Shown piece by piece: positions 1 to 64,000 of a DNA stretch of 64,000 nucleotides. Within the stretch, counting starts at the first letter, position 1. Every line of letters starts with the position of its first letter. The notes under the pieces are model-generated. The model worked only from the letters and a program-made list of their open reading frames with translations, searched no databases and was not told the origin of the DNA. Source of the DNA: Clostridia bacterium (GTDB lineage Bacteria; Bacillota; Clostridia; Oscillospirales; Acutalibacteraceae). The stretch is taken from NCBI GenBank assembly GCA_017415025.1, contig JAFQJH010000007.1, positions 1 through 64,000 on the forward strand. Reading direction: 5' to 3'. Both the position numbers and the translations under genes were made by a program.

Positions 1-1094
1 TTCAGGAAAGTGATGAGCGAACATTTATTAATCACACCGATGCGCCGTATGAAGATAGTTTTTTAACTCCCATAAGAAGCCTGAGTGACGTTATTGAAGT
101 TCATAAGCGAGAGCTGGGCGATACCATTATCCACGGTAACGGCTTGTGGGCAATGGATTTATGGGCGAGGGGATGGCTGGATGATTCGGCAATATGGGAA
201 AACCTCGGAAAGCTGTCGAATCTGTATCAGGCATATCAGAACGGGTACGGTCAGGCATCTCGGTTCGATGTGGCACTTGTTGTAGATGAATATTCGCTTC
301 ACCGCATGGCAAATCAAGGACCTGTGGGCAATGAATTGCTGGGCGAGATGCAGCTTAATCTCTATCACGCAGGACTCTCAACTTGCTATGTTCAGCTTAA
401 AGATGTGCTTGCGGGACGTGTTGACGATGCAAAACTGTATATCATCACATCTGCATTTGATATGACGGATGAGCAGATAGAACAGCTTCAGACAGCACTT
501 CATAAAGACGGCAAGACAACACTCTTTATGTATAATTTCGGAAGCATGACCACTCAGCAGGCTGAAGCACTTACGGGTATGGAATTCAAGGTAAAGAAAT
601 TACAATCCAAAACCGGAATAAAAATGATAAAGCAGTCTGCCGTTCCGGGTCTGATCAGCGATAATCATACTGCGCTTATCTCCCGTGCTATGAAGGTTGT
701 CGGCGGACAGACCGAGACTCTCGGTAAATATTCCGACGGCTCTGTCGGCTTTGCAATCAACAGGCAGAAAGACTATACCACTATTTATTACGGTGATTCG
801 CTGATTTCAGTCAACAATCTGAAAGCCATTGCACGTGCTTGCGGAATCCATGTTTATTCCGATTCAGAGGATGTGCTGATGGCAAATCAGAATATGGTGG
901 TATTCCACGCTGTCACGGCAGGGGAGAAGACCGTCACCTTTGAAGGTAAGACTGATGTATGGGACTACTTTAATAATAAATGGTATACAGATGTGGATTC
1001 AGTCACATTCTCTGCTCAAATCGGCGAAACAAAATATCTGTTCTACGGCGATAAAGAAGAGATAGAAAATTGGAGTCTGCCGATTTACGGATAA
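1..1094 (+). CDS. Glycoside hydrolase-like protein, C-terminal part (cut by window edge)
   Basis: The reading frame is open from base 3 and has no start inside the window, so this is the C-terminal ~363 residues of a longer protein. The first part ends with a pattern seen at the end of glycosidase TIM barrels (GLWAMDLW). The stretch after it (DVALVVDEYSLHRM, then alternating strands and helices) resembles the glutamine-amidotransferase-like trimerisation domain of GH42-type beta-galactosidases, and a small beta domain closes the protein. Family assignment is inferred from fold-level resemblance; the active site lies outside the window. A hairpin terminator follows at 1141-1170. Confidence 0.55.
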   Translation, partial: QESDERTFINHTDAPYEDSFLTPIRSLSDVIEVHKRELGDTIIHGNGLWAMDLWARGWLDDSAIWENLGKLSNLYQAYQNGYGQASRFDVALVVDEYSLHRMANQGPVGNELLGEMQLNLYHAGLSTCYVQLKDVLAGRVDDAKLYIITSAFDMTDEQIEQLQTALHKDGKTTLFMYNFGSMTTQQAEALTGMEFKVKKLQSKTGIKMIKQSAVPGLISDNHTALISRAMKVVGGQTETLGKYSDGSVGFAINRQKDYTTIYYGDSLISVNNLKAIARACGIHVYSDSEDVLMANQNMVVFHAVTAGEKTVTFEGKTDVWDYFNNKWYTDVDSVTFSAQIGETKYLFYGDKEEIENWSLPIYG

Positions 1095-1140
1095 AAGCAG
1101 AAACAACCGTGAAAGGATAATGATGACAAATAAACAAAAC

Positions 1141-1170
1141 AGCCTGCCGGGGTGATTGCCTCGGCAGGCT
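1141..1170 (+). terminator. Hairpin terminator after the glycosidase gene
   Basis: Nine-base-pair stem (AGCCTGCCG with CGGCAGGCT), 12-nt loop, then a weak T-rich tail (TTGTT). It sits 47 bases after the stop codon. Confidence 0.6.
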
Positions 1171-1206
1171 TTGTTACCTTAAGAAAAATCTTTAAAACAG
1201 TCATAT

Positions 1207-1539
1207 TCATTCCCCGGTAAAGACCTCTTTGATTGCTTCCAGATAGCCGTAACCGTAAAGGTCGTCAGGCTGGAGATAGCTTGTTTCAGTCCATTCATTC
1301 CAACTGTTAACTGTAATGAACGGAGCTTTCATAACACCCTTTTCTATTGACTCATCAGCAAATTTTTTGACCTTTTCGCAGGCGATTCTGAAATTTTCGG
1401 GAGTGTTGTTTTTAACAACGCCGGGAATGAACTTGTTGAATCTCACGTTATTATCCCAGCCTACTGAAATATTGGGATAGAAAGGCACATTCATCAACTT
1501 GGTTTCTTCTTTTTTTTGGTGTATTAAAATGGCTTTCAC
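1207..1539 (-). pseudogene. Remnant of a GH99-like (WbsX-type) glycan-processing protein
   Basis: About 95 residues match the C-terminal end of the GH99-like/WbsX family: SVGWDNN, then NSWNEWTE, then YGYGYLEAI, all in the expected order and spacing. Full family members are roughly 350 residues and need an N-terminal TIM barrel that is absent here. The frame is bounded by an in-frame TAG immediately before the only possible (GTG) start. The first ~15 codons include an A-rich run and do not look like the family. No good ribosome site is present. It therefore reads as a truncated, decaying gene rather than a small real protein. Confidence 0.65.
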
Positions 1540-1677
1540 CTATGACACCACATTCGTTATCACCGCGGATTTAATGACGGGATATCAAGCTGCATCTGTT
1601 GCACTAAAAATTTTTATATGCTATAATCTATATTACAAATCAGAAAATACTAACCATTTCAACGCGGAGGTAATTTT

Positions 1678-2850
1678 ATGAAATACCGTGAGGATAAATA
1701 CGGAAACCGATTGTCGGTTTTAGGCTTTGGTTGTATGCGCTTTAAAAAGAAAATGGGCAGAATTAATATGGCGGATGCGGAGCGTCAGGTGATGTCGGCT
1801 TTCCGTAACGGTGTTAATTATTTCGATACGGCTTTCATATATCCCGGCAGCGAGGCGGCGATTGGTGAGATTTTTGAAAAGAACAACATCCGCGATCAGG
1901 TGTATATAGCAACAAAGCTCCCGCCGCAGCTCATCCGAAGCACTGAAATCCTCGATAAGCTTTTCAACGAGCAGTTGAAAAGACTCCGAACTGACCATAT
2001 TGATTTTTACCTTATGCACATGATGGCAGATATCAAGGTCTGGGAGCGCTTGAAAAGCATAGGTATTGAAAAGTGGATTGAGGATAAAAAAGCAAGCGGT
2101 GCAATACGTCATATCGGCTTTTCATACCACGGTAAATCTGATATGTTCTGTAAGATTATTGATGCTTATGATTGGGATATGTGCCTTATTCAATACAACT
2201 ATATGGATGAGCATACCCAGGCAGGACGAAAGGGCTTGAGGCATGCGCACGAAAAGGGTATTCCCGTTATGATTATGGAACCGCTTCGCGGCGGCAGACT
2301 TGTGAATAACCTTCCTGCAGAAGCTAAAGAAATTTTTGCCGGGCATCCTGTTCAGCATACTCCTGCGCAGTGGGCTTTCCGCTGGCTGTGGAATCAGCCC
2401 GAGGTTACCGTTGTGCTTTCGGGTATGAATTCTGACGATATGGTAGCTGATAATATAAAGACCGCCTCCGAGACTGAAATCGGCGAGCTTACCCCCGACG
2501 ATGAAGAGATGCTCAAAAGAGTTGTCGGTGCCATTAATTCTAAAATGAAGGTTGGCTGTACGGGCTGTGAATACTGTATGCCTTGTCCGCAGAAGGTTAA
2601 TATCAGCGGAACTTTTTCTGCATATAACCGACATTTTTCTGACGGAAGATTTGCGGGCTTCAGAGAGTATGTCAAATGCACAGCACCAAAGCAATTTGCA
2701 CCTGCTTCAATGTGTATAGGCTGCGGTAAATGTGAAAAGCATTGTCCGCAGGGCATTGAGATACGCAAACAGCTCAAGGGAGCCGAAAAGGTGCTTGAGG
2801 TTCCTGCATACAAAACACTCAACAAGGTTGCGTCTGCGTTTAAAAAATAA
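1678..2850 (+). CDS. Aldo/keto reductase with C-terminal 4Fe-4S ferredoxin domain
   Basis: Residues 1-280 form an aldo-keto reductase barrel with the usual tetrad visible: Asp50, Tyr55 (FDTAFIY), Lys80 (ATKLPP) and His114 (LMHMM). Residues 290-365 carry two cysteine clusters, Cys294/297/300/303 and Cys346/349/352/356, typical of a ferredoxin-type domain that could bind one or two 4Fe-4S clusters. This fused family is common in anaerobic Clostridia; the physiological substrate is unknown. The start is set by GGAGG seven bases before the ATG. The gene is alone: a decayed pseudogene lies upstream and a hairpin follows. Cytosolic, no signal peptide. Confidence 0.9.
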   Translation: MKYREDKYGNRLSVLGFGCMRFKKKMGRINMADAERQVMSAFRNGVNYFDTAFIYPGSEAAIGEIFEKNNIRDQVYIATKLPPQLIRSTEILDKLFNEQLKRLRTDHIDFYLMHMMADIKVWERLKSIGIEKWIEDKKASGAIRHIGFSYHGKSDMFCKIIDAYDWDMCLIQYNYMDEHTQAGRKGLRHAHEKGIPVMIMEPLRGGRLVNNLPAEAKEIFAGHPVQHTPAQWAFRWLWNQPEVTVVLSGMNSDDMVADNIKTASETEIGELTPDDEEMLKRVVGAINSKMKVGCTGCEYCMPCPQKVNISGTFSAYNRHFSDGRFAGFREYVKCTAPKQFAPASMCIGCGKCEKHCPQGIEIRKQLKGAEKVLEVPAYKTLNKVASAFKK

Positions 2851-2906
2851 AACATTCAACCTGTAATTATTGTTCGTTTCGGTTTGATTGTTAATAATGA
2901 TAAGAG

Positions 2907-2932
2907 AAAGAGGCTGTTTTTACGGTCTCTTT
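2907..2932 (+). terminator. Weak hairpin terminator after aldo/keto reductase
   Basis: AAAGAG pairs with CTCTTT around a 14-nt loop and is followed by TTTTA. The short stem makes this only a candidate. Confidence 0.4.
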
Positions 2933-2966
2933 TTTATCGGATTATTACCGTCACCCTAACGTGATA

Positions 2967-2995
2967 TTGTCTTATCGACATCTTTGTGGTACAAT
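2967..2995 (+). promoter_or_regulatory. Promoter of the propeller gene at 3025
   Basis: TTGTCT (2967-2972), 17-bp spacer, TACAAT (2990-2995) with a TGG extended -10; 29 bases before the start codon. Confidence 0.6.
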
Positions 2996-3024
2996 TATTC
3001 TGAAAAATCAGCGGAGGTGTAAGA

Positions 3025-3984
3025 ATGAACCGTCTTTCTTTTAAAGATATAAATGATGCTGAATTTAAACTGTTTGAAAAAAATCCGATTATACGCAACC
3101 CTCTGTCAAGCTTTGTAATTGCTGACCCGAGCGTCTTGACTCCCGATGAAAGCCACGACGGGAAATGGCATCTTTTCTGCCATACTTTTTTCGGCGTTTA
3201 CCGATACGAAAGCTCTGACGGTGTCAGCTTTAAAAATCAGGGCAGAATCGTTACAAGGGCGATGCGACCGAACATTAACCGCATTGACGGAAAATATTAT
3301 CTCTTTTATGAACGAACAAGACCTGTTATTATGAACGCGCTGACTCTCCTCGGCGCGAAATGGAAAAGTGAGATTTACTGCGTTGAAAGCACTGACCTTA
3401 AAAGCTGGTCGGAGCCTTATGCCGTGCTTACGGAAAGCCGTGGCTATGAGAAGGATGAAAACGGCTCTGCTCTTTCAAATCCTTTTCTTATAAAAACGGA
3501 AGAAGGCTACCGCCTCTACTATTCCTGCGGTCAGACCTTTATCAAGGATTGCGGCTTCTGCGAGCCGAGACACATCAGCTTTGCTGAAAGTGAAAAGGTC
3601 AGCGAAGGTTATACTGCGAGAACGTCACCGATTATCAGCCCCGATAAAAGCATCGAATGGCTGAATTTATGCTCGGGCTGTCTTAAGGTCTATAAGCTTC
3701 GGGATTGTTACATCGGACTGCAGAACGGAATTTTTGAAAAGGACGGCAAAAGCCATTCCGCAATTATGCTTCTTAAAAGTGATGACGGGGAAAGCTTTGA
3801 GCTTGTAAAGCCGTTTCTTGTTCCGCAGAAGTGTAAGAACAGTAATTGGATGGCGCAGTATGTATATGCCTGCTGTCTGACCTACCATAATAAAAAACTG
3901 CGGCTTTACTTTAACGCGCGAAATACCGCAAACAACATTACGGGCAGAGAAAGCATCGGCATTTTTGAGGCGGAAATAGGCTGA
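3025..3984 (+). CDS. GH43/GH130-like five-bladed beta-propeller glycosidase family protein
   Basis: A 319-residue protein without a signal peptide. It has repeated propeller-type strands with the short motifs IADPSVL (near residue 33), KYYLFYERT, YRLYYSCG and LRLYFNARN, a pattern shared by the GH43/GH32/GH130 clan. An aspartate lies in the usual first-blade position (IADPS). The catalytic glutamate cannot be placed with confidence, so it may be a hydrolase, a phosphorylase or a non-catalytic relative. GGAGG precedes the ATG by about seven bases and a good promoter lies upstream. It appears to be a single-gene unit ahead of the HTH sensor gene. Confidence 0.65.
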   Translation: MNRLSFKDINDAEFKLFEKNPIIRNPLSSFVIADPSVLTPDESHDGKWHLFCHTFFGVYRYESSDGVSFKNQGRIVTRAMRPNINRIDGKYYLFYERTRPVIMNALTLLGAKWKSEIYCVESTDLKSWSEPYAVLTESRGYEKDENGSALSNPFLIKTEEGYRLYYSCGQTFIKDCGFCEPRHISFAESEKVSEGYTARTSPIISPDKSIEWLNLCSGCLKVYKLRDCYIGLQNGIFEKDGKSHSAIMLLKSDDGESFELVKPFLVPQKCKNSNWMAQYVYACCLTYHNKKLRLYFNARNTANNITGRESIGIFEAEIG

Positions 3985-4064
3985 AATATATTTCTACTTA
4001 AATTCTACCCCGATTTTCTTGCTTTTTCGCGGGGCTTTGAGTAAAATTGCTTTGAGGTGATCGA

Positions 4065-5366
4065 GTGAATAACTATAAATTCGGCAATTATATCTGCTCG
4101 TTGCGCGAGCAAAGAGGACTTACGCAGGCGGAGCTTGCAGAGCGTATTGACGTTACGGACAAGGCCGTTTCAAAATGGGAGAACGGACAGGCTTTCCCGA
4201 GGATTGAAACGTTCGAAAGACTTGCTGACGAGCTGGCAACTACGGTTGAGGATATTTATTCCGCAAGCAAGGACGGCGTAAAAAGAGTTTGCATATCGAA
4301 CGATTTTGCATCAGTTATGAATGTTGACGTCAACGGCGAGCTCCATTGTATAAGACTTGATGAAAGCAAGTGGGTTGAGGTCAAGGACGAGACCTTGATT
4401 CTGAAAATTACGGGCGAGCTTGCAACACAGGAAGACCTTGAAGAGATTAAGAATTGGAAATTTGAAGAAGAAGATAATCCTACTTGGAAGGATAAGCTGA
4501 CTCTCAAGGGGCTTAAGTTTCTTACCGAAAAGGCGTTTGATAATTTTAATGAGTATTACCTGCAGGTGGATTGCACATATAAAATCGCAAACGTATCTGA
4601 ATCTTCCGTTGTAAAAATTGAATTTGACGATTTTGAAATTGCGGACAAAACTCTTATGGATATTGACTTCAGCGTTTTTTACCCGAAGGCTGTGTGTGAA
4701 AATGCCGAGGTTGAGTTACTTGAGACAAGGGGAAAGAACGCAAAAGAGGTAATTAAGAAATACAAAAAGCTCGGGGTGATGGAGGATGTCGGCATCGGCT
4801 TTATTGAAGCAATAGTTGCTTACCCTTTGAGAGGACTGTATTTCAAGCATCTTTGCAAGCCTGCGACGATAAAGAAAAATATTTTAAACGTTGAAAAGCA
4901 CAAGGAGAAGACTGAAAAAGAACGGAAAAAGGGTTGTTTGCCCGGATGTCTGCTGTTTGTAGTGGCTTTGATTGCAATTTTCCTTTTTGACGTTTTGGTG
5001 CTGGATACTCTTTTTGTCGCAAAAGACAGACCGTATCTCGTTGCTACGGACTATTCGACAATTATCTACGATGATGAGGACGTCTATGTCAGAATTGATG
5101 AGCTGCCCGAAAAAGCGAAACCCGAAACCACACCGTTTTTTGATGCGCAGATATGGGTGGACGCAAGAACGGACGGTCTTTCAAGGCTTGACCAGTCAAC
5201 TCAGGATATGAAGGTTATGCTCTACGAGGATGATGAGGGCGGAAAATATCTCTGGCTTGTTGAAAATTATACCGAGACGGTCCTCGGTGCGGATGAGAAC
5301 GGCGAGGACAAGGAATACGAGGATTTCGACGAGCATTATGTTTATTATTTTAAAGATGCAGAATAA
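4065..5366 (+). CDS. XRE-family HTH regulator with a single transmembrane segment and extracytoplasmic domain
   Basis: Residues 1-60 are a clear Cro/C1-type helix-turn-helix (LREQRGLTQAELAERIDVTDKAVSKWENG split over two helices). A long cytosolic middle part of unknown family follows. Residues 291-313 are a strongly hydrophobic membrane span preceded by a lysine/arginine-rich stretch, and about 110 acidic residues come after it. By the positive-inside rule the HTH stays in the cytosol and the tail is outside. This layout suggests a one-component membrane-bound regulator, but no ligand or target is evident. The start is GTG with GAGGTGA just upstream. A shared terminator separates it from the convergent toxin-antitoxin pair. 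Confidence 0.75.
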   Translation: MNNYKFGNYICSLREQRGLTQAELAERIDVTDKAVSKWENGQAFPRIETFERLADELATTVEDIYSASKDGVKRVCISNDFASVMNVDVNGELHCIRLDESKWVEVKDETLILKITGELATQEDLEEIKNWKFEEEDNPTWKDKLTLKGLKFLTEKAFDNFNEYYLQVDCTYKIANVSESSVVKIEFDDFEIADKTLMDIDFSVFYPKAVCENAEVELLETRGKNAKEVIKKYKKLGVMEDVGIGFIEAIVAYPLRGLYFKHLCKPATIKKNILNVEKHKEKTEKERKKGCLPGCLLFVVALIAIFLFDVLVLDTLFVAKDRPYLVATDYSTIIYDDEDVYVRIDELPEKAKPETTPFFDAQIWVDARTDGLSRLDQSTQDMKVMLYEDDEGGKYLWLVENYTETVLGADENGEDKEYEDFDEHYVYYFKDAE

Positions 5367-5370
5367 AATG

Positions 5371-5398
5371 AACCCGAGGTTGCAATAAACCTCGGGTT
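5371..5398. terminator. Bidirectional terminator between convergent genes
   Basis: Ten-base-pair stem AACCCGAGGT/ACCTCGGGTT with an 8-nt loop; A-rich and T-rich flanks allow use from both sides. Confidence 0.75.
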
Positions 5399-5422
5399 TA
5401 AACTGTTTGTACCGTTTTTTGC

Positions 5423-5761
5423 TTATTCCTCATCTGCGGTGAGCAATGCAAGCAATTCGGGGATGTCGTTTTTCAGCGTTTCGTACACAATATCCAACAC
5501 AACATTGCCGTAATCATGAACAATTCGGTTTCTGAAGCCGTACACGGCATTCCACGGAATGTTATTGTGTTTTTCTTTATATTCGTCTGAAAGCTTTTTG
5601 CTGTTTTCTGATATCTGAATCATACGGAACAGCATAGAGTCCAACAAAATCTCGTTTTCATTGAGCTCATCCATATCAACGCCTTGCATTTGTTCTGTTA
5701 CAAAGGTCAGGTCTTTGATAATCTTTTGCAGATAGTAGCTGTCGTTCTTTATATTATCCAT
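5423..5761 (-). CDS. hepT: HepT-like toxin (DUF86, HEPN ribonuclease fold)
   Basis: A 112-residue all-helical protein with the HEPN signature R-x4-H-x-Y visible as Arg77...His82-Asp83-Tyr84 (FRNRIVHDYG). In characterised MNT/HepT modules this protein is an RNase-like toxin, and the partner nucleotidyltransferase AMPylates the tyrosine of this motif. Its ATG lies inside the last codons of the upstream antitoxin gene (8-nt overlap), consistent with translational coupling. It is transcribed from the operator-rich promoter at 6246-6274. The active-site residues are intact, so the toxin is probably functional. Confidence 0.88.
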   Translation of the reverse strand: MDNIKNDSYYLQKIIKDLTFVTEQMQGVDMDELNENEILLDSMLFRMIQISENSKKLSDEYKEKHNNIPWNAVYGFRNRIVHDYGNVVLDIVYETLKNDIPELLALLTADEE

Positions 5762-6227
5762 AAATTTTCACCCCGTCTTTGAGGATTTCGTTCAGAAGCT
5801 CAAGGTTATCTTTAAGCTGATTAACGTTGAGGGCGTCAACCTTTTTGTGAAGCACGGTGCGGAGCTCTTCTACCAATCCGTAAAATTTCAAGCCTGTTAT
5901 ATTTGCAGAAATCAGCAAATCGACGTCGCTTACGGGAGTTGCCTTTCCTTTTGCATAAGAGCCGAAAAGATAACAGTAATTCACGCCGTATTTTTTGAAG
6001 ACATCGGAGCATTTTTTTATAATGTCTTCCCTTTCAAGTATACCGTGTTCTTCGTCAATAACATTTGTTTTTTCCAGTATATCAATGATGTAGTTGTATT
6101 TTATTGTGTCTGCCCTGTCAGGACTGTTTTCATAGGTTTTATATGACCGCAGAGAAATGCCGACCAGGTCTGCAACCTGCTGTTGAGTCAGTTTCTTTTC
6201 AATTCGTAAGGTTTTCAGCTCGTTCAT
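5754..6227 (-). CDS. mntA: MNT-type nucleotidyltransferase antitoxin with N-terminal HTH domain
   Basis: Residues 1-55 form an XRE-type helix-turn-helix (LTQQQVADLVGISLRSY). Residues 75-157 are a minimal nucleotidyltransferase with Gly89-Ser90 (LFGSYAKG) and the metal aspartates Asp101 and Asp103 (SDVDLLI). The start at 6227 is chosen because GGAGG lies seven bases upstream; a longer frame to 6266 would begin upstream of the predicted transcription start. Classic MntA proteins lack the HTH, so the fusion gives one polypeptide that can both neutralise HepT by AMPylation and bind DNA. Palindromic sites around the promoter fit autoregulation. Function is inferred from the family. Confidence 0.87.
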   Translation of the reverse strand: MNELKTLRIEKKLTQQQVADLVGISLRSYKTYENSPDRADTIKYNYIIDILEKTNVIDEEHGILEREDIIKKCSDVFKKYGVNYCYLFGSYAKGKATPVSDVDLLISANITGLKFYGLVEELRTVLHKKVDALNVNQLKDNLELLNEILKDGVKIYG

Positions 6228-6245
6228 ATTTGCACCTCCAAGGTT

Positions 6246-6274
6246 AGTATAGTGCAATTTTTGCACCTTGTCAA
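6246..6274 (-). promoter_or_regulatory. Promoter of the mntA-hepT operon
   Basis: On the minus strand: consensus TTGACA (6269-6274), exactly 17 bp, TATACT (6246-6251). The predicted transcription start is near 6239, so the leader is only about 12 nt and GGAGG lies at its very 5' end. Confidence 0.85.
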
Positions 6275-6297
6275 TATTAAGAGTGCAAAAATTGCAC
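6252..6297. repeat. Two 15-bp palindromic operators for the HTH antitoxin
   Basis: GTGCAATTTTTGCAC at 6252-6266 fills the -35/-10 spacer of the toxin-antitoxin promoter. A second copy, GTGCAAAAATTGCAC at 6283-6297, lies just upstream of the -35. The centres are 31 bp apart, close to three helical turns, so dimers would bind the same face. A half site (GTGCAA) also overlaps the ribosome site at 6230-6236. This is a probable autoregulatory array. Confidence 0.8.
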
Positions 6298-6354
6298 CTT
6301 TGCCGATAATATTATTTGTAAAATTTTATTTTTTATTATAGGTTTCTGCTACTA

Positions 6355-6383
6355 TTGCTACCTTTGAGTACGTGTGGTATAAT
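6355..6383 (+). promoter_or_regulatory. Promoter of the TPR-DUF4037-phosphatase operon
   Basis: TTGCTA (6355-6360), 17 bp, TATAAT (6378-6383) with extended -10 TGTGG. Confidence 0.75.
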
Positions 6384-6407
6384 AAATCTATTCAAGGAGG
6401 CGATTTT

Positions 6408-7157
6408 ATGGCATTTATTTCAACCGAGCGTGTGCTCTCAAAGCTTGACGAGCACCTCGGCAGGAATGATTACGATTCCGCCGAAAGACATCTTTTATAT
6501 TGGCTCGGCGAGGCGCAGTCGGTCGGGGATAAACGCTGTGCGCTCCTGTGCCTTAACGAGCTTGCAGGTCTTTACCGTAAGCTTGCGAAAGAGGAAAAAG
6601 CGATTGAAACGGTCGGTTCGCTTCTTAATTTAATCGGCGAAATGGGTATTGAAAACAACGTCGGCGCAGGCACAACCTATATCAACTGCGCAACGGTTTA
6701 CAAGGCGTTCGGCAGGGCGGCAGAGGCTCTTCCGATATTCGAAAAGGCGCACGAGGTCTACGAAAAACATCTGCCCGCGACGGATAAACGCTTCGGCGGA
6801 CTTTTCAACAATATGGCGCTTGCTCTTGTTGACCTGGAACGTTACGACGAGGCTTATGAGCTTTATAACAAGGCGATTGAGGTTATGCAGAATACCGAGG
6901 ACGGAGATCTTGAGGTTGCCATAACCTATCTTAACATTGCTAGTGCAAAGGAAGCCGAGCTCGGCGCGGTTGAGAGTGAGGAAGCGGTGAGGGAGTGCAT
7001 CGAAAAAGCAACGGAGCTTCTTGACAATCATCCCGTAAGGGACGGATATTACGCTTTCGTATGTGAAAAATGCGCGTCCGTTTTCGGTTATTTCGGATAT
7101 TTTGTTTACGAAAAAGAATTGAGCAGGAGAGCAAGTGAGATTTATGAAAGGTCTTGA
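6408..7157 (+). CDS. Tetratricopeptide-repeat protein
   Basis: A 249-residue helical repeat protein. Several TPR-like pairs are visible, for example around ALPIFEKAHEVYEK and DEAYELYNKAIEVM. TPR scaffolds mediate protein contacts and have no catalytic role of their own. The start at 6408 is fixed by AAGGAGG seven bases upstream; a longer in-frame reading from 6372 would begin inside the -10 promoter region. The end overlaps the next gene, and the three genes 6408-8714 form one operon. The partner is likely the DUF4037 protein encoded next to it; what the pair does is not known. Confidence 0.75.
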   Translation: MAFISTERVLSKLDEHLGRNDYDSAERHLLYWLGEAQSVGDKRCALLCLNELAGLYRKLAKEEKAIETVGSLLNLIGEMGIENNVGAGTTYINCATVYKAFGRAAEALPIFEKAHEVYEKHLPATDKRFGGLFNNMALALVDLERYDEAYELYNKAIEVMQNTEDGDLEVAITYLNIASAKEAELGAVESEEAVRECIEKATELLDNHPVRDGYYAFVCEKCASVFGYFGYFVYEKELSRRASEIYERS

Positions 7158-8085
7158 GCTGTCGGAAAAGTTTTATTATGAATACGGCGAAAAAATGATT
7201 AAGGAAGGCTTTGCCGATGTTGAAAAGTATCTTGCTGTCGGACTTGTCGGCAGCGGGTCGGAGTGCTTCGGCTATGATGATGAGCTTTCCCGCGACCACG
7301 ATTTTGAGCCGGGCTTCTGCATTTTTATTCCCGATGAAGACTTGATTGATTCGCGTACGGAGTTTGCTCTCGAGCGTGCTTATGCGAAGCTCCCGAAGGA
7401 GTTTATGGGATATAAGCGAAGCCCCTTGAATCCTGTCGGCGGCAACCGCCGTGGTGTTATACGCATCGGCAGATTTTTCGAGATGAAAACGGGCGACAAA
7501 AATGCCGACATACCGACGGATGTGTGGTTTCACATTGCAGAGCAATTCCCCGCAGAGGCGACGAACGGAAAAATCTTCTTTGACAACTTCGGAAAAATGA
7601 CAGAGCTTCGCGAGAAAATCGCATATCTGCCCGAGGATGTGCGCATCAAAAAGCTTGCGGGCAACATTCTTCTTATGGCGCAGTCGGGTCAGTACAATTA
7701 CAGCCGATGCATCAGCCGAGGCGAGACAGCGGCGGCACAGCTTGCAGTCGGTGAATTTGTCAACGCTTCGCTTAAAGTGATTTTTCTGCTGAATAAAAAA
7801 TATATTCCGTATTATAAATGGACGTTCCGTGCGTTGAGAGAGCTCGAAATCCTCGGCGGTCTGCATAACAGCCTTGAATATCTGATTTCAAGCGGTAACA
7901 CGGCGGAGGAGACGGAGAAAAAACAGGGGATAATCGAGGATATTTCCTCCCTTATTGCAGAAGAGCTGCGCTGTCAGGGCCTGACGAAGGTGACGACAAA
8001 CGAGCTTGAGCAGCACGCCTATTCCGTCAACGATAAAATAAAGGACAGCAACATCCGCAATCTGCACGTGCTTTATGCGGTGTAA
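7135..8085 (+). CDS. DUF4037-domain protein (nucleotidyltransferase-like)
   Basis: A 316-residue protein of the DUF4037 family. The N-terminal part has the nucleotidyltransferase-like pattern LVGSGSECFGYDDELSRDHDFE, i.e. a G-S motif followed by an acidic cluster with the D-x-D arrangement (Asp-His-Asp). This suggests a polymerase-beta-fold transferase, but no substrate is known for the family. Two starts are possible: GTG at 7135 and ATG at 7144, both served by the AGGAGA upstream. It overlaps the TPR gene by up to 23 bases, so the two are probably translated together. A histidine phosphatase follows 14 bases later. Confidence 0.75.
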   Translation: MRFMKGLELSEKFYYEYGEKMIKEGFADVEKYLAVGLVGSGSECFGYDDELSRDHDFEPGFCIFIPDEDLIDSRTEFALERAYAKLPKEFMGYKRSPLNPVGGNRRGVIRIGRFFEMKTGDKNADIPTDVWFHIAEQFPAEATNGKIFFDNFGKMTELREKIAYLPEDVRIKKLAGNILLMAQSGQYNYSRCISRGETAAAQLAVGEFVNASLKVIFLLNKKYIPYYKWTFRALRELEILGGLHNSLEYLISSGNTAEETEKKQGIIEDISSLIAEELRCQGLTKVTTNELEQHAYSVNDKIKDSNIRNLHVLYAV

Positions 8086-8099
8086 AGTGGGGTATAGAT

Positions 8100-8714
8100 A
8101 TGGAAAACAAGGACAGTTTTGAAATAATTTTTATCCGCCACGCGGAAACTGACTATGATGATTGGGCGGGACGCGACCCGAGTGACGGTGAGCTGACCGC
8201 AAGAGGCGAGGAGCAGTGCCGTGAGCTTGGCGAAAGATTAAAGGACGTACAGATTGATGCTTACATATCAAGCTCACTCCTGCGTGCGTTCAAAACGGCG
8301 ACGGGTGTCTGCAAGGCGAAGGAGAATGAGCCTTTGCTTGAAATCTGTCCCGAGCTTATCGAGTGTGGCTGTACCCCGGGCTATTTCGGCTGCAGTGAGG
8401 AGTATCTTCAGAGGTACTATAAAAACACAAGGCTTTGCGAGAGCCTGTACGGCAAAGGAAAGCACGATTTTCCCTGCGCGACAAAAGAGGAAAACGATGT
8501 CCGTGCAAAAAAGGTTATTGATTACCTGAAAAGCCGCTTCACCTTCGGCGAGCGTGTCGCGGTTTTCAGCCACCACGGAATGCTCGAGCATCTTATCCCG
8601 ACGGCGTTGGGTGTTGAGCCTCATGTTTTCCGCTTCGCGCTTGATAACGTTTCGATGACCGCCGTATCCTTTGAGCGTGACGAGAATGTAGTTTTGCGCT
8701 ATGTGAATAAATAA
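8100..8714 (+). CDS. Histidine phosphatase family protein (phosphoglycerate-mutase superfamily)
   Basis: A 204-residue protein with the superfamily hallmark RHAET near residue 14 (usually RHGET), a conserved arginine in SSSLLRAFKTA, and the second catalytic histidine in FSHHGMLEH near residue 161. The phosphorylated histidine would be the one in RHAET. Family members dephosphorylate small metabolites or proteins; specificity cannot be read from sequence. It is the last gene of the operon that starts at 6408 and is followed by a strong shared terminator. The insert between the two halves (with PGYFGCSEEYLQRYY) is longer than in minimal family members. Confidence 0.82.
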   Translation: MENKDSFEIIFIRHAETDYDDWAGRDPSDGELTARGEEQCRELGERLKDVQIDAYISSSLLRAFKTATGVCKAKENEPLLEICPELIECGCTPGYFGCSEEYLQRYYKNTRLCESLYGKGKHDFPCATKEENDVRAKKVIDYLKSRFTFGERVAVFSHHGMLEHLIPTALGVEPHVFRFALDNVSMTAVSFERDENVVLRYVNK

Positions 8715-8719
8715 AAAAC

Positions 8720-8746
8720 GAACCGACCTCACATCAAGGTCGGTTC
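8720..8746. terminator. Bidirectional terminator
   Basis: GAACCGACCT/AGGTCGGTTC, 7-nt loop, A-rich on the left and T-rich on the right; serves convergent genes ending at 8714 and 8750. Confidence 0.8.
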
Positions 8747-8749
8747 TGC

Positions 8750-8956
8750 TTATTTATAAAAGGTCGGATTATCTGTTCTTTCGAGCAGATAGTCGATTGA
8801 AACGTTGAAATAGTCGGCAAATTTAATCAGCGTGGCATAATCAGCCTGACGGATGCCGTTTTCGTAACGGCTGATGCTGTTCTGATTCATATTAAGGTCG
8901 ATTGCCAGCTTCAGTTGAGAAATACCCTTTGCTGTGCGCAGTTCTTTTAGCCTCAT
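8750..8956 (-). CDS. Small XRE-family HTH repressor
   Basis: A 68-residue protein that is almost entirely one helix-turn-helix domain (LRTAKGISQLKLAIDLNMNQNSISRYENG, split over helices 1-4) with a short tail (FNVSIDYLL). The ATG at 8956 is preferred because AGAGGTGA lies just upstream; the longer frame from 8974 would need a TTG. It is divergent from the membrane protein gene at 9098, whose consensus promoter overlaps its 5' end. It probably represses both directions through the palindrome at 9000-9020, an inference from position. Confidence 0.85.
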   Translation of the reverse strand: MRLKELRTAKGISQLKLAIDLNMNQNSISRYENGIRQADYATLIKFADYFNVSIDYLLERTDNPTFYK

Positions 8957-8967
8957 ATTGTCACCTC

Positions 8968-8996
8968 TTGACAATATTATCCCACTTTGGTATAAT
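8968..8996 (+). promoter_or_regulatory. Consensus promoter of the membrane protein gene at 9098
   Basis: Perfect TTGACA (8968-8973), 17 bp, perfect TATAAT (8991-8996). It overlaps the leader and promoter region of the divergent xre gene. Confidence 0.9.
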
Positions 8997-8999
8997 TAA

Positions 9000-9020
9000 A
9001 ATATCCCGATACGGGATATT
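9000..9020. promoter_or_regulatory. 21-bp palindromic operator candidate
   Basis: Perfect inverted repeat AATATCCCG-ATA-CGGGATATT covering the predicted transcription start of the promoter at 8968-8996. Its position suits a repressor site, most simply for the adjacent HTH protein. Confidence 0.75.
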
Positions 9021-9097
9021 TGTCGGAGCGCGGTTCAGCGTGGCAGATATCAGAAAAATGTTTATTATGGGGATAAAAATCAAAGGAGAGAGAAAAA

Positions 9098-9955
9098 GTG
9101 TCATTATTCAGAAAAGGCAACGCGGCTGCGCCCCGTACCGAAAGAAAAATTCTTGAGGACAGATACAAAAACAGCATTGCCAACATCCTGTTTATTATAG
9201 GCTTTACAACGCTCAATGCGGTTCTGCTTTTACTTAATTCAAGCACATATTTTTTGTTCTCGGCTTTTCTGCCGTACCTTGCGGTTGATTACGGAATGTA
9301 TTTCTGCGGAATGTATCCTGCGGAGTATTATGTAGGTGACGAGGTTTTCCTCAACAAATCGTTTTTGGTCACGATGATTGCCGTTGCCGCAGTTATGCTT
9401 GTTCTCTACCTTGTAAGCTGGCTCGGCGCGAAAAAGAAAAAGATAGGCTGGTTAATTTTTGCGCTTGTTTTCTTCGCAATCGATACCGCGGCTATGCTTG
9501 CGTTCACTCCGATTGCCGCGGATTCTATCGTTGATATGGTTTTCCATATCTGGGTTATCGGTTCTCTTGGAATGGGAATACACGCTTATTACAAAATGAA
9601 AAAGCTGCCCGAGGAGGAGCCTGTACCCGAAGCGGTTGCCGAGGCGGTCCCGGGCGAGAGTGAATTTCAGCCGAACACACCCGTGTTGAGAATGGCTGAT
9701 ACCGAGACAAAGGCGAGAGTTTTCGTTCAGGCGGATTTCTACGGTAAGCATATCGAGTTCCGCCGTGTAAAGCGCACGAACGAGCTCGTTATCAACGGTA
9801 TGGTTTATGATGAATACGAGGCACTTGCGGAAAGTGCGCATACTCTCACAGCCGTTATCGGCGGACAGAAGTTCGAGGCGGTATTTGACGGCTTTACGAA
9901 TGTGATGATTTTTGTTGACGGTCAGGAAATTGCACGTGCAACGCGGATAGTATAA
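9098..9955 (+). CDS. Hypothetical four-span membrane protein
   Basis: A 285-residue protein that I do not recognise. Hydrophobic spans lie roughly at residues 26-46, 48-68, 88-109 and 116-155 (the last may hold two). A linker rich in Glu/Pro/Val follows (residues ~170-195), then a ~90-residue C-terminal soluble domain rich in beta strands (FYGKHIEFRRVKRT, LVINGMVYDEYEALAE). The start is GTG with AAAGGAGAGAG upstream. It is transcribed from a consensus promoter with a palindrome over its start site and divergent from a small repressor, so its expression is probably induced under a specific condition. Confidence 0.65.
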   Translation: MSLFRKGNAAAPRTERKILEDRYKNSIANILFIIGFTTLNAVLLLLNSSTYFLFSAFLPYLAVDYGMYFCGMYPAEYYVGDEVFLNKSFLVTMIAVAAVMLVLYLVSWLGAKKKKIGWLIFALVFFAIDTAAMLAFTPIAADSIVDMVFHIWVIGSLGMGIHAYYKMKKLPEEEPVPEAVAEAVPGESEFQPNTPVLRMADTETKARVFVQADFYGKHIEFRRVKRTNELVINGMVYDEYEALAESAHTLTAVIGGQKFEAVFDGFTNVMIFVDGQEIARATRIV

Positions 9956-9966
9956 ATTGAAGCTCA

Positions 9967-9996
9967 AGAAACGCTCGAAAAGGGCGTTTCTTTTTT
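9967..9996 (+). terminator. Intrinsic terminator
   Basis: AGAAACGC/GCGTTTCT stem, 9-nt loop, six T residues. Confidence 0.85.
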
Positions 9997-10088
9997 ATGT
10001 CGGTATCATTTATCCTGTATATTTGAGCGGTTTTGTATAAAAACAAGGCTTTTTTCATATTTGTTGTGTGCTTTAAACCGCAAAAGTA

Positions 10089-10117
10089 TTGCAAAATCTG
10101 AAAATATAGTTTATAAT
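10089..10117 (+). promoter_or_regulatory. Promoter of the TAXI-TRAP operon
   Basis: TTGCAA (10089-10094), 17 bp, TATAAT (10112-10117); about 66 bases before the start codon. Confidence 0.8.
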
Positions 10118-10182
10118 AGGTTAAATATTTTTATGAAATCGGTTTAAGCGGTTTCAAATTAATAAAATATGGAGGCAGTTTT

Positions 10183-11172
10183 ATGAAGAAAAAGTTAGCA
10201 ATCGTAATTTCTCTCATTCTTGTTTTCGCAACGCTCTTCTGCACAGCTTGCGGTAACAACGAGAAGCCCGATGCAGATCCTGCACAGGGACTTTCATCAG
10301 TTAAAATCAACATCGGTACAGGCGGTACAACAGGTACATACTATGGCTTCTGTAACACAGTAGCAACCGTTCTTAACGAGAAGGTTGGCTCACAGCTTAC
10401 AGTTATGTCATCAGGTGCTTCAAAGGCTAACATCCTTGACGTTGATGACGGCATCGTTCAGATGGCTATCGTTCAGAACGATGTTATGGACTACGCTTAC
10501 AACGGAACTTCTCTCTTCGAGAAGGACGGTGCTATCAAGTCTTTCTCAACTCTCGGCGCAGTTTACGCTGAGGTTTGCCAGGTTATCGCAAGAGCTGATT
10601 CAGGCATCAAGACACTTGCTGACCTCAAGGGCAAGAAGGTTTCTGTCGGCGACAGCGGCTCAGGTGTTGAATTCAACGCACAGCAGATGCTCGGCGCTTA
10701 CGATATCACATTCGAGGATATCGACAAGCAGAATCTCAGCTTCCAGGCATCAGCAGACGCTCTTAAGGATAACAAGATCGACGCATTCTTCTGCACAGCA
10801 GGTGCACCGACAGTTGCTATCACAGACCTTGCTACAACAACAGGTATCGTAATCGTTGAAATCGATGCTGAGCACCTTGCACAGCTTCAGAAGGATTACG
10901 GCTTCTATGCGGAGTACACAATTCCTGCAGGCACATACAAGGGCGTAGATAAGGACGCTAAGACTGTTGCTGTTAAGGCTACATTCATCGTAAGCAACAA
11001 CCTTTCAGAGCAGGTTGTTTACGAGCTTACAAAGGCTATCTTTGAGAACAAGGACGAGTATACACACGACAAGGCTAAGGAAATGAGCCTTGAGTATGCT
11101 GTTTCAAGCATCTCCGTTCCGTTCCATCCCGGTGCAGAAAAATACTTCAAAGAGGTTGGCGCTATTAAATAA
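10183..11172 (+). CDS. TAXI-family TRAP transporter substrate-binding lipoprotein
   Basis: A 329-residue lipoprotein: a lysine-rich start, a hydrophobic segment and a lipobox ending at Cys23 (CTAC-GNN). The mature part has the TAXI-family opening INIGTGGTTGTYYGF, then DLKGKKVSVGDSGSGVEFNA and the closing VPFHPGAEKYFKEVG. TAXI proteins bind small organic acids or amino acids outside the membrane and hand them to the TRAP permease. Codons here are markedly biased (AAG, ATC, CTC), as expected for a highly expressed binding protein. The operon order is binding protein, DUF1850 protein, fused permease, each overlapping the next by one base. Confidence 0.93.
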   Translation: MKKKLAIVISLILVFATLFCTACGNNEKPDADPAQGLSSVKINIGTGGTTGTYYGFCNTVATVLNEKVGSQLTVMSSGASKANILDVDDGIVQMAIVQNDVMDYAYNGTSLFEKDGAIKSFSTLGAVYAEVCQVIARADSGIKTLADLKGKKVSVGDSGSGVEFNAQQMLGAYDITFEDIDKQNLSFQASADALKDNKIDAFFCTAGAPTVAITDLATTTGIVIVEIDAEHLAQLQKDYGFYAEYTIPAGTYKGVDKDAKTVAVKATFIVSNNLSEQVVYELTKAIFENKDEYTHDKAKEMSLEYAVSSISVPFHPGAEKYFKEVGAIK

Positions 11173-11696
11173 TGAGCCAAAGGCTTTCGTCTAAGTTTAG
11201 AAAGTTAATCGTCGCAGCCGTTTTAATGATATTCATTACAGCGGCTGCTGTTTCTTTCAACGCTCTGTCTGAAGAGTATCTGGTGTTGTATGACTCCGAT
11301 AACGGTAAGGTGCATATAACCGAAAAGGCAGAGGAAGGGATGATGTTTTCCGTCGAGTTTATCCACTCGGTCAATCAGACTCCCTTAAGAGATACTTACA
11401 TTATCGAAAACGGAGAAATCCGTGCCCATTCCACTCTTTACCGTTCCTTCGGCGCGGGAGTGCAGACGGCACTCGAGGGCGACCAGAAGATGACCTACGA
11501 TGAAGAGGGAAATATGATTATAACGGGTTTTGATATCACCTATGACCCGTTGCGGTATATCGTCGGTACTGTTTCCGACCATATACTCACACTCGGCGGC
11601 GAGGAAATCAGCCTGCGCGATATGTGCGGCAGAAATGCAAGGGTTGTTTTTGAAATCGCCACGGGATTTGAAATTCTGACGAAAGGAATGAAATAA
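11172..11696 (+). CDS. DUF1850-domain protein of the TAXI-TRAP operon
   Basis: A 174-residue protein with one N-terminal membrane anchor (residues ~11-31) and an outside domain containing FSVEFIHSVNQTPLRDTY, a pattern of the DUF1850 family. DUF1850 genes are habitually found between TAXI binding proteins and fused TRAP permeases; the role is unknown, possibly an accessory subunit or chaperone for the binding protein. Both gene borders are TAATG overlaps, so all three proteins are translationally coupled. Confidence 0.85.
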   Translation: MSQRLSSKFRKLIVAAVLMIFITAAAVSFNALSEEYLVLYDSDNGKVHITEKAEEGMMFSVEFIHSVNQTPLRDTYIIENGEIRAHSTLYRSFGAGVQTALEGDQKMTYDEEGNMIITGFDITYDPLRYIVGTVSDHILTLGGEEISLRDMCGRNARVVFEIATGFEILTKGMK

Positions 11697-13678
11697 TGTC
11701 AGACACAAACACGAAGCCCATTACAATGTCGGCTGATGAGGACGAGGTTATTGACGTCGATCAGCTTATGGCGGACTTTGACAAGGAGTCAAACACACGT
11801 CACTTCAAGGGCATATTCGAAAAGATTATCAAAATTGCAATGATTCTTTTCTCTGTCTATGTTATGTTCGACGGCTGGACAGGCACAATGGAGGAAAGAC
11901 AGAAAATGGCGTGGTTCATCGGTGTAATCGTCTTTATGGCGTTTATCCTTTATCCCGTCAGCAAGAAGGAAAAGAAAAGAGTCAACCGTGTTCCGTTCTA
12001 TGATTACATCTTTGCGGTGCTCGGCGCAGGCTCGTTCTTCTATTACGCAATCAACTGTCAGGCCATCGTTGACAGAGCATCAAGAATCAACGAGGTTGAT
12101 ATCGCAATCGCAATCGTCGGTACGCTTCTGTTGTTTGAAGCCTGCCGAAGAGTTGTCGGTCTGCCGATTGTCTGCGTTTCGGGCGCATTCATCGCTTATG
12201 CATTCATCATTAACGAGACAAATCACCCGCTCAGAATGATTATGTATAAGCTTTTCTATACAACAGAAGGTATCGCAGGCACACCGCTTAACGTCTGCGC
12301 TTCGTTCATTGTGCTGTTCATCATTTTTGCATCCTTCCTCGAGCAGTCGGGTATCGGTGCATTCTTCGTTGACCTTGCAAACTCAATTGCAGGTAAGTCA
12401 ACGGGCGGCCCTGCAAAGGTTGCTGTTATCTCCAGCGCAATGGAGGGTATGTATTCGGGTTCATCAGTTGCCAACACTGTCGGCAGCGGCTCCGTTACAA
12501 TCCCCACGATGAAAAAGTGCGGTTACAAGCCCGAATTTGCCGCAGCAGTTGAGGCTGCTGCTTCAACAGGCGGTCAGATTATGCCCCCGATTATGGGTGC
12601 GGCGGCATTCCTTATGACCGAATATACAGGTCTTCCTTATGCACAGATTGCCATTGCAGCAATCCTTCCCGCTGTTCTTTATTTCACGGGCATCTTTATG
12701 ATGATTCACTTTGAGGCAAAGAAGCTCGGACTCAAGGGTCTTCCGAAGGAAGCAATCCCCAATTTCTTCAAGCTTATTATCTCAAAGGGTTACCTTCTTC
12801 TTCCCGTTGTTGCGCTTGTTGTTGCAATGAACAATTTCTCACCCGCAAAGGCGGCTATTCTTGCAATCTTCTGTGCAATCGGTGTTAAGCTTGTTGAAGG
12901 TATTGTCAAATCTATCGTTCATAAGAAATTTGAGATGGATTTTGCAATCTATTTCCGTTCGCTCGCAAACGGTACAAAGAATGCAATCGGCGTTGCACTC
13001 GCTTGTGCGGTTGCAGGCTGTATCTCCGCTATGGTTCAGCAGACAGGTCTTGCAAACGTGCTTTCATCACTTGTTCAGTCTGCGGCAGGACTCCACCCGA
13101 TTTTTGCACTTATGCTCACGATGCTTATGTGTATCGTCCTCGGTATGGGTGTTCCGACAACCGCAAACTACGTTATTATGGCGTCAATGGTTGCTCCGAT
13201 TCTTATGCGAAGCCTGAGCATCCCCGTTCTTGCGGCGCATATGTTCGTATTCTACTTCGGTATTGTTGCGGATATCACACCGCCCGTTGCTCTTGCGGCT
13301 TACGCAGGCTCGGCTATTGCGAAGTCCAACCCGATGAAAACGGGTGTTACGGCAACAAGACTTGCTATTACGGCATTCATCGTTCCATATATCTTCGCGT
13401 TCAGCCCCGAGATGCTTATCATCGGTTCAGACAAGCCGTGGTATGAAATCGTGCTTCTTGTTATTACGGCACTTTGCGGTATCTTCATTGTTTCCGCAGG
13501 TATGGAGGGTTACCTCCTGAAGAATATGCCGTGGTGGCAGAGAATTATGGCTCTTGCAGGCGGACTTTGTATGATTATCCCCGGCCTTGCTACGGATATT
13601 GCAGGTATTGTCCTGATTGCTGTGGTTATCCTTGTGCAGAAATTTTTAACAAAGGATAAGCCTAAAGCGGTTGCTTAA
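11696..13678 (+). CDS. TRAP transporter permease, fused 4TM/12TM
   Basis: A 660-residue polytopic protein of the TAXI-associated type, where the small (DctQ-like) and large (DctM-like) subunits are one chain. The first ~50 residues are cytosolic and acidic; the rest is membrane. Signature stretches of the large subunit are visible: AVEAAASTGGQIMPPIMGAAAF and, later, GMGVPTTANYVIMASM and ADITPPVALAAYAG. TRAP systems import substrate using an ion gradient rather than ATP. It is the last gene of the operon; a strong terminator starts 16 bases after the stop. Confidence 0.93.
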   Translation: MSDTNTKPITMSADEDEVIDVDQLMADFDKESNTRHFKGIFEKIIKIAMILFSVYVMFDGWTGTMEERQKMAWFIGVIVFMAFILYPVSKKEKKRVNRVPFYDYIFAVLGAGSFFYYAINCQAIVDRASRINEVDIAIAIVGTLLLFEACRRVVGLPIVCVSGAFIAYAFIINETNHPLRMIMYKLFYTTEGIAGTPLNVCASFIVLFIIFASFLEQSGIGAFFVDLANSIAGKSTGGPAKVAVISSAMEGMYSGSSVANTVGSGSVTIPTMKKCGYKPEFAAAVEAAASTGGQIMPPIMGAAAFLMTEYTGLPYAQIAIAAILPAVLYFTGIFMMIHFEAKKLGLKGLPKEAIPNFFKLIISKGYLLLPVVALVVAMNNFSPAKAAILAIFCAIGVKLVEGIVKSIVHKKFEMDFAIYFRSLANGTKNAIGVALACAVAGCISAMVQQTGLANVLSSLVQSAAGLHPIFALMLTMLMCIVLGMGVPTTANYVIMASMVAPILMRSLSIPVLAAHMFVFYFGIVADITPPVALAAYAGSAIAKSNPMKTGVTATRLAITAFIVPYIFAFSPEMLIIGSDKPWYEIVLLVITALCGIFIVSAGMEGYLLKNMPWWQRIMALAGGLCMIIPGLATDIAGIVLIAVVILVQKFLTKDKPKAVA

Positions 13679-13694
13679 ATAAAATTGCTTTTTA

Positions 13695-13723
13695 AAAGGA
13701 TGGCAGATTGTCTGCCATCCTTT
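13695..13723 (+). terminator. Strong terminator of the TRAP operon
   Basis: Thirteen-base-pair perfect stem (AAAGGATGGCAGA/TCTGCCATCCTTT) with a 3-nt loop, followed by ATTGTTCT. Confidence 0.9.
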
Positions 13724-13733
13724 ATTGTTCTAT

Positions 13734-13762
13734 TTGACAAAATCTACGTGAAATGATATAAC
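13734..13762 (+). promoter_or_regulatory. Promoter of the secreted propeller gene
   Basis: TTGACA (13734-13739), 17 bp, TATAAC (13757-13762), immediately after the TRAP terminator. It predicts a ~125-nt leader. Confidence 0.8.
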
Positions 13763-13817
13763 AAAGTCAGAAGATTTTACGCCGGACGGCATAAAAACCT
13801 TTACCGATTTATTTACG

Positions 13818-13837
13818 GGTGAGGAAATTTCCTCACC
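13818..13837. promoter_or_regulatory. 20-bp perfect palindrome in the leader of the propeller gene
   Basis: GGTGAGGAAA followed directly by TTTCCTCACC, no loop, about 50 bases downstream of the predicted start site. It could be a dimeric repressor site or, as RNA, a hairpin. A second small hairpin (GGCT-GTTG-AGCC) lies nearer the ribosome site. Confidence 0.5.
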
Positions 13838-13894
13838 GCGAGAAATAAAAATACTGTCTGTTGGCTGTTGAGCCGATAGGAAAAGGAGAAATTT

Positions 13895-14752
13895 ATGTTT
13901 TTACAAAAAATCTGGGCAATCATTACCTTACCTCTTTTGCTTTTATCAATGCTCACAACTCCCGTAGCGCACGATACGGCGACGGCTGACCTTGTTTCGA
14001 CCCACAATTTTGTGTTCGAAAAGGCACTTCTTATGGGTCAGGGCATCACAACGGACGGTGAGTATTATTACACAAGCGGCTCAATCACGGCGCTGAATCT
14101 TACCGCGCTTGCAAAATTCACCGTTGAGGATATGACTATGGTTGACAGTCACGTTAATCCGCTTCCCGATGAATGTACCGACCGCGGAAACAACCACATC
14201 GGCGGTATCAGCTATTATGACGGCAAAATCTATACACCCGTTGAGGGCGGCGACGTCTGTTACGCGTGCATTGTAGTGTTCGATTGCGAAACCCTCGAGC
14301 CGACAGGCGAGATTTACGACCTGCCGAACGAGATTTATTCTGACGGTGTGCCGTGGTGTGCGGTTGACCCCGATACAGGCTATCTCTACGCTTCAAAATG
14401 GACGGACATCGAAACGATTTACGTTTACGATACGGCGAACGAAATGAAGCTTGTGCGCGAAATCGACCTTAACGGAATGGAAAAAATCCACCGCATCCAG
14501 GGCGGCGAATTCTATAACGGAACGCTTTACCTTTCAGAGGATATCGAGAATAACGGCACAATCAAAAATGTTCTTGCCGTCAATCCGAAAACGGGCAAGG
14601 TTACGCTTGCCGCCGAGCGTGACGTCGGCGGAGACAATATTGAAGCTGAGGGCTTGACCTTCCTGCCCTGTGAAAACGGCGCAGAGATGCACGTGCTCGA
14701 TTACAATAAGATTATCGGCATTGCCGTAAGACATTATAAGGTGAGCTTTTGA
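13895..14752 (+). CDS. Secreted beta-propeller-like protein of unknown function
   Basis: A 285-residue protein with an N-terminal signal-like segment (residues ~4-24). The mature chain has repeated strand-turn patterns (GISYYDGKIYTPVE, DPDTGYLYASKW, GGEFYNGTLYLSED) typical of six- or seven-bladed propellers such as NHL/YncE/SMP-30-like proteins. No catalytic set is recognisable. AAAAGGAG precedes the ATG. It has its own promoter and a long leader with a palindrome, then a strong terminator, so it is a regulated single-gene unit. It may bind a ligand or glycan outside the cell, which is a guess. Confidence 0.6.
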   Translation: MFLQKIWAIITLPLLLLSMLTTPVAHDTATADLVSTHNFVFEKALLMGQGITTDGEYYYTSGSITALNLTALAKFTVEDMTMVDSHVNPLPDECTDRGNNHIGGISYYDGKIYTPVEGGDVCYACIVVFDCETLEPTGEIYDLPNEIYSDGVPWCAVDPDTGYLYASKWTDIETIYVYDTANEMKLVREIDLNGMEKIHRIQGGEFYNGTLYLSEDIENNGTIKNVLAVNPKTGKVTLAAERDVGGDNIEAEGLTFLPCENGAEMHVLDYNKIIGIAVRHYKVSF

Positions 14753-14800
14753 CCGAAGGCTTTGATTAGTAAAGATTTTTACAAAGACAATAAAGATACA

Positions 14801-14832
14801 AACACCCGCTATCATTTTTGATAGCGGGTGTT
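14801..14832 (+). terminator. Strong terminator after the propeller gene
   Basis: Fourteen-base-pair stem AACACCCGCTATCA/TGATAGCGGGTGTT with a TTTT loop, followed by GCTGTTTTTT. Confidence 0.9.
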
Positions 14833-14903
14833 GCTGTTTTTTCGGTTGTTCGATGAATTGGGGTTTGTCGATGTCTCTTCAATTTTGAAACAAGCTAAAG
14901 ACA

Positions 14904-15124
14904 AGTAGCCTTCCCTGAAAGGGAAGGTGCCCGACAGGGCGGATGGGTGGAGCGTAAGCGACCAAAAAGCTCTTTGATTTATCTTGTTTCCCTCGTTGCT
15001 TCGCAACGAACCCCTCAGTCACGACTTCGTCGTGCCAGCTTTTTCTCCGAAAACTGGCACCCTTTTGTCTGCTTCGCAGACATTTCCCCTAACAGGGGAA
15101 TCTCCTTTCAGGGGCGCCTTTATT
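14904..15124. repeat. MITE-like intergenic repeat element
   Basis: A ~220-bp non-coding block made almost entirely of short hairpins: CTTCCCTGAAAGGGAAG, GTTGCTTCGCAAC, CACGACTTCGTCGTG, GTCTGCTTCGCAGAC and TTCCCCTAACAGGGGAA. The two ends are imperfect inverted copies of each other (left GCCTTCCCTGAAAGG; right, reversed, GCGCCCCTGAAAGG). This matches the look of dispersed non-coding repeats in gut Clostridia. It encodes no transposase; if mobile it would depend on one elsewhere. The gene-free stretch 14753-15455 contains a terminator, this element, a probable small RNA and two divergent promoters. Confidence 0.65.
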
Positions 15125-15200
15125 ATGCTCTTTTTTCAATCTAACCGACAAATTAAAATTTGCTATTACTGCTACGGATGCGGATGAAGAGGATGTAAAA

Positions 15201-15345
15201 TCAAAAACCCGACGGACATTATGTTCGTCGGGCTATCTTATCGGCTGGGGCTATCACTGTAAGGTTAAATGTATGGATGAGACATACTGATTCGTTTGTG
15301 TGTATAGCCGCCGATTAAGACCTGTGTTGGTTGATTTCCGTTGTA
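15201..15345 (-). ncRNA. Predicted ~145-nt structured small RNA, family not recognised
   Basis: On the minus strand a TTGCAA-N17-TATAAT promoter (15352-15380) is followed by ~145 nt with no credible ORF, ending in a strong terminator. That terminator is an 11-bp stem at 15208-15232 followed on the minus strand by TTTTTGATTTT. Between them is a long-range stem: AUCGGC-GGCUAU (around 15300-15316) pairs with AUAGCC-CCA-GCCGAU (around 15241-15255), with a 3-nt bulge. It encloses a hairpin GUAUG-UCUCAUC-CAUAC (around 15272-15288). Promoter, fold and terminator in one short unit support an independent RNA gene. It does not match 6S, SRP, tmRNA or RNase P as I know them. Confidence 0.6.
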
Positions 15346-15351
15346 CAAACA

Positions 15352-15380
15352 ATTATAACATCTACAACACGATATTGCAA
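15352..15380 (-). promoter_or_regulatory. Promoter of the predicted small RNA, with overlapping palindrome
   Basis: Minus strand TTGCAA (15375-15380), 17 bp, TATAAT (15352-15357). A perfect 14-bp palindrome GATATTGCAATATC (15371-15384) covers the -35 box. Confidence 0.7.
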
Positions 15381-15408
15381 TATCAATAACGCTTTTTATC
15401 AAATATTT

Positions 15409-15436
15409 TTGACCTATTTATGGGTTAAAATATGAT
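15409..15436 (+). promoter_or_regulatory. Promoter of the xre gene at 15456
   Basis: TTGACC (15409-15414), 16 bp, TATGAT (15431-15436); divergent from the small-RNA promoter. The leader is very short. Confidence 0.65.
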
Positions 15437-15455
15437 AAAAGGTTGGTGACGTGTA

Positions 15456-15767
15456 ATGGAAGAAAGAGATTTTGCGTTAAGACTTGCACAGCTTCGAGAG
15501 AACAAGGGTGTTTCCGCCCGAGATATGAGCTTGTCTATGGGACAAAATCCGGGATATATTAATAATATCGAATCGGGCAAATCGCTTCCTTCTTTACCGG
15601 GAGTATTCTATATCTGCGAATTTCTCGGTGTAACTCCGTCAGAGTTTTTTGACCTGGAATCAAAAAATCCGACTAAATTAGATTCGATTATCAAGGACCT
15701 GAAATGTCTTGATGACAAGCAGCTTGAAACAATTGCGTCCCTTGTCAAAGGCTTGGCGCGTAAGTAA
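15456..15767 (+). CDS. XRE-family HTH regulator
   Basis: A 103-residue protein with an N-terminal helix-turn-helix (residues ~10-65; SARDMSLSMGQNPGYINNIESG) and a short helical tail (CLDDKQLETIASLVKGL) that probably dimerises. Similar small regulators occur widely in Clostridia and often control their own region. GGTGACG lies a few bases before the ATG. It is divergent from the predicted small RNA, with a 14-bp palindrome over that RNA's -35 box; regulation of the RNA by this protein is therefore plausible but unproven. Confidence 0.85.
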   Translation: MEERDFALRLAQLRENKGVSARDMSLSMGQNPGYINNIESGKSLPSLPGVFYICEFLGVTPSEFFDLESKNPTKLDSIIKDLKCLDDKQLETIASLVKGLARK

Positions 15768-15781
15768 AACTATATTCAACC

Positions 15782-15807
15782 ACCGTCCGATTTTTCGGGC
15801 GGTTTTT
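15782..15807 (+). terminator. Intrinsic terminator after xre
   Basis: ACCGTCCG/CGGGCGGT stem (one G-U pair) with a T-rich loop and a TTTT tail. Confidence 0.8.
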
Positions 15808-15871
15808 ATATATCCGATTGAAAATATTTTTCCCGTATGGTATTATAAATTTAAAAAGGAGGCGGATTTTA

Positions 15872-17770
15872 ATGAAAAAGCTTTTATGTACATTACTTGC
15901 AACGCTGACGGCGGTTGCCTGTATGTCTGTTACGGCAAGTGCGGCTGACGGCTTCAACGTTGCTGACGCCGTTATCGTTGTTTCACAGAATGTGTCGCAG
16001 ACGGACAATTATGCCGCACAAAGACTTAAATACTATCTTGATGAAATCATCGGCGGCGATATCGCGGTTATTACCGACGACAACGAGGCTTCGGTTGAAA
16101 TCTGTGTCGGTGCAACTAACCGTTCGGATGCTGATTTTGGAGATAAGGCTGACGGCAGTTATGTCATAAAGTCGGCTCAGGATAAGGTTATAATCAATGG
16201 TGCAGGCAACAAGGGCACAATCAACGGTATTTACGCTTTCCTTGAAAAATACTGCGGATGCCATTGGTACGAGTCGGAAGTGATTGTTGTTCCCGAGAAC
16301 AGCGCGCTTACCGTTCCGACAAATATTGATATCGAATATTCTCCGTTTTTTGAATATACCGAGACAGACACGACAAGCTCACGCGATACAGAATTTTCGC
16401 TCGCTAACGGACTTACGGGCGGTGTTTACAGAAGCTTTACCGCCGAGCAGGGCTCGCACGTCGGATATGCCGGCCCGTTTGCACATTCATTGGTTACTTT
16501 TTATTGCAAGCCTGAAAAATATTTTGCCGAGCATCCCGAATATTACGCGTTGCGCGGAGGCGAAAGGGTGCCCGAACAGCTTTGTCTGACTAATGATGAG
16601 GTTAAGGACATCGTTACGGCAGAGGTTCTGGCTTTGCTTGCGGAAAATCACAACCCTGATGCGGATATGCAGATTGTTTCGCTCACACAGCACGATAACC
16701 GCTCATACTGTCAGTGCGACAGGTGCAAGGCGCTTGACAACGAAAACGGCTCACAGTCGGGCACGATGATTACTTTTGTCAATGAAATCGCGGGCAGAGT
16801 CAAGGCGCACGGCGGATACGACAATATTGTTTTTGATACATTTGCTTATCAGTATACGAGGAAGGCTCCTGCGGTTGTAAAGCCGCGCGAGGACGTTATC
16901 GTCCGTCTTTGCTCAATCGAATGTTGCTTCGGCCACACGCTCGACAATGAGAATTGCGAGCTGAACGTCGATTTTATGAACGACCTTAAGGAATGGGGAA
17001 AAATCTGCAACAGAATTTACATCTGGGACTATGTTAATAATTACAGAGATACTGCTTGTATCTTCCCGAATTTCGGTGTTATGCAGAGGAACGTTCAGAT
17101 TTTTGCAGAGAACAACGTAAAGGGGGTCTATGAAGAGGGCAACTATTACATCGCGGATTGCGATGCAGAGTTCGGTGAAATGCGAACGTATCTTCTTTCA
17201 AAGCTGATGCAGAATCCGTATCTTGATTACAGCGCAGAAATGGACGGCTACCTCAATGCGGTTTACGGTGACGGCGGAAAATATATCCGCGAGTTTATTG
17301 ATATTATGACCGAGCACGCAGTTACAGAGAAAAAGCACCTTTCAATTTATCAGGCGCCGACAGATACGCTTTACAAGATGAAGAAAAAGGATATTGAATA
17401 CTGCAACGAGCTCTGGGAAAAAGCAAAGGCGGCGGCAACGACTGACGAACAGCTTCAGCAGCTTCGCAGGTCGGAGCTTTCGTGGAGATATTGGAAGAAC
17501 GCAAACAAGCGCGGCGAGTTTTCAAGATGGCAGTTTGCTTATAAATATATGAATGAGGGCGAAAAGCTCCACCATGATTTAAAGGAAATGGGAATCAGAT
17601 TCCTTGGAGAGGGCGGAGTGCACGGAATTTCCGACTGCGAATTGCTCTATCTTTACAGACCTGTTACCAAGTGGACAACTCTTTATGAGGAATGGTTCTG
17701 GGATGTCCTCAATCCGCTTGCCGTAAAGCTTTACGAGGCGCTTGGATTTGTGTATAATTTGTTTAACTGA
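15872..17770 (+). CDS. Secreted DUF4838 protein (alpha-glucuronidase-like N-terminus)
   Basis: A 632-residue protein with a signal peptide (residues 1-25, ending TASAA). Residues ~30-150 resemble the N-terminal domain shared with GH67/GH20 enzymes (AAQRLKYYLDEIIGG, then GTINGIYAFLEKYCGCHWY). The following ~300 residues match the DUF4838 pattern: EHPEYYALRGGERVPEQLCLTN, and CQCDRCKALDNENG, whose cysteine pair is family-typical. DUF4838 proteins are taken as glycosidase-like barrels with unproven activity. The start at 15872 is fixed by AAAGGAGG nine bases upstream. It probably acts outside the cell on glycans. Confidence 0.82.
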   Translation: MKKLLCTLLATLTAVACMSVTASAADGFNVADAVIVVSQNVSQTDNYAAQRLKYYLDEIIGGDIAVITDDNEASVEICVGATNRSDADFGDKADGSYVIKSAQDKVIINGAGNKGTINGIYAFLEKYCGCHWYESEVIVVPENSALTVPTNIDIEYSPFFEYTETDTTSSRDTEFSLANGLTGGVYRSFTAEQGSHVGYAGPFAHSLVTFYCKPEKYFAEHPEYYALRGGERVPEQLCLTNDEVKDIVTAEVLALLAENHNPDADMQIVSLTQHDNRSYCQCDRCKALDNENGSQSGTMITFVNEIAGRVKAHGGYDNIVFDTFAYQYTRKAPAVVKPREDVIVRLCSIECCFGHTLDNENCELNVDFMNDLKEWGKICNRIYIWDYVNNYRDTACIFPNFGVMQRNVQIFAENNVKGVYEEGNYYIADCDAEFGEMRTYLLSKLMQNPYLDYSAEMDGYLNAVYGDGGKYIREFIDIMTEHAVTEKKHLSIYQAPTDTLYKMKKKDIEYCNELWEKAKAAATTDEQLQQLRRSELSWRYWKNANKRGEFSRWQFAYKYMNEGEKLHHDLKEMGIRFLGEGGVHGISDCELLYLYRPVTKWTTLYEEWFWDVLNPLAVKLYEALGFVYNLFN

Positions 17771-17788
17771 TTTTAACGGGGTGATATT

Positions 17789-18460
17789 GTGAACAGAAAA
17801 CTGTTCTTGCAGGCGATAGTCAAGTTTTTGCTTGGTGTTGTCCTTGTCGGTGCGTTGGTTTTCCTGCCTGCAGGCACGTGGAGCTTCTTCGGCGGTTGGC
17901 TGTTTATGGCAGTACTTTTTGTGCCGATGTTCCTTGCGGGAATTGTGATGATGTTCAAAAACCCCGAGCTGTTAAAAAAGCGTCTTAATGCTAAAGAAAA
18001 AGAGGATGAACAGAGCCTCGTTATCAAGCTCAGCGGACTTATGTTTCTTGCCGGCTTCATCGTTGCAGGGCTCGATTTCCGCTTCGGTTGGCTGCCCTTG
18101 CCGAAGGGTGTTTCAATCGGTGCGGCGGTTGTTTTCCTTGTTGCTTATGCGCTTTATGCCGAGGTACTGCGCGAAAATACTTACCTTTCGCGCACGATTG
18201 AGGTGCAGGAGGGTCAGAAGGTTATCGACAGCGGACTTTACGGTATCGTCAGACATCCGATGTATGCCGTTACCTTGCTTTTGTTCCTCGCAATGCCGCT
18301 TGTCCTCGGCTCGCTGATTTCGTTTGTCGTTTTCCTTGCATATCCGTTTATCATTGCAAAGCGGATTAAAAACGAGGAGGCTTTTCTCGAAAAAGAGCTT
18401 GACGGCTACGCGGAATACAAAAATAAAGTAAAATACAGGTTGATACCTTTTGTATGGTGA
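17789..18460 (+). CDS. Isoprenylcysteine carboxyl methyltransferase-like membrane protein
   Basis: A 223-residue membrane protein with about five spans. The C-terminal half has the ICMT/PEMT signature SGLYGIVRHPMYAVTLL and the closing EEAFLEKELDGYAEYKNKVKYRLIPF, which binds S-adenosylmethionine in relatives. In bacteria such proteins are thought to methylate lipids or small lipid-linked molecules; the substrate is unknown. The start is GTG with GGGGTGA upstream. It follows the DUF4838 gene by 18 bases and is followed closely by HD, TetM-like and HAD genes on the same strand, so it may share their transcript. Confidence 0.82.
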   Translation: MNRKLFLQAIVKFLLGVVLVGALVFLPAGTWSFFGGWLFMAVLFVPMFLAGIVMMFKNPELLKKRLNAKEKEDEQSLVIKLSGLMFLAGFIVAGLDFRFGWLPLPKGVSIGAAVVFLVAYALYAEVLRENTYLSRTIEVQEGQKVIDSGLYGIVRHPMYAVTLLLFLAMPLVLGSLISFVVFLAYPFIIAKRIKNEEAFLEKELDGYAEYKNKVKYRLIPFVW

Positions 18461-18464
18461 TTTT

Positions 18465-19085
18465 ATGCAGATAAATCCCGAACTGCAAAAATATTTGACA
18501 GAAAACATCCTCCCCGAATACGCGGAAAACGACAGCGGACACTCGGCGGAGCATATTGAATATGTAATCAGGCGAAGCCTTGATTTTGCACGGCAGTTTG
18601 AAAATGCGGATACCAATATGGTTTACGCAATCGCGGTTTATCACGATATCGCACACCATATCGACAAGAAAAATCACGAAAAGCTCTCTGCTCAAATCTT
18701 TTTTGAGGATGAGGAAATGAAGCGGTTTTTCACCGATGAACAGCGTGTTGTGATTAAAGAAGCGATTGAGGATCACCGCGCTTCACTTGACGGAGAGCCT
18801 CGGAGCGACTATGGAAAGATTATCTCGTCCGCCGACCGCTCAACGGATGCCGATGAATTTTTGCGCCGTACCCACGCCTATACCCTGAAACATTTTCCCG
18901 AGATTTCAGAGGCAGAAATCGTTGACCGCGCCTATAAGCATACGCTCGACAAGTACGGCAAGAAGGGATATGCAAAGCATTACGTTAAGGATGAAGAATA
19001 CGAGCGCTTCAGAGAATATATAAATCTTCTTGTGCAGGACAGGGAGATTTTTGAACGGAAATACAGGGAAGTAAACTGTTTTTAA
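18465..19085 (+). CDS. HD-domain phosphohydrolase family protein
   Basis: A 206-residue HD-superfamily protein with the metal ligands in order: histidine in SGHSAEHIEYV, the HD pair in VYHDIAHHID, histidine in EDHRAS and aspartate in ISSADRSTDADEF. This set is typical of uncharacterised hydrolases acting on nucleotides or other phosphates. The ATG at 18465 is chosen over a TTG 15 bases upstream; it lies just after the stop of the preceding gene (18460), with GGTGA immediately before. Likely co-transcribed with the TetM-like gene, which starts 17 bases after its stop. Confidence 0.82.
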   Translation: MQINPELQKYLTENILPEYAENDSGHSAEHIEYVIRRSLDFARQFENADTNMVYAIAVYHDIAHHIDKKNHEKLSAQIFFEDEEMKRFFTDEQRVVIKEAIEDHRASLDGEPRSDYGKIISSADRSTDADEFLRRTHAYTLKHFPEISEAEIVDRAYKHTLDKYGKKGYAKHYVKDEEYERFREYINLLVQDREIFERKYREVNCF

Positions 19086-19101
19086 AGTACGGTGAAATTT
19101 T

Positions 19102-21114
19102 ATGCCAACCTTCCACAACATCGGAATACTAGCTCACGTTGACTCGGGCAAGACGACTCTGACCGAGCAGCTTTTGTACCTGACGGGCGCAATCCGCAAT
19201 GCGGGAAGCGTTGATGCCGGTACGGCGGCAACTGACAGCCTTTCTGTTGAAAAGCAGAGGGGCATTTCCGTGCGCACAGCTACGGCTTCTGCCGAGTGGA
19301 AGGGCGTTACAATAAATATTATCGACACACCCGGTCATATTGACTTTGCAGGTGAGGTCGAGCGTGCAATTTCTGCGCTCGATTACGCCGTTGTCATTGT
19401 TTCCGCTGTCGAGGGCGTGCGCGCACATACGGAGAATATCCTGAAATTGCTCGACACGGCGAAGCTCCCGAGGATAGTTTTTATTAATAAAATCGACAGA
19501 ACGGGTGCGGATACAAGCAGTGTCATAAATGAACTGAAAAATATTACATCGCAGTCATATCTTGTGCTTTCACAGCTTGAAAACGAGGGTCAGGAAAATC
19601 TGACGGTGTATCTTGCCGACGAAGAGGCTTTCCGCCTTCGTGCAACGCAGGCTCTTGCGGATATTAACGACGAGGCGGCGGACGCTTTTCTTTGCGATGA
19701 GCTGTTGACTTACGAGAGGGCGACCGAGCTTGTGCGTGAAGAGATTTCGGCAAGCAGGCTGACTCCCGTTGTTTTCGGCAGTGCGAAATATGCAATCGGT
19801 ATTGAGGATTTTGCCGACACGTTGGTAAAGCTTATGCCCGATTCGGCGCGCAGGGCAACGGATGAGCTTTGCGGAATTATTTTTAAAATTGAGCACGATA
19901 AAAACCTCGGCAAGATTTCGCATATCCGTCTTTTCGGCGGCGAAATCGCAAACCGTGACGAGGTTGCGCTGTTCGCTCCCGAAGAAAAATCTGCCGTTAA
20001 GACGGATGCGGTGGAGGTTGAAGCGAAGCCTCCCGTCAAAGAAAAGGTTTCACAGATTAAAAAATTCTGCGGTGCGCGCAGTACGGATACGGGTATTTTA
20101 GTCGGCGGTGACGTTGCGGCGGTCTGCGGTCTGCCGTCGGCGAAAACGGGCAATTTTATCGGCTCGCTTGCCGTCAGTGATTCGGCAAGGCTTGTCAATC
20201 CTTTTTTGCGCGTCAAGGTGACACCGTCGGATTCAGATCCGCTTAAAATCCCTGCATTGGCGGCGGCACTCGGTGAGCTTTCGGACGAGGAGCCGTACAT
20301 TGATGCAAAATGGGAAAACGGACAAAAGGAAATCACAATCAGCACTACGGGCAAAATTCAGCTCGAGGTGCTTGCGAATATTTTAAAGGAACGCTACGAC
20401 CTTTCTGCGGATTTTTCGCCGCCGACGGTTATTTATAAAGAAACGCCTGCGGGTACGGGCTTTGCACGCGCAAGCTACACTATGCCGAAGCCGTGCTGGG
20501 CGGTGGTTGAGTTTTTGTTCGAGCCGATGCCTAGAGGCTACGGCGTTTCGTACCACGGCAGATTACCGTCCAACCAATGCTTTTATCGGTATCAGTCGCA
20601 CATCCGCACGTCGTTCAATTCCTGCCTTGAGCAGGGTCTTTACGGCTGGGAGGTCACGGACTTTAAATGCACGCTCGTCGGCGGTGAGCATCATACAATA
20701 CATACGCATCCGCTCGACTTTTTTGTGTGTACACCAATGGCTTTTATGAACGGACTTTCAGAAATCGGTTCAACAATTCTTGAGCCCTTGCTTAAAATCA
20801 GAGTTACCGCACCCGAGGAGCTTTCGGGTAAGATTTTTTCGGAAATCATCAAAATGGGCGGGGAATACGATACACCCGTGATTCGTTCGGGCATTGCAAC
20901 GCTTGAGGCAATCGTGCCCGTTGCAACGTCAATGAATTTTCCCGAGCGCCTCGCAACGCTTTCTTCGGGAAAGGCGGTGCTTTCACAGTCGTTTTACGGC
21001 TACCGTGAATGTCGCGACGGTGCGGAGCATATCAACCCGAGGCGCGGAGTAAATCCGCTCGACCGCTCAAAGTGGATACTCTGGGCAAGAGGAGCATTAG
21101 GAGAGATACTATGA
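19102..21114 (+). CDS. TetM-like translational GTPase (EF-G superfamily), role uncertain
   Basis: A 670-residue GTPase built like ribosomal-protection proteins and EF-G. G1 AHVDSGKTT is at residues 11-19, RGIS near 53, G3 DTPGH at 75-79 and NKID at 129-132. Domains II-V follow, with QGLYGWEVTD and LEPLLKIRVTAPEE as in TetM/TetO. The overall pattern is closer to Tet proteins than to housekeeping EF-G. The domain IV loop that in TetM ends in YSP reads GGEHHTIHTHP (residues ~527-538), so the tetracycline-displacing tip is different. It may therefore be a ribosome-associated factor or protect against another drug. Chromosomal context, no mobile element beside it. Its last bases overlap the next start (ATGA). 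Confidence 0.8.
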   Translation: MPTFHNIGILAHVDSGKTTLTEQLLYLTGAIRNAGSVDAGTAATDSLSVEKQRGISVRTATASAEWKGVTINIIDTPGHIDFAGEVERAISALDYAVVIVSAVEGVRAHTENILKLLDTAKLPRIVFINKIDRTGADTSSVINELKNITSQSYLVLSQLENEGQENLTVYLADEEAFRLRATQALADINDEAADAFLCDELLTYERATELVREEISASRLTPVVFGSAKYAIGIEDFADTLVKLMPDSARRATDELCGIIFKIEHDKNLGKISHIRLFGGEIANRDEVALFAPEEKSAVKTDAVEVEAKPPVKEKVSQIKKFCGARSTDTGILVGGDVAAVCGLPSAKTGNFIGSLAVSDSARLVNPFLRVKVTPSDSDPLKIPALAAALGELSDEEPYIDAKWENGQKEITISTTGKIQLEVLANILKERYDLSADFSPPTVIYKETPAGTGFARASYTMPKPCWAVVEFLFEPMPRGYGVSYHGRLPSNQCFYRYQSHIRTSFNSCLEQGLYGWEVTDFKCTLVGGEHHTIHTHPLDFFVCTPMAFMNGLSEIGSTILEPLLKIRVTAPEELSGKIFSEIIKMGGEYDTPVIRSGIATLEAIVPVATSMNFPERLATLSSGKAVLSQSFYGYRECRDGAEHINPRRGVNPLDRSKWILWARGALGEIL

Positions 21115-21857
21115 AAATTATCGGCAGTGATTACGACGGAACGCTCAATCACGGCGGAATAGATGAAAAAAAGAAAAACGCGATTGAAAAATGGCGCAGG
21201 GCGGGCAATCTTTTTGCACTCGTCAGCGGAAGAGGTCCGCGTGAGGTTATTGAGCTTTATAAAGAAAAGCAGTTCGGCTGTGATTACCTTATCGCGAACA
21301 ACGGCGCGGTTGTATTAAAGACGGACGGAACGTCTGTTTTTGAAGCTCATTGCGATTCTTCGCTTGCCGTTCCGCTCCTTGCGCATCTTTTCAGGCTCGG
21401 ATGCACCTGGGCGCACGTTCAGACGGCGTTTGAATGCCGTGTTTTTGCCGATGTGAAGGATTGTACCGAGCCGTGTCATTATACGCTCGATACTATGCCC
21501 GAAATCCCGTATTTTACACAGATTAACACCCAGCTTCCCACCTTTGAAGAGTCGGCGGGGGTTACGGCAAGTGTCCGTCAGACTTTCGGCAAGGAGCTTA
21601 ATCCCTTGCAGAACGGCGAATGTCTCGATATTATCCGCGTTGATATGAACAAGGCGAAAGGGCTTTACATACTGATGGATATTGTCGGTGCAAAATATGA
21701 GGATATCATAGCCGTCGGCGACAATATCAATGACCGCGATATGATTGCCGAATTCCGCTCCTATGCTATGGAAACGGGAGTTGATGAAATCAAAAACCTT
21801 GCCGATTTTATCGTCCCCGAGGTTACGGATTTAATAGAAAAAGAGTTGAAAGAATAA
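21111..21857 (+). CDS. Cof-type HAD-superfamily phosphatase
   Basis: A 248-residue HAD hydrolase of the Cof/YidA type. Motif I is DYDGTL at residues 7-12 (nucleophile Asp7, acid Asp9), motif II is the serine in LVSGRGPRE, motif III the lysine in MNKAKGLY, and motif IV GDNINDRDM. Family members dephosphorylate sugar phosphates, nucleotides or cofactors. A longer in-frame reading from 21009 exists but lies in the TetM-like gene; the ATG at 21111 overlaps that gene's TGA and has a nearby GGAGAG. It closes the operon. Confidence 0.87.
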   Translation: MKIIGSDYDGTLNHGGIDEKKKNAIEKWRRAGNLFALVSGRGPREVIELYKEKQFGCDYLIANNGAVVLKTDGTSVFEAHCDSSLAVPLLAHLFRLGCTWAHVQTAFECRVFADVKDCTEPCHYTLDTMPEIPYFTQINTQLPTFEESAGVTASVRQTFGKELNPLQNGECLDIIRVDMNKAKGLYILMDIVGAKYEDIIAVGDNINDRDMIAEFRSYAMETGVDEIKNLADFIVPEVTDLIEKELKE

Positions 21858-21861
21858 GAAA

Positions 21862-21889
21862 AACGCTGTTTCGTTTCTGAAACAGCGTT
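21862..21889. terminator. Bidirectional terminator
   Basis: Eleven-base-pair stem AACGCTGTTTC/GAAACAGCGTT with a 6-nt loop, A-rich and T-rich flanks; between convergent genes ending at 21857 and 21896. Confidence 0.85.
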
Positions 21890-21895
21890 AATTTT

Positions 21896-23959
21896 TTATA
21901 CGGCCTTGTAAAGCATAATAACTGCCTTCGGCGTTTCGTTGATTGTAATTGTATAACCGTCACTCATCAGCTTTTCGCCCGTAAGGATGATTTTTGCGTC
22001 GGGATTATCGTAGTCGGAAATCTCGTAGCTCTTATCGGGGTCGAGACCGTTAAGACGGAGCGTATATTTGTTATCTGTCACGTTTTCGCGCTTGTAGATA
22101 AGTGCCGTACCCTCGGCTGCATCCCTGTCAAACTGCATTGCAAGGTATCTTGAGGTGTCAAGACCGCCGTAGGTGAGGGGGTAATAGTTGCCGACCATAT
22201 ACGGACGGACGTCCTGATAGCCGAGTCTCTGCGAGCATGAGATGATGTTTGTTCTGTCGGCATATTCGCCCTCGATGTAAGCACAGGTGCCGTTATACGG
22301 AAGCCAGAAGGAAATGCCGTAGGTCTGCGCCTGAGTTGCCTCGAGAATATCGGGCTTCGATTTACCCTCGCCGTCCATACAGTTGTAGTCGGTTCTCCAG
22401 AGAGGTATACTTCTGCGGGACATTTCGATATCGAGTCTCTTTCCGCCCGAGCAGCAGTTGTCAATCAGCAGACCCTCGTTGTTTTCGGTCAGCGTGTCGA
22501 GCATACGGTAAAAATTAGTGACATAATGATTTTCCGTAAAGCCCTTTCTGCCCTTTTCCCAAAGCTTATCAGCCTCATCCCAGAAAGGACCGGGGGTGGG
22601 GATTGAGTCAATTCTCAGATAGTCTACACCGTTTTCTGTGATAGAACGCTGCATAATACCTGTGATATATTCGAGGCATTCCTCGTTTGCGAGGTTGACC
22701 TGATTGCGCGAGGTGTCATTTTCATTAAGAACAAGCCAGCCGTCATGCTTTATACATTCATTGTAAACCTCCGTATCCTTCGCACAGCGTTCGGGCTCGT
22801 GCCAGAGAAGCCAGCCGATGCCTTTTTCGTGTGCGGCATCAGAAACCTCCTTGAACGGGCGGTCAAATTTATTGGGGTCAACATACCAGCTGCCTACGCT
22901 GTCGCCCCAGTCGTTTTTAATCTCATACCAGCCTGCATCGACCCAGTAGTAGTCAACTATCTGAGCGAACCAATCGGGGATAGATTCAATATTGGCAACA
23001 AGGCTGTCGATTGTCGATTCGGGGAACTCTACGCCGACGCCCGATGTTGTAATCTGCTTTGTACCCTCGGGGTAAACACAGTCAATCGTAAAGTTACGGT
23101 ATGTGTTGAAGCCCTTGAGCGCGTTGTCGGTGTTATAGAAGGAAAGGCTGACGAGCGGAGAACGGATGCTTTCGTCGGGCTTGAGGCTTCCCTTGAGCTT
23201 TTCCTGCTTAACCTTGATTTTAACGCCTTCACCCTTCTGCTGAAGAGAGGTGAACCACTGTCCTGACCAGCCTGTTGCAAGAACAACACCACCGTTGTCA
23301 CCGATAAGATTGAAATACGGAAGGAAGGATTCTGTTCTGCCTCCGTTAGCGCTGAACTTCATCTGAGTAAGGCTGACGGGAGCAGTGAGAAGCTCGAAAT
23401 CATCGTTCGCAGGGTTACTGCCCTTACTGAAATAAACGTCGGTATTTTTACCTGTAGGGAGAGAACAGTCAGCGGCAAGAAAATCTGAAATTTTCGGCGA
23501 ATTTCTGTCGCCCGTGTTTTTGACAAACACCGTCCAGTCGCAGGTGGCGTGCTTTTCATAAATAGTAGCCTCAACAGTTACGACGAGGTCACTTTTTTTA
23601 TGTGTCAGAGTGATATAGGTTGTCTTTCCTCCGCGGTAAACGGCGCTCTCGGCACTTTCCTTGCCGATATCAAACGACCAGTCGTCGATACAGCTCTGCA
23701 AATCCTTTGTGCTGACGCTGAAGTTATATGCGGGAGTTACTGCTGTGAGGATGTTTTCCTCATACCAATCACGGCATGCGTCTCTTTCTGCGTCAGAAAC
23801 CTCGTATTTGTCAGCGTCCATGCTCCCGAAGGAGATATCTGCCGTCGCACCGAGTCCCATAGCGGCACGGTCAACAAGAAGCTTGAAATCGGAGTCCGAA
23901 ACAGCAAGGGCTGAAAATACAAGCAAAAAAGCCTGAACGAGTGAAATTATAGCCTTCAT
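21896..23959 (-). CDS. Secreted GH36-family alpha-galactosidase
   Basis: A 687-residue protein with an N-terminal signal-like segment. A beta-sandwich domain is followed by the GH36/GH-D barrel: YWVDAGWYE, then GIGWLLWHEPER, the nucleophile motif YLRIDSIP, and CCSGGKRLDIEMSRRS leading to the acid/base region WRTDYN. It should release alpha-linked galactose from oligosaccharides or galactomannan, probably at the cell surface. The start at 23959 has GGAGGG seven to eight bases upstream; the longer frame to 23989 would begin almost at the -10. It is divergent from the phosphoesterase-GH43 gene, with both promoters in the 154-bp gap. Confidence 0.88.
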   Translation of the reverse strand: MKAIISLVQAFLLVFSALAVSDSDFKLLVDRAAMGLGATADISFGSMDADKYEVSDAERDACRDWYEENILTAVTPAYNFSVSTKDLQSCIDDWSFDIGKESAESAVYRGGKTTYITLTHKKSDLVVTVEATIYEKHATCDWTVFVKNTGDRNSPKISDFLAADCSLPTGKNTDVYFSKGSNPANDDFELLTAPVSLTQMKFSANGGRTESFLPYFNLIGDNGGVVLATGWSGQWFTSLQQKGEGVKIKVKQEKLKGSLKPDESIRSPLVSLSFYNTDNALKGFNTYRNFTIDCVYPEGTKQITTSGVGVEFPESTIDSLVANIESIPDWFAQIVDYYWVDAGWYEIKNDWGDSVGSWYVDPNKFDRPFKEVSDAAHEKGIGWLLWHEPERCAKDTEVYNECIKHDGWLVLNENDTSRNQVNLANEECLEYITGIMQRSITENGVDYLRIDSIPTPGPFWDEADKLWEKGRKGFTENHYVTNFYRMLDTLTENNEGLLIDNCCSGGKRLDIEMSRRSIPLWRTDYNCMDGEGKSKPDILEATQAQTYGISFWLPYNGTCAYIEGEYADRTNIISCSQRLGYQDVRPYMVGNYYPLTYGGLDTSRYLAMQFDRDAAEGTALIYKRENVTDNKYTLRLNGLDPDKSYEISDYDNPDAKIILTGEKLMSDGYTITINETPKAVIMLYKAV

Positions 23960-23989
23960 TAGAAACCCTCCGTTAAAAGTACTTAACAA

Positions 23990-24018
23990 ATTATAGCAGA
24001 TGTAAGAATTTAAATCAA
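23990..24018 (-). promoter_or_regulatory. Promoter of the GH36 gene
   Basis: Minus strand TTGATT (24013-24018), 17 bp, TATAAT (23990-23995). Confidence 0.8.
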
Positions 24019-24054
24019 TACGGAATGAAATATATAAAAAACGACAAATTTTAG

Positions 24055-24083
24055 TTTACATCAATGTGAATTTTTGGTATAAT
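24055..24083 (+). promoter_or_regulatory. Promoter of the phosphoesterase-GH43 gene
   Basis: TTTACA (24055-24060), 17 bp, TATAAT (24078-24083), extended -10 TGG. Confidence 0.8.
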
Positions 24084-24113
24084 ACATAATTATAACTTTA
24101 ACAGGAGGAAATC

Positions 24114-26528
24114 ATGAAAAGAGTTATTGCTGTTTTTATGAGCGTAATGATGCTTATGCAACTCTCGGTTAATTCAGCAGCGGCATTTGATGCGCCGAAG
24201 CTTACAGAAAGCGAATGGAACACTTTATATGAAAGCTACCGCTATGACAACACTCTTCCCACACTCAACGTTGGAGCTGACGAAACGCAGGTCAGCCTCT
24301 GTTGGCACGCGGATAAGTCAAAGGCAGTGGCAAAGGTTGAGCTTTCAAAGAACGCGGATATGTCCGATGCCGTGCTTTTTGAGGGTGAGGTTACTCCCGC
24401 GGAAACGGGACTTCAGCGAGTGTGCCGTGTAACGGTTACAGGACTTGAAGAGAACACAACATATTATTACCGTTGGCATATCGGTGACGGCTGGAGCGAA
24501 ACTGAGGAATATGAAACAAAGTCCTTCGGCAAGCATAAGGCTCTGGTTATCGGTGATATACAGATTACGGAGGATTTTGCCGATGACGGCACAATGCAGA
24601 GGGAAGACGGCTTGAATTGGAACAACGTTCTTGCAGAGTCTCTGGCAAAGAATTCCGATATCAGCTATTTGGTAACCCCCGGTGACAACACGGGCTCGGG
24701 CAGAACAGCGGGTGAGTGGCAGACTCTTCTGACACCGGAGGCTATGCGTTCGCTTCCCGTTGCAATGGCAATCGGCAATCACGATAAAAAGGGTATGATG
24801 TATGAGTATTATACAAATATGCCCAACGAATATTACGGAAAGAATTTCGAGAGACTTGACCGCGATTTCTGGTTCAGATACGGCGATGTTCTCTATCTTT
24901 TCTATAATTCCACCTCGGGTAACGCACCCGACCATAGGGCGATGACAAAAGAGGCAATCGAGCTCAACAGCGACGCAAAATGGCGAATCGGTGTTGTTCA
25001 CCACGGCATCTACGGCGCGGGTGATTCAATCGGCGATATGGAGACGGAAATCCTTCTCAAAACGATTTTTGCACCTATTTTTGAGTCGTTCGACCTCGAC
25101 CTTGTCATCACGGGACACACACATTCGCAAGGTCGCTCGCACTTTATGCGTGACACAAAGGTAGTGCAGACCGCAGAAAGCGGCGGAACGTTCACGAACC
25201 CCGACGGAGTGGTTTATCTTAACTCAAACTCCTGCTGCGGCAGACCGACAAACGAGAGCTACGAGGCGGAGCATCTTGCTTACAGCTTCCTTGAAAATGA
25301 CGTTACAACCTATTCGACCCTCGAGTTTGACGGCGACAAAATGGTTCTCGAAACGCGCAGGGGCGACAACAGCGAGCTTCTCGACACGATCACAATTATT
25401 CACAACGAGGAATATAAGGAAAAATCCTTCGGTAATGTGCTCAAGAGACTTCTTTATAAGGTTGTTGAGGTTATCGGCTGGATTTATGCAAAAATCGACT
25501 ATCTTGTAAAGGATATTCAGGATCTGAACGATAACGGAGGTATCTTGAAAAAGAATAAGACCGATGTCTTTATCGAAAACCGCGCAGATCCGTATGTTAC
25601 AAGAGGCAGTGACGGCTGGTATTACTTTACGGCATCATACCCGATGTGCGGCGGCGCTGACCCCGAGGGCTATGACAGAATTATCCTTCGCCGCGCGCGA
25701 ACAGTTGCAGACCTTGCAAATGCCGAGGAAATTGTAATCTGGGACGAAAAAGACAATCCGACGGCGCACCGTTATATATGGGCGCCTGAGCTTCACGAAA
25801 TCGCAGGCAAGTGGTACGTGTATTTTGCGGCGAGTGACAGCGCGGATAACGTATGGGATATCCGTTGCCACGTTATCGCGTGCGAGGGCGACGACCCCTA
25901 CACCGACAAGTGGGTAGATAAGGGCAGATTCCAGGCGTGCGAGGGTGACAACTTCTCCTTCCGCTGGTTCTCTCTCGATATGACTTACTTTGAGGCGGGC
26001 GGAAAATCCTACGTTTCGTGGGCGCAGAACGACGTCAACTCCAACGTTTATATCGCGACGGTTGACCCTGCCGAGCCGTGGAAGACGACCTGCCCCGCAG
26101 TGCTTCTGACAAAGCCTGAATATGATTGGGAAAAGGTTAAAATTCCCGTCAACGAGGGCCCCGCAGTGCTCAAGGCAGACGGAAGGGTATTCCTTACCTT
26201 CTCCGCATCAGCAACAGGACCCGAGTATTGTATCGGTCTTTTGTATGCTGACGAAAACGCCGACCTTACAAAGCCCGAAAGCTGGACAAAGCTCGACAAG
26301 CCCTTGCTCACATCGGATGACCTGTATCAGGAATACGGCCCCGGACATAACTCATTCGTCAAGGACGAATGCGGAAGCTGGGTGTTCGTTTACCATTCGC
26401 GCGGCAAGGATTGCTATAAGGGCAGGTGCGGATATTCGCACGAGGATTCCCTCTACGACCCGTGCCGAAGCGCAAGAATCCGCCTTGTTGAATGGGACGA
26501 AAACGGATTACCGGTTCTGAATAAATAA
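24114..26528 (+). CDS. Secreted chimera: purple-acid-phosphatase-like metallophosphoesterase fused to GH43
   Basis: An 804-residue protein with a signal peptide (1-24). Residues ~40-140 are a fibronectin-like domain as in purple acid phosphatases (TGLEENTTYYYRWHIGDG). Residues ~140-430 are a calcineurin-like phosphoesterase with all metal motifs: GDIQ, PGDNTGSGR, GNHDKK, VVHHGIYG and TGHTHSQGR. After a ~50-residue linker, residues ~485-800 are a GH43 propeller with the base aspartate in NRADPYV, WAPELHE, and the acid glutamate in VNEGPAVL. Each half is intact. The pairing suggests joint attack on a phosphorylated, arabinose- or xylose-bearing glycan, which is inference. The gene is divergent from the GH36 alpha-galactosidase. 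Confidence 0.88.
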   Translation: MKRVIAVFMSVMMLMQLSVNSAAAFDAPKLTESEWNTLYESYRYDNTLPTLNVGADETQVSLCWHADKSKAVAKVELSKNADMSDAVLFEGEVTPAETGLQRVCRVTVTGLEENTTYYYRWHIGDGWSETEEYETKSFGKHKALVIGDIQITEDFADDGTMQREDGLNWNNVLAESLAKNSDISYLVTPGDNTGSGRTAGEWQTLLTPEAMRSLPVAMAIGNHDKKGMMYEYYTNMPNEYYGKNFERLDRDFWFRYGDVLYLFYNSTSGNAPDHRAMTKEAIELNSDAKWRIGVVHHGIYGAGDSIGDMETEILLKTIFAPIFESFDLDLVITGHTHSQGRSHFMRDTKVVQTAESGGTFTNPDGVVYLNSNSCCGRPTNESYEAEHLAYSFLENDVTTYSTLEFDGDKMVLETRRGDNSELLDTITIIHNEEYKEKSFGNVLKRLLYKVVEVIGWIYAKIDYLVKDIQDLNDNGGILKKNKTDVFIENRADPYVTRGSDGWYYFTASYPMCGGADPEGYDRIILRRARTVADLANAEEIVIWDEKDNPTAHRYIWAPELHEIAGKWYVYFAASDSADNVWDIRCHVIACEGDDPYTDKWVDKGRFQACEGDNFSFRWFSLDMTYFEAGGKSYVSWAQNDVNSNVYIATVDPAEPWKTTCPAVLLTKPEYDWEKVKIPVNEGPAVLKADGRVFLTFSASATGPEYCIGLLYADENADLTKPESWTKLDKPLLTSDDLYQEYGPGHNSFVKDECGSWVFVYHSRGKDCYKGRCGYSHEDSLYDPCRSARIRLVEWDENGLPVLNK

Positions 26529-26533
26529 AAATC

Positions 26534-26565
26534 AACCTGCTTGCATCAAGTGATGTAAGCAGGTT
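26534..26565. terminator. Bidirectional terminator
   Basis: AACCTGCTTGCATCA/TGATGTAAGCAGGTT stem (one G-U pair) with a 2-nt gap, followed by TTTTG; lies between convergent genes. Confidence 0.85.
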
Positions 26566-26569
26566 TTTG

Positions 26570-27523
26570 TTATCTGTTTAATCTTTCTTCAACCGCAACC
26601 AAATCGGGAAGAGAGGGGATTGCGCCGTGCTTTTCAACGCAGAGGCTTGCAACGGCGTTGCCGAAGAGGGCAAAATCGGTTGCTTCTTCGAGCGTGATTT
26701 CGTCTGCCTTTTTACCGCTTTGTGCGGCTTTCAGCAGAAATCCGCCCCAGAAGGCATCGCCTGCGCCCGTGCAGTCTACGGCATTGACCGAAAAGCCTTC
26801 AACATAATTGCCGCCGTCTTTTGTGCGGACAAAAGCACCGTCCTTACCGAGGGTGACAACGGCAATTTTTGCGCCGTTCTGTATCAGTTTTTCCGCCGCC
26901 TTTTCGCAGTCGGCTTCATCTGTCAGCAGCTCGGCCTCCTCGTCGGAAACTTTAATTAAATCCGCAAGTCTTGCACCGTTGCGCATTTCTCTTTTTGCCG
27001 TTTCTTCGTCACACCACAGCGATGCACGGTAGTTCGGGTCGTAAGCAACAGCTATTCCGAGCTCGCGGGCTTTTTCTGCACCGAAAAGTGTTGCCGAGCG
27101 CGACGGCTCATCGGTCAGCGACACCGAGCCGAAGTGGAAAATTTTGCTGTTTTTGATTAAAGCGAGCGGTATATCGTCCGTTGACAGCATCTTGTCCGCG
27201 CCGTGCTTACGCGCAAAGGAAAACTCTCTTTCGCCGTCCTCTTTAAGGTCAACAAAGGCGAGTGTGGTGAAATAATCCTCGTCAAGAATAAGCGCAGAGC
27301 AGTCAACCTTGTTTTCTTTGAGGATTTCCTTCAGAAATCTGCCGTGCATATCGTTGCCCGCCTTGCCGATGAAAGCGGATTTGCCGCCGAGCCGTGCAAC
27401 AGCTACCGCCACGTTCGCGGGCGCGCCGCCTGCATTCTGCGCGAAAAGACGCTGTCCCTCCTCGCTTTTGCCCTGAGAGGTGAAGTCTATAAGAATTTCT
27501 CCGAGAGTTACGATGTCAAGCAT
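26570..27523 (-). CDS. PfkB-family carbohydrate kinase (fructokinase-like)
   Basis: A 317-residue ribokinase-fold enzyme. The substrate-side motif GGAPANVAVAVARLGG is near residue 32, and the catalytic/anion-hole motif DCTGAGDAFWGG near residue 250 holds the base aspartate. YDPNYRASLW and the overall pattern are closest to bacterial fructokinases, which make fructose 6-phosphate from fructose using ATP. The true sugar is uncertain. The ribosome site is weak (AAGGGG). A terminator separates it from the htrA gene upstream, so it may need its own promoter, which I could not identify clearly. Confidence 0.88.
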   Translation of the reverse strand: MLDIVTLGEILIDFTSQGKSEEGQRLFAQNAGGAPANVAVAVARLGGKSAFIGKAGNDMHGRFLKEILKENKVDCSALILDEDYFTTLAFVDLKEDGEREFSFARKHGADKMLSTDDIPLALIKNSKIFHFGSVSLTDEPSRSATLFGAEKARELGIAVAYDPNYRASLWCDEETAKREMRNGARLADLIKVSDEEAELLTDEADCEKAAEKLIQNGAKIAVVTLGKDGAFVRTKDGGNYVEGFSVNAVDCTGAGDAFWGGFLLKAAQSGKKADEITLEEATDFALFGNAVASLCVEKHGAIPSLPDLVAVEERLNR

Positions 27524-27545
27524 TTTTATACCCCTTTAGTCAAAA

Positions 27546-27567
27546 GCACCCACCGAAAGGTGAGTGC
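27546..27567 (-). terminator. Terminator after the HtrA gene
   Basis: Minus-strand stem GCACTCACC/GGTGGGTGC (one G-T pair) with a TTTC loop and a TTTTG tail. Confidence 0.75.
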
Positions 27568-27576
27568 CTCGTTTTT

Positions 27577-29034
27577 TTAGAAACCGTTATTGAAATACTG
27601 CTCCCAATAATTCTGTGTCTGCTGCTCCTGCGTTTCGTTGCCCGAGCCTGTATCCTCAACGAGAGTTGCCGTAACGGTGAACTCCTTGATGTTGTAGTTG
27701 TCGTCAACGATTCTGCACAGCGTGAGAGTCAGCTTGTCGCCGACGTTGCCGTTTTCGATTTTATCGAGCAGGACGTCTGCCGAGTCGAGCTTCTCGCCGT
27801 TGACCGCAATAATAAGGTCGTAAACCTCTGCCTCTGTCTTTGCAAGTGAGCTGTCGGGAGAAATCTCTCGGATGATGAGTGAGCCTGTCGGGAGGTCCTC
27901 ATATTTGATAAGCATCGCAAACTGCTGATACTGCATAGCGGAGGAGTACGAGATGCCAAGCTTGGGTCTGTTGGTAACGTAGCCGTTGGCGATGATATCG
28001 TCGATAATCGGCTTTGCATCGCTGATGGGAATAGCGAATGCCATACCCTCATAGCCCGTGCTGACAATTTTTGAAGAGTTGATGCCGATGACCTGACCGT
28101 GCTCGTTAAGGAGAGCACCGCCCGAGTTACCCGAGTTAATGGGTGTTGTGTGCTGGATACAGTTCATCTCGTAGCCGCTTTCACTGCTGATCGGGCGGTC
28201 GATTGATGAAATCATACCGTCAGTGAATGAGCCGAAGAATACCACACCGCCGGGGTTGCCGATTGCGTATACCTTCTGTCCCTTGCGAAGCTGTGAAGAG
28301 TCGCCGAATTCAGCCTTCGGCAAGCCTGTTTTTGCAATTTTGATAACACCGAGGTCGGTTTTGATGTCAAATCCGACAAGAATACCGTCGTAGGTGTTGC
28401 CGTCAGCATCCTGAACGGTGATTGAATATCCGTCCTTTGCGGCCTCGCTGATAACGTGAGCGCAGGTTAAGATATAGGTGTACTTTCCGCTCTTGTCCTC
28501 ACCCATAAGAATACCCGAGCCTTCGCCTGCGAGCGAGTTTGAGGAGTTGGAAAGGAAGGACTGCACCTTGCCGTAGATAAGAATACCGACGTTGATTTTT
28601 TCTGCGTTTTCGGCAATCTGGATTGTGGAAAGACTCTCGGAATTTTTGTCGAGCGACGGTGTACCGCTGATGTTGAGTGTTGTGTCGTCGCCCTTGAGCT
28701 GATTGTCGTTGCTGTTTCCTCCCGCAAGTCTGGGATAAACGGCAAGAAGAATACCGACACAAAGAACGACAGCGACAACGGCAATCAGAAAGCCTTTGAA
28801 GCCCTTGCTTTTCTTTTTCTTTTCGGGCTGCTCGTCAAAGCTCTGCGAAGCGGTGTAGTAGCTCTGCTGAGAATAATTCTGATTTGAATAAGGGCTGTAT
28901 GCCGGCTCGGCTTCAACCTTAGGAGTATCCTCAACGGAGTCCCTGTATTTGCCGAAATCGGAATAGCTTGCGGAAGAAGTGTTTTCCGTGCTCTGATTTT
29001 CGGGTGTTTCGTAGTTTCTTTCGTTGTCGTTCAT
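27577..29034 (-). CDS. Membrane-anchored HtrA/DegP-like serine protease with PDZ domain
   Basis: A 485-residue protease. Residues 1-80 are a disordered cytosolic head rich in Ser/Tyr/Gln, followed by a membrane span at 82-100 and an outside trypsin-like domain. The triad is His193 (TCAHV), Asp227 (KTDLGV) and Ser304 (NSGNSGGAL). A PDZ domain follows (~350-455), then a Gln-rich tail. It should degrade or refold damaged envelope proteins. The gene lies 26 bases after a sensor kinase gene in the order regulator-kinase-protease, an arrangement resembling CssRS control of htrA in Bacillus. AGGAGG precedes the ATG. Confidence 0.92.
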   Translation of the reverse strand: MNDNERNYETPENQSTENTSSASYSDFGKYRDSVEDTPKVEAEPAYSPYSNQNYSQQSYYTASQSFDEQPEKKKKSKGFKGFLIAVVAVVLCVGILLAVYPRLAGGNSNDNQLKGDDTTLNISGTPSLDKNSESLSTIQIAENAEKINVGILIYGKVQSFLSNSSNSLAGEGSGILMGEDKSGKYTYILTCAHVISEAAKDGYSITVQDADGNTYDGILVGFDIKTDLGVIKIAKTGLPKAEFGDSSQLRKGQKVYAIGNPGGVVFFGSFTDGMISSIDRPISSESGYEMNCIQHTTPINSGNSGGALLNEHGQVIGINSSKIVSTGYEGMAFAIPISDAKPIIDDIIANGYVTNRPKLGISYSSAMQYQQFAMLIKYEDLPTGSLIIREISPDSSLAKTEAEVYDLIIAVNGEKLDSADVLLDKIENGNVGDKLTLTLCRIVDDNYNIKEFTVTATLVEDTGSGNETQEQQTQNYWEQYFNNGF

Positions 29035-29060
29035 ATCATTTCCTCCTGTTATATGGGGGT

Positions 29061-30563
29061 TTATTGAATATTATTGGGAATCCAGAAAGCAAATTCGGTG
29101 TATTCGCCGACGTTGCTGTCAACCCTGATTTCACCGCCGTGAAGCTCGATGATGCTCTTGCAAAGGAAGAGGCCGAGACCTGCACCCTTAACGTCGTAGC
29201 TTCGCGAGTGGTCAACCTTGTAAAAACGCTCAAAGATTTTCGGCAGCTCGTCTTTTTCAATGCCGCTTCCGCTGTTGCGGATGCTGACAAAGGTTTTTTC
29301 GCTGTCTTTGTAATCCTTGATGAAGATGTATCCGCCCTGCGGTGTGAATTTGACTGCGTTGTCAATGAGGTTATAGATAACCTGCATTATCATATCCTCG
29401 TCGGCATTGACCGTGATGCTCTGCATCGAGTCAAGACCGATAATTTCGATCTGTTTTTCATTTATTTTCTTTTCGAAGCTCAGAAGAGTTTTGAAAATAT
29501 CCGCGCTCAGGTCAAAGCTCTTGAGGTTAATCTGCATTTCGCCCGCTTCAATCTTTGACATATTCAGCATACCCGTAACGAGGCGCGAAAGCCGCTTGAC
29601 CTCGTCAGAGACAATGCGCAGATAGTAGTCGTGCTTATCCTCGCTGATTGTTCCGTCGAGAATGCCGTCGATAAATCCGCCGATAGAAGTCATCGGGGTT
29701 TTTAATTCGTGCGAAACATTCGCAACAAAGCTTCGTCTTGAGCTTTCCTGCGAAGAAAGCGACATCGCCATACTGTTGAATGCCTGCGCCAGCTCGGAAA
29801 CCTCGTCGTTGCCGCGAACCTTTACCTTGTAGCTGAAATCGCCGTCTGCATAATGTCTGATAGCCTGTGACATTTCCTTGAGCGGTCGGGTAAAGCGGTA
29901 GGAAAGGTAGTAAACCATAAGGAACGAAACAACGAGCGCGAGCAGTGCCGCGGTGAGGAAAACCTCCATAACTCTTTTTGCATAGCTGTACCAGGTCATT
30001 GTCATCGGCTCGGTCGCAAAAACGATTGCTACCGGCTTTTCGTTGACGATAATCGGAGATGCGGTGGTAAGCTGGCTGTTCATAAAGGTTTCTCCGAGCC
30101 TTGAGCTGTCGGTAAAACCGCCCTTTGCCGCTTTGTCGATGACATCCTTGCCGATATGGTATCTGTCATGGAGCATACAGTGAGCTTCCTCACGGAAGGA
30201 AAACTGGTCAACCATCATATCCTTACATACGACAACGTCACCGTTCATATCAGTGATGAAAATATCCGCATCAATCGCCTCGGACATAATTCGCATCGTG
30301 TTGCATATCATCAACAGCGGTGTGATATCGGTCTGCTCATCCTTTTCTGATATGTTCATACGGCCGAGGAGATCCTGCGCGTTCTGTGCGATTATGTTTG
30401 AATTGTGCTGAAGGGTGTTTATCTGTTCGGAATTCCAGTGCCTTGTGACAAGGAAAAGATAAACCGAGCAAAGTAGTATAACGCTGACAAGGATTACTGA
30501 GGTAATAACCATCAGGTATTTGCGAAACAGCTTTGTACCCTTTTTTTGTGTGGTTCTGCCCAT
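29061..30563 (-). CDS. Sensor histidine kinase with extracytoplasmic domain
   Basis: A 500-residue kinase: spans at ~15-39 and ~200-221 enclose a ~160-residue outside sensor domain of PAS-like character (ADIFITDMNGDVVVCKD). HAMP follows at ~222-275. The HisKA box FVANVSHELKTP carries the phosphorylated His285, and the ATPase domain shows NLIDNAVKFT, SGSGIEKDELPKIFERFY and GAGLGLFLCKSI. It pairs with the OmpR-type regulator encoded six bases upstream. The linked HtrA protease suggests it senses envelope stress. Confidence 0.93.
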   Translation of the reverse strand: MGRTTQKKGTKLFRKYLMVITSVILVSVILLCSVYLFLVTRHWNSEQINTLQHNSNIIAQNAQDLLGRMNISEKDEQTDITPLLMICNTMRIMSEAIDADIFITDMNGDVVVCKDMMVDQFSFREEAHCMLHDRYHIGKDVIDKAAKGGFTDSSRLGETFMNSQLTTASPIIVNEKPVAIVFATEPMTMTWYSYAKRVMEVFLTAALLALVVSFLMVYYLSYRFTRPLKEMSQAIRHYADGDFSYKVKVRGNDEVSELAQAFNSMAMSLSSQESSRRSFVANVSHELKTPMTSIGGFIDGILDGTISEDKHDYYLRIVSDEVKRLSRLVTGMLNMSKIEAGEMQINLKSFDLSADIFKTLLSFEKKINEKQIEIIGLDSMQSITVNADEDMIMQVIYNLIDNAVKFTPQGGYIFIKDYKDSEKTFVSIRNSGSGIEKDELPKIFERFYKVDHSRSYDVKGAGLGLFLCKSIIELHGGEIRVDSNVGEYTEFAFWIPNNIQ

Positions 30564-30569
30564 AGACTA

Positions 30570-31271
30570 TCAGTCCTTGGTTTCAAATTTGTAGCCGACA
30601 CTCCAGACCGTCTTGAGCTCCCATTTGTCAGAGACGTCCTCGAGCTTTTCGCGGATTCTCTTGATGTGAACGTCAACTGTTCGGCTGTCGCCGTAATAGT
30701 CGAAGCCCCACACCTCGTCAAGAAGCTGATCGCGGGTGTAAACGCGGTTCGGGTTGCTTGCAAGGTGGTAGAGAAGCTCCATTTCCTTCGGCGGTGCTTC
30801 AACACGCTTGCCCTTGACCGTCAGCTCATAGTTTGTGAGGTTAATGGTGAGATTATCGTAGGAAACCTGCTTGATTTCTTCCGCTACCCCCGTACGGATT
30901 GCGTTGGCGGAACGGCGAAGAACTGCCTTGATTCGCGCGAGAACCTCTTTTGCCTCGAAGGGCTTTGTGATATAGTCGTCAGCTCCGAGCTCAAGACCGA
31001 GCACCTTGTCGAAGGTTTCGCCCTTGGCGGTGAGCATAATGATAGGCTTGTTGGAATACTTTCTGATTTCACGGCAGACCTGCCAGCCGTCAAGCTCGGG
31101 GAGCATAATATCAAGAAGCATAAGGTCGGGCTGCTGCTCTGCAAAAACGCGCACGGCCTGCATACCCGTATGGGCAAGAGCTACCGCATAGCCCTCTTTT
31201 TCAAGATAAAGGCGAAGCAATTCGCAGATATTGTTGTCGTCATCAACTACAAGAATTTTTTCTGTTGCCAT
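30570..31271 (-). CDS. OmpR/PhoB-family response regulator
   Basis: A 233-residue regulator: receiver domain with acidic pocket Asp10-Asp11-Asp12, phosphoacceptor Asp54 (LLDIMLPELDGW) and Lys in LTAKGE; winged-helix DNA-binding domain at ~130-230 (REKLEDVSDKWELKTVWSVGYKF split by turns). The start at 31271 is supported by AGGAGG; the longer frame from 31301 is not. It is the first gene of a regulator-kinase-protease operon. A TATAAT box without a clear -35 lies upstream at about 31317-31323 on the minus strand. Confidence 0.93.
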   Translation of the reverse strand: MATEKILVVDDDNNICELLRLYLEKEGYAVALAHTGMQAVRVFAEQQPDLMLLDIMLPELDGWQVCREIRKYSNKPIIMLTAKGETFDKVLGLELGADDYITKPFEAKEVLARIKAVLRRSANAIRTGVAEEIKQVSYDNLTINLTNYELTVKGKRVEAPPKEMELLYHLASNPNRVYTRDQLLDEVWGFDYYGDSRTVDVHIKRIREKLEDVSDKWELKTVWSVGYKFETKD

Positions 31272-31366
31272 AGTCTTTCCCTCCTGAAAAGTTGTCTCCA
31301 ACTTATGTTTTCACTTACTATTATAAGTCTTATTTTGTCTAATTTATGAACTAATCAAAAATAATT

Positions 31367-32236
31367 TTAAAATTCGGGGAATTCCATTGAGATTCTGCCG
31401 AGCTTGCCGCCGCGGTATTCGTCAAGGAGCATAACGGAGGCCCTTTCCGTGTTGATTTCGCCGCCGCTGATGAGCATACCTCTTTTTCTGCCGATGAGCT
31501 CAAGAATTTCCCACGACTGCATATCTTCAAAGTCGGAAATCTTATATCTTTCGGCAAGCCTGTCGGGATAGCCCTCGCGCAGAGCATCAATAAGGCGCAC
31601 CGCCATTGTCTCGATATCGAGAACGGTGTCCTTTACAGAGCCGATGAAGGCGAGCTTGTCGCCGACGAGGGGATCGTCAAATTTCGGCCATAGAACACCC
31701 GGGGTGTCGAGCAGCTCAATTCCGTTACCGATGAAAAACCACTGATTGCTCGTTGTAACACCGGGTTTGTCGGCAACCTTTGCGCGGACTCTGCCCGCCA
31801 TTTTATTGATGAAAGAGGATTTTCCGGTATTCGGAATACCGACGACCATAACGCGCAGACTTTTGCCGACCATACCGCGAGCGTTGTTGGCTTCGATTTT
31901 ATCCGCAAGCACCTTGCGCACGAGTGCCTGATAGCCGTTAAGTCCCTTGCCCGTCCTGCAATCGACGGCAAGAGCCTCAAAGCCCTGTGCCTTAAAGTAT
32001 TTTATCCAATCTGCGGTAACCTTTTCGTCAGCCATATCGCATTTGTTAAGAAGGATGATGCGCGGCTTTGAGGACGTAATTTCCTCAATTTCGGGGTTGC
32101 GGCTCGCGAGAGGTATTCTTGCATCAAGTATTTCCGTTACACAGTCAACTCTCGACAGACTTTCTTTGATAAGTCTGCGGGTTTTTGCCATATGACCGGG
32201 AAACCATTGTACGGTCTGTTTCTGAAAATCACTCAT
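31367..32236 (-). CDS. rbgA: Ribosome biogenesis GTPase RbgA/YlqF
   Basis: A 289-residue circularly permuted GTPase: the G4 motif NKCD (64-67) comes before G1 GIPNTGKSS (133-141) and G3 DTPG (177-180), the order that defines the YlqF/RbgA group. The opening WFPGHMAKTRR is family-typical. It assists late assembly of the 50S subunit. The start at 32236 is set by CAGGAGA. It follows two signal peptidase genes and rplS, the usual Firmicutes order; rnhB, often next, is not here. Confidence 0.93.
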   Translation of the reverse strand: MSDFQKQTVQWFPGHMAKTRRLIKESLSRVDCVTEILDARIPLASRNPEIEEITSSKPRIILLNKCDMADEKVTADWIKYFKAQGFEALAVDCRTGKGLNGYQALVRKVLADKIEANNARGMVGKSLRVMVVGIPNTGKSSFINKMAGRVRAKVADKPGVTTSNQWFFIGNGIELLDTPGVLWPKFDDPLVGDKLAFIGSVKDTVLDIETMAVRLIDALREGYPDRLAERYKISDFEDMQSWEILELIGRKRGMLISGGEINTERASVMLLDEYRGGKLGRISMEFPEF

Positions 32237-32285
32237 AATTTTTCTCCTGTATAAACGCAAAAGGGAGCTGTAAAAGCCCCCAAAA

Positions 32286-32855
32286 TCAGTCTATCTTTGT
32301 AAATTCGGGCGCAACACGGTATTTGACAACGCCGAGAACATATCTTTCATCCACGCAGCCGACCATTGGCGAACGGCTGTCCGAGGACTCATTGCGGTTA
32401 TCGCCCATAACAAAAAGCTTGCCTTCGGGCACAAGAATCGGGAAGCTGACGCCCTCCGTTGTGTGGGTAGGCTCTGCGATATACGGCTCGTCAAGAAGCT
32501 GACCGTCAACGTAAACCTCACCCTTGACAAAGTCAATGTCAACCGTTTGTCCGCCCGTTGCGATAACTCTTTTGACAAGAGGCTCGTTGAAGGCGTTGGG
32601 CTGGGTGCTGATGATGATATCACCGTACTTGATTTCGGGATTGACCGCAGAAACTATCAGCCAGTCGTTGTCCTGCAGGGTTGGCTCCATTGAATCGCCG
32701 TCAACGCCGACGAAACGGATGAAAAAGGTGAAAAGAACAGAAATGAACACAAGCGCAGTTACAAAAATTGAAACAACGTCAAAAACAAGGTTTACAAAAC
32801 CGTACTTTTCTTTTTTATTTTCATTGCTTTCACAATTCTGAACGGGAGCTTCCAT
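32286..32855 (-). CDS. lepB: Signal peptidase I (second copy)
   Basis: A 189-residue type I signal peptidase with one membrane span (~24-46). The catalytic serine is Ser55 (GDSMEPTL) and the lysine Lys95 (LVKRVIATGG). The C-terminal GDNRNESSDSR box is present. It removes signal peptides from exported proteins at the outer face of the membrane. It starts two bases after the preceding paralogue, so the pair looks like a tandem duplication under shared control with rplS. AGGAGAA supports the start. Confidence 0.93.
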   Translation of the reverse strand: MEAPVQNCESNENKKEKYGFVNLVFDVVSIFVTALVFISVLFTFFIRFVGVDGDSMEPTLQDNDWLIVSAVNPEIKYGDIIISTQPNAFNEPLVKRVIATGGQTVDIDFVKGEVYVDGQLLDEPYIAEPTHTTEGVSFPILVPEGKLFVMGDNRNESSDSRSPMVGCVDERYVLGVVKYRVAPEFTKID

Positions 32856-32857
32856 AT

Positions 32858-33481
32858 TTATTCTCCTGAATTGAAGTTTTCGTAAATGTCAAATTCGCCG
32901 AAAGGAAGGATTCTTAACTGAGCCTTACCGAGGATATACCTTGTGTCGATAAAGCCGACACCGCTTGAACGGCTGTCCGAGGAGCGGTTGCGGTTATCGC
33001 CCATAACGAAAACCTTACCCTCGGGGACGATGAGCGGGAACGTGACGTCGGAGGATGTGTGGGTCTCTTCGTTGATGTAGGGCTCGTTGAGCTCAACACC
33101 GTTGACGAAAACCTGACCCGATGCAAAGTTGATGTCAACCGTCTGTCCTTCGGTAGCAATAACGCGCTTGATGAGCGGCTCGTTATGAACGTTCGGCTGT
33201 GTTACAACGACAATGTCGCCGTAAACGTACTCGCTCTTCGGCATTGTGATGAGCCAGTCGCCGTTGTGAAGAGTGGGTACCATTGAATCACCGACAACGC
33301 TCGTCGGACGGCAGATGAAGGTGAATACAACAAAAATTATAATAATTGCAGTTGCAACTGAACCGCAAAGGTCAAAAATGCGAAGCCATCTGAGCCTGTT
33401 CTTTTTTGCCTGCTCGGGAGTAAGTCCGTCCGCAAGGTATTGAGTGCGCTCGAGCTGAACGCGGCGCTTACTTAAAAACAT
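32858..33481 (-). CDS. lepB: Signal peptidase I (first copy, N-terminally extended)
   Basis: A 207-residue paralogue of the next gene: membrane span ~38-58, Ser66 (GDSMVPTL), Lys105 (LIKRVIATEG) and GDNRNRSSDSR. It carries a longer cytosolic N-terminus of about 12 more residues (TPEQAKKNRLRWLR). Both copies keep the catalytic dyad, so each is probably active, perhaps with different substrate preference. It lies downstream of rplS after a hairpin terminator, with GGAGG before the ATG. Confidence 0.93.
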   Translation of the reverse strand: MFLSKRRVQLERTQYLADGLTPEQAKKNRLRWLRIFDLCGSVATAIIIIFVVFTFICRPTSVVGDSMVPTLHNGDWLITMPKSEYVYGDIVVVTQPNVHNEPLIKRVIATEGQTVDINFASGQVFVNGVELNEPYINEETHTSSDVTFPLIVPEGKVFVMGDNRNRSSDSRSSGVGFIDTRYILGKAQLRILPFGEFDIYENFNSGE

Positions 33482-33510
33482 AAGCTCAACCTCCGTGAAG
33501 AATAGTATAA

Positions 33511-33556
33511 TAAAAAAGGAAAAAGGGCATGGCGAAGCCGTAAGCCTCCCATACCC
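33511..33556 (-). terminator. Terminator between rplS and lepB
   Basis: Minus-strand stem GGGTATGG/CCATGCCC with a 16-nt loop containing a smaller hairpin, followed by TTTTTCCTTTTTT. It may be partial, allowing some read-through to lepB. Confidence 0.7.
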
Positions 33557-33592
33557 TCAACGGTACGTTGCGTACCCTCAGCTCTTGGTTTA

Positions 33593-33940
33593 TTAGCCGA
33601 TCTGCTGCTTAACTTTAGCTGCCTTACCGACTCTGTCACGCAGATAGTAGAGCTTGCTTCTGCGTACCTTACCTGTTCTGATAAGCTCGATCTTATCAAC
33701 GTTGGGGGAGTGAATCGGGAAGACTCTCTCAACACCAACACCGTAAGATACACGGCGAACAGTAAAGGTCTCGGAAACACCGCTGCCCTTACGAGCGATT
33801 ACTGTACCCTCGAAAGCCTGGAGTCTTTCTCTCTCGCCTTCACGGATCTTAACCCAGATTTTGATAGTGTTACCGACTTTGATTGCTTCGGAAACCTCAG
33901 GCTTGAGGCTGTCCTGTGCGATTAACTTAAGTGCGTCCAT
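33593..33940 (-). CDS. rplS: 50S ribosomal protein L19
   Basis: A 115-residue protein beginning [12 protein letters not shown] and containing [16 protein letters not shown], characteristic of L19, which sits at the 30S-50S interface. The start at 33940 is chosen from the family and from GGGAGG eight bases upstream; the frame stays open to 34018 but that part is the leader. It has its own promoter and a ~120-nt structured leader. Confidence 0.95.
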
Positions 33941-34064
33941 TACAGACACCTCCCATAGAATTTCAGGCGTTCGTACAAGATTACTCTTCAGAGGACCGTC
34001 CGCTTTAATGTTGGGCATTAAACCCCGCCACAGGGCATACTTATCCCGTGGTGGTCAGAAATGC
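33941..34064 (-). promoter_or_regulatory. Structured 5' leader of rplS (candidate L19 autoregulatory leader)
   Basis: The mRNA leader begins near 34064 and forms a long hairpin at 34024-34053: CCACCACGGG pairs with CCTGTGGCGG through G-U pairs. L19 leaders are known as autoregulatory elements in Firmicutes; assignment here is by position and folding only. Confidence 0.5.
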
Positions 34065-34070
34065 TCATAT

Positions 34071-34099
34071 ATACTATCATAAACCATTGAGGATTGCAA
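34071..34099 (-). promoter_or_regulatory. Promoter of rplS
   Basis: Minus strand TTGCAA (34094-34099), 17 bp, TAGTAT (34071-34076). Confidence 0.75.
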
Positions 34100-34115
34100 G
34101 GTTTTTTTGAAAAAA

Positions 34116-34790
34116 TCAGCGGAAAATTTCATTATTTTTTGTGATGAGTTTTTTGCGTACAACATATAGTTGCTTGTGGTGAATATCAACACAATTTTCA
34201 ATAGTTTCAACGAGCAGAGTCGGGTTAAGATTTGTGGAATTTCCTGCCGCAAGGGAGCATTGAAGGTTGACAACGTTACCTGCACAGGTGATTTTTTTAT
34301 CAAAAATCATCTCGATAAGGTTGATCTGCTTCATAATTTTGCGGTGTCCCTTTTTGCCCGGCTTTTCGGCAATGAGCTCTTCACCGTTCATCAGCTCATC
34401 CGCCTTTTCGCAGAAGGAAGAAGCCTGCTCCTCGTTTTCAAAAACAAGTTTTACAAAATACTGCGCGGCGGCAATATCCTTTGCATCGTGTACGGGAGAG
34501 CCGACGGAAAGGATTTTTATGCCCTCGGGCAGAGTTTCGTTGAGCCTTTTCATAATATCGGCGTTCGTCATATCGCCCTCAATGCGGATGTCCATATATT
34601 CGCAGTCGCTTTCCTGACCGAGTGAGAGAGGAAGAGCAAACGCAATGTACGGGTGAGGGTTGAAACCCTCGGTGTACCACATCGGAAGCTGTGCACGGCG
34701 CACGGCACGGGTCATCATTCTGTTTACGTCAAGGTGAGAGATGTAAATCGCTCTGCCTGTTTTGGAAAAATTAAGCCTTACTGAGCGCAT
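34116..34790 (-). CDS. Radical-SAM-associated DUF2344 protein (TIGR03936 type)
   Basis: A 224-residue protein opening MRSVRLNFSKTGRAIYISHLDVNRMM, with YTEGFNPHPYIAFALPLSLG, both characteristic of the DUF2344/TIGR03936 family. It is nearly always encoded beside a B12-binding radical SAM protein, as here. In some species the two are a single chain. Function is not established; a role in RNA modification has been suggested from context. The start at 34790 has GGAGGT upstream and lies inside the end of the radical SAM gene (20-nt overlap), so the two are translationally coupled. Confidence 0.87.
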   Translation of the reverse strand: MRSVRLNFSKTGRAIYISHLDVNRMMTRAVRRAQLPMWYTEGFNPHPYIAFALPLSLGQESDCEYMDIRIEGDMTNADIMKRLNETLPEGIKILSVGSPVHDAKDIAAAQYFVKLVFENEEQASSFCEKADELMNGEELIAEKPGKKGHRKIMKQINLIEMIFDKKITCAGNVVNLQCSLAAGNSTNLNPTLLVETIENCVDIHHKQLYVVRKKLITKNNEIFR

Positions 34791-36621
34791 CACACTTACC
34801 TCCGTTGAGCTTGTTTGAGCCGCAGCCTGCACACTTGATACGGCAGTGCGGTGTTGTCTCACTCTTGTGAGCTTTTTTGTTTTCGTTTACAAGGAAAGCC
34901 TTGCTGATGCCGTAATCGAGGTGATCCCACGGGAGAATCTCGTCATAATCACGGCGGCGGTTAGCATAGAAGGCGGGGTCAATGCCCGATTCTTCAAAGG
35001 CTTCCATCCATTTATCGTATTTGAATTGGTCGTCCCAACTGTCGAATTTACAGCCCTTGCGCCACGCGAGCTCAATTACCTTTGAAAGCTTGCGGTCACC
35101 GCGTGCGAGAACGCCCTCCATAAAGCTCGTTTGTGTTGTATGGGTGGAAATTTTGATTTTCTTTGTTGTAACGCTGTTCATCAGGTGCTGTTGCTTCTCG
35201 GCGAGCATCTCCTGTGTATCCTGCGGCTCCCACTGGAACGGAGTGAACGGCTTGGGAACAAAAGACGAAGCGCTGATGCTGACCTGAACGCCCTTGCCCT
35301 TCGGTCTGTCGGGAAGGCGGTAGAATTCGTCAACAACTCTCTGTCCGAGCTGTGCTATGCCTGCAACGTCGTCGAGTGTTTCAGTCGGCAAGCCTATCAT
35401 AAAGTAGAGCTTAACGGCTGTCCAACCGCCCGAGAAAGCCTTGTCCACGGTGGACATAACGTCCTCTTCGGTAACATTCTTGTTGATAGCGTCGCGGAGT
35501 CTCTGTGTACCTGCTTCGGGTGCAAAGGTCAGCGAGCTTCTGCGTACAACCGCGAGCTTTTCCATAAGCTCGTCGGAGAAGTTGTCAACACGCAGAGAGG
35601 GGAGAGCGATGTTGATTTTTTCCTTAGTTGTCCAATCGAGCATCGAATTGAGAAGAGGCTGAAGCCCCGTATAGTCGCTAGTGCTCAATGAGCAGAGGGA
35701 AATTTCGTCATAGCCGGAGGTTTCGCAAAGCTTTTTGCACTGCTCCTCAACAACCTCGGGGGATTTTTCGCGTATAGGTCTGTAAAGAAAGCCTGCCTGA
35801 CAGAAGCGGCAGCCGCGGATACAGCCGCGGAAGATTTCTGCAGTAACTCTGTCGTGAACAACCTCAATTGACGGTACAATGAATTTTTCGGGATAAACCG
35901 CCTTGTCCATATCCGAAACAATCGCCTTTTCAGCCTTTTCGGGAGCGGTTTCCTTGGCAGTCACGCTTGCGATTGTGCCGTCAGCGTTGTATTCAACGTC
36001 ATAAAAAGCAGGAACGTAAAAGCCCTTGTGCTGTGCAACGTCACGAAGGAAATCAAGCTTTGATGAGCCGAGCTCCTTGTGCTTTTTCACAAGAGAAATG
36101 AGCAGGTCGGTTGTTTCCTCACCGTCGCCAAGCATAAAGACGTCAATAAAATCAGCCATCGGCTCTGCATTACACGCGCACGGACCGCCTGCTACAACAA
36201 TGGGAGCGAGGTCGGGTCTGTCCTTTGAATAAAGCGGAACACCCGCAAGGTCGAGCATATTGAGCACGTTGGAAAAGCTCAGCTCATACTGCAGAGTGAA
36301 GCCGATAAGGTCAAAGTCCCTGATGCTGTCTCCGCTTTCAAGCGCCCAGAGGGGGATACCCTGCTCACGCATTTTTTCTTCCATATCGTTGTCGGGTGCA
36401 AAAACGCGCTCACACCACGCATCGTCACGGTTGTTGACGACCGAATAAAGTATCTTCATTCCGAGGTGCGACATTCCGATTTCGTAAGTATCGGGGAAGC
36501 AGAAGGCATAACGCACCGCAACGCTGTCCTTATCCTTGACAACGCTGTTCAGCTCACCGCCGACGTAACGTCCCGGCTTCTGCACCTCAAGCAAAATTTT
36601 CTGTATTTTTTCCGAAAGCAT
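34771..36621 (-). CDS. B12-binding-domain radical SAM protein (TIGR03960 type)
   Basis: A 616-residue protein. Residues ~30-190 resemble a cobalamin-binding-type domain (TYEIGMSHLGMKILYSVVN). The radical SAM core follows with cysteines in FRGCIRGCRFCQAGF (C-x3-C-x2-C). The C-terminal end has another cysteine group (CRIKCAGCGSNKLNGGKC). It is the standard partner of the DUF2344 protein, and the reaction is unknown. The ATG at 36621 has GAGGA upstream and is preferred to a TTG at 36642. Confidence 0.9.
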   Translation of the reverse strand: MLSEKIQKILLEVQKPGRYVGGELNSVVKDKDSVAVRYAFCFPDTYEIGMSHLGMKILYSVVNNRDDAWCERVFAPDNDMEEKMREQGIPLWALESGDSIRDFDLIGFTLQYELSFSNVLNMLDLAGVPLYSKDRPDLAPIVVAGGPCACNAEPMADFIDVFMLGDGEETTDLLISLVKKHKELGSSKLDFLRDVAQHKGFYVPAFYDVEYNADGTIASVTAKETAPEKAEKAIVSDMDKAVYPEKFIVPSIEVVHDRVTAEIFRGCIRGCRFCQAGFLYRPIREKSPEVVEEQCKKLCETSGYDEISLCSLSTSDYTGLQPLLNSMLDWTTKEKINIALPSLRVDNFSDELMEKLAVVRRSSLTFAPEAGTQRLRDAINKNVTEEDVMSTVDKAFSGGWTAVKLYFMIGLPTETLDDVAGIAQLGQRVVDEFYRLPDRPKGKGVQVSISASSFVPKPFTPFQWEPQDTQEMLAEKQQHLMNSVTTKKIKISTHTTQTSFMEGVLARGDRKLSKVIELAWRKGCKFDSWDDQFKYDKWMEAFEESGIDPAFYANRRRDYDEILPWDHLDYGISKAFLVNENKKAHKSETTPHCRIKCAGCGSNKLNGGKCDALSKA

Positions 36622-36653
36622 AGTAAAGTCCTCGCTGTTCAAATAATAAAATA

Positions 36654-36682
36654 ATTCTACTATGTTTTGACGAAATTTTCAA
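36654..36682 (-). promoter_or_regulatory. Promoter of the radical SAM operon
   Basis: Minus strand TTGAAA (36677-36682), 17 bp, TAGAAT (36654-36659). Confidence 0.7.
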
Positions 36683-36788
36683 GTGCCGTGCGGTATATTA
36701 ACAAATAGTGGTAAGGTTGTTAATAATTACTTAACACGTAAACGCCTCTTTTATGTTATAATATAGAAAAATAAAAGGAAGTGATGAG

Positions 36789-37466
36789 GTGGCGAAGGTG
36801 TATCCGAAGCCGATTGACGGAACTTTGAGGAAATTTTCGTTGCGTGTACCCGAAATCATCCGCGAGTGCAGCGGAATTACAGTTTTCGGAAAAAGAATAA
36901 AATCGTTGGTCTTTTCGACCGATGTTGCAATAATAAGAAACGTAAATGCGGATGCCGTGATAGCGGTCTATCCGTTCACTCCCCAGCCTGTGATAACGCA
37001 GGCTATTTTGCAGGCATCAGACATTCCTGTTTTTGTCGGGGTGGGCGGCGGTCTCACGCAGGGACAGCGTGTGCTCAATCTTTCGAATTATGCCGAGATG
37101 CAGGGCGCGATGGGCGTTGTACTTAACGCGCCGACCTCGAACGAGGTTGTACATAACGTTTCGCAGACGGTGGATATTCCGACGATTGTTACCGTTGTGC
37201 GTGAGGATGAGGACATTGGCGCAAGAATTGAAGCGGGTGCGAGCGTGCTGAATGTTTCCGCCGCGGCAAAAACGCCCGACATTGTGCGCAAGATACGCGC
37301 GGAATATCCCGATATTCCGATTATAGCAACGGGCGGCCCGACGGATGAAAGCATAAAAGCTACGATTGATGCGGGAGCAAATGCAATCACCTGGACACCG
37401 CCGTCAAACGGAGATATATTCAAAAGCATTATGGCGGCATACCGCAACGGCGAACCGCACCCGTGA
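36789..37466 (+). CDS. TIM-barrel protein of unknown function
   Basis: A 225-residue protein with alternating strands and helices typical of a phosphate-binding TIM barrel: VFVGVGGGLTQG near residue 80, VLNAPTSNEVVHN, and IIATGGPTDESIKATIDAGANAITW split over the last two strands, where Gly-Gly usually grips a phosphate. This looks like the thiamine/pyridoxine or keto-acid aldolase type of barrel, but no catalytic set is recognised. The start is GTG with AAGGAAG upstream; a TATAAT box lies at 36757-36762. The gene is alone and is followed by a hairpin array. Confidence 0.6.
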   Translation: MAKVYPKPIDGTLRKFSLRVPEIIRECSGITVFGKRIKSLVFSTDVAIIRNVNADAVIAVYPFTPQPVITQAILQASDIPVFVGVGGGLTQGQRVLNLSNYAEMQGAMGVVLNAPTSNEVVHNVSQTVDIPTIVTVVREDEDIGARIEAGASVLNVSAAAKTPDIVRKIRAEYPDIPIIATGGPTDESIKATIDAGANAITWTPPSNGDIFKSIMAAYRNGEPHP

Positions 37467-37580
37467 GCGAAGTTGTGAAACAACTTCGCAATGAAATACG
37501 ACCTTTCGGTCGTGTGAAATGTTGCTTTCGCAGCGCGAAATATCGTCTGCGACGATATGAAATTTTTGCTTGCGCAAAAG
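37467..37580. repeat. Array of five short hairpins joined by GAAAT linkers
   Basis: Starting directly after the stop codon: GCGAAGTTGT..ACAACTTCGC (37467-37489), ACGACC-TTTC-GGTCGT (37498-37513), GTTGC-TTTC-GCAGC (37521-37534), ATCGTC-TGC-GACGAT (37542-37556) and TTTTGC-TT-GCGCAAAA (37564-37579). Most neighbouring hairpins are joined by a TGAAAT-like linker (ATGAAAT, GTGAAAT, GCGAAAT). Each stem has a different sequence, so the linker and the hairpin rhythm are what repeat. Confidence 0.75.
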
Positions 37581-37610
37581 TTAAGGGCCTGCGGTGCTGA
37601 ATATAAAATT

Positions 37611-37640
37611 AACGGACTATCTCATTTGAGGTAGTCCGTT
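37611..37640. terminator. Bidirectional terminator
   Basis: Fourteen-base-pair stem AACGGACTATCTCA/TGAGGTAGTCCGTT (one G-T pair) with a 2-nt loop, followed by TTTAC; serves convergent genes. Confidence 0.85.
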
Positions 37641-37660
37641 TTACTATACATTATATATTA

Positions 37661-39262
37661 TTAAAATTCATCGCTCAACACCGCGTGGGCACAACGGATG
37701 CCGTCAACTGCGGCAGAGACAATTCCGCCCGCATAGCCTGCACCCTCACCGCAGGGGTAGAGACCTCTGACCTTGAGAGCCTGATAAAATTCATCACGCA
37801 GGACTCTGACGGGGGAGGAGGAGCGTGTTTCGGGCGCGGTCAGCACCGCATCGGGCAGGTCAAAGCCCTTGAGCTGTTTACCCATCTTCACGATAGCATC
37901 TGCCATTGTATCTGTAACCTTTTTCGGCAGAACCTCTCGGATGTCGCCCATCTTAACGCCCGTCGGGCAGGAGGGATTGACACTTCCGAGCTGGGTTGAC
38001 TTTACGTTCTGCAAAAAGTTGCCGACAAGCTGTGCGGGTGCGGTGAAATCTCCGCCGCCGCAACGGAATGCCTTTTCCTCAATTTCACGCTGGAGCTTAA
38101 AGCCTGCAAGCGGATGCTCACTGCCGAAATCCTCGGGCTCAACGCCGACAAGGAGTGCGGAGTTCGAATTTTCCTCATTACGTGCAAAATTGCTCATTCC
38201 GTTTACGACGACACCGCCGTTTTCGCTTGCCGCCGCAACGACCGTTCCGCCGGGACACATACAGAAGGTATATGCGCCTCTGCCGTGGGGCGGATGGCAC
38301 GAAAGCTTATAGTCGGCCGCGCCGAGCGCAGGGTGTCCTGCAAAATCGCCGTATTGCGCGCGGTCAATCATCGTTCTCGGATGCTCAATTCTTGCACCGA
38401 CGGAAAACGGCTTCTGCATAATATCTATACCTTTATTATAAAGCATTTCAACCGTATCCTTTGCGGAGTGACCGACTGCAAGGATAACGCTGTCCGTTTC
38501 AAGGTCGATTGCTTCGCCCTTTTCATTTATATATGTTACGCCGTGAACAACGCCGTTTGCGATGATGATATCCGTCAGCTTGCACGAGAAAAGCACGTCA
38601 CCGCCGAGCCGCTTGATTTCCTCACGCATATTTTTGACGACCTGACCGAGCTTGTCAGTGCCGATGTGCGGTCTCCACGAGTAAAGAATTTCCTCGGGTG
38701 CGCCGAATTCGACGAAATCAAGAAATACCTTTCGGCAAAGCTTGTCCTTGATGCCTGTTGTCAGCTTGCCGTCGGAGAATGTGCCTGCACCTCCCTCGCC
38801 GAACTGCACGTTCGAGGTTTCGTCGATAACCTTTGTCTGCCAGAAACGGTTGACGTCCGCTGTTCTTGCGTCAATGTCGCGTCCGCGCTCAAGAACAATC
38901 GGGCGCAGTCCTGCACGTGCAAGAGTGAGTGCCGCCCAAATTCCGCCCGGGCCGAAGCCTGCAATTATCGGCCGAAGGTTGCTTTTTCTCTTGTTTTCAG
39001 GTATACTATAATAAAAGGGCTCGGTGAGCTGTGCTTTTTTGTACTTGCTCTTTTCGAGAATTTCTGCCTCGTCGCCGTCAAGAGTAACGTCAACGCTGTA
39101 AACGAAGAAGAGGTTATCCTTCTTTCTCGAGTCGAGAGACTTCCTGGCAACGTCAAGCGTTGATATTCTTCTTTTAGGTATACGCAGAGCCTTTGCCGCC
39201 GCCGCGAGCAGGTCGTCGGACGTGCCTTCAAGCGGAAGCTTTATTTCATTAATTCTTATCAT
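37661..39262 (-). CDS. FAD-dependent oxidoreductase of uncharacterised type (COG2509-like)
   Basis: A 533-residue flavoprotein. After an N-terminal ~90-residue domain comes an FAD-binding Rossmann motif GFGPGGIWAALTLARAG near residue 105, then LERGRDIDART, and a second nucleotide motif in VILAVGHSAKDT. The C-terminal ending YPCGEGAGYAGGIVSAAVDG is characteristic of this family, which is often annotated only as FAD-dependent protein. Substrate is unknown. The ATG at 39262 is chosen by alignment to MIRINEIKLP; its ribosome site is weak. The gene stands alone between the terminator at 37611-37640 and the ribosomal block. Confidence 0.83.
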   Translation of the reverse strand: MIRINEIKLPLEGTSDDLLAAAAKALRIPKRRISTLDVARKSLDSRKKDNLFFVYSVDVTLDGDEAEILEKSKYKKAQLTEPFYYSIPENKRKSNLRPIIAGFGPGGIWAALTLARAGLRPIVLERGRDIDARTADVNRFWQTKVIDETSNVQFGEGGAGTFSDGKLTTGIKDKLCRKVFLDFVEFGAPEEILYSWRPHIGTDKLGQVVKNMREEIKRLGGDVLFSCKLTDIIIANGVVHGVTYINEKGEAIDLETDSVILAVGHSAKDTVEMLYNKGIDIMQKPFSVGARIEHPRTMIDRAQYGDFAGHPALGAADYKLSCHPPHGRGAYTFCMCPGGTVVAAASENGGVVVNGMSNFARNEENSNSALLVGVEPEDFGSEHPLAGFKLQREIEEKAFRCGGGDFTAPAQLVGNFLQNVKSTQLGSVNPSCPTGVKMGDIREVLPKKVTDTMADAIVKMGKQLKGFDLPDAVLTAPETRSSSPVRVLRDEFYQALKVRGLYPCGEGAGYAGGIVSAAVDGIRCAHAVLSDEF

Positions 39263-39574
39263 AATTATATCGCCACGCAAAAAAATTTTTATTACGCTTC
39301 ATTTTATCAAATAGATTGTATAAAGTCAATTCGTACATTTAGTGGCGGAAAAATAAACCTGACACTACCCCTTGCGAGGAAGTGCAAATAAGGGCTCTTT
39401 TTGAAAATATTGCACAAAAACGCTTGACAAAACTTGATATATCTGCTAGAATATCTCTACCTCTTGTAGAGGGTTCTTTTTTTGTGCCCTCTTTTAGGAA
39501 CTTACAGGGTGTTTGTTCCGTTACGAGGGAGGCTTATAATTCCGGATTTACCGGTTAAATGGAGGTGCCGAAAA
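39263..39574 (+). other. Gene-free interval with the promoter and leader of rpmG
   Basis: From 39263 to 39423 I see nothing beyond AT-rich spacer between divergent genes. From 39455 the rpmG leader begins with a small hairpin (CCTCT-TGT-AGAGG) followed by GTTC and eight T residues, then CCCTC (39487-39491), which can pair instead with GAGGG of the first hairpin, and GAAC that can pair with GTTC. Two small hairpins follow. Such mutually exclusive pairings may mark an autoregulatory leader; no known family was recognised. Confidence 0.5.
39424..39452 (+). promoter_or_regulatory. Promoter of the rpmG-secE-nusG block
   Basis: TTGACA (39424-39429), 17 bp, TAGAAT (39447-39452), extended -10 TGC. 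Confidence 0.85.
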
Positions 39575-39724
39575 ATGAGAGTTAAAATTACACTCGCATG
39601 CACAGAATGCAAACAGCGCAATTATGACACAATGAAGAACAAGAAGAACTCACCCGACAGGTTGGAGATGAACAAGTACTGCAGATTCTGCAAGAAGCAT
39701 ACTCTCCACAAAGAGACGAAGTAA
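39575..39724 (+). CDS. rpmG: 50S ribosomal protein L33, zinc-binding form
   Basis: A 49-residue protein with CTEC near residue 9 and CRFC near residue 36, the four-cysteine (zinc-binding, C+) version of L33. The start at 39575 has GGAGGTG upstream and fits family length; the longer frame from 39482 does not. It opens the classic order rpmG-secE-nusG-rplK-rplA. Confidence 0.95.
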
Positions 39725-39743
39725 GCTGGGAGGATTAACTGCT

Positions 39744-40118
39744 ATGGCTAACAAAGAAAGTTCAGAAGCAGCAAAGAAGATTGCCAAGGCTGAAAAAGAA
39801 AAGACAGCTAAAAAGCCGAAGAAGAATAAGAAAAATATCTTCAAGGTAATCGCACGCTTCTTCAAAGACCTCAAAGGCGAAGTTAAGAAGATTACTTGGC
39901 CGGGCGCAAAGGATGTTCTCAAGGGAACAGCAATCACAATTGCTTGTATCGCTGTAATCGGCGTTGCAGTTTTCCTTGTTGACTTTGGTCTTACTAACGG
40001 TATCGATGCTCTTCGCACCGTTGCCGAGAACAGAACAACTACAACAACAGAGGCTTCAACAACAACTACAACGACTACGACAGCAGCACCCACATCATCA
40101 AACGCGGCTGCTGAATAA
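39744..40118 (+). CDS. secE: SecE preprotein translocase subunit with a threonine-rich tail
   Basis: A 124-residue SecE. The core is residues ~31-93: amphipathic helix (FFKDLKGEVKKITWPG) and one membrane span (VLKGTAITIACIAVIGVAVFLV). Residues 1-30 are a lysine/alanine-rich head. Unusually, ~30 residues follow the span, dominated by threonine and alanine with one run of eight threonines (NRTTTTTEAS, then T8, AAPTSS). Typical SecE ends soon after its last span. The tail would face outside. Located between rpmG and nusG as expected. Confidence 0.92.
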   Translation: MANKESSEAAKKIAKAEKEKTAKKPKKNKKNIFKVIARFFKDLKGEVKKITWPGAKDVLKGTAITIACIAVIGVAVFLVDFGLTNGIDALRTVAENRTTTTTEASTTTTTTTTAAPTSSNAAAE

Positions 40119-40142
40119 TTCAGAGTATACGGAGGAAAGGCA

Positions 40143-40703
40143 ATGTCTAATGACTCCAGATGGTATGTTGTGCATACCTACTCAGGCTACGAGAACAAAG
40201 TAGCATCAAACATTATGAAAGCTACGGAAAACCGTAAAATGCAGGACGAGATTTTCGAGGTTAAAATCCCGACCGAAACCGTTGTCGAGGTCCGCGAGGA
40301 CGGCAAGACACGCGAGGTTGAGCGTAAAATCTTCCCCGGCTACGTTATGGTTAAAATCGCAACTTTCCTTGACGAAAACGATATGCCTAAAATCAGCGAT
40401 GAGGCTTGGCTCGTTATCCGCGGAACACGCGGTGCAACAGGCTTCGTAGGTCCCGAGGGCAAGCCCATTCCCCTTACGGAGGAAGAGGTTTACAGACTCG
40501 GCGTTGAAAAGAAGGTTGTCGAGGTTCGTTACAGCGTTGGCGACACAGTCAACATCATTGATGAAATCTTTGAAGGTTTCTCAGGAACTGTTGAAGAAAT
40601 CGACCTTGATAACAACAAGGTTAAGGTTACAGTTTCTGCTTTGTTCGGCAAAGAGACTTTGGTTGAGCTCGAGCTTGATCAGGTAGAACCCGTTGCCGAT
40701 TAA
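40143..40703 (+). CDS. nusG: Transcription termination/antitermination factor NusG
   Basis: A 186-residue NusG: NGN domain (WYVVHTYSGYENKVASNI; IFPGYVMVKI) and C-terminal KOW domain (GDTVNIIDEIFEGFSGTVEEID). It binds RNA polymerase and links transcription with Rho or the ribosome. GGAGG precedes the ATG; it lies 24 bases after secE in the conserved order. Confidence 0.95.
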   Translation: MSNDSRWYVVHTYSGYENKVASNIMKATENRKMQDEIFEVKIPTETVVEVREDGKTREVERKIFPGYVMVKIATFLDENDMPKISDEAWLVIRGTRGATGFVGPEGKPIPLTEEEVYRLGVEKKVVEVRYSVGDTVNIIDEIFEGFSGTVEEIDLDNNKVKVTVSALFGKETLVELELDQVEPVAD

Positions 40704-40718
40704 GTTTTAGTGTACGTG

Positions 40719-40809
40719 ATAATTAAGCGTTTTCGCTTTAATTATATACCCCTTTGGGTATGGAGCTTCGGCTCCCCGTGGGAGGAGCAAAAAACTTTTC
40801 AATTGCTCC
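40719..40809 (+). promoter_or_regulatory. Hairpin-rich leader upstream of rplK
   Basis: Four successive hairpins in the nusG-rplK gap: ATAATTAA-GCG stem at 40719-40745, ATACCC/GGGTAT at 40746-40761, GGAGC-TTCG-GCTCC at 40762-40775, and GGAGCAA/TTGCTCC at 40784-40809. No hairpin is followed by a long T-run. The L11-L1 operon is regulated by L1 in other bacteria, so an L1 site here is possible but not identified. Confidence 0.5.
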
Positions 40810-40839
40810 GCCGAACCACATATTTTTGGAGGTGCAAAA

Positions 40840-41265
40840 ATGGCTCAGAAGGTAGTAGGCTTTATTAAGCTTCAGATCCCTGCAGGTAAAGCAACACCGG
40901 CTCCCCCGGTTGGTCCTGCTTTAGGTCAGCATGGTGTTAACATCATGGCATTCACTAAGGAATTCAACGAGCGTACAAAGAATGACGTAGGTCTTATCAT
41001 CCCCGTTGTAATCACAGTTTATGCTGACCGTACATTCACATTCGTTACAAAGACACCGCCCGCAGCTGTTCTTATCAAGAAGGCTTGTGGTATTGAGAGC
41101 GGTTCAGGTGTACCGAACAAGACAAAGGTAGCAACAATCACAAGCGAGCAGGTTAGAAAAATCGCGGAACAGAAGATGCCCGACTTGAATGCAGCTAACA
41201 TCGAGACAGCTATGTCTATGATCGCAGGTACTGCACGCAGCATGGGTGTTACTGTTGTAGACTAA
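40840..41265 (+). CDS. rplK: 50S ribosomal protein L11
   Basis: A 141-residue protein with the L11 hallmarks [23 protein letters not shown] and [17 protein letters not shown], full family length. It forms part of the GTPase-associated centre of the 50S subunit. TTGGAGGTG precedes the ATG. Next gene rplA follows after a small hairpin. Confidence 0.96.
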
Positions 41266-41320
41266 TCTCCCGCGTGGGAGGAAAAATCCGATTAACCACT
41301 TTTCAGGGAGGAATTAACTA

Positions 41321-42022
41321 ATGAAACACGGTAAGAAATATTTAGAGAGTGCAAAGCTCGTTGACAGAGCTACACTCTATGAGCCGGCAGAAGCTCTTGA
41401 GCTTGCAATCAAGACTTCTTCCGCAAAGTTTGATGAAACTGTTGAAGTACACGTTCGTCTCGGTGTTGACTCACGTCACGCTGACCAGCAGGTTAGAGGC
41501 GCTGTTGTACTCCCCAACGGTACAGGTAAGAAAGTAAGAGTTGCAGTTTTCGCTAAGGGCGAGGCTGCTGACGCTGCAGCTGCTGCAGGTGCAGAAATCG
41601 TAGGTGCTGAAGACCTTGTTGCTAAGATTCAGGGCGAAGGCTTCCTTGATTTCGACGTTGCTATCGCTGCTCCCAATATGATGGGTCTTGTTGGTCGTCT
41701 TGGTAAGGTTCTTGGTCCTCGCGGTCTTATGCCTTCACCCAAGGCAGGTACAGTTACTCCTGACGTTGCTAAGGCTGTTGAAGAGGCTAAGGCAGGTAAG
41801 ATTGAGTACCGTCTTGACAAGACAAACATCATCCACTGCCCCATCGGCAAGGTTTCCTTCGGCGCAGAGAAGCTTGGCGAGAACTACAAGACTCTCCTTG
41901 CTGCTATCGAGAAGGCAAAGCCGGCTGCTGCAAAGGGTCAGTACATCAGATCTTGTGTTGTTGCTTCAACAATGGGCCCCGGCGTTCGCATCAACCCCGC
42001 TAAGGCTGTTATCACAGACTGA
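41321..42022 (+). CDS. rplA: 50S ribosomal protein L1
   Basis: A 233-residue L1, full length, with [20 protein letters not shown] near residue 37 and the stalk motif [28 protein letters not shown] is upstream of the ATG. L1 forms the mobile L1 stalk and, in other bacteria, represses its own operon. No terminator is seen before the rplJ promoter 19 bases downstream. Confidence 0.96.
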
Positions 42023-42040
42023 TTAAATTTTCGTTAATAC

Positions 42041-42069
42041 TTGACACGGTGAAAATCGTGTGGTATTAT
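42041..42069 (+). promoter_or_regulatory. Promoter of rplJ-rplL
   Basis: TTGACA (42041-42046), 17 bp, TATTAT (42064-42069), extended -10 TGG. Confidence 0.85.
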
Positions 42070-42089
42070 ATCTAAGCTGTTCTTTATTC

Positions 42090-42230
42090 AAAGACAGCAG
42101 GTGCTTTATGCGTAACGGTTTTTAACCACCTGCCGAGGATAGGAGCATACAAGATTTTCAGGCATAGGTCTGCAAATCCGTAAAATGTATGTTTGTTCCC
42201 TGTCCACGGTTCGTGGGCAGGGATTATTTT
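42090..42230 (+). promoter_or_regulatory. L10 leader (rplJL autoregulatory RNA) with attenuator hairpin
   Basis: Contains the typical L10(L12) binding layout: GACAGCAGGTG pairing with CACCTGCCGAGG around a central hairpin, then GGAGCATACAAG. At 42198-42222 lies a terminator-like stem CCCTGTCCACG/CGTGGGCAGGG followed by ATTATTTT. In characterised Firmicutes this leader lets L10 lower its own synthesis by attenuation. Confidence 0.85.
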
Positions 42231-42260
42231 CGTTATAGCACCGTATCCCATTTTTGAGAG

Positions 42261-42779
42261 GTGAAAAAAATGCCAAGTGCAAGCGTATTGGAACAGAAGA
42301 AGAAGATAGTTGCAGAGGTTGCTGACAGAATCAGCAATTCATGCGCAGGTGTAATCGTAGATTACAAGGGTATCTCCGTTGCTGACGATACAGCTCTTCG
42401 TCGTGAACTTCGTGAAGCAGGCGTTGAGTACACTGTTGTTAAGAACACTCTTATCAAGCTCGCAATTCAGGGCACAGCTCTTGAGTCAATGAGCGAGGTT
42501 CTTGACGGTACTTCAGCTATCGCAACATGTAAGGACGATTACGTAGCAGCTGCTCGTATCCTCAACAAGTATGCTGAGGGTCACGAAAACTTCAACCTCA
42601 AGACAGGTTACATCGACGGTGAAGTTATCAGCATGGATAAGCTTATGGAGCTCGCAACACTTCCGTCAAGAGAGACATTGCTCTCTATGGTTGCAAATGT
42701 ATTCAGCGCACCTATCGCTGGTTTTGCAAGAGCTGTACAGGCTATTGCCGATAAGGCAGAGGCTCCCGCTGAGGCTTAA
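42261..42779 (+). CDS. rplJ: 50S ribosomal protein L10
   Basis: A 172-residue L10 with VDYKGISVADDTALRRELREAGVEYTVVKNTL spread across the N-terminal RNA-binding domain and the C-terminal helix (PIAGFARAVQAIADKAE) that carries L7/L12 dimers. GAGGTGA precedes the start. Preceded by the L10 leader. Confidence 0.96.
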   Translation: MKKMPSASVLEQKKKIVAEVADRISNSCAGVIVDYKGISVADDTALRRELREAGVEYTVVKNTLIKLAIQGTALESMSEVLDGTSAIATCKDDYVAAARILNKYAEGHENFNLKTGYIDGEVISMDKLMELATLPSRETLLSMVANVFSAPIAGFARAVQAIADKAEAPAEA

Positions 42780-42831
42780 GTCAGCAAACTAATTTAAAAA
42801 TTACTAAAAATTATTATGGAGGTAAATAACC

Positions 42832-43203
42832 ATGGCATCAGAGAAAATTATGGCAATCGTTGAAGAGTTAAAGACTCTTTCAGTTCTTGAGCTTTCAGAG
42901 CTCGTACACGCAGTAGAGGATGAGTTCGGCGTATCAGCTGCAGCAGCAGTTGTAGCAGGTCCCGCAGTAGCAGGCCCCGCAGCAGAGGAGAAGACAGAGT
43001 TTGATGTTATCCTTGCTGGCGCTGGCGACCAGAAGATTAAGGTTGTTAAGGCTGTTAAGGATATCACAGGTCTTGGCCTTGCAGAAGCAAAGGCTCTCGT
43101 TGATGGCGCTCCCAAGGCTATCAAGGAAGGCATCTCTAAGGACGAAGCTGAAGAAATCAAGTCAAAGCTTGAAGAAGTTGGCGCACAGATCGAGATTAAA
43201 TAA
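42832..43203 (+). CDS. rplL: 50S ribosomal protein L7/L12
   Basis: A 123-residue L7/L12: N-terminal dimerisation helices ([20 protein letters not shown]), an alanine-rich hinge, and the C-terminal factor-binding domain ([23 protein letters not shown]). GGAGGT precedes the ATG. A strong terminator follows, closing the ribosomal block. Confidence 0.97.
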
Positions 43204-43227
43204 GTCTCTCTCAAATGGATTTTTTAA

Positions 43228-43255
43228 AGACCGTCGGTTTCCGACGGTCTTTTTT
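43228..43255 (+). terminator. Terminator of the rplJL unit
   Basis: AGACCGTCGG/CCGACGGTCT, 3-nt loop, TTTTT tail. Confidence 0.9.
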
Positions 43256-43261
43256 CTTCTC

Positions 43262-43933
43262 TTATTTAGTTATTTCCCGGACGTAAAGTGTGTTGCCCGT
43301 GACCGAAAATTTAACCTCAAAGCCTGCAAAGCCGAAGCCGTAAATGCGGTTTTCGTCATCCTGATATGCGGGTCTCGGGTCAAGCTCAAGAACCTTGAGC
43401 AACGCTGTGCGCTTCTCCTCGGGCAGGGGAGTGAGCATAGCCTCGGGACATTCAACGTTCAGCCTCGGCGCGCTTGAATCCTTCGAAAAACCGCCCGTGG
43501 CATCGGGGTGACAATCGGCGTAGGGGATGTAAGGCTTGATGTCAACAATTTCCGTGCCGTCCATAAGGTCAGCTCCGGAAACGTGGAGAACGGTACCGTG
43601 TTTTTGAGTTTCTTCAATTCTGTCGAGCCTTACGCAGGAAAGTCCGAGGGAATTCGGGCGGAAGGGTGAACGCGAGGCGAAAACGCCGACCCTTGTGTTG
43701 CCGCCGAGCTTGGGCGGGCGCACGGTGGGCGACCAGCCTTCACCGACGGATGTTGAAAACCTCCATATCAGCCAGATGTGAGAAAAATCCTCAAGCCCGC
43801 GCAGGGCATCTGCGTTGCGGAAGGTGGGTTCAAAAATAATCCTGCCTTTGAGTTCTTCAACAAGACCGCTTTGCCGCGGTATGCCGAATTTAGTCGGAAA
43901 ATCCGTTCTGATTTTTGCAATAGTTTTAATCAT
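43262..43933 (-). CDS. trmO: tRNA t6A37 methyltransferase TrmO (TsaA)
   Basis: A 223-residue TrmO-family protein. It has KFGIPRQSGLVEELKGRI near the N-terminus, GLEDFSHIWLIW, and GVFASRSPFRPNSLGLS followed by DIKPYIPYAD, all typical. The enzyme methylates the threonylcarbamoyl-adenosine at position 37 of some tRNAs using S-adenosylmethionine. The start at 43933 is supported by AGGTGAG and the family length; the longer frame to 44176 runs into the neighbouring gene. A ~75-residue C-terminal extension matches the longer TrmO form. Confidence 0.9.
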   Translation of the reverse strand: MIKTIAKIRTDFPTKFGIPRQSGLVEELKGRIIFEPTFRNADALRGLEDFSHIWLIWRFSTSVGEGWSPTVRPPKLGGNTRVGVFASRSPFRPNSLGLSCVRLDRIEETQKHGTVLHVSGADLMDGTEIVDIKPYIPYADCHPDATGGFSKDSSAPRLNVECPEAMLTPLPEEKRTALLKVLELDPRPAYQDDENRIYGFGFAGFEVKFSVTGNTLYVREITK

Positions 43934-43951
43934 CTGCTCACCTAAATAAAA

Positions 43952-43972
43952 TCGCCCGAGTTTTTCGGGCGA
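43952..43972 (-). terminator. Terminator of the lipoprotein gene
   Basis: Minus-strand stem TCGCCCG/CGGGCGA, 7-nt loop, then TTTTATTT. Confidence 0.8.
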
Positions 43973-43979
43973 AAAATTT

Positions 43980-44438
43980 TTACTGCTTGAAGGCGAGGAG
44001 CGTATATCCGTCCTCGTCGATGTAAACGGTCTCTTTAATAACGTTGTCACGTGTAACCGTGCCGTCTTCGGCGGTTGTTGCTGTCGTAACGGAGAAAACT
44101 GTTTTCCAGATACCCGTTGTACGGTCAAAGAAAACCTGAATCTGATTGTAGTCGGACGAAGCCTCCTGCTGTGCAATTTCGATAACGTCAGCCTTTGTTT
44201 TGATTGCGCCCTTTGCGTTTTCCTGAGTTACCTTAAAGCCCTCTGTGCGGATGCCCTTGATGTTTTCGAGCTCATCCTCTTCGTCGGAAAACTTGAAGGG
44301 CTTTACCTCCTGAACGAGTGTGTAGCCGTTATCCTTGTTAACTGTTGTCTGCTTGCCGAGGTCGCCGTCATTCTTATTACAGGCGAAGAAGGTTATTGAA
44401 ATCACAACAAGAAGTAAAAGTGAAACAACTTTTTTCAT
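43980..44438 (-). CDS. Hypothetical lipoprotein
   Basis: A 152-residue protein with a lipoprotein signal (hydrophobic stretch, lipobox FFAC at about residues 17-20). The mature part contains ADVIEIAQQEASSDYNQIQVFFDRTTGIWKTVFS split by turns, a PepSY-like alternation of helix and strands; I cannot assign it further. It starts four bases after rfbB with AGAGGA, so it is co-transcribed with the dTDP-sugar gene. It may belong to the envelope programme of that operon. Confidence 0.65.
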   Translation of the reverse strand: MKKVVSLLLLVVISITFFACNKNDGDLGKQTTVNKDNGYTLVQEVKPFKFSDEEDELENIKGIRTEGFKVTQENAKGAIKTKADVIEIAQQEASSDYNQIQVFFDRTTGIWKTVFSVTTATTAEDGTVTRDNVIKETVYIDEDGYTLLAFKQ

Positions 44439-44442
44439 AGTA

Positions 44443-45444
44443 TTATCCTCTGTAATTCTGATATTCACCGCTGAGGATCTTCTCCCACCATTCGCGGTTG
44501 TTAAGATACCATTCGATTGTCTTCTGAATACCCTCGTTGAAGAGCGTTTCGGGCTCCCAGCCGAGCTCTGCGTGGATTTTCGCAGGGTCGATAGCGTAAC
44601 GCATATCGTGACCGGGACGGTCCTTTACGAAGGTGATAAGGCTCTCGTCCTTGCCGACCGCCCTGAGGATTGTTTTGACAACGTCAATGTTAGCCTTCTC
44701 GTTGTGACCGCCGATGTTATAAACCTCACCGATTTTTCCGTATTCAACAATCATATCAATAGCCTTGCAGTGGTCGTCAACATAGAGCCAGTCGCGGACG
44801 TTGAGACCTTCGCCGTAAACGGGAAGCTTCTCATCAGCAAGAGCCTTCGCAATCATAACGGGAATAAGCTTTTCGGGGAACTGATACGGGCCGTAGTTGT
44901 TTGAACAACGGGAAATCGTAGCAGGTGTGCCGAAGGTTCGGTGATATGCCATTACGAGAAGGTCAGCAGAAGCCTTGCTTGCAGAATAGGGTGAGGATGT
45001 GTGAATCGGTGTATCCTCGGTGAAGAAGAGGTCGGGTCTGTCAAGCGGAAGGTCGCCGTAAACCTCATCGGTTGAAACCTGATGATAGCGGGGGATGTTA
45101 TATTTGTTGCAGGCGTCAAGCAAAACCTGTGTACCGAGTATGTTAGTCTTTAGGAAAACCTCGGGATTCTCGATTGAGCGGTCAACGTGGCTTTCTGCGG
45201 CAAAGTTGATGATTACGTCAAACTTTTCCTCCTCGCAAAGGTCGAAAACGAGCTTGCGGTCGCAGATGTCGCCGAGCACGAAGCGGAAATTGTCGCCTCT
45301 CGCATCGTCGAGGGTGCAAAGATTGCCTGCATAAGTGAGAGCGTCAATACAAACCAGACGGTAGTCGGGATGCTTGCGCTGCATATAATAGATGAAATTA
45401 CTGCCGATGAAGCCTGCGCCACCGGTAACGAGAATGTTCTTCAT
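44443..45444 (-). CDS. rfbB: dTDP-glucose 4,6-dehydratase
   Basis: A 333-residue short-chain dehydrogenase-fold enzyme with the NAD motif GGAGFIGSNF (residues 8-17), the catalytic STDEVYGDLP region, and Y-x3-K in YSASKASADLLV. NNYGPYQFPEKLIPVM is typical of RfbB. It converts dTDP-glucose to the 4-keto-6-deoxy intermediate of dTDP-rhamnose and related sugars. The other rml genes are not in the window. AAGGAGAG precedes the ATG; TATAAT lies at 45474-45479 on the minus strand. Confidence 0.93.
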   Translation of the reverse strand: MKNILVTGGAGFIGSNFIYYMQRKHPDYRLVCIDALTYAGNLCTLDDARGDNFRFVLGDICDRKLVFDLCEEEKFDVIINFAAESHVDRSIENPEVFLKTNILGTQVLLDACNKYNIPRYHQVSTDEVYGDLPLDRPDLFFTEDTPIHTSSPYSASKASADLLVMAYHRTFGTPATISRCSNNYGPYQFPEKLIPVMIAKALADEKLPVYGEGLNVRDWLYVDDHCKAIDMIVEYGKIGEVYNIGGHNEKANIDVVKTILRAVGKDESLITFVKDRPGHDMRYAIDPAKIHAELGWEPETLFNEGIQKTIEWYLNNREWWEKILSGEYQNYRG

Positions 45445-45524
45445 AGAAACTCTCCTTATAAAATGTTAATTGCATTATACACCATATTTATGAAAAATAA
45501 AAGAGGTATTTGTGAATAAATAAA

Positions 45525-45544
45525 AGCAGAGATTGCTCCCTGCT
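45525..45544 (-). terminator. Terminator of the symporter-membrane protein unit
   Basis: Minus-strand stem AGCAGGGA/TCTCTGCT (one G-T pair) with a GCAA tetraloop, then TTTTATTT. Confidence 0.8.
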
Positions 45545-45565
45545 CTTAACTGTATTCATCTATCA

Positions 45566-46270
45566 TCATTGAAGATGTTTGTCCTGCTCCTCGTTAGATT
45601 TGAAAGCATATTCAACATCGGTAGTATCAAAGGTGATTTTGTCCTTATCAATTTTACTTAAAAGGTTATACATATTTTTAAAATTATAACCAAAACCTTC
45701 AGGGACAAAAGTATAAGTTTTATTGTCTGCTGAAATATCAATATATACCTCGTATGATGAACCTTGAGCTTTTGCATCCAACTCTTCGGAAACATATATT
45801 CTTACCGAATTAATGGATTCATAATCAAAAACTGTTTCGTCTTTTTGGAACAACGTGCTGTGTTTATAGCATTTGTCATCGGCAACAAAGTTGTATTCAC
45901 ACATCGGGAAAAAACTTATAAAAGAAATGGTAAGCGAAACGAAAAGACATATCAAAACAATCAGGTTTCTGTGATTTTTCTCGGAAATGAAAACCTTGAA
46001 GGGCTTGTGTTTCTTACCGAAAGAATGACATATCAGACTTCCGAAAAGTAGGATTGAAAGAATGTAGAAAATATAAAAGACTATATGAAAAACCGACATA
46101 TCAATGAAGATATAAAAAAGCTCTGTATCTGCAAACTGTCTTATCAATACAGCACCGAGATCGTCAATAAACAAAAAAACGAATACAAACAGAATAAAAG
46201 GTACGACTATAAACAGAAAATCTAGCACTATTTCACGAATCAGCTTATCGTCAAATTTTTTCTTTTCCAT
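45566..46270 (-). CDS. Hypothetical membrane protein, AT-rich
   Basis: A 234-residue protein that I do not recognise. Three hydrophobic spans (~15-35, ~53-78, ~100-122) are rich in Phe and Ile; a ~110-residue soluble domain follows with ESINSVRIYVSEELDAKAQG. Base composition is clearly more AT-rich than its neighbours, with many ATA/AAA codons, which may point to acquisition from elsewhere or weak selection. It begins 18 bases after the amino-acid symporter stop, with GGAGAAA, so the two share a transcript ending at 45525-45544. Confidence 0.6.
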   Translation of the reverse strand: MEKKKFDDKLIREIVLDFLFIVVPFILFVFVFLFIDDLGAVLIRQFADTELFYIFIDMSVFHIVFYIFYILSILLFGSLICHSFGKKHKPFKVFISEKNHRNLIVLICLFVSLTISFISFFPMCEYNFVADDKCYKHSTLFQKDETVFDYESINSVRIYVSEELDAKAQGSSYEVYIDISADNKTYTFVPEGFGYNFKNMYNLLSKIDKDKITFDTTDVEYAFKSNEEQDKHLQ

Positions 46271-46288
46271 TTTTATTTCTCCAAAAAT

Positions 46289-47689
46289 TTATTTCCAATA
46301 ATCAACCTCGTGCGGAAGGTCGATATCTTTTGCCCTGAATACAGGTTCTTTTCCCTCTTTTTTCTGCTTCTCATAATCCTTCAATGCGCGGATTGCATAT
46401 TTGCCGAGGATGAAGATGACGGGGATGTTGATAAGAGCCATTGCGCCCATCGTTATATCTGCAACGCCCCACAGCAGGTCTGCGCTCAAGCCTGCGCCGA
46501 CAAAAATCAGAAGTGCCGAGATGACGTTGTATGCTGTCTTGAACCTTTTACCCGGTATTTTGCCGAGAATAAAGAATATTCCCTGGTCAACATAATAGAG
46601 GTTGCCGAGCAGTGTTGTGAAGGCAAAAAGTATCATTGAAACGGTGATGAATATCGGTCCGAAGGAGCCGAGAGTTTTGCTCAATGCTGCCTGAACGTAG
46701 GGTGCACCCGAAAGCTCGGCTGTCGGCTCAACTCCCGAGCAAAGGCAGAAAAATGCGGTTGCCGAGCAGACAAGAATTGTATCAATAAAAACCGAAAGAA
46801 CCTGCACGAGTCCCTGCTTTGCGGGGTGGCTTACGTCGGCGGATGCCGAAGCGTTCGGCGCGGAGCCGACACCTGCCTCGTTCGAGAAAAGTCCGCGCTT
46901 GATGCCGAACATAACGCACGAGCCGCTGAAGCCGCCGAAAATTGACTGCAAATCAAAGGCTTCTTCAAAAATGCGGGTAAAAACCATTGGCAGTGTCTTA
47001 ATATTGAGAAGTGTAACCGCAAGAGCAACGAGGATGTAAGCAACGCCCATAACGGGAACAAGAACGCTTGTTATTTTAACAACGCGCTTGCCTCCGCCCA
47101 GAAGACAGTAGCCGACGGCAACGGCAACAGTAAGTCCGATAATCCACGGTGAAATCTCGGGGTTATAAAACTTGTAGGCAGAAAAGGTTGACTGCAGATT
47201 GTACGATGCGAGCATATTGAAGCCGACACCGTAGGTGATGATGAGAAGCACGGAAAAAACGACCGCAAGCACGCGGTTTTTTAACGCACCCTGAATGTAA
47301 TATGCAGGTCCGCCGTAGCATCCGTCGGGACCCTTTTTCTTGTAAATCTGTGCCAGCGTGCTTTCAATAAAAGCGGAGGCACTGCCTATAATTGCGATAA
47401 TCCACATCCAGAAAACCGAGCCGAAGCCGCCGAGGCAGATGGCTGTCGAAACGCCGACGATGTTGCCCGTGCCGACTCGCGAAGCGGTGGAAACCATAAG
47501 CGCCTGAAAGGATGAAACGCTCTTGCCGTCCTCGGGTTTTTCCGTAACGGCGCGTATCTGTTCACCAAAAAGGCGGAACGGCGCAAAACGCGTTCTTACG
47601 GTAAAATAAAGTCCCGCGAGGATAAGAAGGATAATCAGCACGTAGCTGTACAGTGCTTCGCTGATAAAAGAAATTACATTTTCAATCAT
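46289..47689 (-). CDS. Sodium:alanine symporter family protein (AGCS)
   Basis: A 466-residue transporter with about 11 spans. Family signatures are visible: FQALMVSTASRVGTGNIVGVSTAI, KGPDGCYGGPAYYIQGAL, and NEAGVGSAPNASASADVSHPAKQG. AGCS proteins import alanine or glycine with sodium. The start at 47689 has AGAGG upstream; the longer frame to 47773 passes through the promoter. Its own promoter lies at 47717-47745. Confidence 0.92.
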   Translation of the reverse strand: MIENVISFISEALYSYVLIILLILAGLYFTVRTRFAPFRLFGEQIRAVTEKPEDGKSVSSFQALMVSTASRVGTGNIVGVSTAICLGGFGSVFWMWIIAIIGSASAFIESTLAQIYKKKGPDGCYGGPAYYIQGALKNRVLAVVFSVLLIITYGVGFNMLASYNLQSTFSAYKFYNPEISPWIIGLTVAVAVGYCLLGGGKRVVKITSVLVPVMGVAYILVALAVTLLNIKTLPMVFTRIFEEAFDLQSIFGGFSGSCVMFGIKRGLFSNEAGVGSAPNASASADVSHPAKQGLVQVLSVFIDTILVCSATAFFCLCSGVEPTAELSGAPYVQAALSKTLGSFGPIFITVSMILFAFTTLLGNLYYVDQGIFFILGKIPGKRFKTAYNVISALLIFVGAGLSADLLWGVADITMGAMALINIPVIFILGKYAIRALKDYEKQKKEGKEPVFRAKDIDLPHEVDYWK

Positions 47690-47716
47690 AAAAACCTCTC
47701 CAGAAATGATATAAAA

Positions 47717-47745
47717 ATTATATCTAAAACTGCGGTAAAAGTCAA
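47717..47745 (-). promoter_or_regulatory. Promoter of the AGCS symporter gene
   Basis: Minus strand TTGACT (47740-47745), 17 bp, TATAAT (47717-47722). Confidence 0.85.
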
Positions 47746-47766
47746 TCAAATCAAGGATACAAAAAA

Positions 47767-47792
47767 ACACCACAGAAGTTAATCTGTGGTGT
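47767..47792 (-). terminator. Terminator of the rpsF-ssb-rpsR operon
   Basis: Minus-strand stem ACACCACAGA/TCTGTGGTGT, 6-nt loop, then seven T residues. Confidence 0.9.
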
Positions 47793-47806
47793 GATTATAG
47801 GTTTTA

Positions 47807-48052
47807 TCAGTCAGCTGTGTAAGCCATAAGAGCTACGTGACGAGCACGCTTGATAGCTGTTGTAAGCTCTCTCTGATGCTTTGCGCAAGTACCTGTTACA
47901 CGACGGGGAAGAATCTTCGCTCTGTCTGAAGTGTACTTGTTGAGCTTGTTTACATCCTTGTAATCGATGCACTCAACTTTATCTACGCAGAATGAACAAA
48001 CCTTTTTGCGGCCCTTTCTGTTAGGACGGCCGTTGTTCTTATCGTAAGCCAT
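47807..48052 (-). CDS. rpsR: 30S ribosomal protein S18
   Basis: An 81-residue S18 with [17 protein letters not shown] and the conserved core [25 protein letters not shown], full length. It binds with S6 on the 30S platform. The CSFC..C..C pattern marks a zinc-binding form. Last gene of rpsF-ssb-rpsR; GGAGGT upstream. Confidence 0.96.
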
Positions 48053-48091
48053 TGTAAAATACCTCCTTATTTAGTTAAGACGGTAATTTGC

Positions 48092-48532
48092 TCAGAACGG
48101 CAAATCATCGTCGCCTGCAATTTCTTCGAAGTCACCCTCAGTAGCTGTTGAGAATGACGGAGCTGCAGGCATTCCGGCAACCGGAGCGGAGTAACCTGTT
48201 GTGCCTGTTTCTGCCTTTGAGCCGCAGAAGCTTGCCTGGTCAACCACAACCTCAGTTGCTGTTCTCTTGTTGCCGTTCTTGTCTTCGTAGTTACGGGTCT
48301 GGATTGAACCTGTAACAGCAATCATAGAGCCCTTCTGGAAATATCTTGAGATAAATTCAGCGGTGTTTCTCCATGCTACACAGTTGATGAAATCAGCCTG
48401 TCTCTGCTCACCTGCGCGTGCGAATGAACGCTCAACAGCAAGTGCGAAGGTTGTAACAGCAATTCCGTTCTGGGTATTTCGCAACTCGGGGGTTGCGACA
48501 AGTCTACCCATCAATACTACATTGTTAATCAT
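48092..48532 (-). CDS. ssb: Single-stranded DNA-binding protein
   Basis: A 146-residue SSB: OB fold opening MINNVVLMGRLVATPELR, with FINCVAWRNTAEFISRYFQKG, a flexible Ala/Pro/Gly-rich middle, and the acidic tip DDDLPF that recruits partner proteins. Located between rpsF and rpsR as usual in Firmicutes. GGGAGGA upstream. Confidence 0.96.
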   Translation of the reverse strand: MINNVVLMGRLVATPELRNTQNGIAVTTFALAVERSFARAGEQRQADFINCVAWRNTAEFISRYFQKGSMIAVTGSIQTRNYEDKNGNKRTATEVVVDQASFCGSKAETGTTGYSAPVAGMPAAPSFSTATEGDFEEIAGDDDLPF

Positions 48533-48546
48533 TGTCGCTTCCTCCC

Positions 48547-48831
48547 TTATTTTTTGATTATAAGTGAACGAAGCACGCCGTCTGTAATGTTAAGGATACG
48601 GCTGAGCTCTGCGGGGAATTCCGGCTCAGAGCTGAAGTTGTAAAGAGCGTAGTAGCCTTCTGTCTCATAGTTGATTGCGTAAGCAAGCTTTCTCTTGCCC
48701 CACTCCTCAACGCTTTCAACAGTACCGTTCTTTTCAACAAGAGCCTTGAACTTCTCTACCAAAGCCTTAGCTGCGTCCTCGCTCTCCTTAACAGAGAAAA
48801 CGAGCATTGCCTCATAGTTACCTACTGCCAT
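48547..48831 (-). CDS. rpsF: 30S ribosomal protein S6
   Basis: A 94-residue S6 (YEAMLVFSVKESE; EEWGKRKLAYAINYETEGYYALYNF). First gene of the operon, AAGGAGG eight bases upstream. Preceded by a ~65-nt leader with a hairpin that may be the S6:S18 regulatory site. Confidence 0.95.
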   Translation of the reverse strand: MAVGNYEAMLVFSVKESEDAAKALVEKFKALVEKNGTVESVEEWGKRKLAYAINYETEGYYALYNFSSEPEFPAELSRILNITDGVLRSLIIKK

Positions 48832-48841
48832 CTAAAAGCAC

Positions 48842-48900
48842 CTCCTTCTGGTCTTTTGGCCACCGAAGTGGCAAGGATGCTGTGTTCAAAATTTCACAGC
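48842..48900 (-). promoter_or_regulatory. Leader of rpsF, candidate S6:S18-binding element
   Basis: Just before the ribosome site the mRNA folds TTGCCAC-TTCG-GTGGCCAA with flanking pairing. S6:S18 leaders with a conserved CCG bulge are known upstream of rpsF in many bacteria; I cannot confirm the exact motif here. Confidence 0.45.
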
Positions 48901-48906
48901 CTTGAT

Positions 48907-48935
48907 ATTATACATATAAAAGTGAATAAAGTCAA
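48907..48935 (-). promoter_or_regulatory. Promoter of rpsF-ssb-rpsR
   Basis: Minus strand TTGACT (48930-48935), 17 bp, TATAAT (48907-48912). Confidence 0.88.
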
Positions 48936-49145
48936 GCCTTTTTGCTATCTTTTTTAAAGGAATTAGTCGTGTGAAAGTCTTTATCTACAAGATATTGGGG
49001 TGTTCGGCACGGCTTTTGAAAATCGGCAAAATAGACATAAAAATTATTCGTATTGTTAACAATTTGTCAATGGAATTTGACGGAAAATAGTATTATAATA
49101 GGGTTGTAAATTTAGCCGACCACGGCAAAAGGAGAATGATAACCA
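48936..49145 (+). other. Gene-free spacer with the putative alcohol dehydrogenase promoter
   Basis: The gene-free stretch 48832-49145 holds the rpsF leader and promoter, then AT-rich spacer. Near the dehydrogenase gene are TATAAT (49094-49099) without a well-spaced -35, and an alternative TTGTCA-N18-TAGTAT (49064-49093). A small palindrome TTGTTAACAA (49053-49062) lies just upstream and faintly recalls a Rex-type half site. Confidence 0.4.
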
Positions 49146-50291
49146 ATGAACAGATTTGTACTTAACGAAACATCCTATCACGGCAAGGGCGCTATCGGCG
49201 CAATCCCCGAAGAGATTAAGGCACGCGGCTTTAAAAAGGCTTTCGTTGCTTCTGACCCCGACCTTATCAAGTTCGGCGTTTCAAAGAAGGTAACAGACAT
49301 CCTCGAGGCTGCAGGCATTGAATACGTAATGTTCAGCGAAATCAAGCCGAACCCGACAATCGAGAACGTTCAGGCAGGTGTTGAGGCTTATAAGGCAGCA
49401 GGTGCAGACTGCATCGTTGCTATCGGCGGCGGCTCATCAATGGATACTGCAAAGGCAATCGGTATTATCATCAACAATCCCGAGTTTGCAGACGTCCGCT
49501 CACTTGAGGGCGTTGCACCCACAACTAACAAGTGCGTTCCCATCATCGCAGTTCCCACAACAGCAGGTACAGCGGCTGAGGTTACAATCAACTACGTTAT
49601 CACAGATGCTGAAAAGAACCGCAAGATGGTTTGCGTTGACGTTCACGACATCCCCGTTGTAGCAGTTGTTGACCCCGATATGATGGCTTCAATGCCCAAG
49701 GGTCTTACAGCAGCAACAGGTATGGACGCTCTTACACACGCTATCGAGGGCTACATCACAAAGGGCGCATGGGAGCTTTCCGATATGTTCCACATCAAGG
49801 CTATCGAAATTATCGCAAAGAGCCTCCGCGGAGCAGTTGAAAACACAGACGAGGGCAGAGAGGGTATGGCACTCGGTCAGTACGTTGCAGGTATGGGCTT
49901 CTCAAACGTCGGTCTCGGTATCGTTCACTCAATGGCACATCCTCTCGGCGCACTTTACGATACACCTCACGGTGTTGCTAACGCAATTCTTCTTCCCACA
50001 ATTATGGAATACAACGCACCCGAAACAGGCGAGAAGTACAGAGATATCGCAAAAGCAATGGGCGTTGAGGGCACAGAGAATATGAGCGTTGAAGAGTACC
50101 GCAAGGCTGCTGTTGATGCAGTTAAGAAGCTTTCTGCAGACGTTGGTATCCCCGCAGACCTTAAGGAAATCGTTAAGGCAGAGGACATTCCGTTCCTCGC
50201 ACAGTCTGCTTTCGACGATGCTTGCCGTCCGGGCAATCCGCGCGACACAAGTGTTGAAGAAATCACAGCTCTTTACAACAGCCTTATGTAA
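49146..50291 (+). CDS. Iron-containing alcohol dehydrogenase (lactaldehyde reductase-like)
   Basis: A 381-residue group III alcohol dehydrogenase. It shows the NAD motif GGGSSMDTAKAIGI (~residues 96-109) and the metal-binding region with TGMDALTHAIEGYI and the later HSMAHPLGALYDTPHG histidines. The overall pattern is close to FucO, which reduces lactaldehyde to 1,2-propanediol, but ethanol or 1,3-propanediol formation is possible. Codon bias (ATC, AAG, CTC) suggests high expression, fitting fermentation. A monocistronic unit with a strong terminator. Confidence 0.93.
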   Translation: MNRFVLNETSYHGKGAIGAIPEEIKARGFKKAFVASDPDLIKFGVSKKVTDILEAAGIEYVMFSEIKPNPTIENVQAGVEAYKAAGADCIVAIGGGSSMDTAKAIGIIINNPEFADVRSLEGVAPTTNKCVPIIAVPTTAGTAAEVTINYVITDAEKNRKMVCVDVHDIPVVAVVDPDMMASMPKGLTAATGMDALTHAIEGYITKGAWELSDMFHIKAIEIIAKSLRGAVENTDEGREGMALGQYVAGMGFSNVGLGIVHSMAHPLGALYDTPHGVANAILLPTIMEYNAPETGEKYRDIAKAMGVEGTENMSVEEYRKAAVDAVKKLSADVGIPADLKEIVKAEDIPFLAQSAFDDACRPGNPRDTSVEEITALYNSLM

Positions 50292-50300
50292 TAAAACTTT

Positions 50301-50334
50301 TCCCGTATGCTGTTTATCGGCATACGGGATTTTT
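50301..50334 (+). terminator. Terminator of the alcohol dehydrogenase gene
   Basis: TCCCGTATGC/GCATACGGGA stem, 9-nt loop, TTTTTCT tail. Confidence 0.88.
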
Positions 50335-50389
50335 CTGTTAAAAAGTTCTTTACTTTTGAAAAAACAGGTATATAATAAAAGCATAAATT

Positions 50390-50473
50390 TCAGAGTAGAT
50401 TGTTGTGCGTTAAAAACCGACAGGACGGGGAGTTGTCTGTTGGCATTCAGTATGACAGTCGCATCCCGCTGAA
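50390..50473 (+). ncRNA. Tetrahydrofolate (THF) riboswitch
   Basis: The segment shows the conserved blocks of the THF riboswitch in order: AGAGTAGAT, GCGTTAA, GGACGGGGAGTTGTC, and GCATCCCGCTG at the 3' end closing on the start. It stands directly before folT, the usual target. A TATAAT box lies at 50371-50376. Folate binding is expected to lower folT expression. Confidence 0.85.
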
Positions 50474-50485
50474 TAGTACCGAGAT

Positions 50486-50525
50486 AAACCTCTCTATTAT
50501 TCATTACGGATGATGGGAGGTTTTT
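50486..50525 (+). promoter_or_regulatory. Expression platform of the THF riboswitch
   Basis: AAACCTC (50486-50492) pairs with GAGGTTT (50517-50523), followed by TTG. The 3' arm contains GGGAGG, the ribosome site of folT, so the hairpin could act by hiding the ribosome site, by terminating, or both. Confidence 0.7.
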
Positions 50526-50528
50526 GGT

Positions 50529-51053
50529 TTGTATTCAAAGCGAAAAAAGACAATGATAAAGCTCATTCTCTGTGCACTTTTCATTGCGATGCAGGTTGTA
50601 CTGTCACGTTTTTTGTCAATCAATCTGCAGTATCTTAAAATCGGATTTTCGTTCATTCCGCTTATGTTCGCGTCGTATCTCTTCGGCCCTGCGGGCGGAG
50701 TTCTGGTTGCTACGGTCAGCGACCTTATCGGCGCAATCGCTTTTCCGTCAGGTCCGTTCTTCCCGGGCTTTACGGTAACGGCGGCGCTTTCGGGTCTGAT
50801 TTACGGCATTGCTTTCCATAAAAACTGTACGACGTGGAAAATCGTTACGGGTGTTCTGGCGAATGAGTTTTTCTGCAGCGGTATTCTTAACACTCTGTGG
50901 CTCTCAATTATGTATACTTCAGATTTCAGAACGCTGATTGCAACCCGTGTCTGGCAGACGGTTGCTATGGCGATTGTTCAGATTGTTTTTGCAGAAATTT
51001 TCTTTAATCGCCTCAAGGTTGCCAAAAGACTCAAGGCTATGACTACTAAATAA
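50529..51053 (+). CDS. folT: Folate-specific ECF transporter S component FolT
   Basis: A 174-residue membrane protein with about six spans, containing LKIGFSFIPLMFASYLFGPAGG and SDLIGAIAFPSGPFFPGFT, typical of the folate ECF S component. It binds folate and joins the shared ECF energising module encoded elsewhere. The only well-placed ribosome site (GGGAGG at 50515-50520) serves a TTG at 50529; the first ATG (50553) has no such site. A TTG start would give low basal translation. Controlled by the upstream THF riboswitch. Confidence 0.9.
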   Translation: MYSKRKKTMIKLILCALFIAMQVVLSRFLSINLQYLKIGFSFIPLMFASYLFGPAGGVLVATVSDLIGAIAFPSGPFFPGFTVTAALSGLIYGIAFHKNCTTWKIVTGVLANEFFCSGILNTLWLSIMYTSDFRTLIATRVWQTVAMAIVQIVFAEIFFNRLKVAKRLKAMTTK

Positions 51054-51116
51054 AAACTTCACTGTAAATTTTTACAGCTTCACTTTAATCCGTAGGATTG
51101 AAACTTCACAAAAAGG

Positions 51117-51152
51117 AACACCCGAAAAGAATTTTTTTCTTCTTCGGGTGTT
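51117..51152. terminator. Bidirectional terminator between folT and GH27
   Basis: AACACCCGAA/TTCGGGTGTT with inner A/T pairing, flanked by A-rich and T-rich runs. A smaller hairpin CTGTAAA/TTTACAG (51062-51077) precedes it. Confidence 0.85.
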
Positions 51153-51158
51153 TTTCTT

Positions 51159-52466
51159 TTATTTTATAGTAATCTTGAAAAGTCTTGCACCGTGGGGATT
51201 GACCGTTGCGGAAAATTCTCCGTCCGTTACGGTATATTCTTCGTGGAGCCACATATCACGAACGCTGTATTCGACACCGCTGATTGAGATGTCGGTGATA
51301 TCAAAGCTGATTTCGCGCTCCTTGTCATCTGTGTTGAAGAGCGCAACGTATTTACTGCCCTCACCCGAGGATGTCCAGATAATTTCACCCTTGCCGTCAG
51401 TCTCCTCACGGCTGAACTGTCTTGCACCGCTTGAGCTTTTGAGCATATCAATAAGCTCTCTGTTCTGAAGAAGCGAGAGGGTAAACTCATCGTTTTCGCG
51501 CATTTCGCCGCCCATCATAAGCGGTGAGCGGAAGATGCCCCAGAGGGTCATCATCGTTATCTGCTCGTCGTGGGTGAAGCGTGTGTAGCGGTTTCTGTAT
51601 TTTTCAAGCTTTTCGGTAAGCTGTATTCTTCCAATCGGAAGCATATCACAGTCAGGCCATGCGCCCGGCTGAACGTATTCCTGCCAGGCGTAGCAGCGCT
51701 CGAACATTGCGTGGAGCTTGCTCCACTCGTCCCAGAAGTCGCCCGTCATACGCCACATATTTGCGTTAGCCGCAAGATGCTCGTGCTCCCATACGGGTGC
51801 AGGTCCGGGAGAAAGGCTGAGAACCATAGGTCTGCCGCACTTGTCAATAGCCTTGCGGAGCATTTCGATTTCTTCTCTTGCGGAATAGGGGTCGTGAGGG
51901 AAGATTTCCGTGTTTGCGATATCGTCACACTTGATGTAATCAACACCCCAAGAGGCGTAAAGCTCGAAAATAGAATCGTAATATTCCTGTGCGCCCTTTT
52001 TGTGGGTTTCAAGACCGTACATATCGGGATTCCACAGACAAACCGAGGACGGCTTTGCAATGTCTCTTGCCGTTACACCCTCACACTTGATTTTAGTGTT
52101 GCGGTGCGCCGCCTGACGCGGAACACCTCTCATAATATGGATGCCGAATTTAAGACCGAGCGAGTGTATGTAATCCGCAATGGGCTTGAAGCCCTTTCCG
52201 CCTGCCGAAGAGGGGAAGCGCTCAACCGAGGGGATGAGACGCGAATATTCGTCCATACAAAGCTCTGCGAAATAGTGATAATAGAAGCTGTCTGCGGTTG
52301 GCTCTGACCACTGAATGTCGCAGACAACGTATTCCCAGCCGTAGTCCTTCAGGTGCTCTGCCATATAATCGGCATTTGCGAGGAGCTGTTCCTCGTTTAC
52401 TGCCGCGCCGTAGCAGTCCCAGCTGTTCCACCCCATCGGGGGAGTAGGTGCTAATTTTTTGTGCAT
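51159..52466 (-). CDS. GH27-family alpha-galactosidase, probably cytosolic
   Basis: A 435-residue enzyme with the GH27 opening APTPPMGWNSWDCYG. The nucleophile aspartate is in VDYIKCDDIA (near residue 177) and the acid/base aspartate in WRMTGDFWDEW. A C-terminal beta domain completes it. There is no signal peptide, so it should act on imported alpha-galactosides, in contrast to the secreted GH36 enzyme of this window. It follows galU after a hairpin with no clear promoter between, so read-through from galU is possible. AGAGGT upstream. Confidence 0.92.
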   Translation of the reverse strand: MHKKLAPTPPMGWNSWDCYGAAVNEEQLLANADYMAEHLKDYGWEYVVCDIQWSEPTADSFYYHYFAELCMDEYSRLIPSVERFPSSAGGKGFKPIADYIHSLGLKFGIHIMRGVPRQAAHRNTKIKCEGVTARDIAKPSSVCLWNPDMYGLETHKKGAQEYYDSIFELYASWGVDYIKCDDIANTEIFPHDPYSAREEIEMLRKAIDKCGRPMVLSLSPGPAPVWEHEHLAANANMWRMTGDFWDEWSKLHAMFERCYAWQEYVQPGAWPDCDMLPIGRIQLTEKLEKYRNRYTRFTHDEQITMMTLWGIFRSPLMMGGEMRENDEFTLSLLQNRELIDMLKSSSGARQFSREETDGKGEIIWTSSGEGSKYVALFNTDDKEREISFDITDISISGVEYSVRDMWLHEEYTVTDGEFSATVNPHGARLFKITIK

Positions 52467-52488
52467 ATAAATCTACCTCTTGATAAAA

Positions 52489-52514
52489 TGGCACACTCCT
52501 CGCGAAGTGTGCCA
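52489..52514 (-). terminator. Terminator after galU, possibly partial
   Basis: Minus-strand stem TGGCACACT/AGTGTGCCA with an 8-nt loop, then TTTTATC. Confidence 0.75.
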
Positions 52515-52528
52515 CAGTTATGTTCAAA

Positions 52529-53416
52529 TTAAAGCTGTGAAGCAAGATCCTTGATGTAAGCCTTGAAGTCCTCGCCGATTTCGTGGTGGTTGAGAGCAAC
52601 CTCACAGTTAGCCTTCATAATGCCGAGCTTGTTACCCATATCGTAACGGATGCCGTCAAAATCAAGAGCAAGAAGGTTACCTTCCTTACCGAGACGAGTA
52701 AGAGTATCTGTGAAGTAGAGCTCTTCGCCTTCGGGAGTGTTAGCAAGGTCTTCTGCAAGGTAATCGAATACCTGCGGAGGAGCAACAACTCGACCGAGGA
52801 TTGAGTAGCAGGACATAATCTGGTCGTCTGTCGGCTTCTCGATGATGTTGTGAACATCCATAACCTTTTCGTTATCCTCGTGGTGAGTGATGTCGAGTGA
52901 GCAGTACTTTGAAACGTCCTTTCTCGGCACTTCCTTAACGCCTACAACACCCTTGCCTGTCTGCTCGTAGATGTCAACAAGCTGCTTTGTAACGGGATAT
53001 TCGTCGTTGATGATAACGTCGTCACCGTAGAGGATTGCGAAGGGCTCGTTGCCTACAAAGCTCTTTGCGCACATAATAGCGTGGCCGAGACCCTTTGTTT
53101 CCTTCTGACGGATGAAATAAACGTTTGCAATATTTGAGCAAGCGAGAACGTCCTCATAAAGATCCTTCTTTGAGGGATTCTTTGAAAGCTTGTCTTCAAG
53201 CTCGTAGCTGTGGTCAAAGTGGTCCTCGATAACACCCTTACCGCGGTTCGTGATGATGAGGATATCCTCAATACCTGCAGCTGCAGCCTCTTCAACAATG
53301 TACTGGATAGCCGGCTTGTCAACGATGTTGAGCATTTCCTTCGGCACTGCCTTTGATGCGGGCAGAACTCTTGTACCGAGACCTGCTGCGGGGATAATAG
53401 CCTTTTTGATTTTCAT
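52529..53416 (-). CDS. galU: UTP-glucose-1-phosphate uridylyltransferase
   Basis: A 295-residue GalU: KAIIPAAGLGTRVLPASKAVPKEML split around the nucleotide motif (residues 6-28), KPAIQYIVEEA, GLGHAIMCAKSFVGNEPFAILYGDDVI and the ending with DGIRYDMGNK. It makes UDP-glucose for cell-wall glycans and galactose metabolism. GGAGGAG precedes the ATG, and the gene lies 25 bases after a RING-like membrane protein gene on the same strand. Confidence 0.95.
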   Translation of the reverse strand: MKIKKAIIPAAGLGTRVLPASKAVPKEMLNIVDKPAIQYIVEEAAAAGIEDILIITNRGKGVIEDHFDHSYELEDKLSKNPSKKDLYEDVLACSNIANVYFIRQKETKGLGHAIMCAKSFVGNEPFAILYGDDVIINDEYPVTKQLVDIYEQTGKGVVGVKEVPRKDVSKYCSLDITHHEDNEKVMDVHNIIEKPTDDQIMSCYSILGRVVAPPQVFDYLAEDLANTPEGEELYFTDTLTRLGKEGNLLALDFDGIRYDMGNKLGIMKANCEVALNHHEIGEDFKAYIKDLASQL

Positions 53417-53441
53417 TGTAAACTCCTCCTATAAACAATAG

Positions 53442-54410
53442 TTATATAAAGTTTTTAATAACAGACATAATTACAGAGGGCAGATAGCTTTCTGCCATAA
53501 GAGCCGCAAAGCCGGCAAAAATCGAAACACCGCCGCGGCGAAGAAGTGAATACCGTTGGATATTCGGGTCACTCGTTGCTCTTTTTGCAATTCTTATATC
53601 ATCAAGCATCTTGTTGCGGTAAAGGCTGTTTGCCATAATTGCCGCGGCAAGACTCGGGATAACGAAGGTGGCAAGGTAGTAGATTGCCGTTGCGGGTGCA
53701 ACCTTCACAAATTCGGCAAAGGCGGCATCAAGCGCGGTGTCGAGTGCCGCTTCGTTTTCCGCACTGCTGTCCTCCATATATGCGGAGACGGCCTCTCTGT
53801 ATTCCGTAAAAGCGGCTGTATAAGCCTCCGCATTTTCACTGATAATATTTGTGAAGGGAGTTACCATAAGCGTTGCCGCAATAACAAACGTCAGGAAGAA
53901 CGCGCCTGCTTTGTAAAGCTTGCGGTAGAAGAACCACGCAGGGGTGAAGAAGAATGCGCCCCAGTTCCAGGAAATAAAATTCTTTTTGTGCTCATTCTTC
54001 ATAAATTTTTTGATGTATTTGTTCGCATTTATCTGCAGATAAGTCAGAGCCTCTCTGATCCTTATTCCGTTGAACTCCTTGCTTGTGCTGACCGTTCTGC
54101 CGTCAATGACAATCGACTGAGCATTGAACATCGGCAACGCAACCTCGGGGATTCCGCCGTCAGGGTTGAGTATCGGCGCGGAATTGCCGGTTGCTTCTGC
54201 GGTCTTGGGAGGCTCTTCGGGCTTGATGTTTTCCTTCTGCCAATCAAAGCCCTCCGCGTGCAGATGTGCGTTCACGCAGGCATTATTCTTATTGTAGCAT
54301 TCTCTGTGCTGGGGTGTACCGCATTCGGGGCAGACAACAATGTCCTCTCCCTCGTTCATAATTTCGGCACAGCCGTCACAAATTTTTCCGTCAAAAAACA
54401 ATTTTCTCAC
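53442..54410 (-). CDS. RING-finger-like and DUF2628 membrane protein
   Basis: A ~322-residue protein. Residues ~10-55 hold a zinc-binding cluster of the RING/PHD-like kind (CDGCAEI, CPECGTPQHRECY, then CVNAHLH). A proline-rich linker and a helical part follow. From ~145 the DUF2628-type segment begins (NFISWNWGAFFFTPAWFFYRKLY), with about four spans afterwards. Such proteins are common in Clostridia with no known function. The start is uncertain: GTG at 54410 or TTG at 54413 or 54398; GGTGAG fits the last. TATAAT with an extended -10 lies at 54435-54440 (minus). Co-transcribed with galU. Confidence 0.72.
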   Translation of the reverse strand: MRKLFFDGKICDGCAEIMNEGEDIVVCPECGTPQHRECYNKNNACVNAHLHAEGFDWQKENIKPEEPPKTAEATGNSAPILNPDGGIPEVALPMFNAQSIVIDGRTVSTSKEFNGIRIREALTYLQINANKYIKKFMKNEHKKNFISWNWGAFFFTPAWFFYRKLYKAGAFFLTFVIAATLMVTPFTNIISENAEAYTAAFTEYREAVSAYMEDSSAENEAALDTALDAAFAEFVKVAPATAIYYLATFVIPSLAAAIMANSLYRNKMLDDIRIAKRATSDPNIQRYSLLRRGGVSIFAGFAALMAESYLPSVIMSVIKNFI

Positions 54411-54503
54411 CAATCTGTAAATTTTTACATCTATATTATATCACAACATTTTACAATAGTGTAGAGTATTTTTGAATATTTTTGAAACAAATTAAAACAA
54501 TTC

Positions 54504-54532
54504 TTTACATAAGGAAAATTTTACTGTATAAT
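54504..54532 (+). promoter_or_regulatory. Promoter of prfB
   Basis: TTTACA (54504-54509), 17 bp, TATAAT (54527-54532), extended -10 TG. Confidence 0.85.
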
Positions 54533-54567
54533 TATGGAGTTAAAATATGTACTCGGAGAGGTATAGT

Positions 54568-55686
54568 ATGGTACAGTTTGAAGAATTAAGACTGAATTTG
54601 CTCGGTTACGAGGATAAACTCAAGGAGCTCGGCGAGGCTCTCGGTCTTGAAGAGATGAAAGCGGAGGTTGCTTCCCTTGAGGAAAAAACAGCGCAGGACG
54701 GCTTCTGGGACGATATTGCAAACACGCAGGTTGTTCTGCAGAAGATTGCCGCGCTCAAAAACAAAATTTCAAAATACGAGAATCTTAAAGCATCGTTTGA
54801 GGATAATCTTACAATGATTGAGCTTTCAAACGAGGAAGAGGATCTCGATATGCTCGATGAGTGTCAGTCGAGCGTTGATGATTTTGTAAAGGAACTCGAC
54901 AAGCAGACGTTGAGCACTCTTCTTTCGGGCGAATATGATGCCAAGAACGCTGTTCTCACCTTCCATGCAGGTGCAGGCGGAACAGAGGCGCAGGACTGGA
55001 ATCAGATGCTTGTCAGAATGTATATGCGTTGGGGCGAGCAGCACGGCTTTAAGGTAAGTATGATTGACTTCCTTGACGGTGATGAGGCAGGTCTCAAGTC
55101 TGCTGTTCTCCGTATTGAGGGCGAAAACGCTTACGGCTATATGAAGAGTGAGGCAGGCGTTCACCGTCTTGTCCGCGTTTCTCCGTTCGACTCCTCGGGA
55201 AGAAGACACACTTCATTTGCTTCTCTTGAGGTTATGCCCGAAATCGACGATACAATTGAGGTCAACATCAGCCCCGACGATATCAAGATGGAGGTTTACC
55301 GCGCATCAGGTGCAGGCGGACAGAAGGTTAATAAGACCTCATCCGCAGTCCGTCTTATTCATATCCCGACTAACATCGTTGTTTCCTGTCAGGTTGAAAG
55401 AAGCCAGCATCAGAACCGAGAGGTTGCTATGCGTATGCTCAAGTCAAAGCTTCTTGAAATCAAGGAAAGAGAGCATCTTGATAAGATTGAAGACATCAAG
55501 GGCGAGCAGAAGGAAATCGGCTGGGGCAGCCAGATCCGTTCTTACGTCTTTATGCCGTATACACTCGCAAAGGATCACCGCACAGGCTACGAAATGGGTA
55601 ATATCAATGCGGTTATGGACGGCGACATCGACGGCTTTATCAACGCTTACTTAAAGCAGATTTCACTTTCCGAGCTTAACAAATAA
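54568..55686 (+). CDS. prfB: Peptide chain release factor 2
   Basis: A 372-residue RF2 with the stop-codon-reading motif SPF (RVSPFDSSGRRHTSF) and the catalytic GGQ at residues 250-252 (SGAGGQKVNKTSS). The start at 54568 has GGAGAGG upstream. The frame is continuous through the position where many prfB genes carry an in-frame TGA and a +1 frameshift, so this copy lacks that autoregulatory device. A cyclase gene follows after 21 bases. Confidence 0.95.
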   Translation: MVQFEELRLNLLGYEDKLKELGEALGLEEMKAEVASLEEKTAQDGFWDDIANTQVVLQKIAALKNKISKYENLKASFEDNLTMIELSNEEEDLDMLDECQSSVDDFVKELDKQTLSTLLSGEYDAKNAVLTFHAGAGGTEAQDWNQMLVRMYMRWGEQHGFKVSMIDFLDGDEAGLKSAVLRIEGENAYGYMKSEAGVHRLVRVSPFDSSGRRHTSFASLEVMPEIDDTIEVNISPDDIKMEVYRASGAGGQKVNKTSSAVRLIHIPTNIVVSCQVERSQHQNREVAMRMLKSKLLEIKEREHLDKIEDIKGEQKEIGWGSQIRSYVFMPYTLAKDHRTGYEMGNINAVMDGDIDGFINAYLKQISLSELNK

Positions 55687-55707
55687 AAATATCAGGGATG
55701 TTGTATT

Positions 55708-56313
55708 ATGAACATTGTTGACATTTCAAGACCGTTGCTGACGACAATCGAATATCCGGGCGACCCCGAAACTAGGCTGGACACGGTGCAGAGCATCGAA
55801 AAAGGTGATGCGTGCAACCTGTCGGCTGTTTATGCCTGCGTTCATACGGCGACTCACGCCGATGCGCCCTGCCATTTCCTCGAGGGCGGAGAGACGATTG
55901 AAGAGGCTGACCTTAACAAGTATATCGGTCAGTGTACGGTTATCGAGGTTCCCCCGGGAGTTATCACGGGCGAGTACGTCAACAAATATTTCCCGAAGCA
56001 TTGCACAAGACTTCTCATAAAGGGTGACGGACAGTCGTTCTTTATGGAGAGTGCTGCTTACGAGGCGGTCGATACGGGCATCTGCCTTATCGGCACGGAT
56101 GCTGACTCAATCGGCAAGGAGGGCAATCAGCTGAAGCCGCACAAGGCTTTTTTGCAGAACGGTGTTGCCATTCTTGAAAATCTCGACTTGTCCGAGGTTG
56201 AGCCGGGCGACTATTACCTCGTTGCACTTCCCGTAAAAATGGGTGCTATCGACGGTGCGCCCGTCAGAGCGGTGCTTATTGACGACTATATTTTATGGAA
56301 CAGACTGCACTGA
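55708..56313 (+). CDS. Cyclase-family metal-dependent hydrolase (kynurenine formamidase-like)
   Basis: A 201-residue protein with the family metal motif H-x-A-T-H-x-D-A-P-x-H (HTATHADAPCHF, about residues 48-59) and a later GTDADSIG. Relatives hydrolyse N-formylkynurenine or other amides and lactones. No kynurenine-pathway gene is nearby, so the substrate is open. It lies in a run prfB, cyclase, sugar transferase with short gaps, suggesting one transcript. Confidence 0.87.
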   Translation: MNIVDISRPLLTTIEYPGDPETRLDTVQSIEKGDACNLSAVYACVHTATHADAPCHFLEGGETIEEADLNKYIGQCTVIEVPPGVITGEYVNKYFPKHCTRLLIKGDGQSFFMESAAYEAVDTGICLIGTDADSIGKEGNQLKPHKAFLQNGVAILENLDLSEVEPGDYYLVALPVKMGAIDGAPVRAVLIDDYILWNRLH

Positions 56314-56327
56314 ACGGAGGTGCACGG

Positions 56328-56900
56328 GTGAAGAGGATTTTTGATTTTGTTGCAAGCCTTTTTGCGGTGATTTTACTTTCTCCGCTTTTTCTTGTTGTTT
56401 CAATTTTAATTCTTGTGACCGACGGCTCGCCCGTACTTTTCAGACAGGAGAGAGTCGGCAAGGACAATAAAATTTTCACTGTCTACAAATTCCGCACTAT
56501 GCGCAACGGCACGGGCGACATCGCAACGTCCGAGCTTTCGGATGCAGACGAAAAGATTACAAAAACGGGCAGATTTCTGCGAATGACGAGCATTGACGAG
56601 CTGCCGCAGCTTTTCAACATTCTTAACGGAACAATGAGCATCGTCGGTCCTCGTCCGCTTATTCCTGCGGAAAAGGAAATCCGTGAGCTCCGCGAGCAGT
56701 ACGGAGTTTATAACGTTCTCCCCGGCATCACGGGATATGCCCAGATTAACGGCAGAGATAACATTGACGACAAAACAAAAGCCCTGCTCGACAAGGAATA
56801 TGTCGAAAAACAGAGCTTTAAGTTCGATATGGAAATTATTTTCAAAACCTTTATCAAGGTTATAAAGCGCTCGGATATCAAGGATACCGAGGAGCTTTAA
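56328..56900 (+). CDS. Undecaprenyl-phosphate sugar-1-phosphate transferase
   Basis: A 190-residue bacterial sugar transferase (the catalytic core of WbaP/WcaJ/PglC). It has one N-terminal hydrophobic segment (~8-30), then FRQERVGKDNKIFTVYKFRTM, LRMTSIDELPQLFNIL and SIVGPRPL. It would load the first sugar phosphate onto the lipid carrier for a surface polysaccharide or glycoprotein. GTG at 56328 is preferred because ACGGAGG lies seven bases upstream; the ATG at 56295 is inside the cyclase gene. Its end overlaps the convergent vanY gene by four bases. Confidence 0.9.
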   Translation: MKRIFDFVASLFAVILLSPLFLVVSILILVTDGSPVLFRQERVGKDNKIFTVYKFRTMRNGTGDIATSELSDADEKITKTGRFLRMTSIDELPQLFNILNGTMSIVGPRPLIPAEKEIRELREQYGVYNVLPGITGYAQINGRDNIDDKTKALLDKEYVEKQSFKFDMEIIFKTFIKVIKRSDIKDTEEL

Positions 56901-57775
56901 GCAAGACCTAAATACTCCTCGAGCGTTACGCCCTTGGCTTTGATGTCCTTTGCGGTGTCAATGCCGACGAAACGGTAATGCCACGGCTCATAGACAACGC
57001 CTGTAATTTCCCTTGATTTTGCATCCTTGGGATAGCGGAGGATAAAGCCGTAGTTTGCCGCGTTTTTGCTGAGCCACTCGAATTCCTTTGAGTTTTCAAA
57101 GCTTTCCGAAAGTGAACAGATATCCATAGCAAGACCTGCGTTGTGCTCGCTCGAGCCGGGAACCATAATTACCGTTGCGGCTTTGATTGTAGCTTCCTTG
57201 CGGTCAAGTCCCGCTTTCATATTCTGCGCAATGCGGTTTTCGAAATTGTTTGTCTGTCTCTCGTAAGAGCGGTAGCCCGAAACGGGAGTGAGTGTAATTC
57301 CGTCAGCCTTGGCGGCATCATACATTGCCTGGTAGTACGGCGCAACTCTGTAATCGAGCATAACGTCCGTGCCCTTTACCGCCTCGGCAAGAGTCGGCTT
57401 ATAGTTTTTCGGAAGAGAGTATTTTCCGTTGACGATGAATTTTGAAAGGTCAACGTTTACGTCCGTGATTTCGGGCATAAAGCCTGCATAGGCATAAGGG
57501 TATTTGTCGCTGTCAACGGGAGGCTGTGTTGATGATGTTGTATCATCGGGCTCCGATGACTGCTGCGACATTGATGAAGAAGATGTACTCTGCGTGTCTG
57601 TCACCTCTGAAGAGCTCTGGGAATCCTGCGAGGAGGTTGTGCTGTCAGGGTCGGGAGTATTCTTATACTTCTGGTGGGTTATTACCGCACCGCCGACGAC
57701 CGTTATCGTGATGATTATCAGCACCGCCTGAACAACAATCGTGCGGATAACCTTTGCTGTCATTTTTTTATTCAT
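56897..57775 (-). CDS. VanY-family D-alanyl-D-alanine carboxypeptidase
   Basis: A 292-residue protein: membrane anchor at ~8-30, a Ser/Thr/Asp-rich low-complexity spacer (~38-90), and an outside peptidase domain with the zinc motifs GSSEHNAGLAMDI and EPWHYRFVG. It trims the terminal D-alanine of cell-wall peptides. VanY homologues are common housekeeping enzymes and no van cluster is present, so vancomycin resistance is not implied. Transcribed from a consensus-like promoter; ends convergent and overlapping with the sugar transferase. Confidence 0.9.
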   Translation of the reverse strand: MNKKMTAKVIRTIVVQAVLIIITITVVGGAVITHQKYKNTPDPDSTTSSQDSQSSSEVTDTQSTSSSSMSQQSSEPDDTTSSTQPPVDSDKYPYAYAGFMPEITDVNVDLSKFIVNGKYSLPKNYKPTLAEAVKGTDVMLDYRVAPYYQAMYDAAKADGITLTPVSGYRSYERQTNNFENRIAQNMKAGLDRKEATIKAATVIMVPGSSEHNAGLAMDICSLSESFENSKEFEWLSKNAANYGFILRYPKDAKSREITGVVYEPWHYRFVGIDTAKDIKAKGVTLEEYLGLA

Positions 57776-57824
57776 AATCTCAATCCTTAGCTTTATAATA
57801 CTGCGGAAAATATCCGCTTAATAT

Positions 57825-57853
57825 ATTCTATTCAGTATTTCTGATATTGTCAA
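57825..57853 (-). promoter_or_regulatory. Promoter of the vanY-like gene
   Basis: Minus strand TTGACA (57848-57853), 17 bp, TAGAAT (57825-57830). Confidence 0.85.
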
Positions 57854-57894
57854 GAAAGAAGACGAAAACTTTTTAAGAAAGGAATGGTTACACA

Positions 57895-59142
57895 ATGAAA
57901 CCGAGTGAAAGTGTCGCAAGATACGATTCCGAAGTAAGACTTTACACCAACTATGCAATCAAGCACATCAAGACAATGTGCAAAAGCTTCGGCCCGCGCC
58001 CCGTCGGCAGTGAGGCAGAGCTCAAGGCGCAGGATTATCTTGCAAAGGAGCTTGAAACAACCTGTGACAGCGTCCTTAAAGAGGAGTACAAGTGCTCCGA
58101 CAAGGCATTTATGTCCTGGGTTCCGATTGGTGCGGTGCTCCTCATCCTCTCGGCGGCTTTATTTACATTAGGCATTCCCGTTGCTTCTCTTGTTATAGGC
58201 TGTGTGACTCTTTTCCTCATCCTTGCAGAGTTCATTTTCTACAAGCCCGTGCTTGATATATTCTTCCCGAAGAAAAACTCGGTGAACGTTACTGGTATCC
58301 GCAAGGCTTCGGGCGAGACGAAGAGAAGAATCATCTTCTCGGGTCACGTTGACTCGGCTTTCGAATGGACGTACACCTACCACGGCGGCAGACCCGTTGT
58401 TGCAGGTATTATCGTAACGGCTGTTATTGCAGTGCTCCTGAGCATCGGCGGCGGTATTTACGGAATTATCGCAGGTGACGGCATTGTCTGGACAGATGAC
58501 AACCTTGCGCTCAAGATTATAGCTGTTGTAATGTATGTAACAGTTCCCATAATGGCTGCGGCAATTTTCTTCTGCAACTACAAGCTTCCCGTAACGGGTG
58601 CGAACGACGACCTTTCGGGCTGTATGGTTTCTGCGGCAGTGCTCAAATTTATGGATGCAAATAATATCCGCTTTGAAAACACAGAGGTTGTTGCACTTAT
58701 GGCAGGCGGCGAAGAAGCAGGTCTTCGCGGTTCAAAGGCTTGGGCAAAGGCTCACGCTTACGAGATGAAGGCTGACGGCGTTGAAACGGTATTTGTTTCC
58801 TTTGACACAATCCGCGAAATCGACTTTATGGCGATTTACGATAAGGATATGACAGGTATGGTCAAGAATGACAAGCGTGTTGCGGCACTGCTTCAGCAGG
58901 CGGCAAAGAACGTCGGTCACGACGTACCCGTAAAGGCAATTGAGCTCGGCTCAACGGATGCCGCCGCAATGTCGCAGGCAGGTATCCCCGCATCAGCATT
59001 TACGGCTATGGATCCTTCACCGGCCAGATACTACCATACCCGCCTTGATACCGAGGACAATCTTGACCCAAAGATGCTCGAAACGGGCCTTAAAATTGCT
59101 CTTGAAACAGCATTTTTGTTCGATGAGCAGGGAATTTCATAA
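57895..59142 (+). CDS. M28-family metallopeptidase with inserted membrane helices
   Basis: A 415-residue protein of the M28 aminopeptidase kind. Metal-site motifs are present: His151/Asp153 (SGHVDSA), Asp238-Asp239 (GANDDLSG), Glu273-Glu274 (GGEEAGLRG) and a histidine in RYYHTRLDT. Two pairs of membrane spans interrupt the fold: ~74-93 and ~95-116 before the first motif, ~166-190 and ~205-227 between the first and second motifs. Typical M28 enzymes are soluble. Both catalytic halves should lie on the same side. Substrate unknown. AAGGAATGG precedes the ATG. Confidence 0.85.
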   Translation: MKPSESVARYDSEVRLYTNYAIKHIKTMCKSFGPRPVGSEAELKAQDYLAKELETTCDSVLKEEYKCSDKAFMSWVPIGAVLLILSAALFTLGIPVASLVIGCVTLFLILAEFIFYKPVLDIFFPKKNSVNVTGIRKASGETKRRIIFSGHVDSAFEWTYTYHGGRPVVAGIIVTAVIAVLLSIGGGIYGIIAGDGIVWTDDNLALKIIAVVMYVTVPIMAAAIFFCNYKLPVTGANDDLSGCMVSAAVLKFMDANNIRFENTEVVALMAGGEEAGLRGSKAWAKAHAYEMKADGVETVFVSFDTIREIDFMAIYDKDMTGMVKNDKRVAALLQQAAKNVGHDVPVKAIELGSTDAAAMSQAGIPASAFTAMDPSPARYYHTRLDTEDNLDPKMLETGLKIALETAFLFDEQGIS

Positions 59143-59157
59143 ATTTTACAAAAAGTA

Positions 59158-59186
59158 TTGGCTTTTTAAAAAAATTATGATATAAT
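59158..59186 (+). promoter_or_regulatory. Promoter of the lipoprotein gene at 59224
   Basis: TTGGCT (59158-59163), 17 bp, TATAAT (59181-59186). Confidence 0.7.
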
Positions 59187-59223
59187 TCACAATATACCTA
59201 ATCTATTAAGGAGTGGATTGCGC

Positions 59224-60021
59224 GTGAATAAAAAATTATTGAGATTTTTCTCTCTTACATTAGCTGTTCTGATGATTTTCTCTCTTTGCTCTTGTGCAGG
59301 AAATGTAGAAGAGGAAGAGGAAGAAGAAATCAAGTATGCATCCGAGGTTCCCGTAGGTAAGGCTGAGGTTCTTGCAAGATTCAATGAGGTTATGAAGACC
59401 GCAAAGGAAGGCAAGCCGGCGATTTCTTACTCTCTCGGTCAGGGTGCAGGCGGCTGTGAATGTGAAAACGCTACTATCAAGGGCGGCTTCAAGACAATTG
59501 CAAACAAAATCACAAACAACGATTTTGCTATGTCAACAGAATACGGTCAGCCGACAACAGATGTTTTCCCGCTTATGGGTACAGATGAGGCTGCTGTACT
59601 TACTCTTACAGACATCCGTTCAGCAATCATCACCGATAATGAGGGTGACACTACATACACTATCATCATCAAGATTAACCCCGAGACTAACCCCGAGCAG
59701 GAGAACAGCATCTACGGCAAGCTTTACAAGATCGAGAAGGATGAGGATATCCTCAAGCACTTCGATGTTGTTAAGGACTTTATGACTGCCGATTCTTACA
59801 GCGCAACCTACGGTACAGGCACAATCAGAGCTATCGTTGATAAGACAACTGACCACATCATCAAGCTCGAGCTCAGCCGTGACGTAAGAGTTGAAACAGA
59901 GGTTACGGGTCACGGTACTCTTGAGAGTGTCGGCACTGTTCCGATGTCATTTGACTACAACTCAACAGCTCATTATGACCTCAATTGGGATAACCCCGAA
60001 ACAGAGGAAGTAGAAGCATAA
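59224..60021 (+). CDS. Hypothetical lipoprotein
   Basis: A ~265-residue protein with a lipoprotein signal (lipobox LCSC-AGN) followed by seven consecutive glutamates and a ~230-residue domain of unknown family. That domain has FKTIANKITNNDFAMSTEYG split over turns and a strand-rich second half (TYTIIIKINPETN; TDHIIKLELSRDVRVETEV), a shape like other cell-surface lipoproteins that bind lipid or cell wall. GTG at 59224 (AAGGAG ten bases upstream) or TTG at 59218 could start it. It is a single-gene unit with its own promoter and terminator. Confidence 0.65.
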   Translation: MNKKLLRFFSLTLAVLMIFSLCSCAGNVEEEEEEEIKYASEVPVGKAEVLARFNEVMKTAKEGKPAISYSLGQGAGGCECENATIKGGFKTIANKITNNDFAMSTEYGQPTTDVFPLMGTDEAAVLTLTDIRSAIITDNEGDTTYTIIIKINPETNPEQENSIYGKLYKIEKDEDILKHFDVVKDFMTADSYSATYGTGTIRAIVDKTTDHIIKLELSRDVRVETEVTGHGTLESVGTVPMSFDYNSTAHYDLNWDNPETEEVEA

Positions 60022-60036
60022 TTTAAAATGATCATT

Positions 60037-60065
60037 AACACCCGAGTGGAAAAATCTCGGGTGTT
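60037..60065 (+). terminator. Intrinsic terminator
   Basis: AACACCCGAG/CTCGGGTGTT, 9-nt loop, then TGTTTTTT. Confidence 0.88.
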
Positions 60066-60076
60066 TGTTTTTTGGC

Positions 60077-60105
60077 TTGATTTTATTTCTGTTATCAGTT
60101 AGAAT
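60077..60105 (+). promoter_or_regulatory. Promoter of the GPH symporter gene
   Basis: TTGATT (60077-60082), 17 bp, TAGAAT (60100-60105); about 66 bases before the start codon. Confidence 0.75.
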
Positions 60106-60170
60106 GTAGTTGAGGAACATTCCGAAGAGGCTTCGGAAATAAATTTTATTAAATCGGGAGATGAAACACT

Positions 60171-61580
60171 ATGAGCAAAGCTCCTCAGAATGCAGTCCGT
60201 CCGTTCGGCTGGCAGGATAAGCTCGGTTACGCAATGGGCGATATGGGTTGTAACTTCTCGTTCCAGCTCGTGTCAACCTTTATGCAGTTGTTCTACCTTC
60301 AGTACATCGGAATTGAAGCAAAGCACTATGCAACAATCATCCTTATTTCAAAAATTTTTGATGCGGTCAACGATATTGTTATCGGTAACCTTGTTGATAC
60401 AAAGAAAATCGGAAAAAAGAGTAAGTATATGCCGTGGATTATCCTCGGTGCAGTAACGCTTGTTATCTTCAACGTTATGCTTTTTGCCCCCGTTACAAGC
60501 TTGCCCTATGCAGGTAAATACGCGTGGTGTCTTATCTCATACTGCTTATGGTCAATTGCTTATACAATGGTAAACGTGCCCTACGGCTCGCTCCATTCCG
60601 TTATCACGGATGACCCTCAGCAGAGAGTTACACTTTCAACCTTCCGCAGTATCGGTGCGGCTCTTCCCGCAATGATAGTTATGATTGCTCTTCCGCCCAT
60701 CGTTTACAGCAAGCAGACTAACGCACTCGGCGAGGAAATCGACGTTCTCAAGGGCGGGATACTTCTTCCCGTTGCAGTTGTAATGTCCGTGTTTGCCTTC
60801 TTCGTGCTCTGGGGAACGACAAAGCTCGTAAAAGAGCGTGTTCACCGCGATACGGCTGAAAACGTTACCGGCTTTAAGGCAATTATTTCGTCCGCAAAGT
60901 CCTATTTCACAAACCGCGCAATGGTTGGTGCGACTATTGCAACAGTTGCATCCGTCGGCCTTATCAACTCGACAATGTCACTTAACAATATGGTCTTCCA
61001 GTATTTCTTCAATGCTGCAGACAAGACGGGTATTGCAATGGTCGGCAGCTACGCTCCGATGATTGTTGTTATGGCAATAATCGGCAAGCTTACAAAGAAG
61101 TTCGGCAAGAAGAACGTTCTTGTAACGGCAATGTTTATCGGCGCGGTTGCAGGCGTGATTTCCCTCTTTGCACCTATCACCGCCGACTCAAAGGGTATGA
61201 TTCTTTACATCGTCTGCCTTATGGGACTTAACGTTGGTAACGCTGTTTTCCAGATTTCAGTATGGGCAATCGTTGCCGACTGTATCGAGGTCAGCTCAAG
61301 AAAGACAGGCAAGAGCGAGGAAGGCTCACTCTACGCTATCTATTCGTTCTTCCGAAAGCTTGCACAGGGTATCGGTCAGGCGGTTGTTTCCTGGGGACTT
61401 GTTGCCATTAACTTTAAGGAAGGCGAAAACGCTGTTCAGGATCTCGGCTTCGGCAATAAGGTAAAAATGCTTTATATCATCCTTCTTATGGTCGCTTCCG
61501 TAATTTCAGTTCTTGCGATGAAGTTTATCTACAACATCGGCAAGAAGGAAGAAGAGGAATTCGCAAACAAGGCGGCATAA
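60171..61580 (+). CDS. GPH-family (MelB-like) sugar:cation symporter
   Basis: A 469-residue transporter with 12 predicted spans. It opens with DKLGYAMGDMGCNFSFQLVS and contains DAVNDIVIGNLVDTKK and the later LGVIADC-type segment (WAIVADCIEVSSRKTG), marks of the glycoside-pentoside-hexuronide group. MelB relatives bring in melibiose and other galactosides with sodium or protons. Together with the cytosolic GH27 enzyme it could feed alpha-galactosides into the cell, but other glycosides are possible. Monocistronic. Confidence 0.9.
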   Translation: MSKAPQNAVRPFGWQDKLGYAMGDMGCNFSFQLVSTFMQLFYLQYIGIEAKHYATIILISKIFDAVNDIVIGNLVDTKKIGKKSKYMPWIILGAVTLVIFNVMLFAPVTSLPYAGKYAWCLISYCLWSIAYTMVNVPYGSLHSVITDDPQQRVTLSTFRSIGAALPAMIVMIALPPIVYSKQTNALGEEIDVLKGGILLPVAVVMSVFAFFVLWGTTKLVKERVHRDTAENVTGFKAIISSAKSYFTNRAMVGATIATVASVGLINSTMSLNNMVFQYFFNAADKTGIAMVGSYAPMIVVMAIIGKLTKKFGKKNVLVTAMFIGAVAGVISLFAPITADSKGMILYIVCLMGLNVGNAVFQISVWAIVADCIEVSSRKTGKSEEGSLYAIYSFFRKLAQGIGQAVVSWGLVAINFKEGENAVQDLGFGNKVKMLYIILLMVASVISVLAMKFIYNIGKKEEEEFANKAA

Positions 61581-61599
61581 GTAATACGCAGATAAAAAT

Positions 61600-61629
61600 A
61601 ACGGAGAAACTTTTCGAAGTTTCTCCGTT
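61600..61629. terminator. Bidirectional terminator with UUCG tetraloop
   Basis: AACGGAGAAACTT/AAGTTTCTCCGTT stem of 13 bp closing a TTCG loop, T-rich on the right and A-rich on the left; ends both the symporter and the his operon. Confidence 0.92.
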
Positions 61630-61650
61630 TCTTTCTTTTAACATCCCCGA

Positions 61651-62304
61651 TTATTTTGAAGCAGTGCTTTTTTCCTGCTTTACCTTATGGTCAATAACGT
61701 GACGGGAAGCAAGCTCATCAAAGATATCCTCGAGCGAAATACCCATTTCAATCATCATTACCATTACGTGATATGCAAGGTCAGCGATTTCGTATATTGT
61801 CTCGCCCTTGTCGTTGTCCTTTGCGGCGATGATAACCTCTGTTGATTCCTCTCCGACCTTCTTGAGAATCTTATCAAGACCCTTTTCAAAAAGGTAGGTT
61901 GTGTAGGAGCCCTCCTGCTTGTCGGTCTTTCTGCCCTCGATAAGCTTCATAAGTCCTTCGTAGGAAAATTCGTGAAGCTCGTCGTTTTCCCAAACGGTGT
62001 TATTGAAGCAGGAATCTGTGCCGAGGTGGCACGCGGGACCTTCCTTTTCAACTACTACCGTAAGTGCATCCTTGTCGCAGTCAGTGGTGATGCTTACAAT
62101 CTTCTGCACATTGCCGCTTGTCTCACCCTTGCGCCAGAGTTCCTGACGAGAGCGCGACCAGAAGCAGGTGCGCTTTTCTTTAATGCTTATTTCAAGGCTT
62201 TCTCTGTTCATATAAGCGACGGTAAGCACCTTTTTGCTTTTTGCGTCAACCACAACAGCAGGGATAAGCCCTTTTTCGTCAAATTTCAATTCATCAAGAT
62301 TCAT
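61651..62304 (-). CDS. hisIE: Bifunctional phosphoribosyl-AMP cyclohydrolase / phosphoribosyl-ATP pyrophosphatase
   Basis: A 217-residue fusion. HisI (~1-110) has VAYMNRESLE, CFWSRSRQELWRKGETSGN and the metal cysteines around DCDKDAL. HisE (~115-215) has GVGEESTEVIIAAKD-like sequence (KKVGEESTEVIIAAKD) and EIADLAYHVMVMM. It performs steps two and three of histidine synthesis. Last gene of the operon, three bases after hisF. Confidence 0.96.
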   Translation of the reverse strand: MNLDELKFDEKGLIPAVVVDAKSKKVLTVAYMNRESLEISIKEKRTCFWSRSRQELWRKGETSGNVQKIVSITTDCDKDALTVVVEKEGPACHLGTDSCFNNTVWENDELHEFSYEGLMKLIEGRKTDKQEGSYTTYLFEKGLDKILKKVGEESTEVIIAAKDNDKGETIYEIADLAYHVMVMMIEMGISLEDIFDELASRHVIDHKVKQEKSTASK

Positions 62305-62307
62305 TTT

Positions 62308-63066
62308 TTATAACCTCACTACTATTCCGTTATCTCGTAAGTTTTGTTTCAAATCCTTAATCTGCACTTCGCCGAAATGGAAGATAGAAGCCGCAAGACC
62401 TGCATCAACCTTGGGAAGAGCTTTGAAAAGCTTTGTAAAATCGTCAATTCCGCCTGCACCGCCCGATGCAATAACGGGTACGTTGACCGCGTCGCATACC
62501 GCTTCGAGCATTTCAAGGTCGAAGCCTTTTTTAACGCCGTCGGTGTCAATGCTGTTGACAACAATTTCGCCTGCGCCCATTCCGACACATTTTTTTATCC
62601 ACGAAATTGCCTCCATTCCCGTATCCTCTCTGCCGCCCTTGGCAAAGACGCGGAATTCGCCGTCAACGCGCTTGATGTCGGCTGAAAGGACAACGCACTG
62701 GTCGCCGTATTTCTGTGCCGCCTCGCGCACAAGGTCGGGATTGCGGATTGCTCCCGAATTGACGCTGACCTTATCCGCACCGCATTTGAGAACGCGGTCA
62801 AAGTCGTCAACCGTGTTGATGCCGCCTCCGACGGTGAGGGGAATGAAAATCTTACTTGCAACCTCCGTCAGAATGTCGGTAAAGAGCTTTCTGCCCTCGG
62901 CAGATGCAGTAATGTCGTAGAAAACGAGCTCATCAGCACCGCATTGCGAATAAAACTCAGCGAGCTTAATCGGTGAAGAAACGTCCGCAAGACCGAGGAA
63001 GTTTACACCCTTTACAACTCTGCCGTCCTTAACGTCGAGGCAGGGGATAATTCTTTTTGTAATCAT
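62308..63066 (-). CDS. hisF: Imidazole glycerol phosphate synthase, cyclase subunit
   Basis: A 252-residue TIM barrel with the catalytic Asp11 (PCLDVKDGRVVKG) and the later Asp in VVLSADIK, plus the phosphate-binding SGGAGG motif. It joins with HisH to make imidazole glycerol phosphate and AICAR. Its ATG overlaps the hisA stop by four bases. Confidence 0.97.
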   Translation of the reverse strand: MITKRIIPCLDVKDGRVVKGVNFLGLADVSSPIKLAEFYSQCGADELVFYDITASAEGRKLFTDILTEVASKIFIPLTVGGGINTVDDFDRVLKCGADKVSVNSGAIRNPDLVREAAQKYGDQCVVLSADIKRVDGEFRVFAKGGREDTGMEAISWIKKCVGMGAGEIVVNSIDTDGVKKGFDLEMLEAVCDAVNVPVIASGGAGGIDDFTKLFKALPKVDAGLAASIFHFGEVQIKDLKQNLRDNGIVVRL

Positions 63067-63776
63067 TTTGCCACCTCGATTGCCTCTTTAAGGTCGATTG
63101 CGTTTGTATAGTACGCCTTGCCGATAATTGCACCGTAAAGGTTCATCTCGCGCAAAGCCTTAACGTCGTCAATGCTCGAAACACCGCCCGAAGCGATGAT
63201 GTCAAGGTCGAGCTGTTCACTCAACTGCTTGTAAAGCTCGCGGTTAGTGCCCTTCATCGCGCCGTCCTTTGAAATATCGGTGCAGATAAGAGTCTTAACG
63301 CCCTTGTCCTGCATCTTTTTGCAGAAATCTTCAAAGGTAAAGGCGGATTTTTCCGTCCAGCCCTTGATTGCAACGTAGCCGTCCTTGATGTCAACACCGA
63401 CAGCGATTTTTTCGCCGTACTTTGCGATTGCTTCATCAAGAAGCGTTTCGTCAGTAATTGCCGCCGTTCCGAGAATAACACGGCTGACACCGATTGCAAG
63501 ATACTTGTCAATCGTTTCCATTGAACGGATACCGCCGCCGAGCTCCACGAAAAGAGAAGTGTTTTCGACTATGTTTTTTATTGTTTCAAGGTTTGGTGTA
63601 AGACCTGTTTTTGCTCCCTCAAGGTCAACCATGTGCAGGAAAGTTGCACCGCAAGCCTCAAACTTTTTTGCTATATTGAGAGGATTTTTATCATAGACCG
63701 TCATTTGGTTGTAGTCGCCCTTGAAAAGACGGACGGCGGCACCCTCATAAAGGTCAATTGCAGGAAAAATATTCAT
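63063..63776 (-). CDS. hisA: ProFAR isomerase
   Basis: A 237-residue TIM barrel with the opening FPAIDLYEGAAVRLFKGDY (catalytic Asp8), VGVDIKDG and ASGGVSS phosphate motif. It isomerises the aminoaldose intermediate of histidine synthesis. It overlaps hisH by one base and hisF by four, so the operon is translationally coupled. Confidence 0.97.
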   Translation of the reverse strand: MNIFPAIDLYEGAAVRLFKGDYNQMTVYDKNPLNIAKKFEACGATFLHMVDLEGAKTGLTPNLETIKNIVENTSLFVELGGGIRSMETIDKYLAIGVSRVILGTAAITDETLLDEAIAKYGEKIAVGVDIKDGYVAIKGWTEKSAFTFEDFCKKMQDKGVKTLICTDISKDGAMKGTNRELYKQLSEQLDLDIIASGGVSSIDDVKALREMNLYGAIIGKAYYTNAIDLKEAIEVAK

Positions 63777-64000
63777 CAGACCGCCTCCGTTTCACAAAAT
63801 GCTCTTAAGATGTTAAGTCCGACCTCACCGCTTTTTTCGGGGTGGAACTGACAGCCGTAAATGTTTTTGTACGCAACTGCGGCGGTCAGCTCTGCGCCGT
63901 ATTCCGTTGTTGCGGCAACGCTTTCGTCACAGTCCTGAGCAAAGTAGGAGTGGACAAAATAAACGCAGTCGTTTTCTTTTATGTATTTAAAAAGCGGACA
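63776..64000 (-). CDS. hisH: Imidazole glycerol phosphate synthase, glutaminase subunit (C-terminal part, cut by window edge)
   Basis: The last 74 codons of HisH are present: VYFVHSYFAQDCDE, then the catalytic pair in CQFHPEKSGEVG, ending with a TGA that overlaps the hisA ATG. The nucleophile cysteine lies beyond the window. The operon order is hisH-hisA-hisF-hisIE. Confidence 0.95.
   Translation of the reverse strand, partial: CPLFKYIKENDCVYFVHSYFAQDCDESVAATTEYGAELTAAVAYKNIYGCQFHPEKSGEVGLNILRAFCETEAV

Follow-up and report, generated by a model that had tools for sequence, protein, structure and literature searches.

A conserved structured RNA of gut clostridia found beside apparently exchangeable xre genes and SLOG-type reading frames

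Introduction

What is encoded between a MITE-like repeat and a divergent xre gene, on a strand where a promoter, a long stem and a terminator seem to line up, and what could such a gene be for? The question arises in the assembly of a Clostridia bacterium (Acutalibacteraceae; GCA_017415025.1), on contig JAFQJH010000007.1, positions 1 to 64,000; this whole stretch of 64,000 nucleotides is referred to here as the window. A first-pass annotation had proposed that the site holds an orphan small RNA gene with promoter, fold and terminator of its own, belonging to a family that it did not recognize.

The RNA gene and its flanks

On the minus strand from 15380 to 15203, a promoter-like site is succeeded by a long stem with bulges and then by a strong terminator, and no minus-strand open reading frame of at least 60 aa overlaps 15201-15384. 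The proposed promoter is present, with TTGCAA at 15380-15375, a 17-nt spacer and TATAAT at 15357-15352 preceded by a TG extension (10/12 matches), and its -35 hexamer lies inside the palindrome GATATTGCAATATC (15371-15384). Judged from the -10, transcription would start at about 15346-15344 and the RNA would carry a 5' tail (15324-15345), which tracks xre and not the RNA when sequences are compared across loci. Taken alone, the window promoter is weak evidence because it is one of 7 such sites in 1.2 kb, the number in shuffles being 2.6 ± 1.9. The window RNA folds with a minimum free energy of -42.3 kcal/mol against -27.8 ± 3.6 in shuffles (z -4.0; 0/200 as good). What places the element beyond chance is that the same element stands at 27 other loci with covariation.

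The long-range stem pairs as had been described (AUCGGC..GGCUAU with AUAGCC-CCA-GCCGAU), and it is closed by an outer helix that the first-pass annotation did not list. From the outside inwards, P1 consists of UCUU (15317-15320) and AAGA (15236-15239), P2 of AUCGGCG (15309-15315, its last G unpaired here) and GCCGAU (15240-15245), and P3 of GCUAU (15304-15308) and AUAGC (15250-15254), all on the minus strand and all placed by the covariation alignment, with the fold also supporting the 5' strand of P1. An unpaired ACACACA follows at 15297-15303. The inner 5-bp hairpin GUAUG/CAUAC (15271-15287) is likewise found in the fold, and it belongs to the variable apical region, not to the conserved part. 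The intrinsic terminator occupies 15203-15233, with a stem of 11 pairs (15232-15208) and a U-tract, and is seen in the fold, the terminator scan and the covariation alignment.

Both neighbours are where they were said to be. The divergent xre gene (15456-15767, plus strand) encodes 103 aa matching HTH_19/HTH_3 in Pfam and has a promoter-like site of its own, TTGACC-16-TATGAT, at 15409-15436 on the plus strand. On the other side, the edge of the MITE-like repeat (14905-15125, about 220 bp) lies 78 nt beyond the RNA. This repeat has at least 40 matches in its own 2.09-Mb genome, itself and partial copies counted (40 of 54 candidates scored), and seven further near full-length copies are 93-96% identical.

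Distribution of the family

The element belongs to a conserved family of structured RNAs in gut clostridia that is absent from Rfam 15. Searched over the element at the gathering cut-off, Rfam 15 returns no match, the three matches in the window being other elements, which agrees with the earlier failure to recognize a family; its best sub-threshold match is AaHKsRNA41, which scores 19.3 bits against a cut-off of 97, mainly through the terminator hairpin. Eight homologous loci, searched against Rfam, also gave no match.

Searching 98 genomes by plain DNA similarity brought up two genuine relatives besides the window, L002 and L004, each beside a homologue of the divergent xre; L003, L005 and L006, from the same initial search, look like chance matches. 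A protein search with the XRE, which hit 4/18 genomes of the genus at E<=1e-12 and 46/398 of the family at E<=1e-22, led to further RNA copies. Covariance models were then built, one from 10 copies and another from 15. These find the RNA in 12/398 genomes of the family at E<=1e-7, its own included (33 at E<=0.001), in 6/18 of the genus (G013 and G005 through the weak L095 and L077 only, at about 40-43 bits), and in 7/394 of the order at E<=1e-5, where four other families account for five of the seven. In the class, 2/391 genomes match, both within the order, for a set whose share from outside the order is not given. In addition, one exact pattern occurs in 11 named records among GTDB contigs, mostly hindgut Clostridia MAGs of goat, sheep and deer. 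The idea of a phage or plasmid element was rejected: two exact patterns had 0 occurrences in viral contigs, and the RNA plus SLOG DNA of L015 was unmatched in plasmids and phages.

Unless another set is named, the counts below refer to 28 loci at E<=5e-7, with the window locus as L007 and a second copy in the same genome as L072 (G000:C2:81970-82094). The set leaves out weaker family hits (about 25-31 bits), which are probably terminator hairpins for the most part, as well as L039 (28.8 bits), L099 and L101 (cut by contig ends), L122 (judged not to be the RNA), and duplicate names of the same places (L103, L105, L107, L109, L042-L053 and L078-L089).

A conserved core with covariation

Across the family the core runs in a fixed order: P1 (UCUU/AAGA), a bulged A, a variable and covarying P2, a small internal loop, and P3, mostly GCUAU/AUAGC. 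Beyond P3 come the single-stranded ACACA and an apical region that ranges from 16 to 96 nt, and the terminator begins two nucleotides past P1. In the 28-locus alignment (27 distinct rows), two-sided changes occur at 23/26 pairs and 95.5% of cells are paired; 0/500 shuffles match it on any of five measures, and slid-partner controls pair 29-41%. The 15-sequence alignment has two-sided changes at 14/26 pairs and 95.0% of cells paired, and 0/500 shuffles reach these values or the covariation score, while 160/500 reach the number of further pair types. The shuffles do not preserve relatedness among the sequences, and the counts of alignments A3 and A4 lean towards the modelled structure, to which both were fitted and which had been set manually for the first model. 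Within P2, the pair of columns 21/164 does not form in 13/27 rows, and L094 does not fold into the core.

A check of the stem in relatives had been suggested, and there it is kept with covariation; homologues and compensatory changes thus back the proposed RNA gene, complete with promoter, fold and terminator. The promoter also gains from comparison, since the best promoter score within 130 nt is at least 9/12 at 26/28 loci, against 12.5 ± 2.4 of 28 (maximum 19) in 200 dinucleotide shuffles, and the TTGCAA hexamer itself precedes the RNA at L014, L015, L018, L019, L073, L090, L092 and L094 as well.

A leader peptide was also considered. Many copies read AUG ACC GCU AUA CAC AC (MTAIHT), and the AUG is lost in L007, L009, L010, L072, L076 and L093; no Shine-Dalgarno sequence was seen, frame ends vary, and the idea was rejected by reading the sequences alone.

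An apparently exchangeable xre and a SLOG-type reading frame

The label "orphan" survives in part. No SLOG gene stands behind the window RNA, whereas behind the same RNA at 17/28 loci a small SLOG/YpsA-like reading frame, of nucleotide-binding type, starts about 14-28 nt past the end of the model match, and a divergent, repressor-like xre lies opposite at 23/28, 119-161 nt away, so that xre is probably part of the unit. At the remaining loci, L073, L093, L095, L096 and L077, xre was not found. The SLOG-type GH[RK] motif lies within 46 nt behind the terminator at the 17 loci, of which 8 carry RNAs that are near copies of one another. By eye, the frames of L091 and L093 look broken and that of L073 shortened, and that of L014 is cut by the contig end; at L094 a small secreted-type gene comes first behind the RNA and a SLOG-type gene further on.

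The xre genes are of several kinds. Homologues of the window XRE, 53-89% identical, adjoin the RNA at other loci, and six XRE proteins of other types, together with that of L009, all score above the cut-off for Pfam HTH families, with mutual identity among several types of only 19-28%. Where xre differs, similarity between loci starts at the RNA (L098 against L100, 1..542; L091 against L018, 8..562; L100 against L105 from 1, where the contig stops at 235). Where SLOG is missing, similarity stops at the terminator (L100 against L074, -516..152).

Distances give the same partition. Among the 11 loci with all three parts, the RNA core correlates with SLOG (Mantel r 0.71, p 0.0002; 0.57, p 0.011 for 7 dereplicated loci) and less with XRE (0.43, p 0.009; 0.16, p 0.21), and SLOG and XRE show little or no relation to each other (0.23, p 0.057; -0.07, p 0.51); this set leaves out L091 and L014 (short SLOG), L102 and L108 (cut xre), and L073, L093 and L094. 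On these distances RNA and SLOG act like partners and XRE like an exchangeable addition, with the caveat that the RNA also lies closer to SLOG on the DNA. SLOG-type genes divergent from xre but lacking the RNA are common among the loci inspected, and SLOG therefore does not need the RNA.

The RNA in turn occurs without SLOG. Seven xre-linked loci, L007 (the window), L008, L009, L010, L020, L072 and L074, are of this kind; their RNAs have 102/111 core cells paired and, taken alone, show 45 two-sided differences against 12.0 in shuffles (0/1000). Behind nine SLOG-less RNAs no convincing SLOG remnant was found (best E 0.055), and within 1.2 kb of the window RNA neither a SLOG gene nor a convincing remnant (best E 0.35). 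Both xre and SLOG are missing at L095 and L077, and L096 breaks off 20 nt past the RNA.

These last three loci also form a second RNA subfamily without xre (L095:2326-2451, L096:21-148, L077:2457-2583), with CUAUCACACAC in two of the three and a common apical sequence GCAUUGUCCG(A/C)AAGGAUU. At L095, a candidate gene read as hisZ begins 274 nt behind the RNA.

The downstream proteins

The proteins behind the RNA resemble YpsA-like SLOG proteins by Pfam. Among six proteins compared with PF06908 (YpsA), L019 (27.9 bits) and L034 (29.7) exceed the cut-off of 27.7, L015, L029 and L033 fall below it, and L018 has no match. Since the xre-SLOG pairs that supplied L033 and L034 lack the RNA, L019 is the only one of four RNA-linked proteins tested that passes. 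NCBIfam gave no match for four SLOG-type proteins, PADLOC no good match for two downstream proteins (best ShosA, E 0.0047), and a PDB sequence search a single match of E 0.36, for L015; an AlphaFold model of a SLOG-type protein had a pLDDT of 42.6, too poor for structure search. By eye, the N-terminal half is near-constant between L015, L102 and L104 on one side and L099, L100, L106 and L108 on the other, and the two sets have two alternative C-terminal halves, as if recombined.

Papers on the superfamily, as far as their available text goes, describe YpsA overproduction as disturbing B. subtilis cell division (PMC6459960) and SLOG relatives as sensing or processing nucleotide signals in immunity (PMC9503650), and mention no RNA element, which sets the present loci apart. 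By analogy, such an effect on cell division would suit a SLOG gene that is tightly held.

How the RNA might act

The arrangement leads us to lean, with modest confidence, towards the RNA being the regulatory part of an exchangeable xre-RNA-SLOG module, in which termination is the default and SLOG is expressed by read-through. In such a module, XRE would repress the divergent sigma-70 promoter; once the promoter opens, transcription would by default end at the terminator and release an RNA of about 145 nt, and a minority of read-through, or some unspecified trigger, would give SLOG expression. The RNA would thereby restrain SLOG in cis through the terminator, and perhaps also in trans.

Predicted folds bear on how termination might work. 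Folded from the predicted start at 26 loci, the terminator has a mean probability of at least 0.77 in 25 (L094 0.05) and the core of at least 0.56 in 25 (L094 0.01), so the two are modelled side by side and not as alternatives in which an antiterminator would exclude the terminator. When the nascent RNA of the same loci is folded, the 5' strand of the terminator pairs upstream with a mean probability of 0.00 to 0.62, and no common partner was seen. Termination therefore looks like the default in these models. A second AUAGC copy, located ahead of the terminator, that might pair with the GCUAU of P3 as an antiterminator was rejected: the copy varies between rows (AUAAC, AGAGC, AUUGC), without a common partner.

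A ligand-sensing attenuator of SLOG genes, that is, an orphan riboswitch, would also explain a structured leader and terminator followed within about 28 nt by a reading frame at 17/28 loci, and it would fit the constancy of the P3/ACACA core. Yet the nascent folds of the 26 loci contain no conserved antiterminator, copies without SLOG are kept, and the apical region shrinks to as little as 16 nt, and we regard such a switch as improbable. The modular reading has a difficulty of its own here, in that a pure leader function does not account for an RNA kept without SLOG at the seven xre-linked loci and, at L095, without xre too.

The same retention invites the thought of a free-standing, trans-acting small RNA under XRE control, with SLOG as a passenger and ACACA or the 5' tail pairing with mRNAs. 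Promoter, fold and terminator are kept at the seven SLOG-less xre-linked loci, beside several xre types and with covariation of their own; the standalone L095 and L096 have promoters (TTGACA-17-TATAAT and TTGACA-17-TAGAAT) whose -10 lies only 7-8 nt before the element, so that the RNA would start at the element; and CUAUACACA is invariant in the 10-sequence alignment, which together with the 28-locus rows backs the conserved unpaired ACACACA. Against this, exact copies of the 11-nt complement of CUAUACACACA are confined, in the genome of the window (83.6% completeness), to its two RNA genes, and RNA type tracks SLOG type. Pairing with the xre start region beats shuffles in just 2/26 comparisons (L007 5' tail, 6/200; L072 ACACA, 4/200), 4 of the 26 being void through misplaced start regions at L008 and L009, and the L007 pairing is not seen at close relatives. 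We hold this reading to be a tentative one, rather less than likely. Two specific targets were dropped outright: the xre mRNA, as antisense pairing with it is not conserved, and any exact antisense target of the ACACA motif, as the genome has none outside RNA genes.

For the window itself, the modular reading has a further consequence. Its RNA is best read as that of an xre-RNA-SLOG module that outlived the SLOG gene, a former SLOG being supposed from the relatives, although the missing gene is itself best read as either lost or never gained. With SLOG absent, free RNA and xre would remain, the RNA being trans-active or a relic that has not yet decayed. That it is a decaying leader relic, functionless in this genome, seems unlikely to us. 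Neither RNA copy of the genome adjoins SLOG, a repeat with at least 40 genome matches ends 78 nt beyond the RNA, and L017 looks further decayed, with RNA and SLOG start lost (by eye). The window RNA, in contrast, is intact in its promoter, in 15/16 core pairs and in 10/10 scored terminator pairs, and its P2 has two-sided changes relative to SLOG-linked copies.

The window's genome also contains L111 (G000:C18:64-282), a SLOG-type fragment at a contig edge whose upstream part is unassembled.

Comparison with known systems

A close likeness is to AbiF-RCd22 of C. difficile, which the available text of its report describes as a SigA promoter, an ncRNA of up to 132 nt and a Rho-independent terminator, with RACE showing read-through into the gene and the RNA acting in cis and in trans (PMC12373285). 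At the present loci, too, a gene behind the RNA and terminator would be reached by read-through; the order promoter-RNA-terminator-gene is seen here with a SLOG-type frame, a putative effector, at 17/28 loci, and the window locus has no gene behind. The differences are that the C. difficile effector is Abi_2/AbiF and not SLOG, that there are two abiF motifs, and that "xre" has 0 occurrences in the text of that report so far as it was available (PMC12373285). Up to E 10, a search with the window element does not return the abiF RNA motif (RF03085).

Type III toxin-antitoxin systems (ToxIN) similarly place an RNA, a Rho-independent terminator and a protein gene under one promoter, according to excerpts of PMC5086642. 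They differ in that no tandem repeat is found in the window at 15100-15460 at score 30, and in that the downstream proteins here are SLOG-like, not endoribonuclease-like. A bolder version of the modular reading would nevertheless make the RNA a non-repeat antitoxin that binds a SLOG effector and holds it in check, the effector gene lying past the terminator. An exchangeable XRE would serve as the switch of this mobile defence-type islet, and the SLOG-less copies, the window's among them, would be free antitoxin or anti-addiction RNAs. We consider this a speculative proposal and probably wrong; were it true, a SLOG protein would be the basis of a module under RNA control.

The Brt RNAs associated with Trp regulators in Bartonella offer a different comparison. 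In the available text they are structured RNAs of 194-203 nt with a terminator-like 3' end beside XRE-type HTH genes, proposed as both small RNA and cis switch and described as Bartonella-specific (PMC5387305). Their HTH gene lies downstream in tandem, whereas here the gene downstream is of SLOG type and xre, instead of being co-oriented behind the RNA, is divergent at 23/28 loci, no xre having been found at the remaining 5.

An RNA with a terminator before an effector-type gene is a known kind of arrangement, and its combination with SLOG and xre looks new. No published description of the RNA family was found in the literature, supplements being outside the search; excerpts of one survey of human microbiomes list 100 candidate RNAs located close to HTH-XRE genes (PMC8040213), and the RNA may have been detected earlier among them. 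The family adds a covariation-supported RNA of gut clostridia linked to SLOG-type genes. RNA-terminator-effector units have been described for a few effectors, as the accessible parts of two reports indicate (PMC12373285, PMC5086642), and a SLOG version with a swappable XRE offers a direct test of whether such a layout generally silences effectors.

Other elements in the window

Behind the open reading frame at 13895-14752, an inverted repeat of 14 pairs with a 4-nt loop (14801-14832) resembles a terminator on the plus strand. The window also contains, by Rfam, the Gut-1 RNA (RF01706), a small RNA family, at 37489-37568 (62.9 bits), and, above their gathering scores, a ribosomal protein L10 leader (RF00557) at 42070-42237 and a THF riboswitch (RF01831) at 50389-50473.
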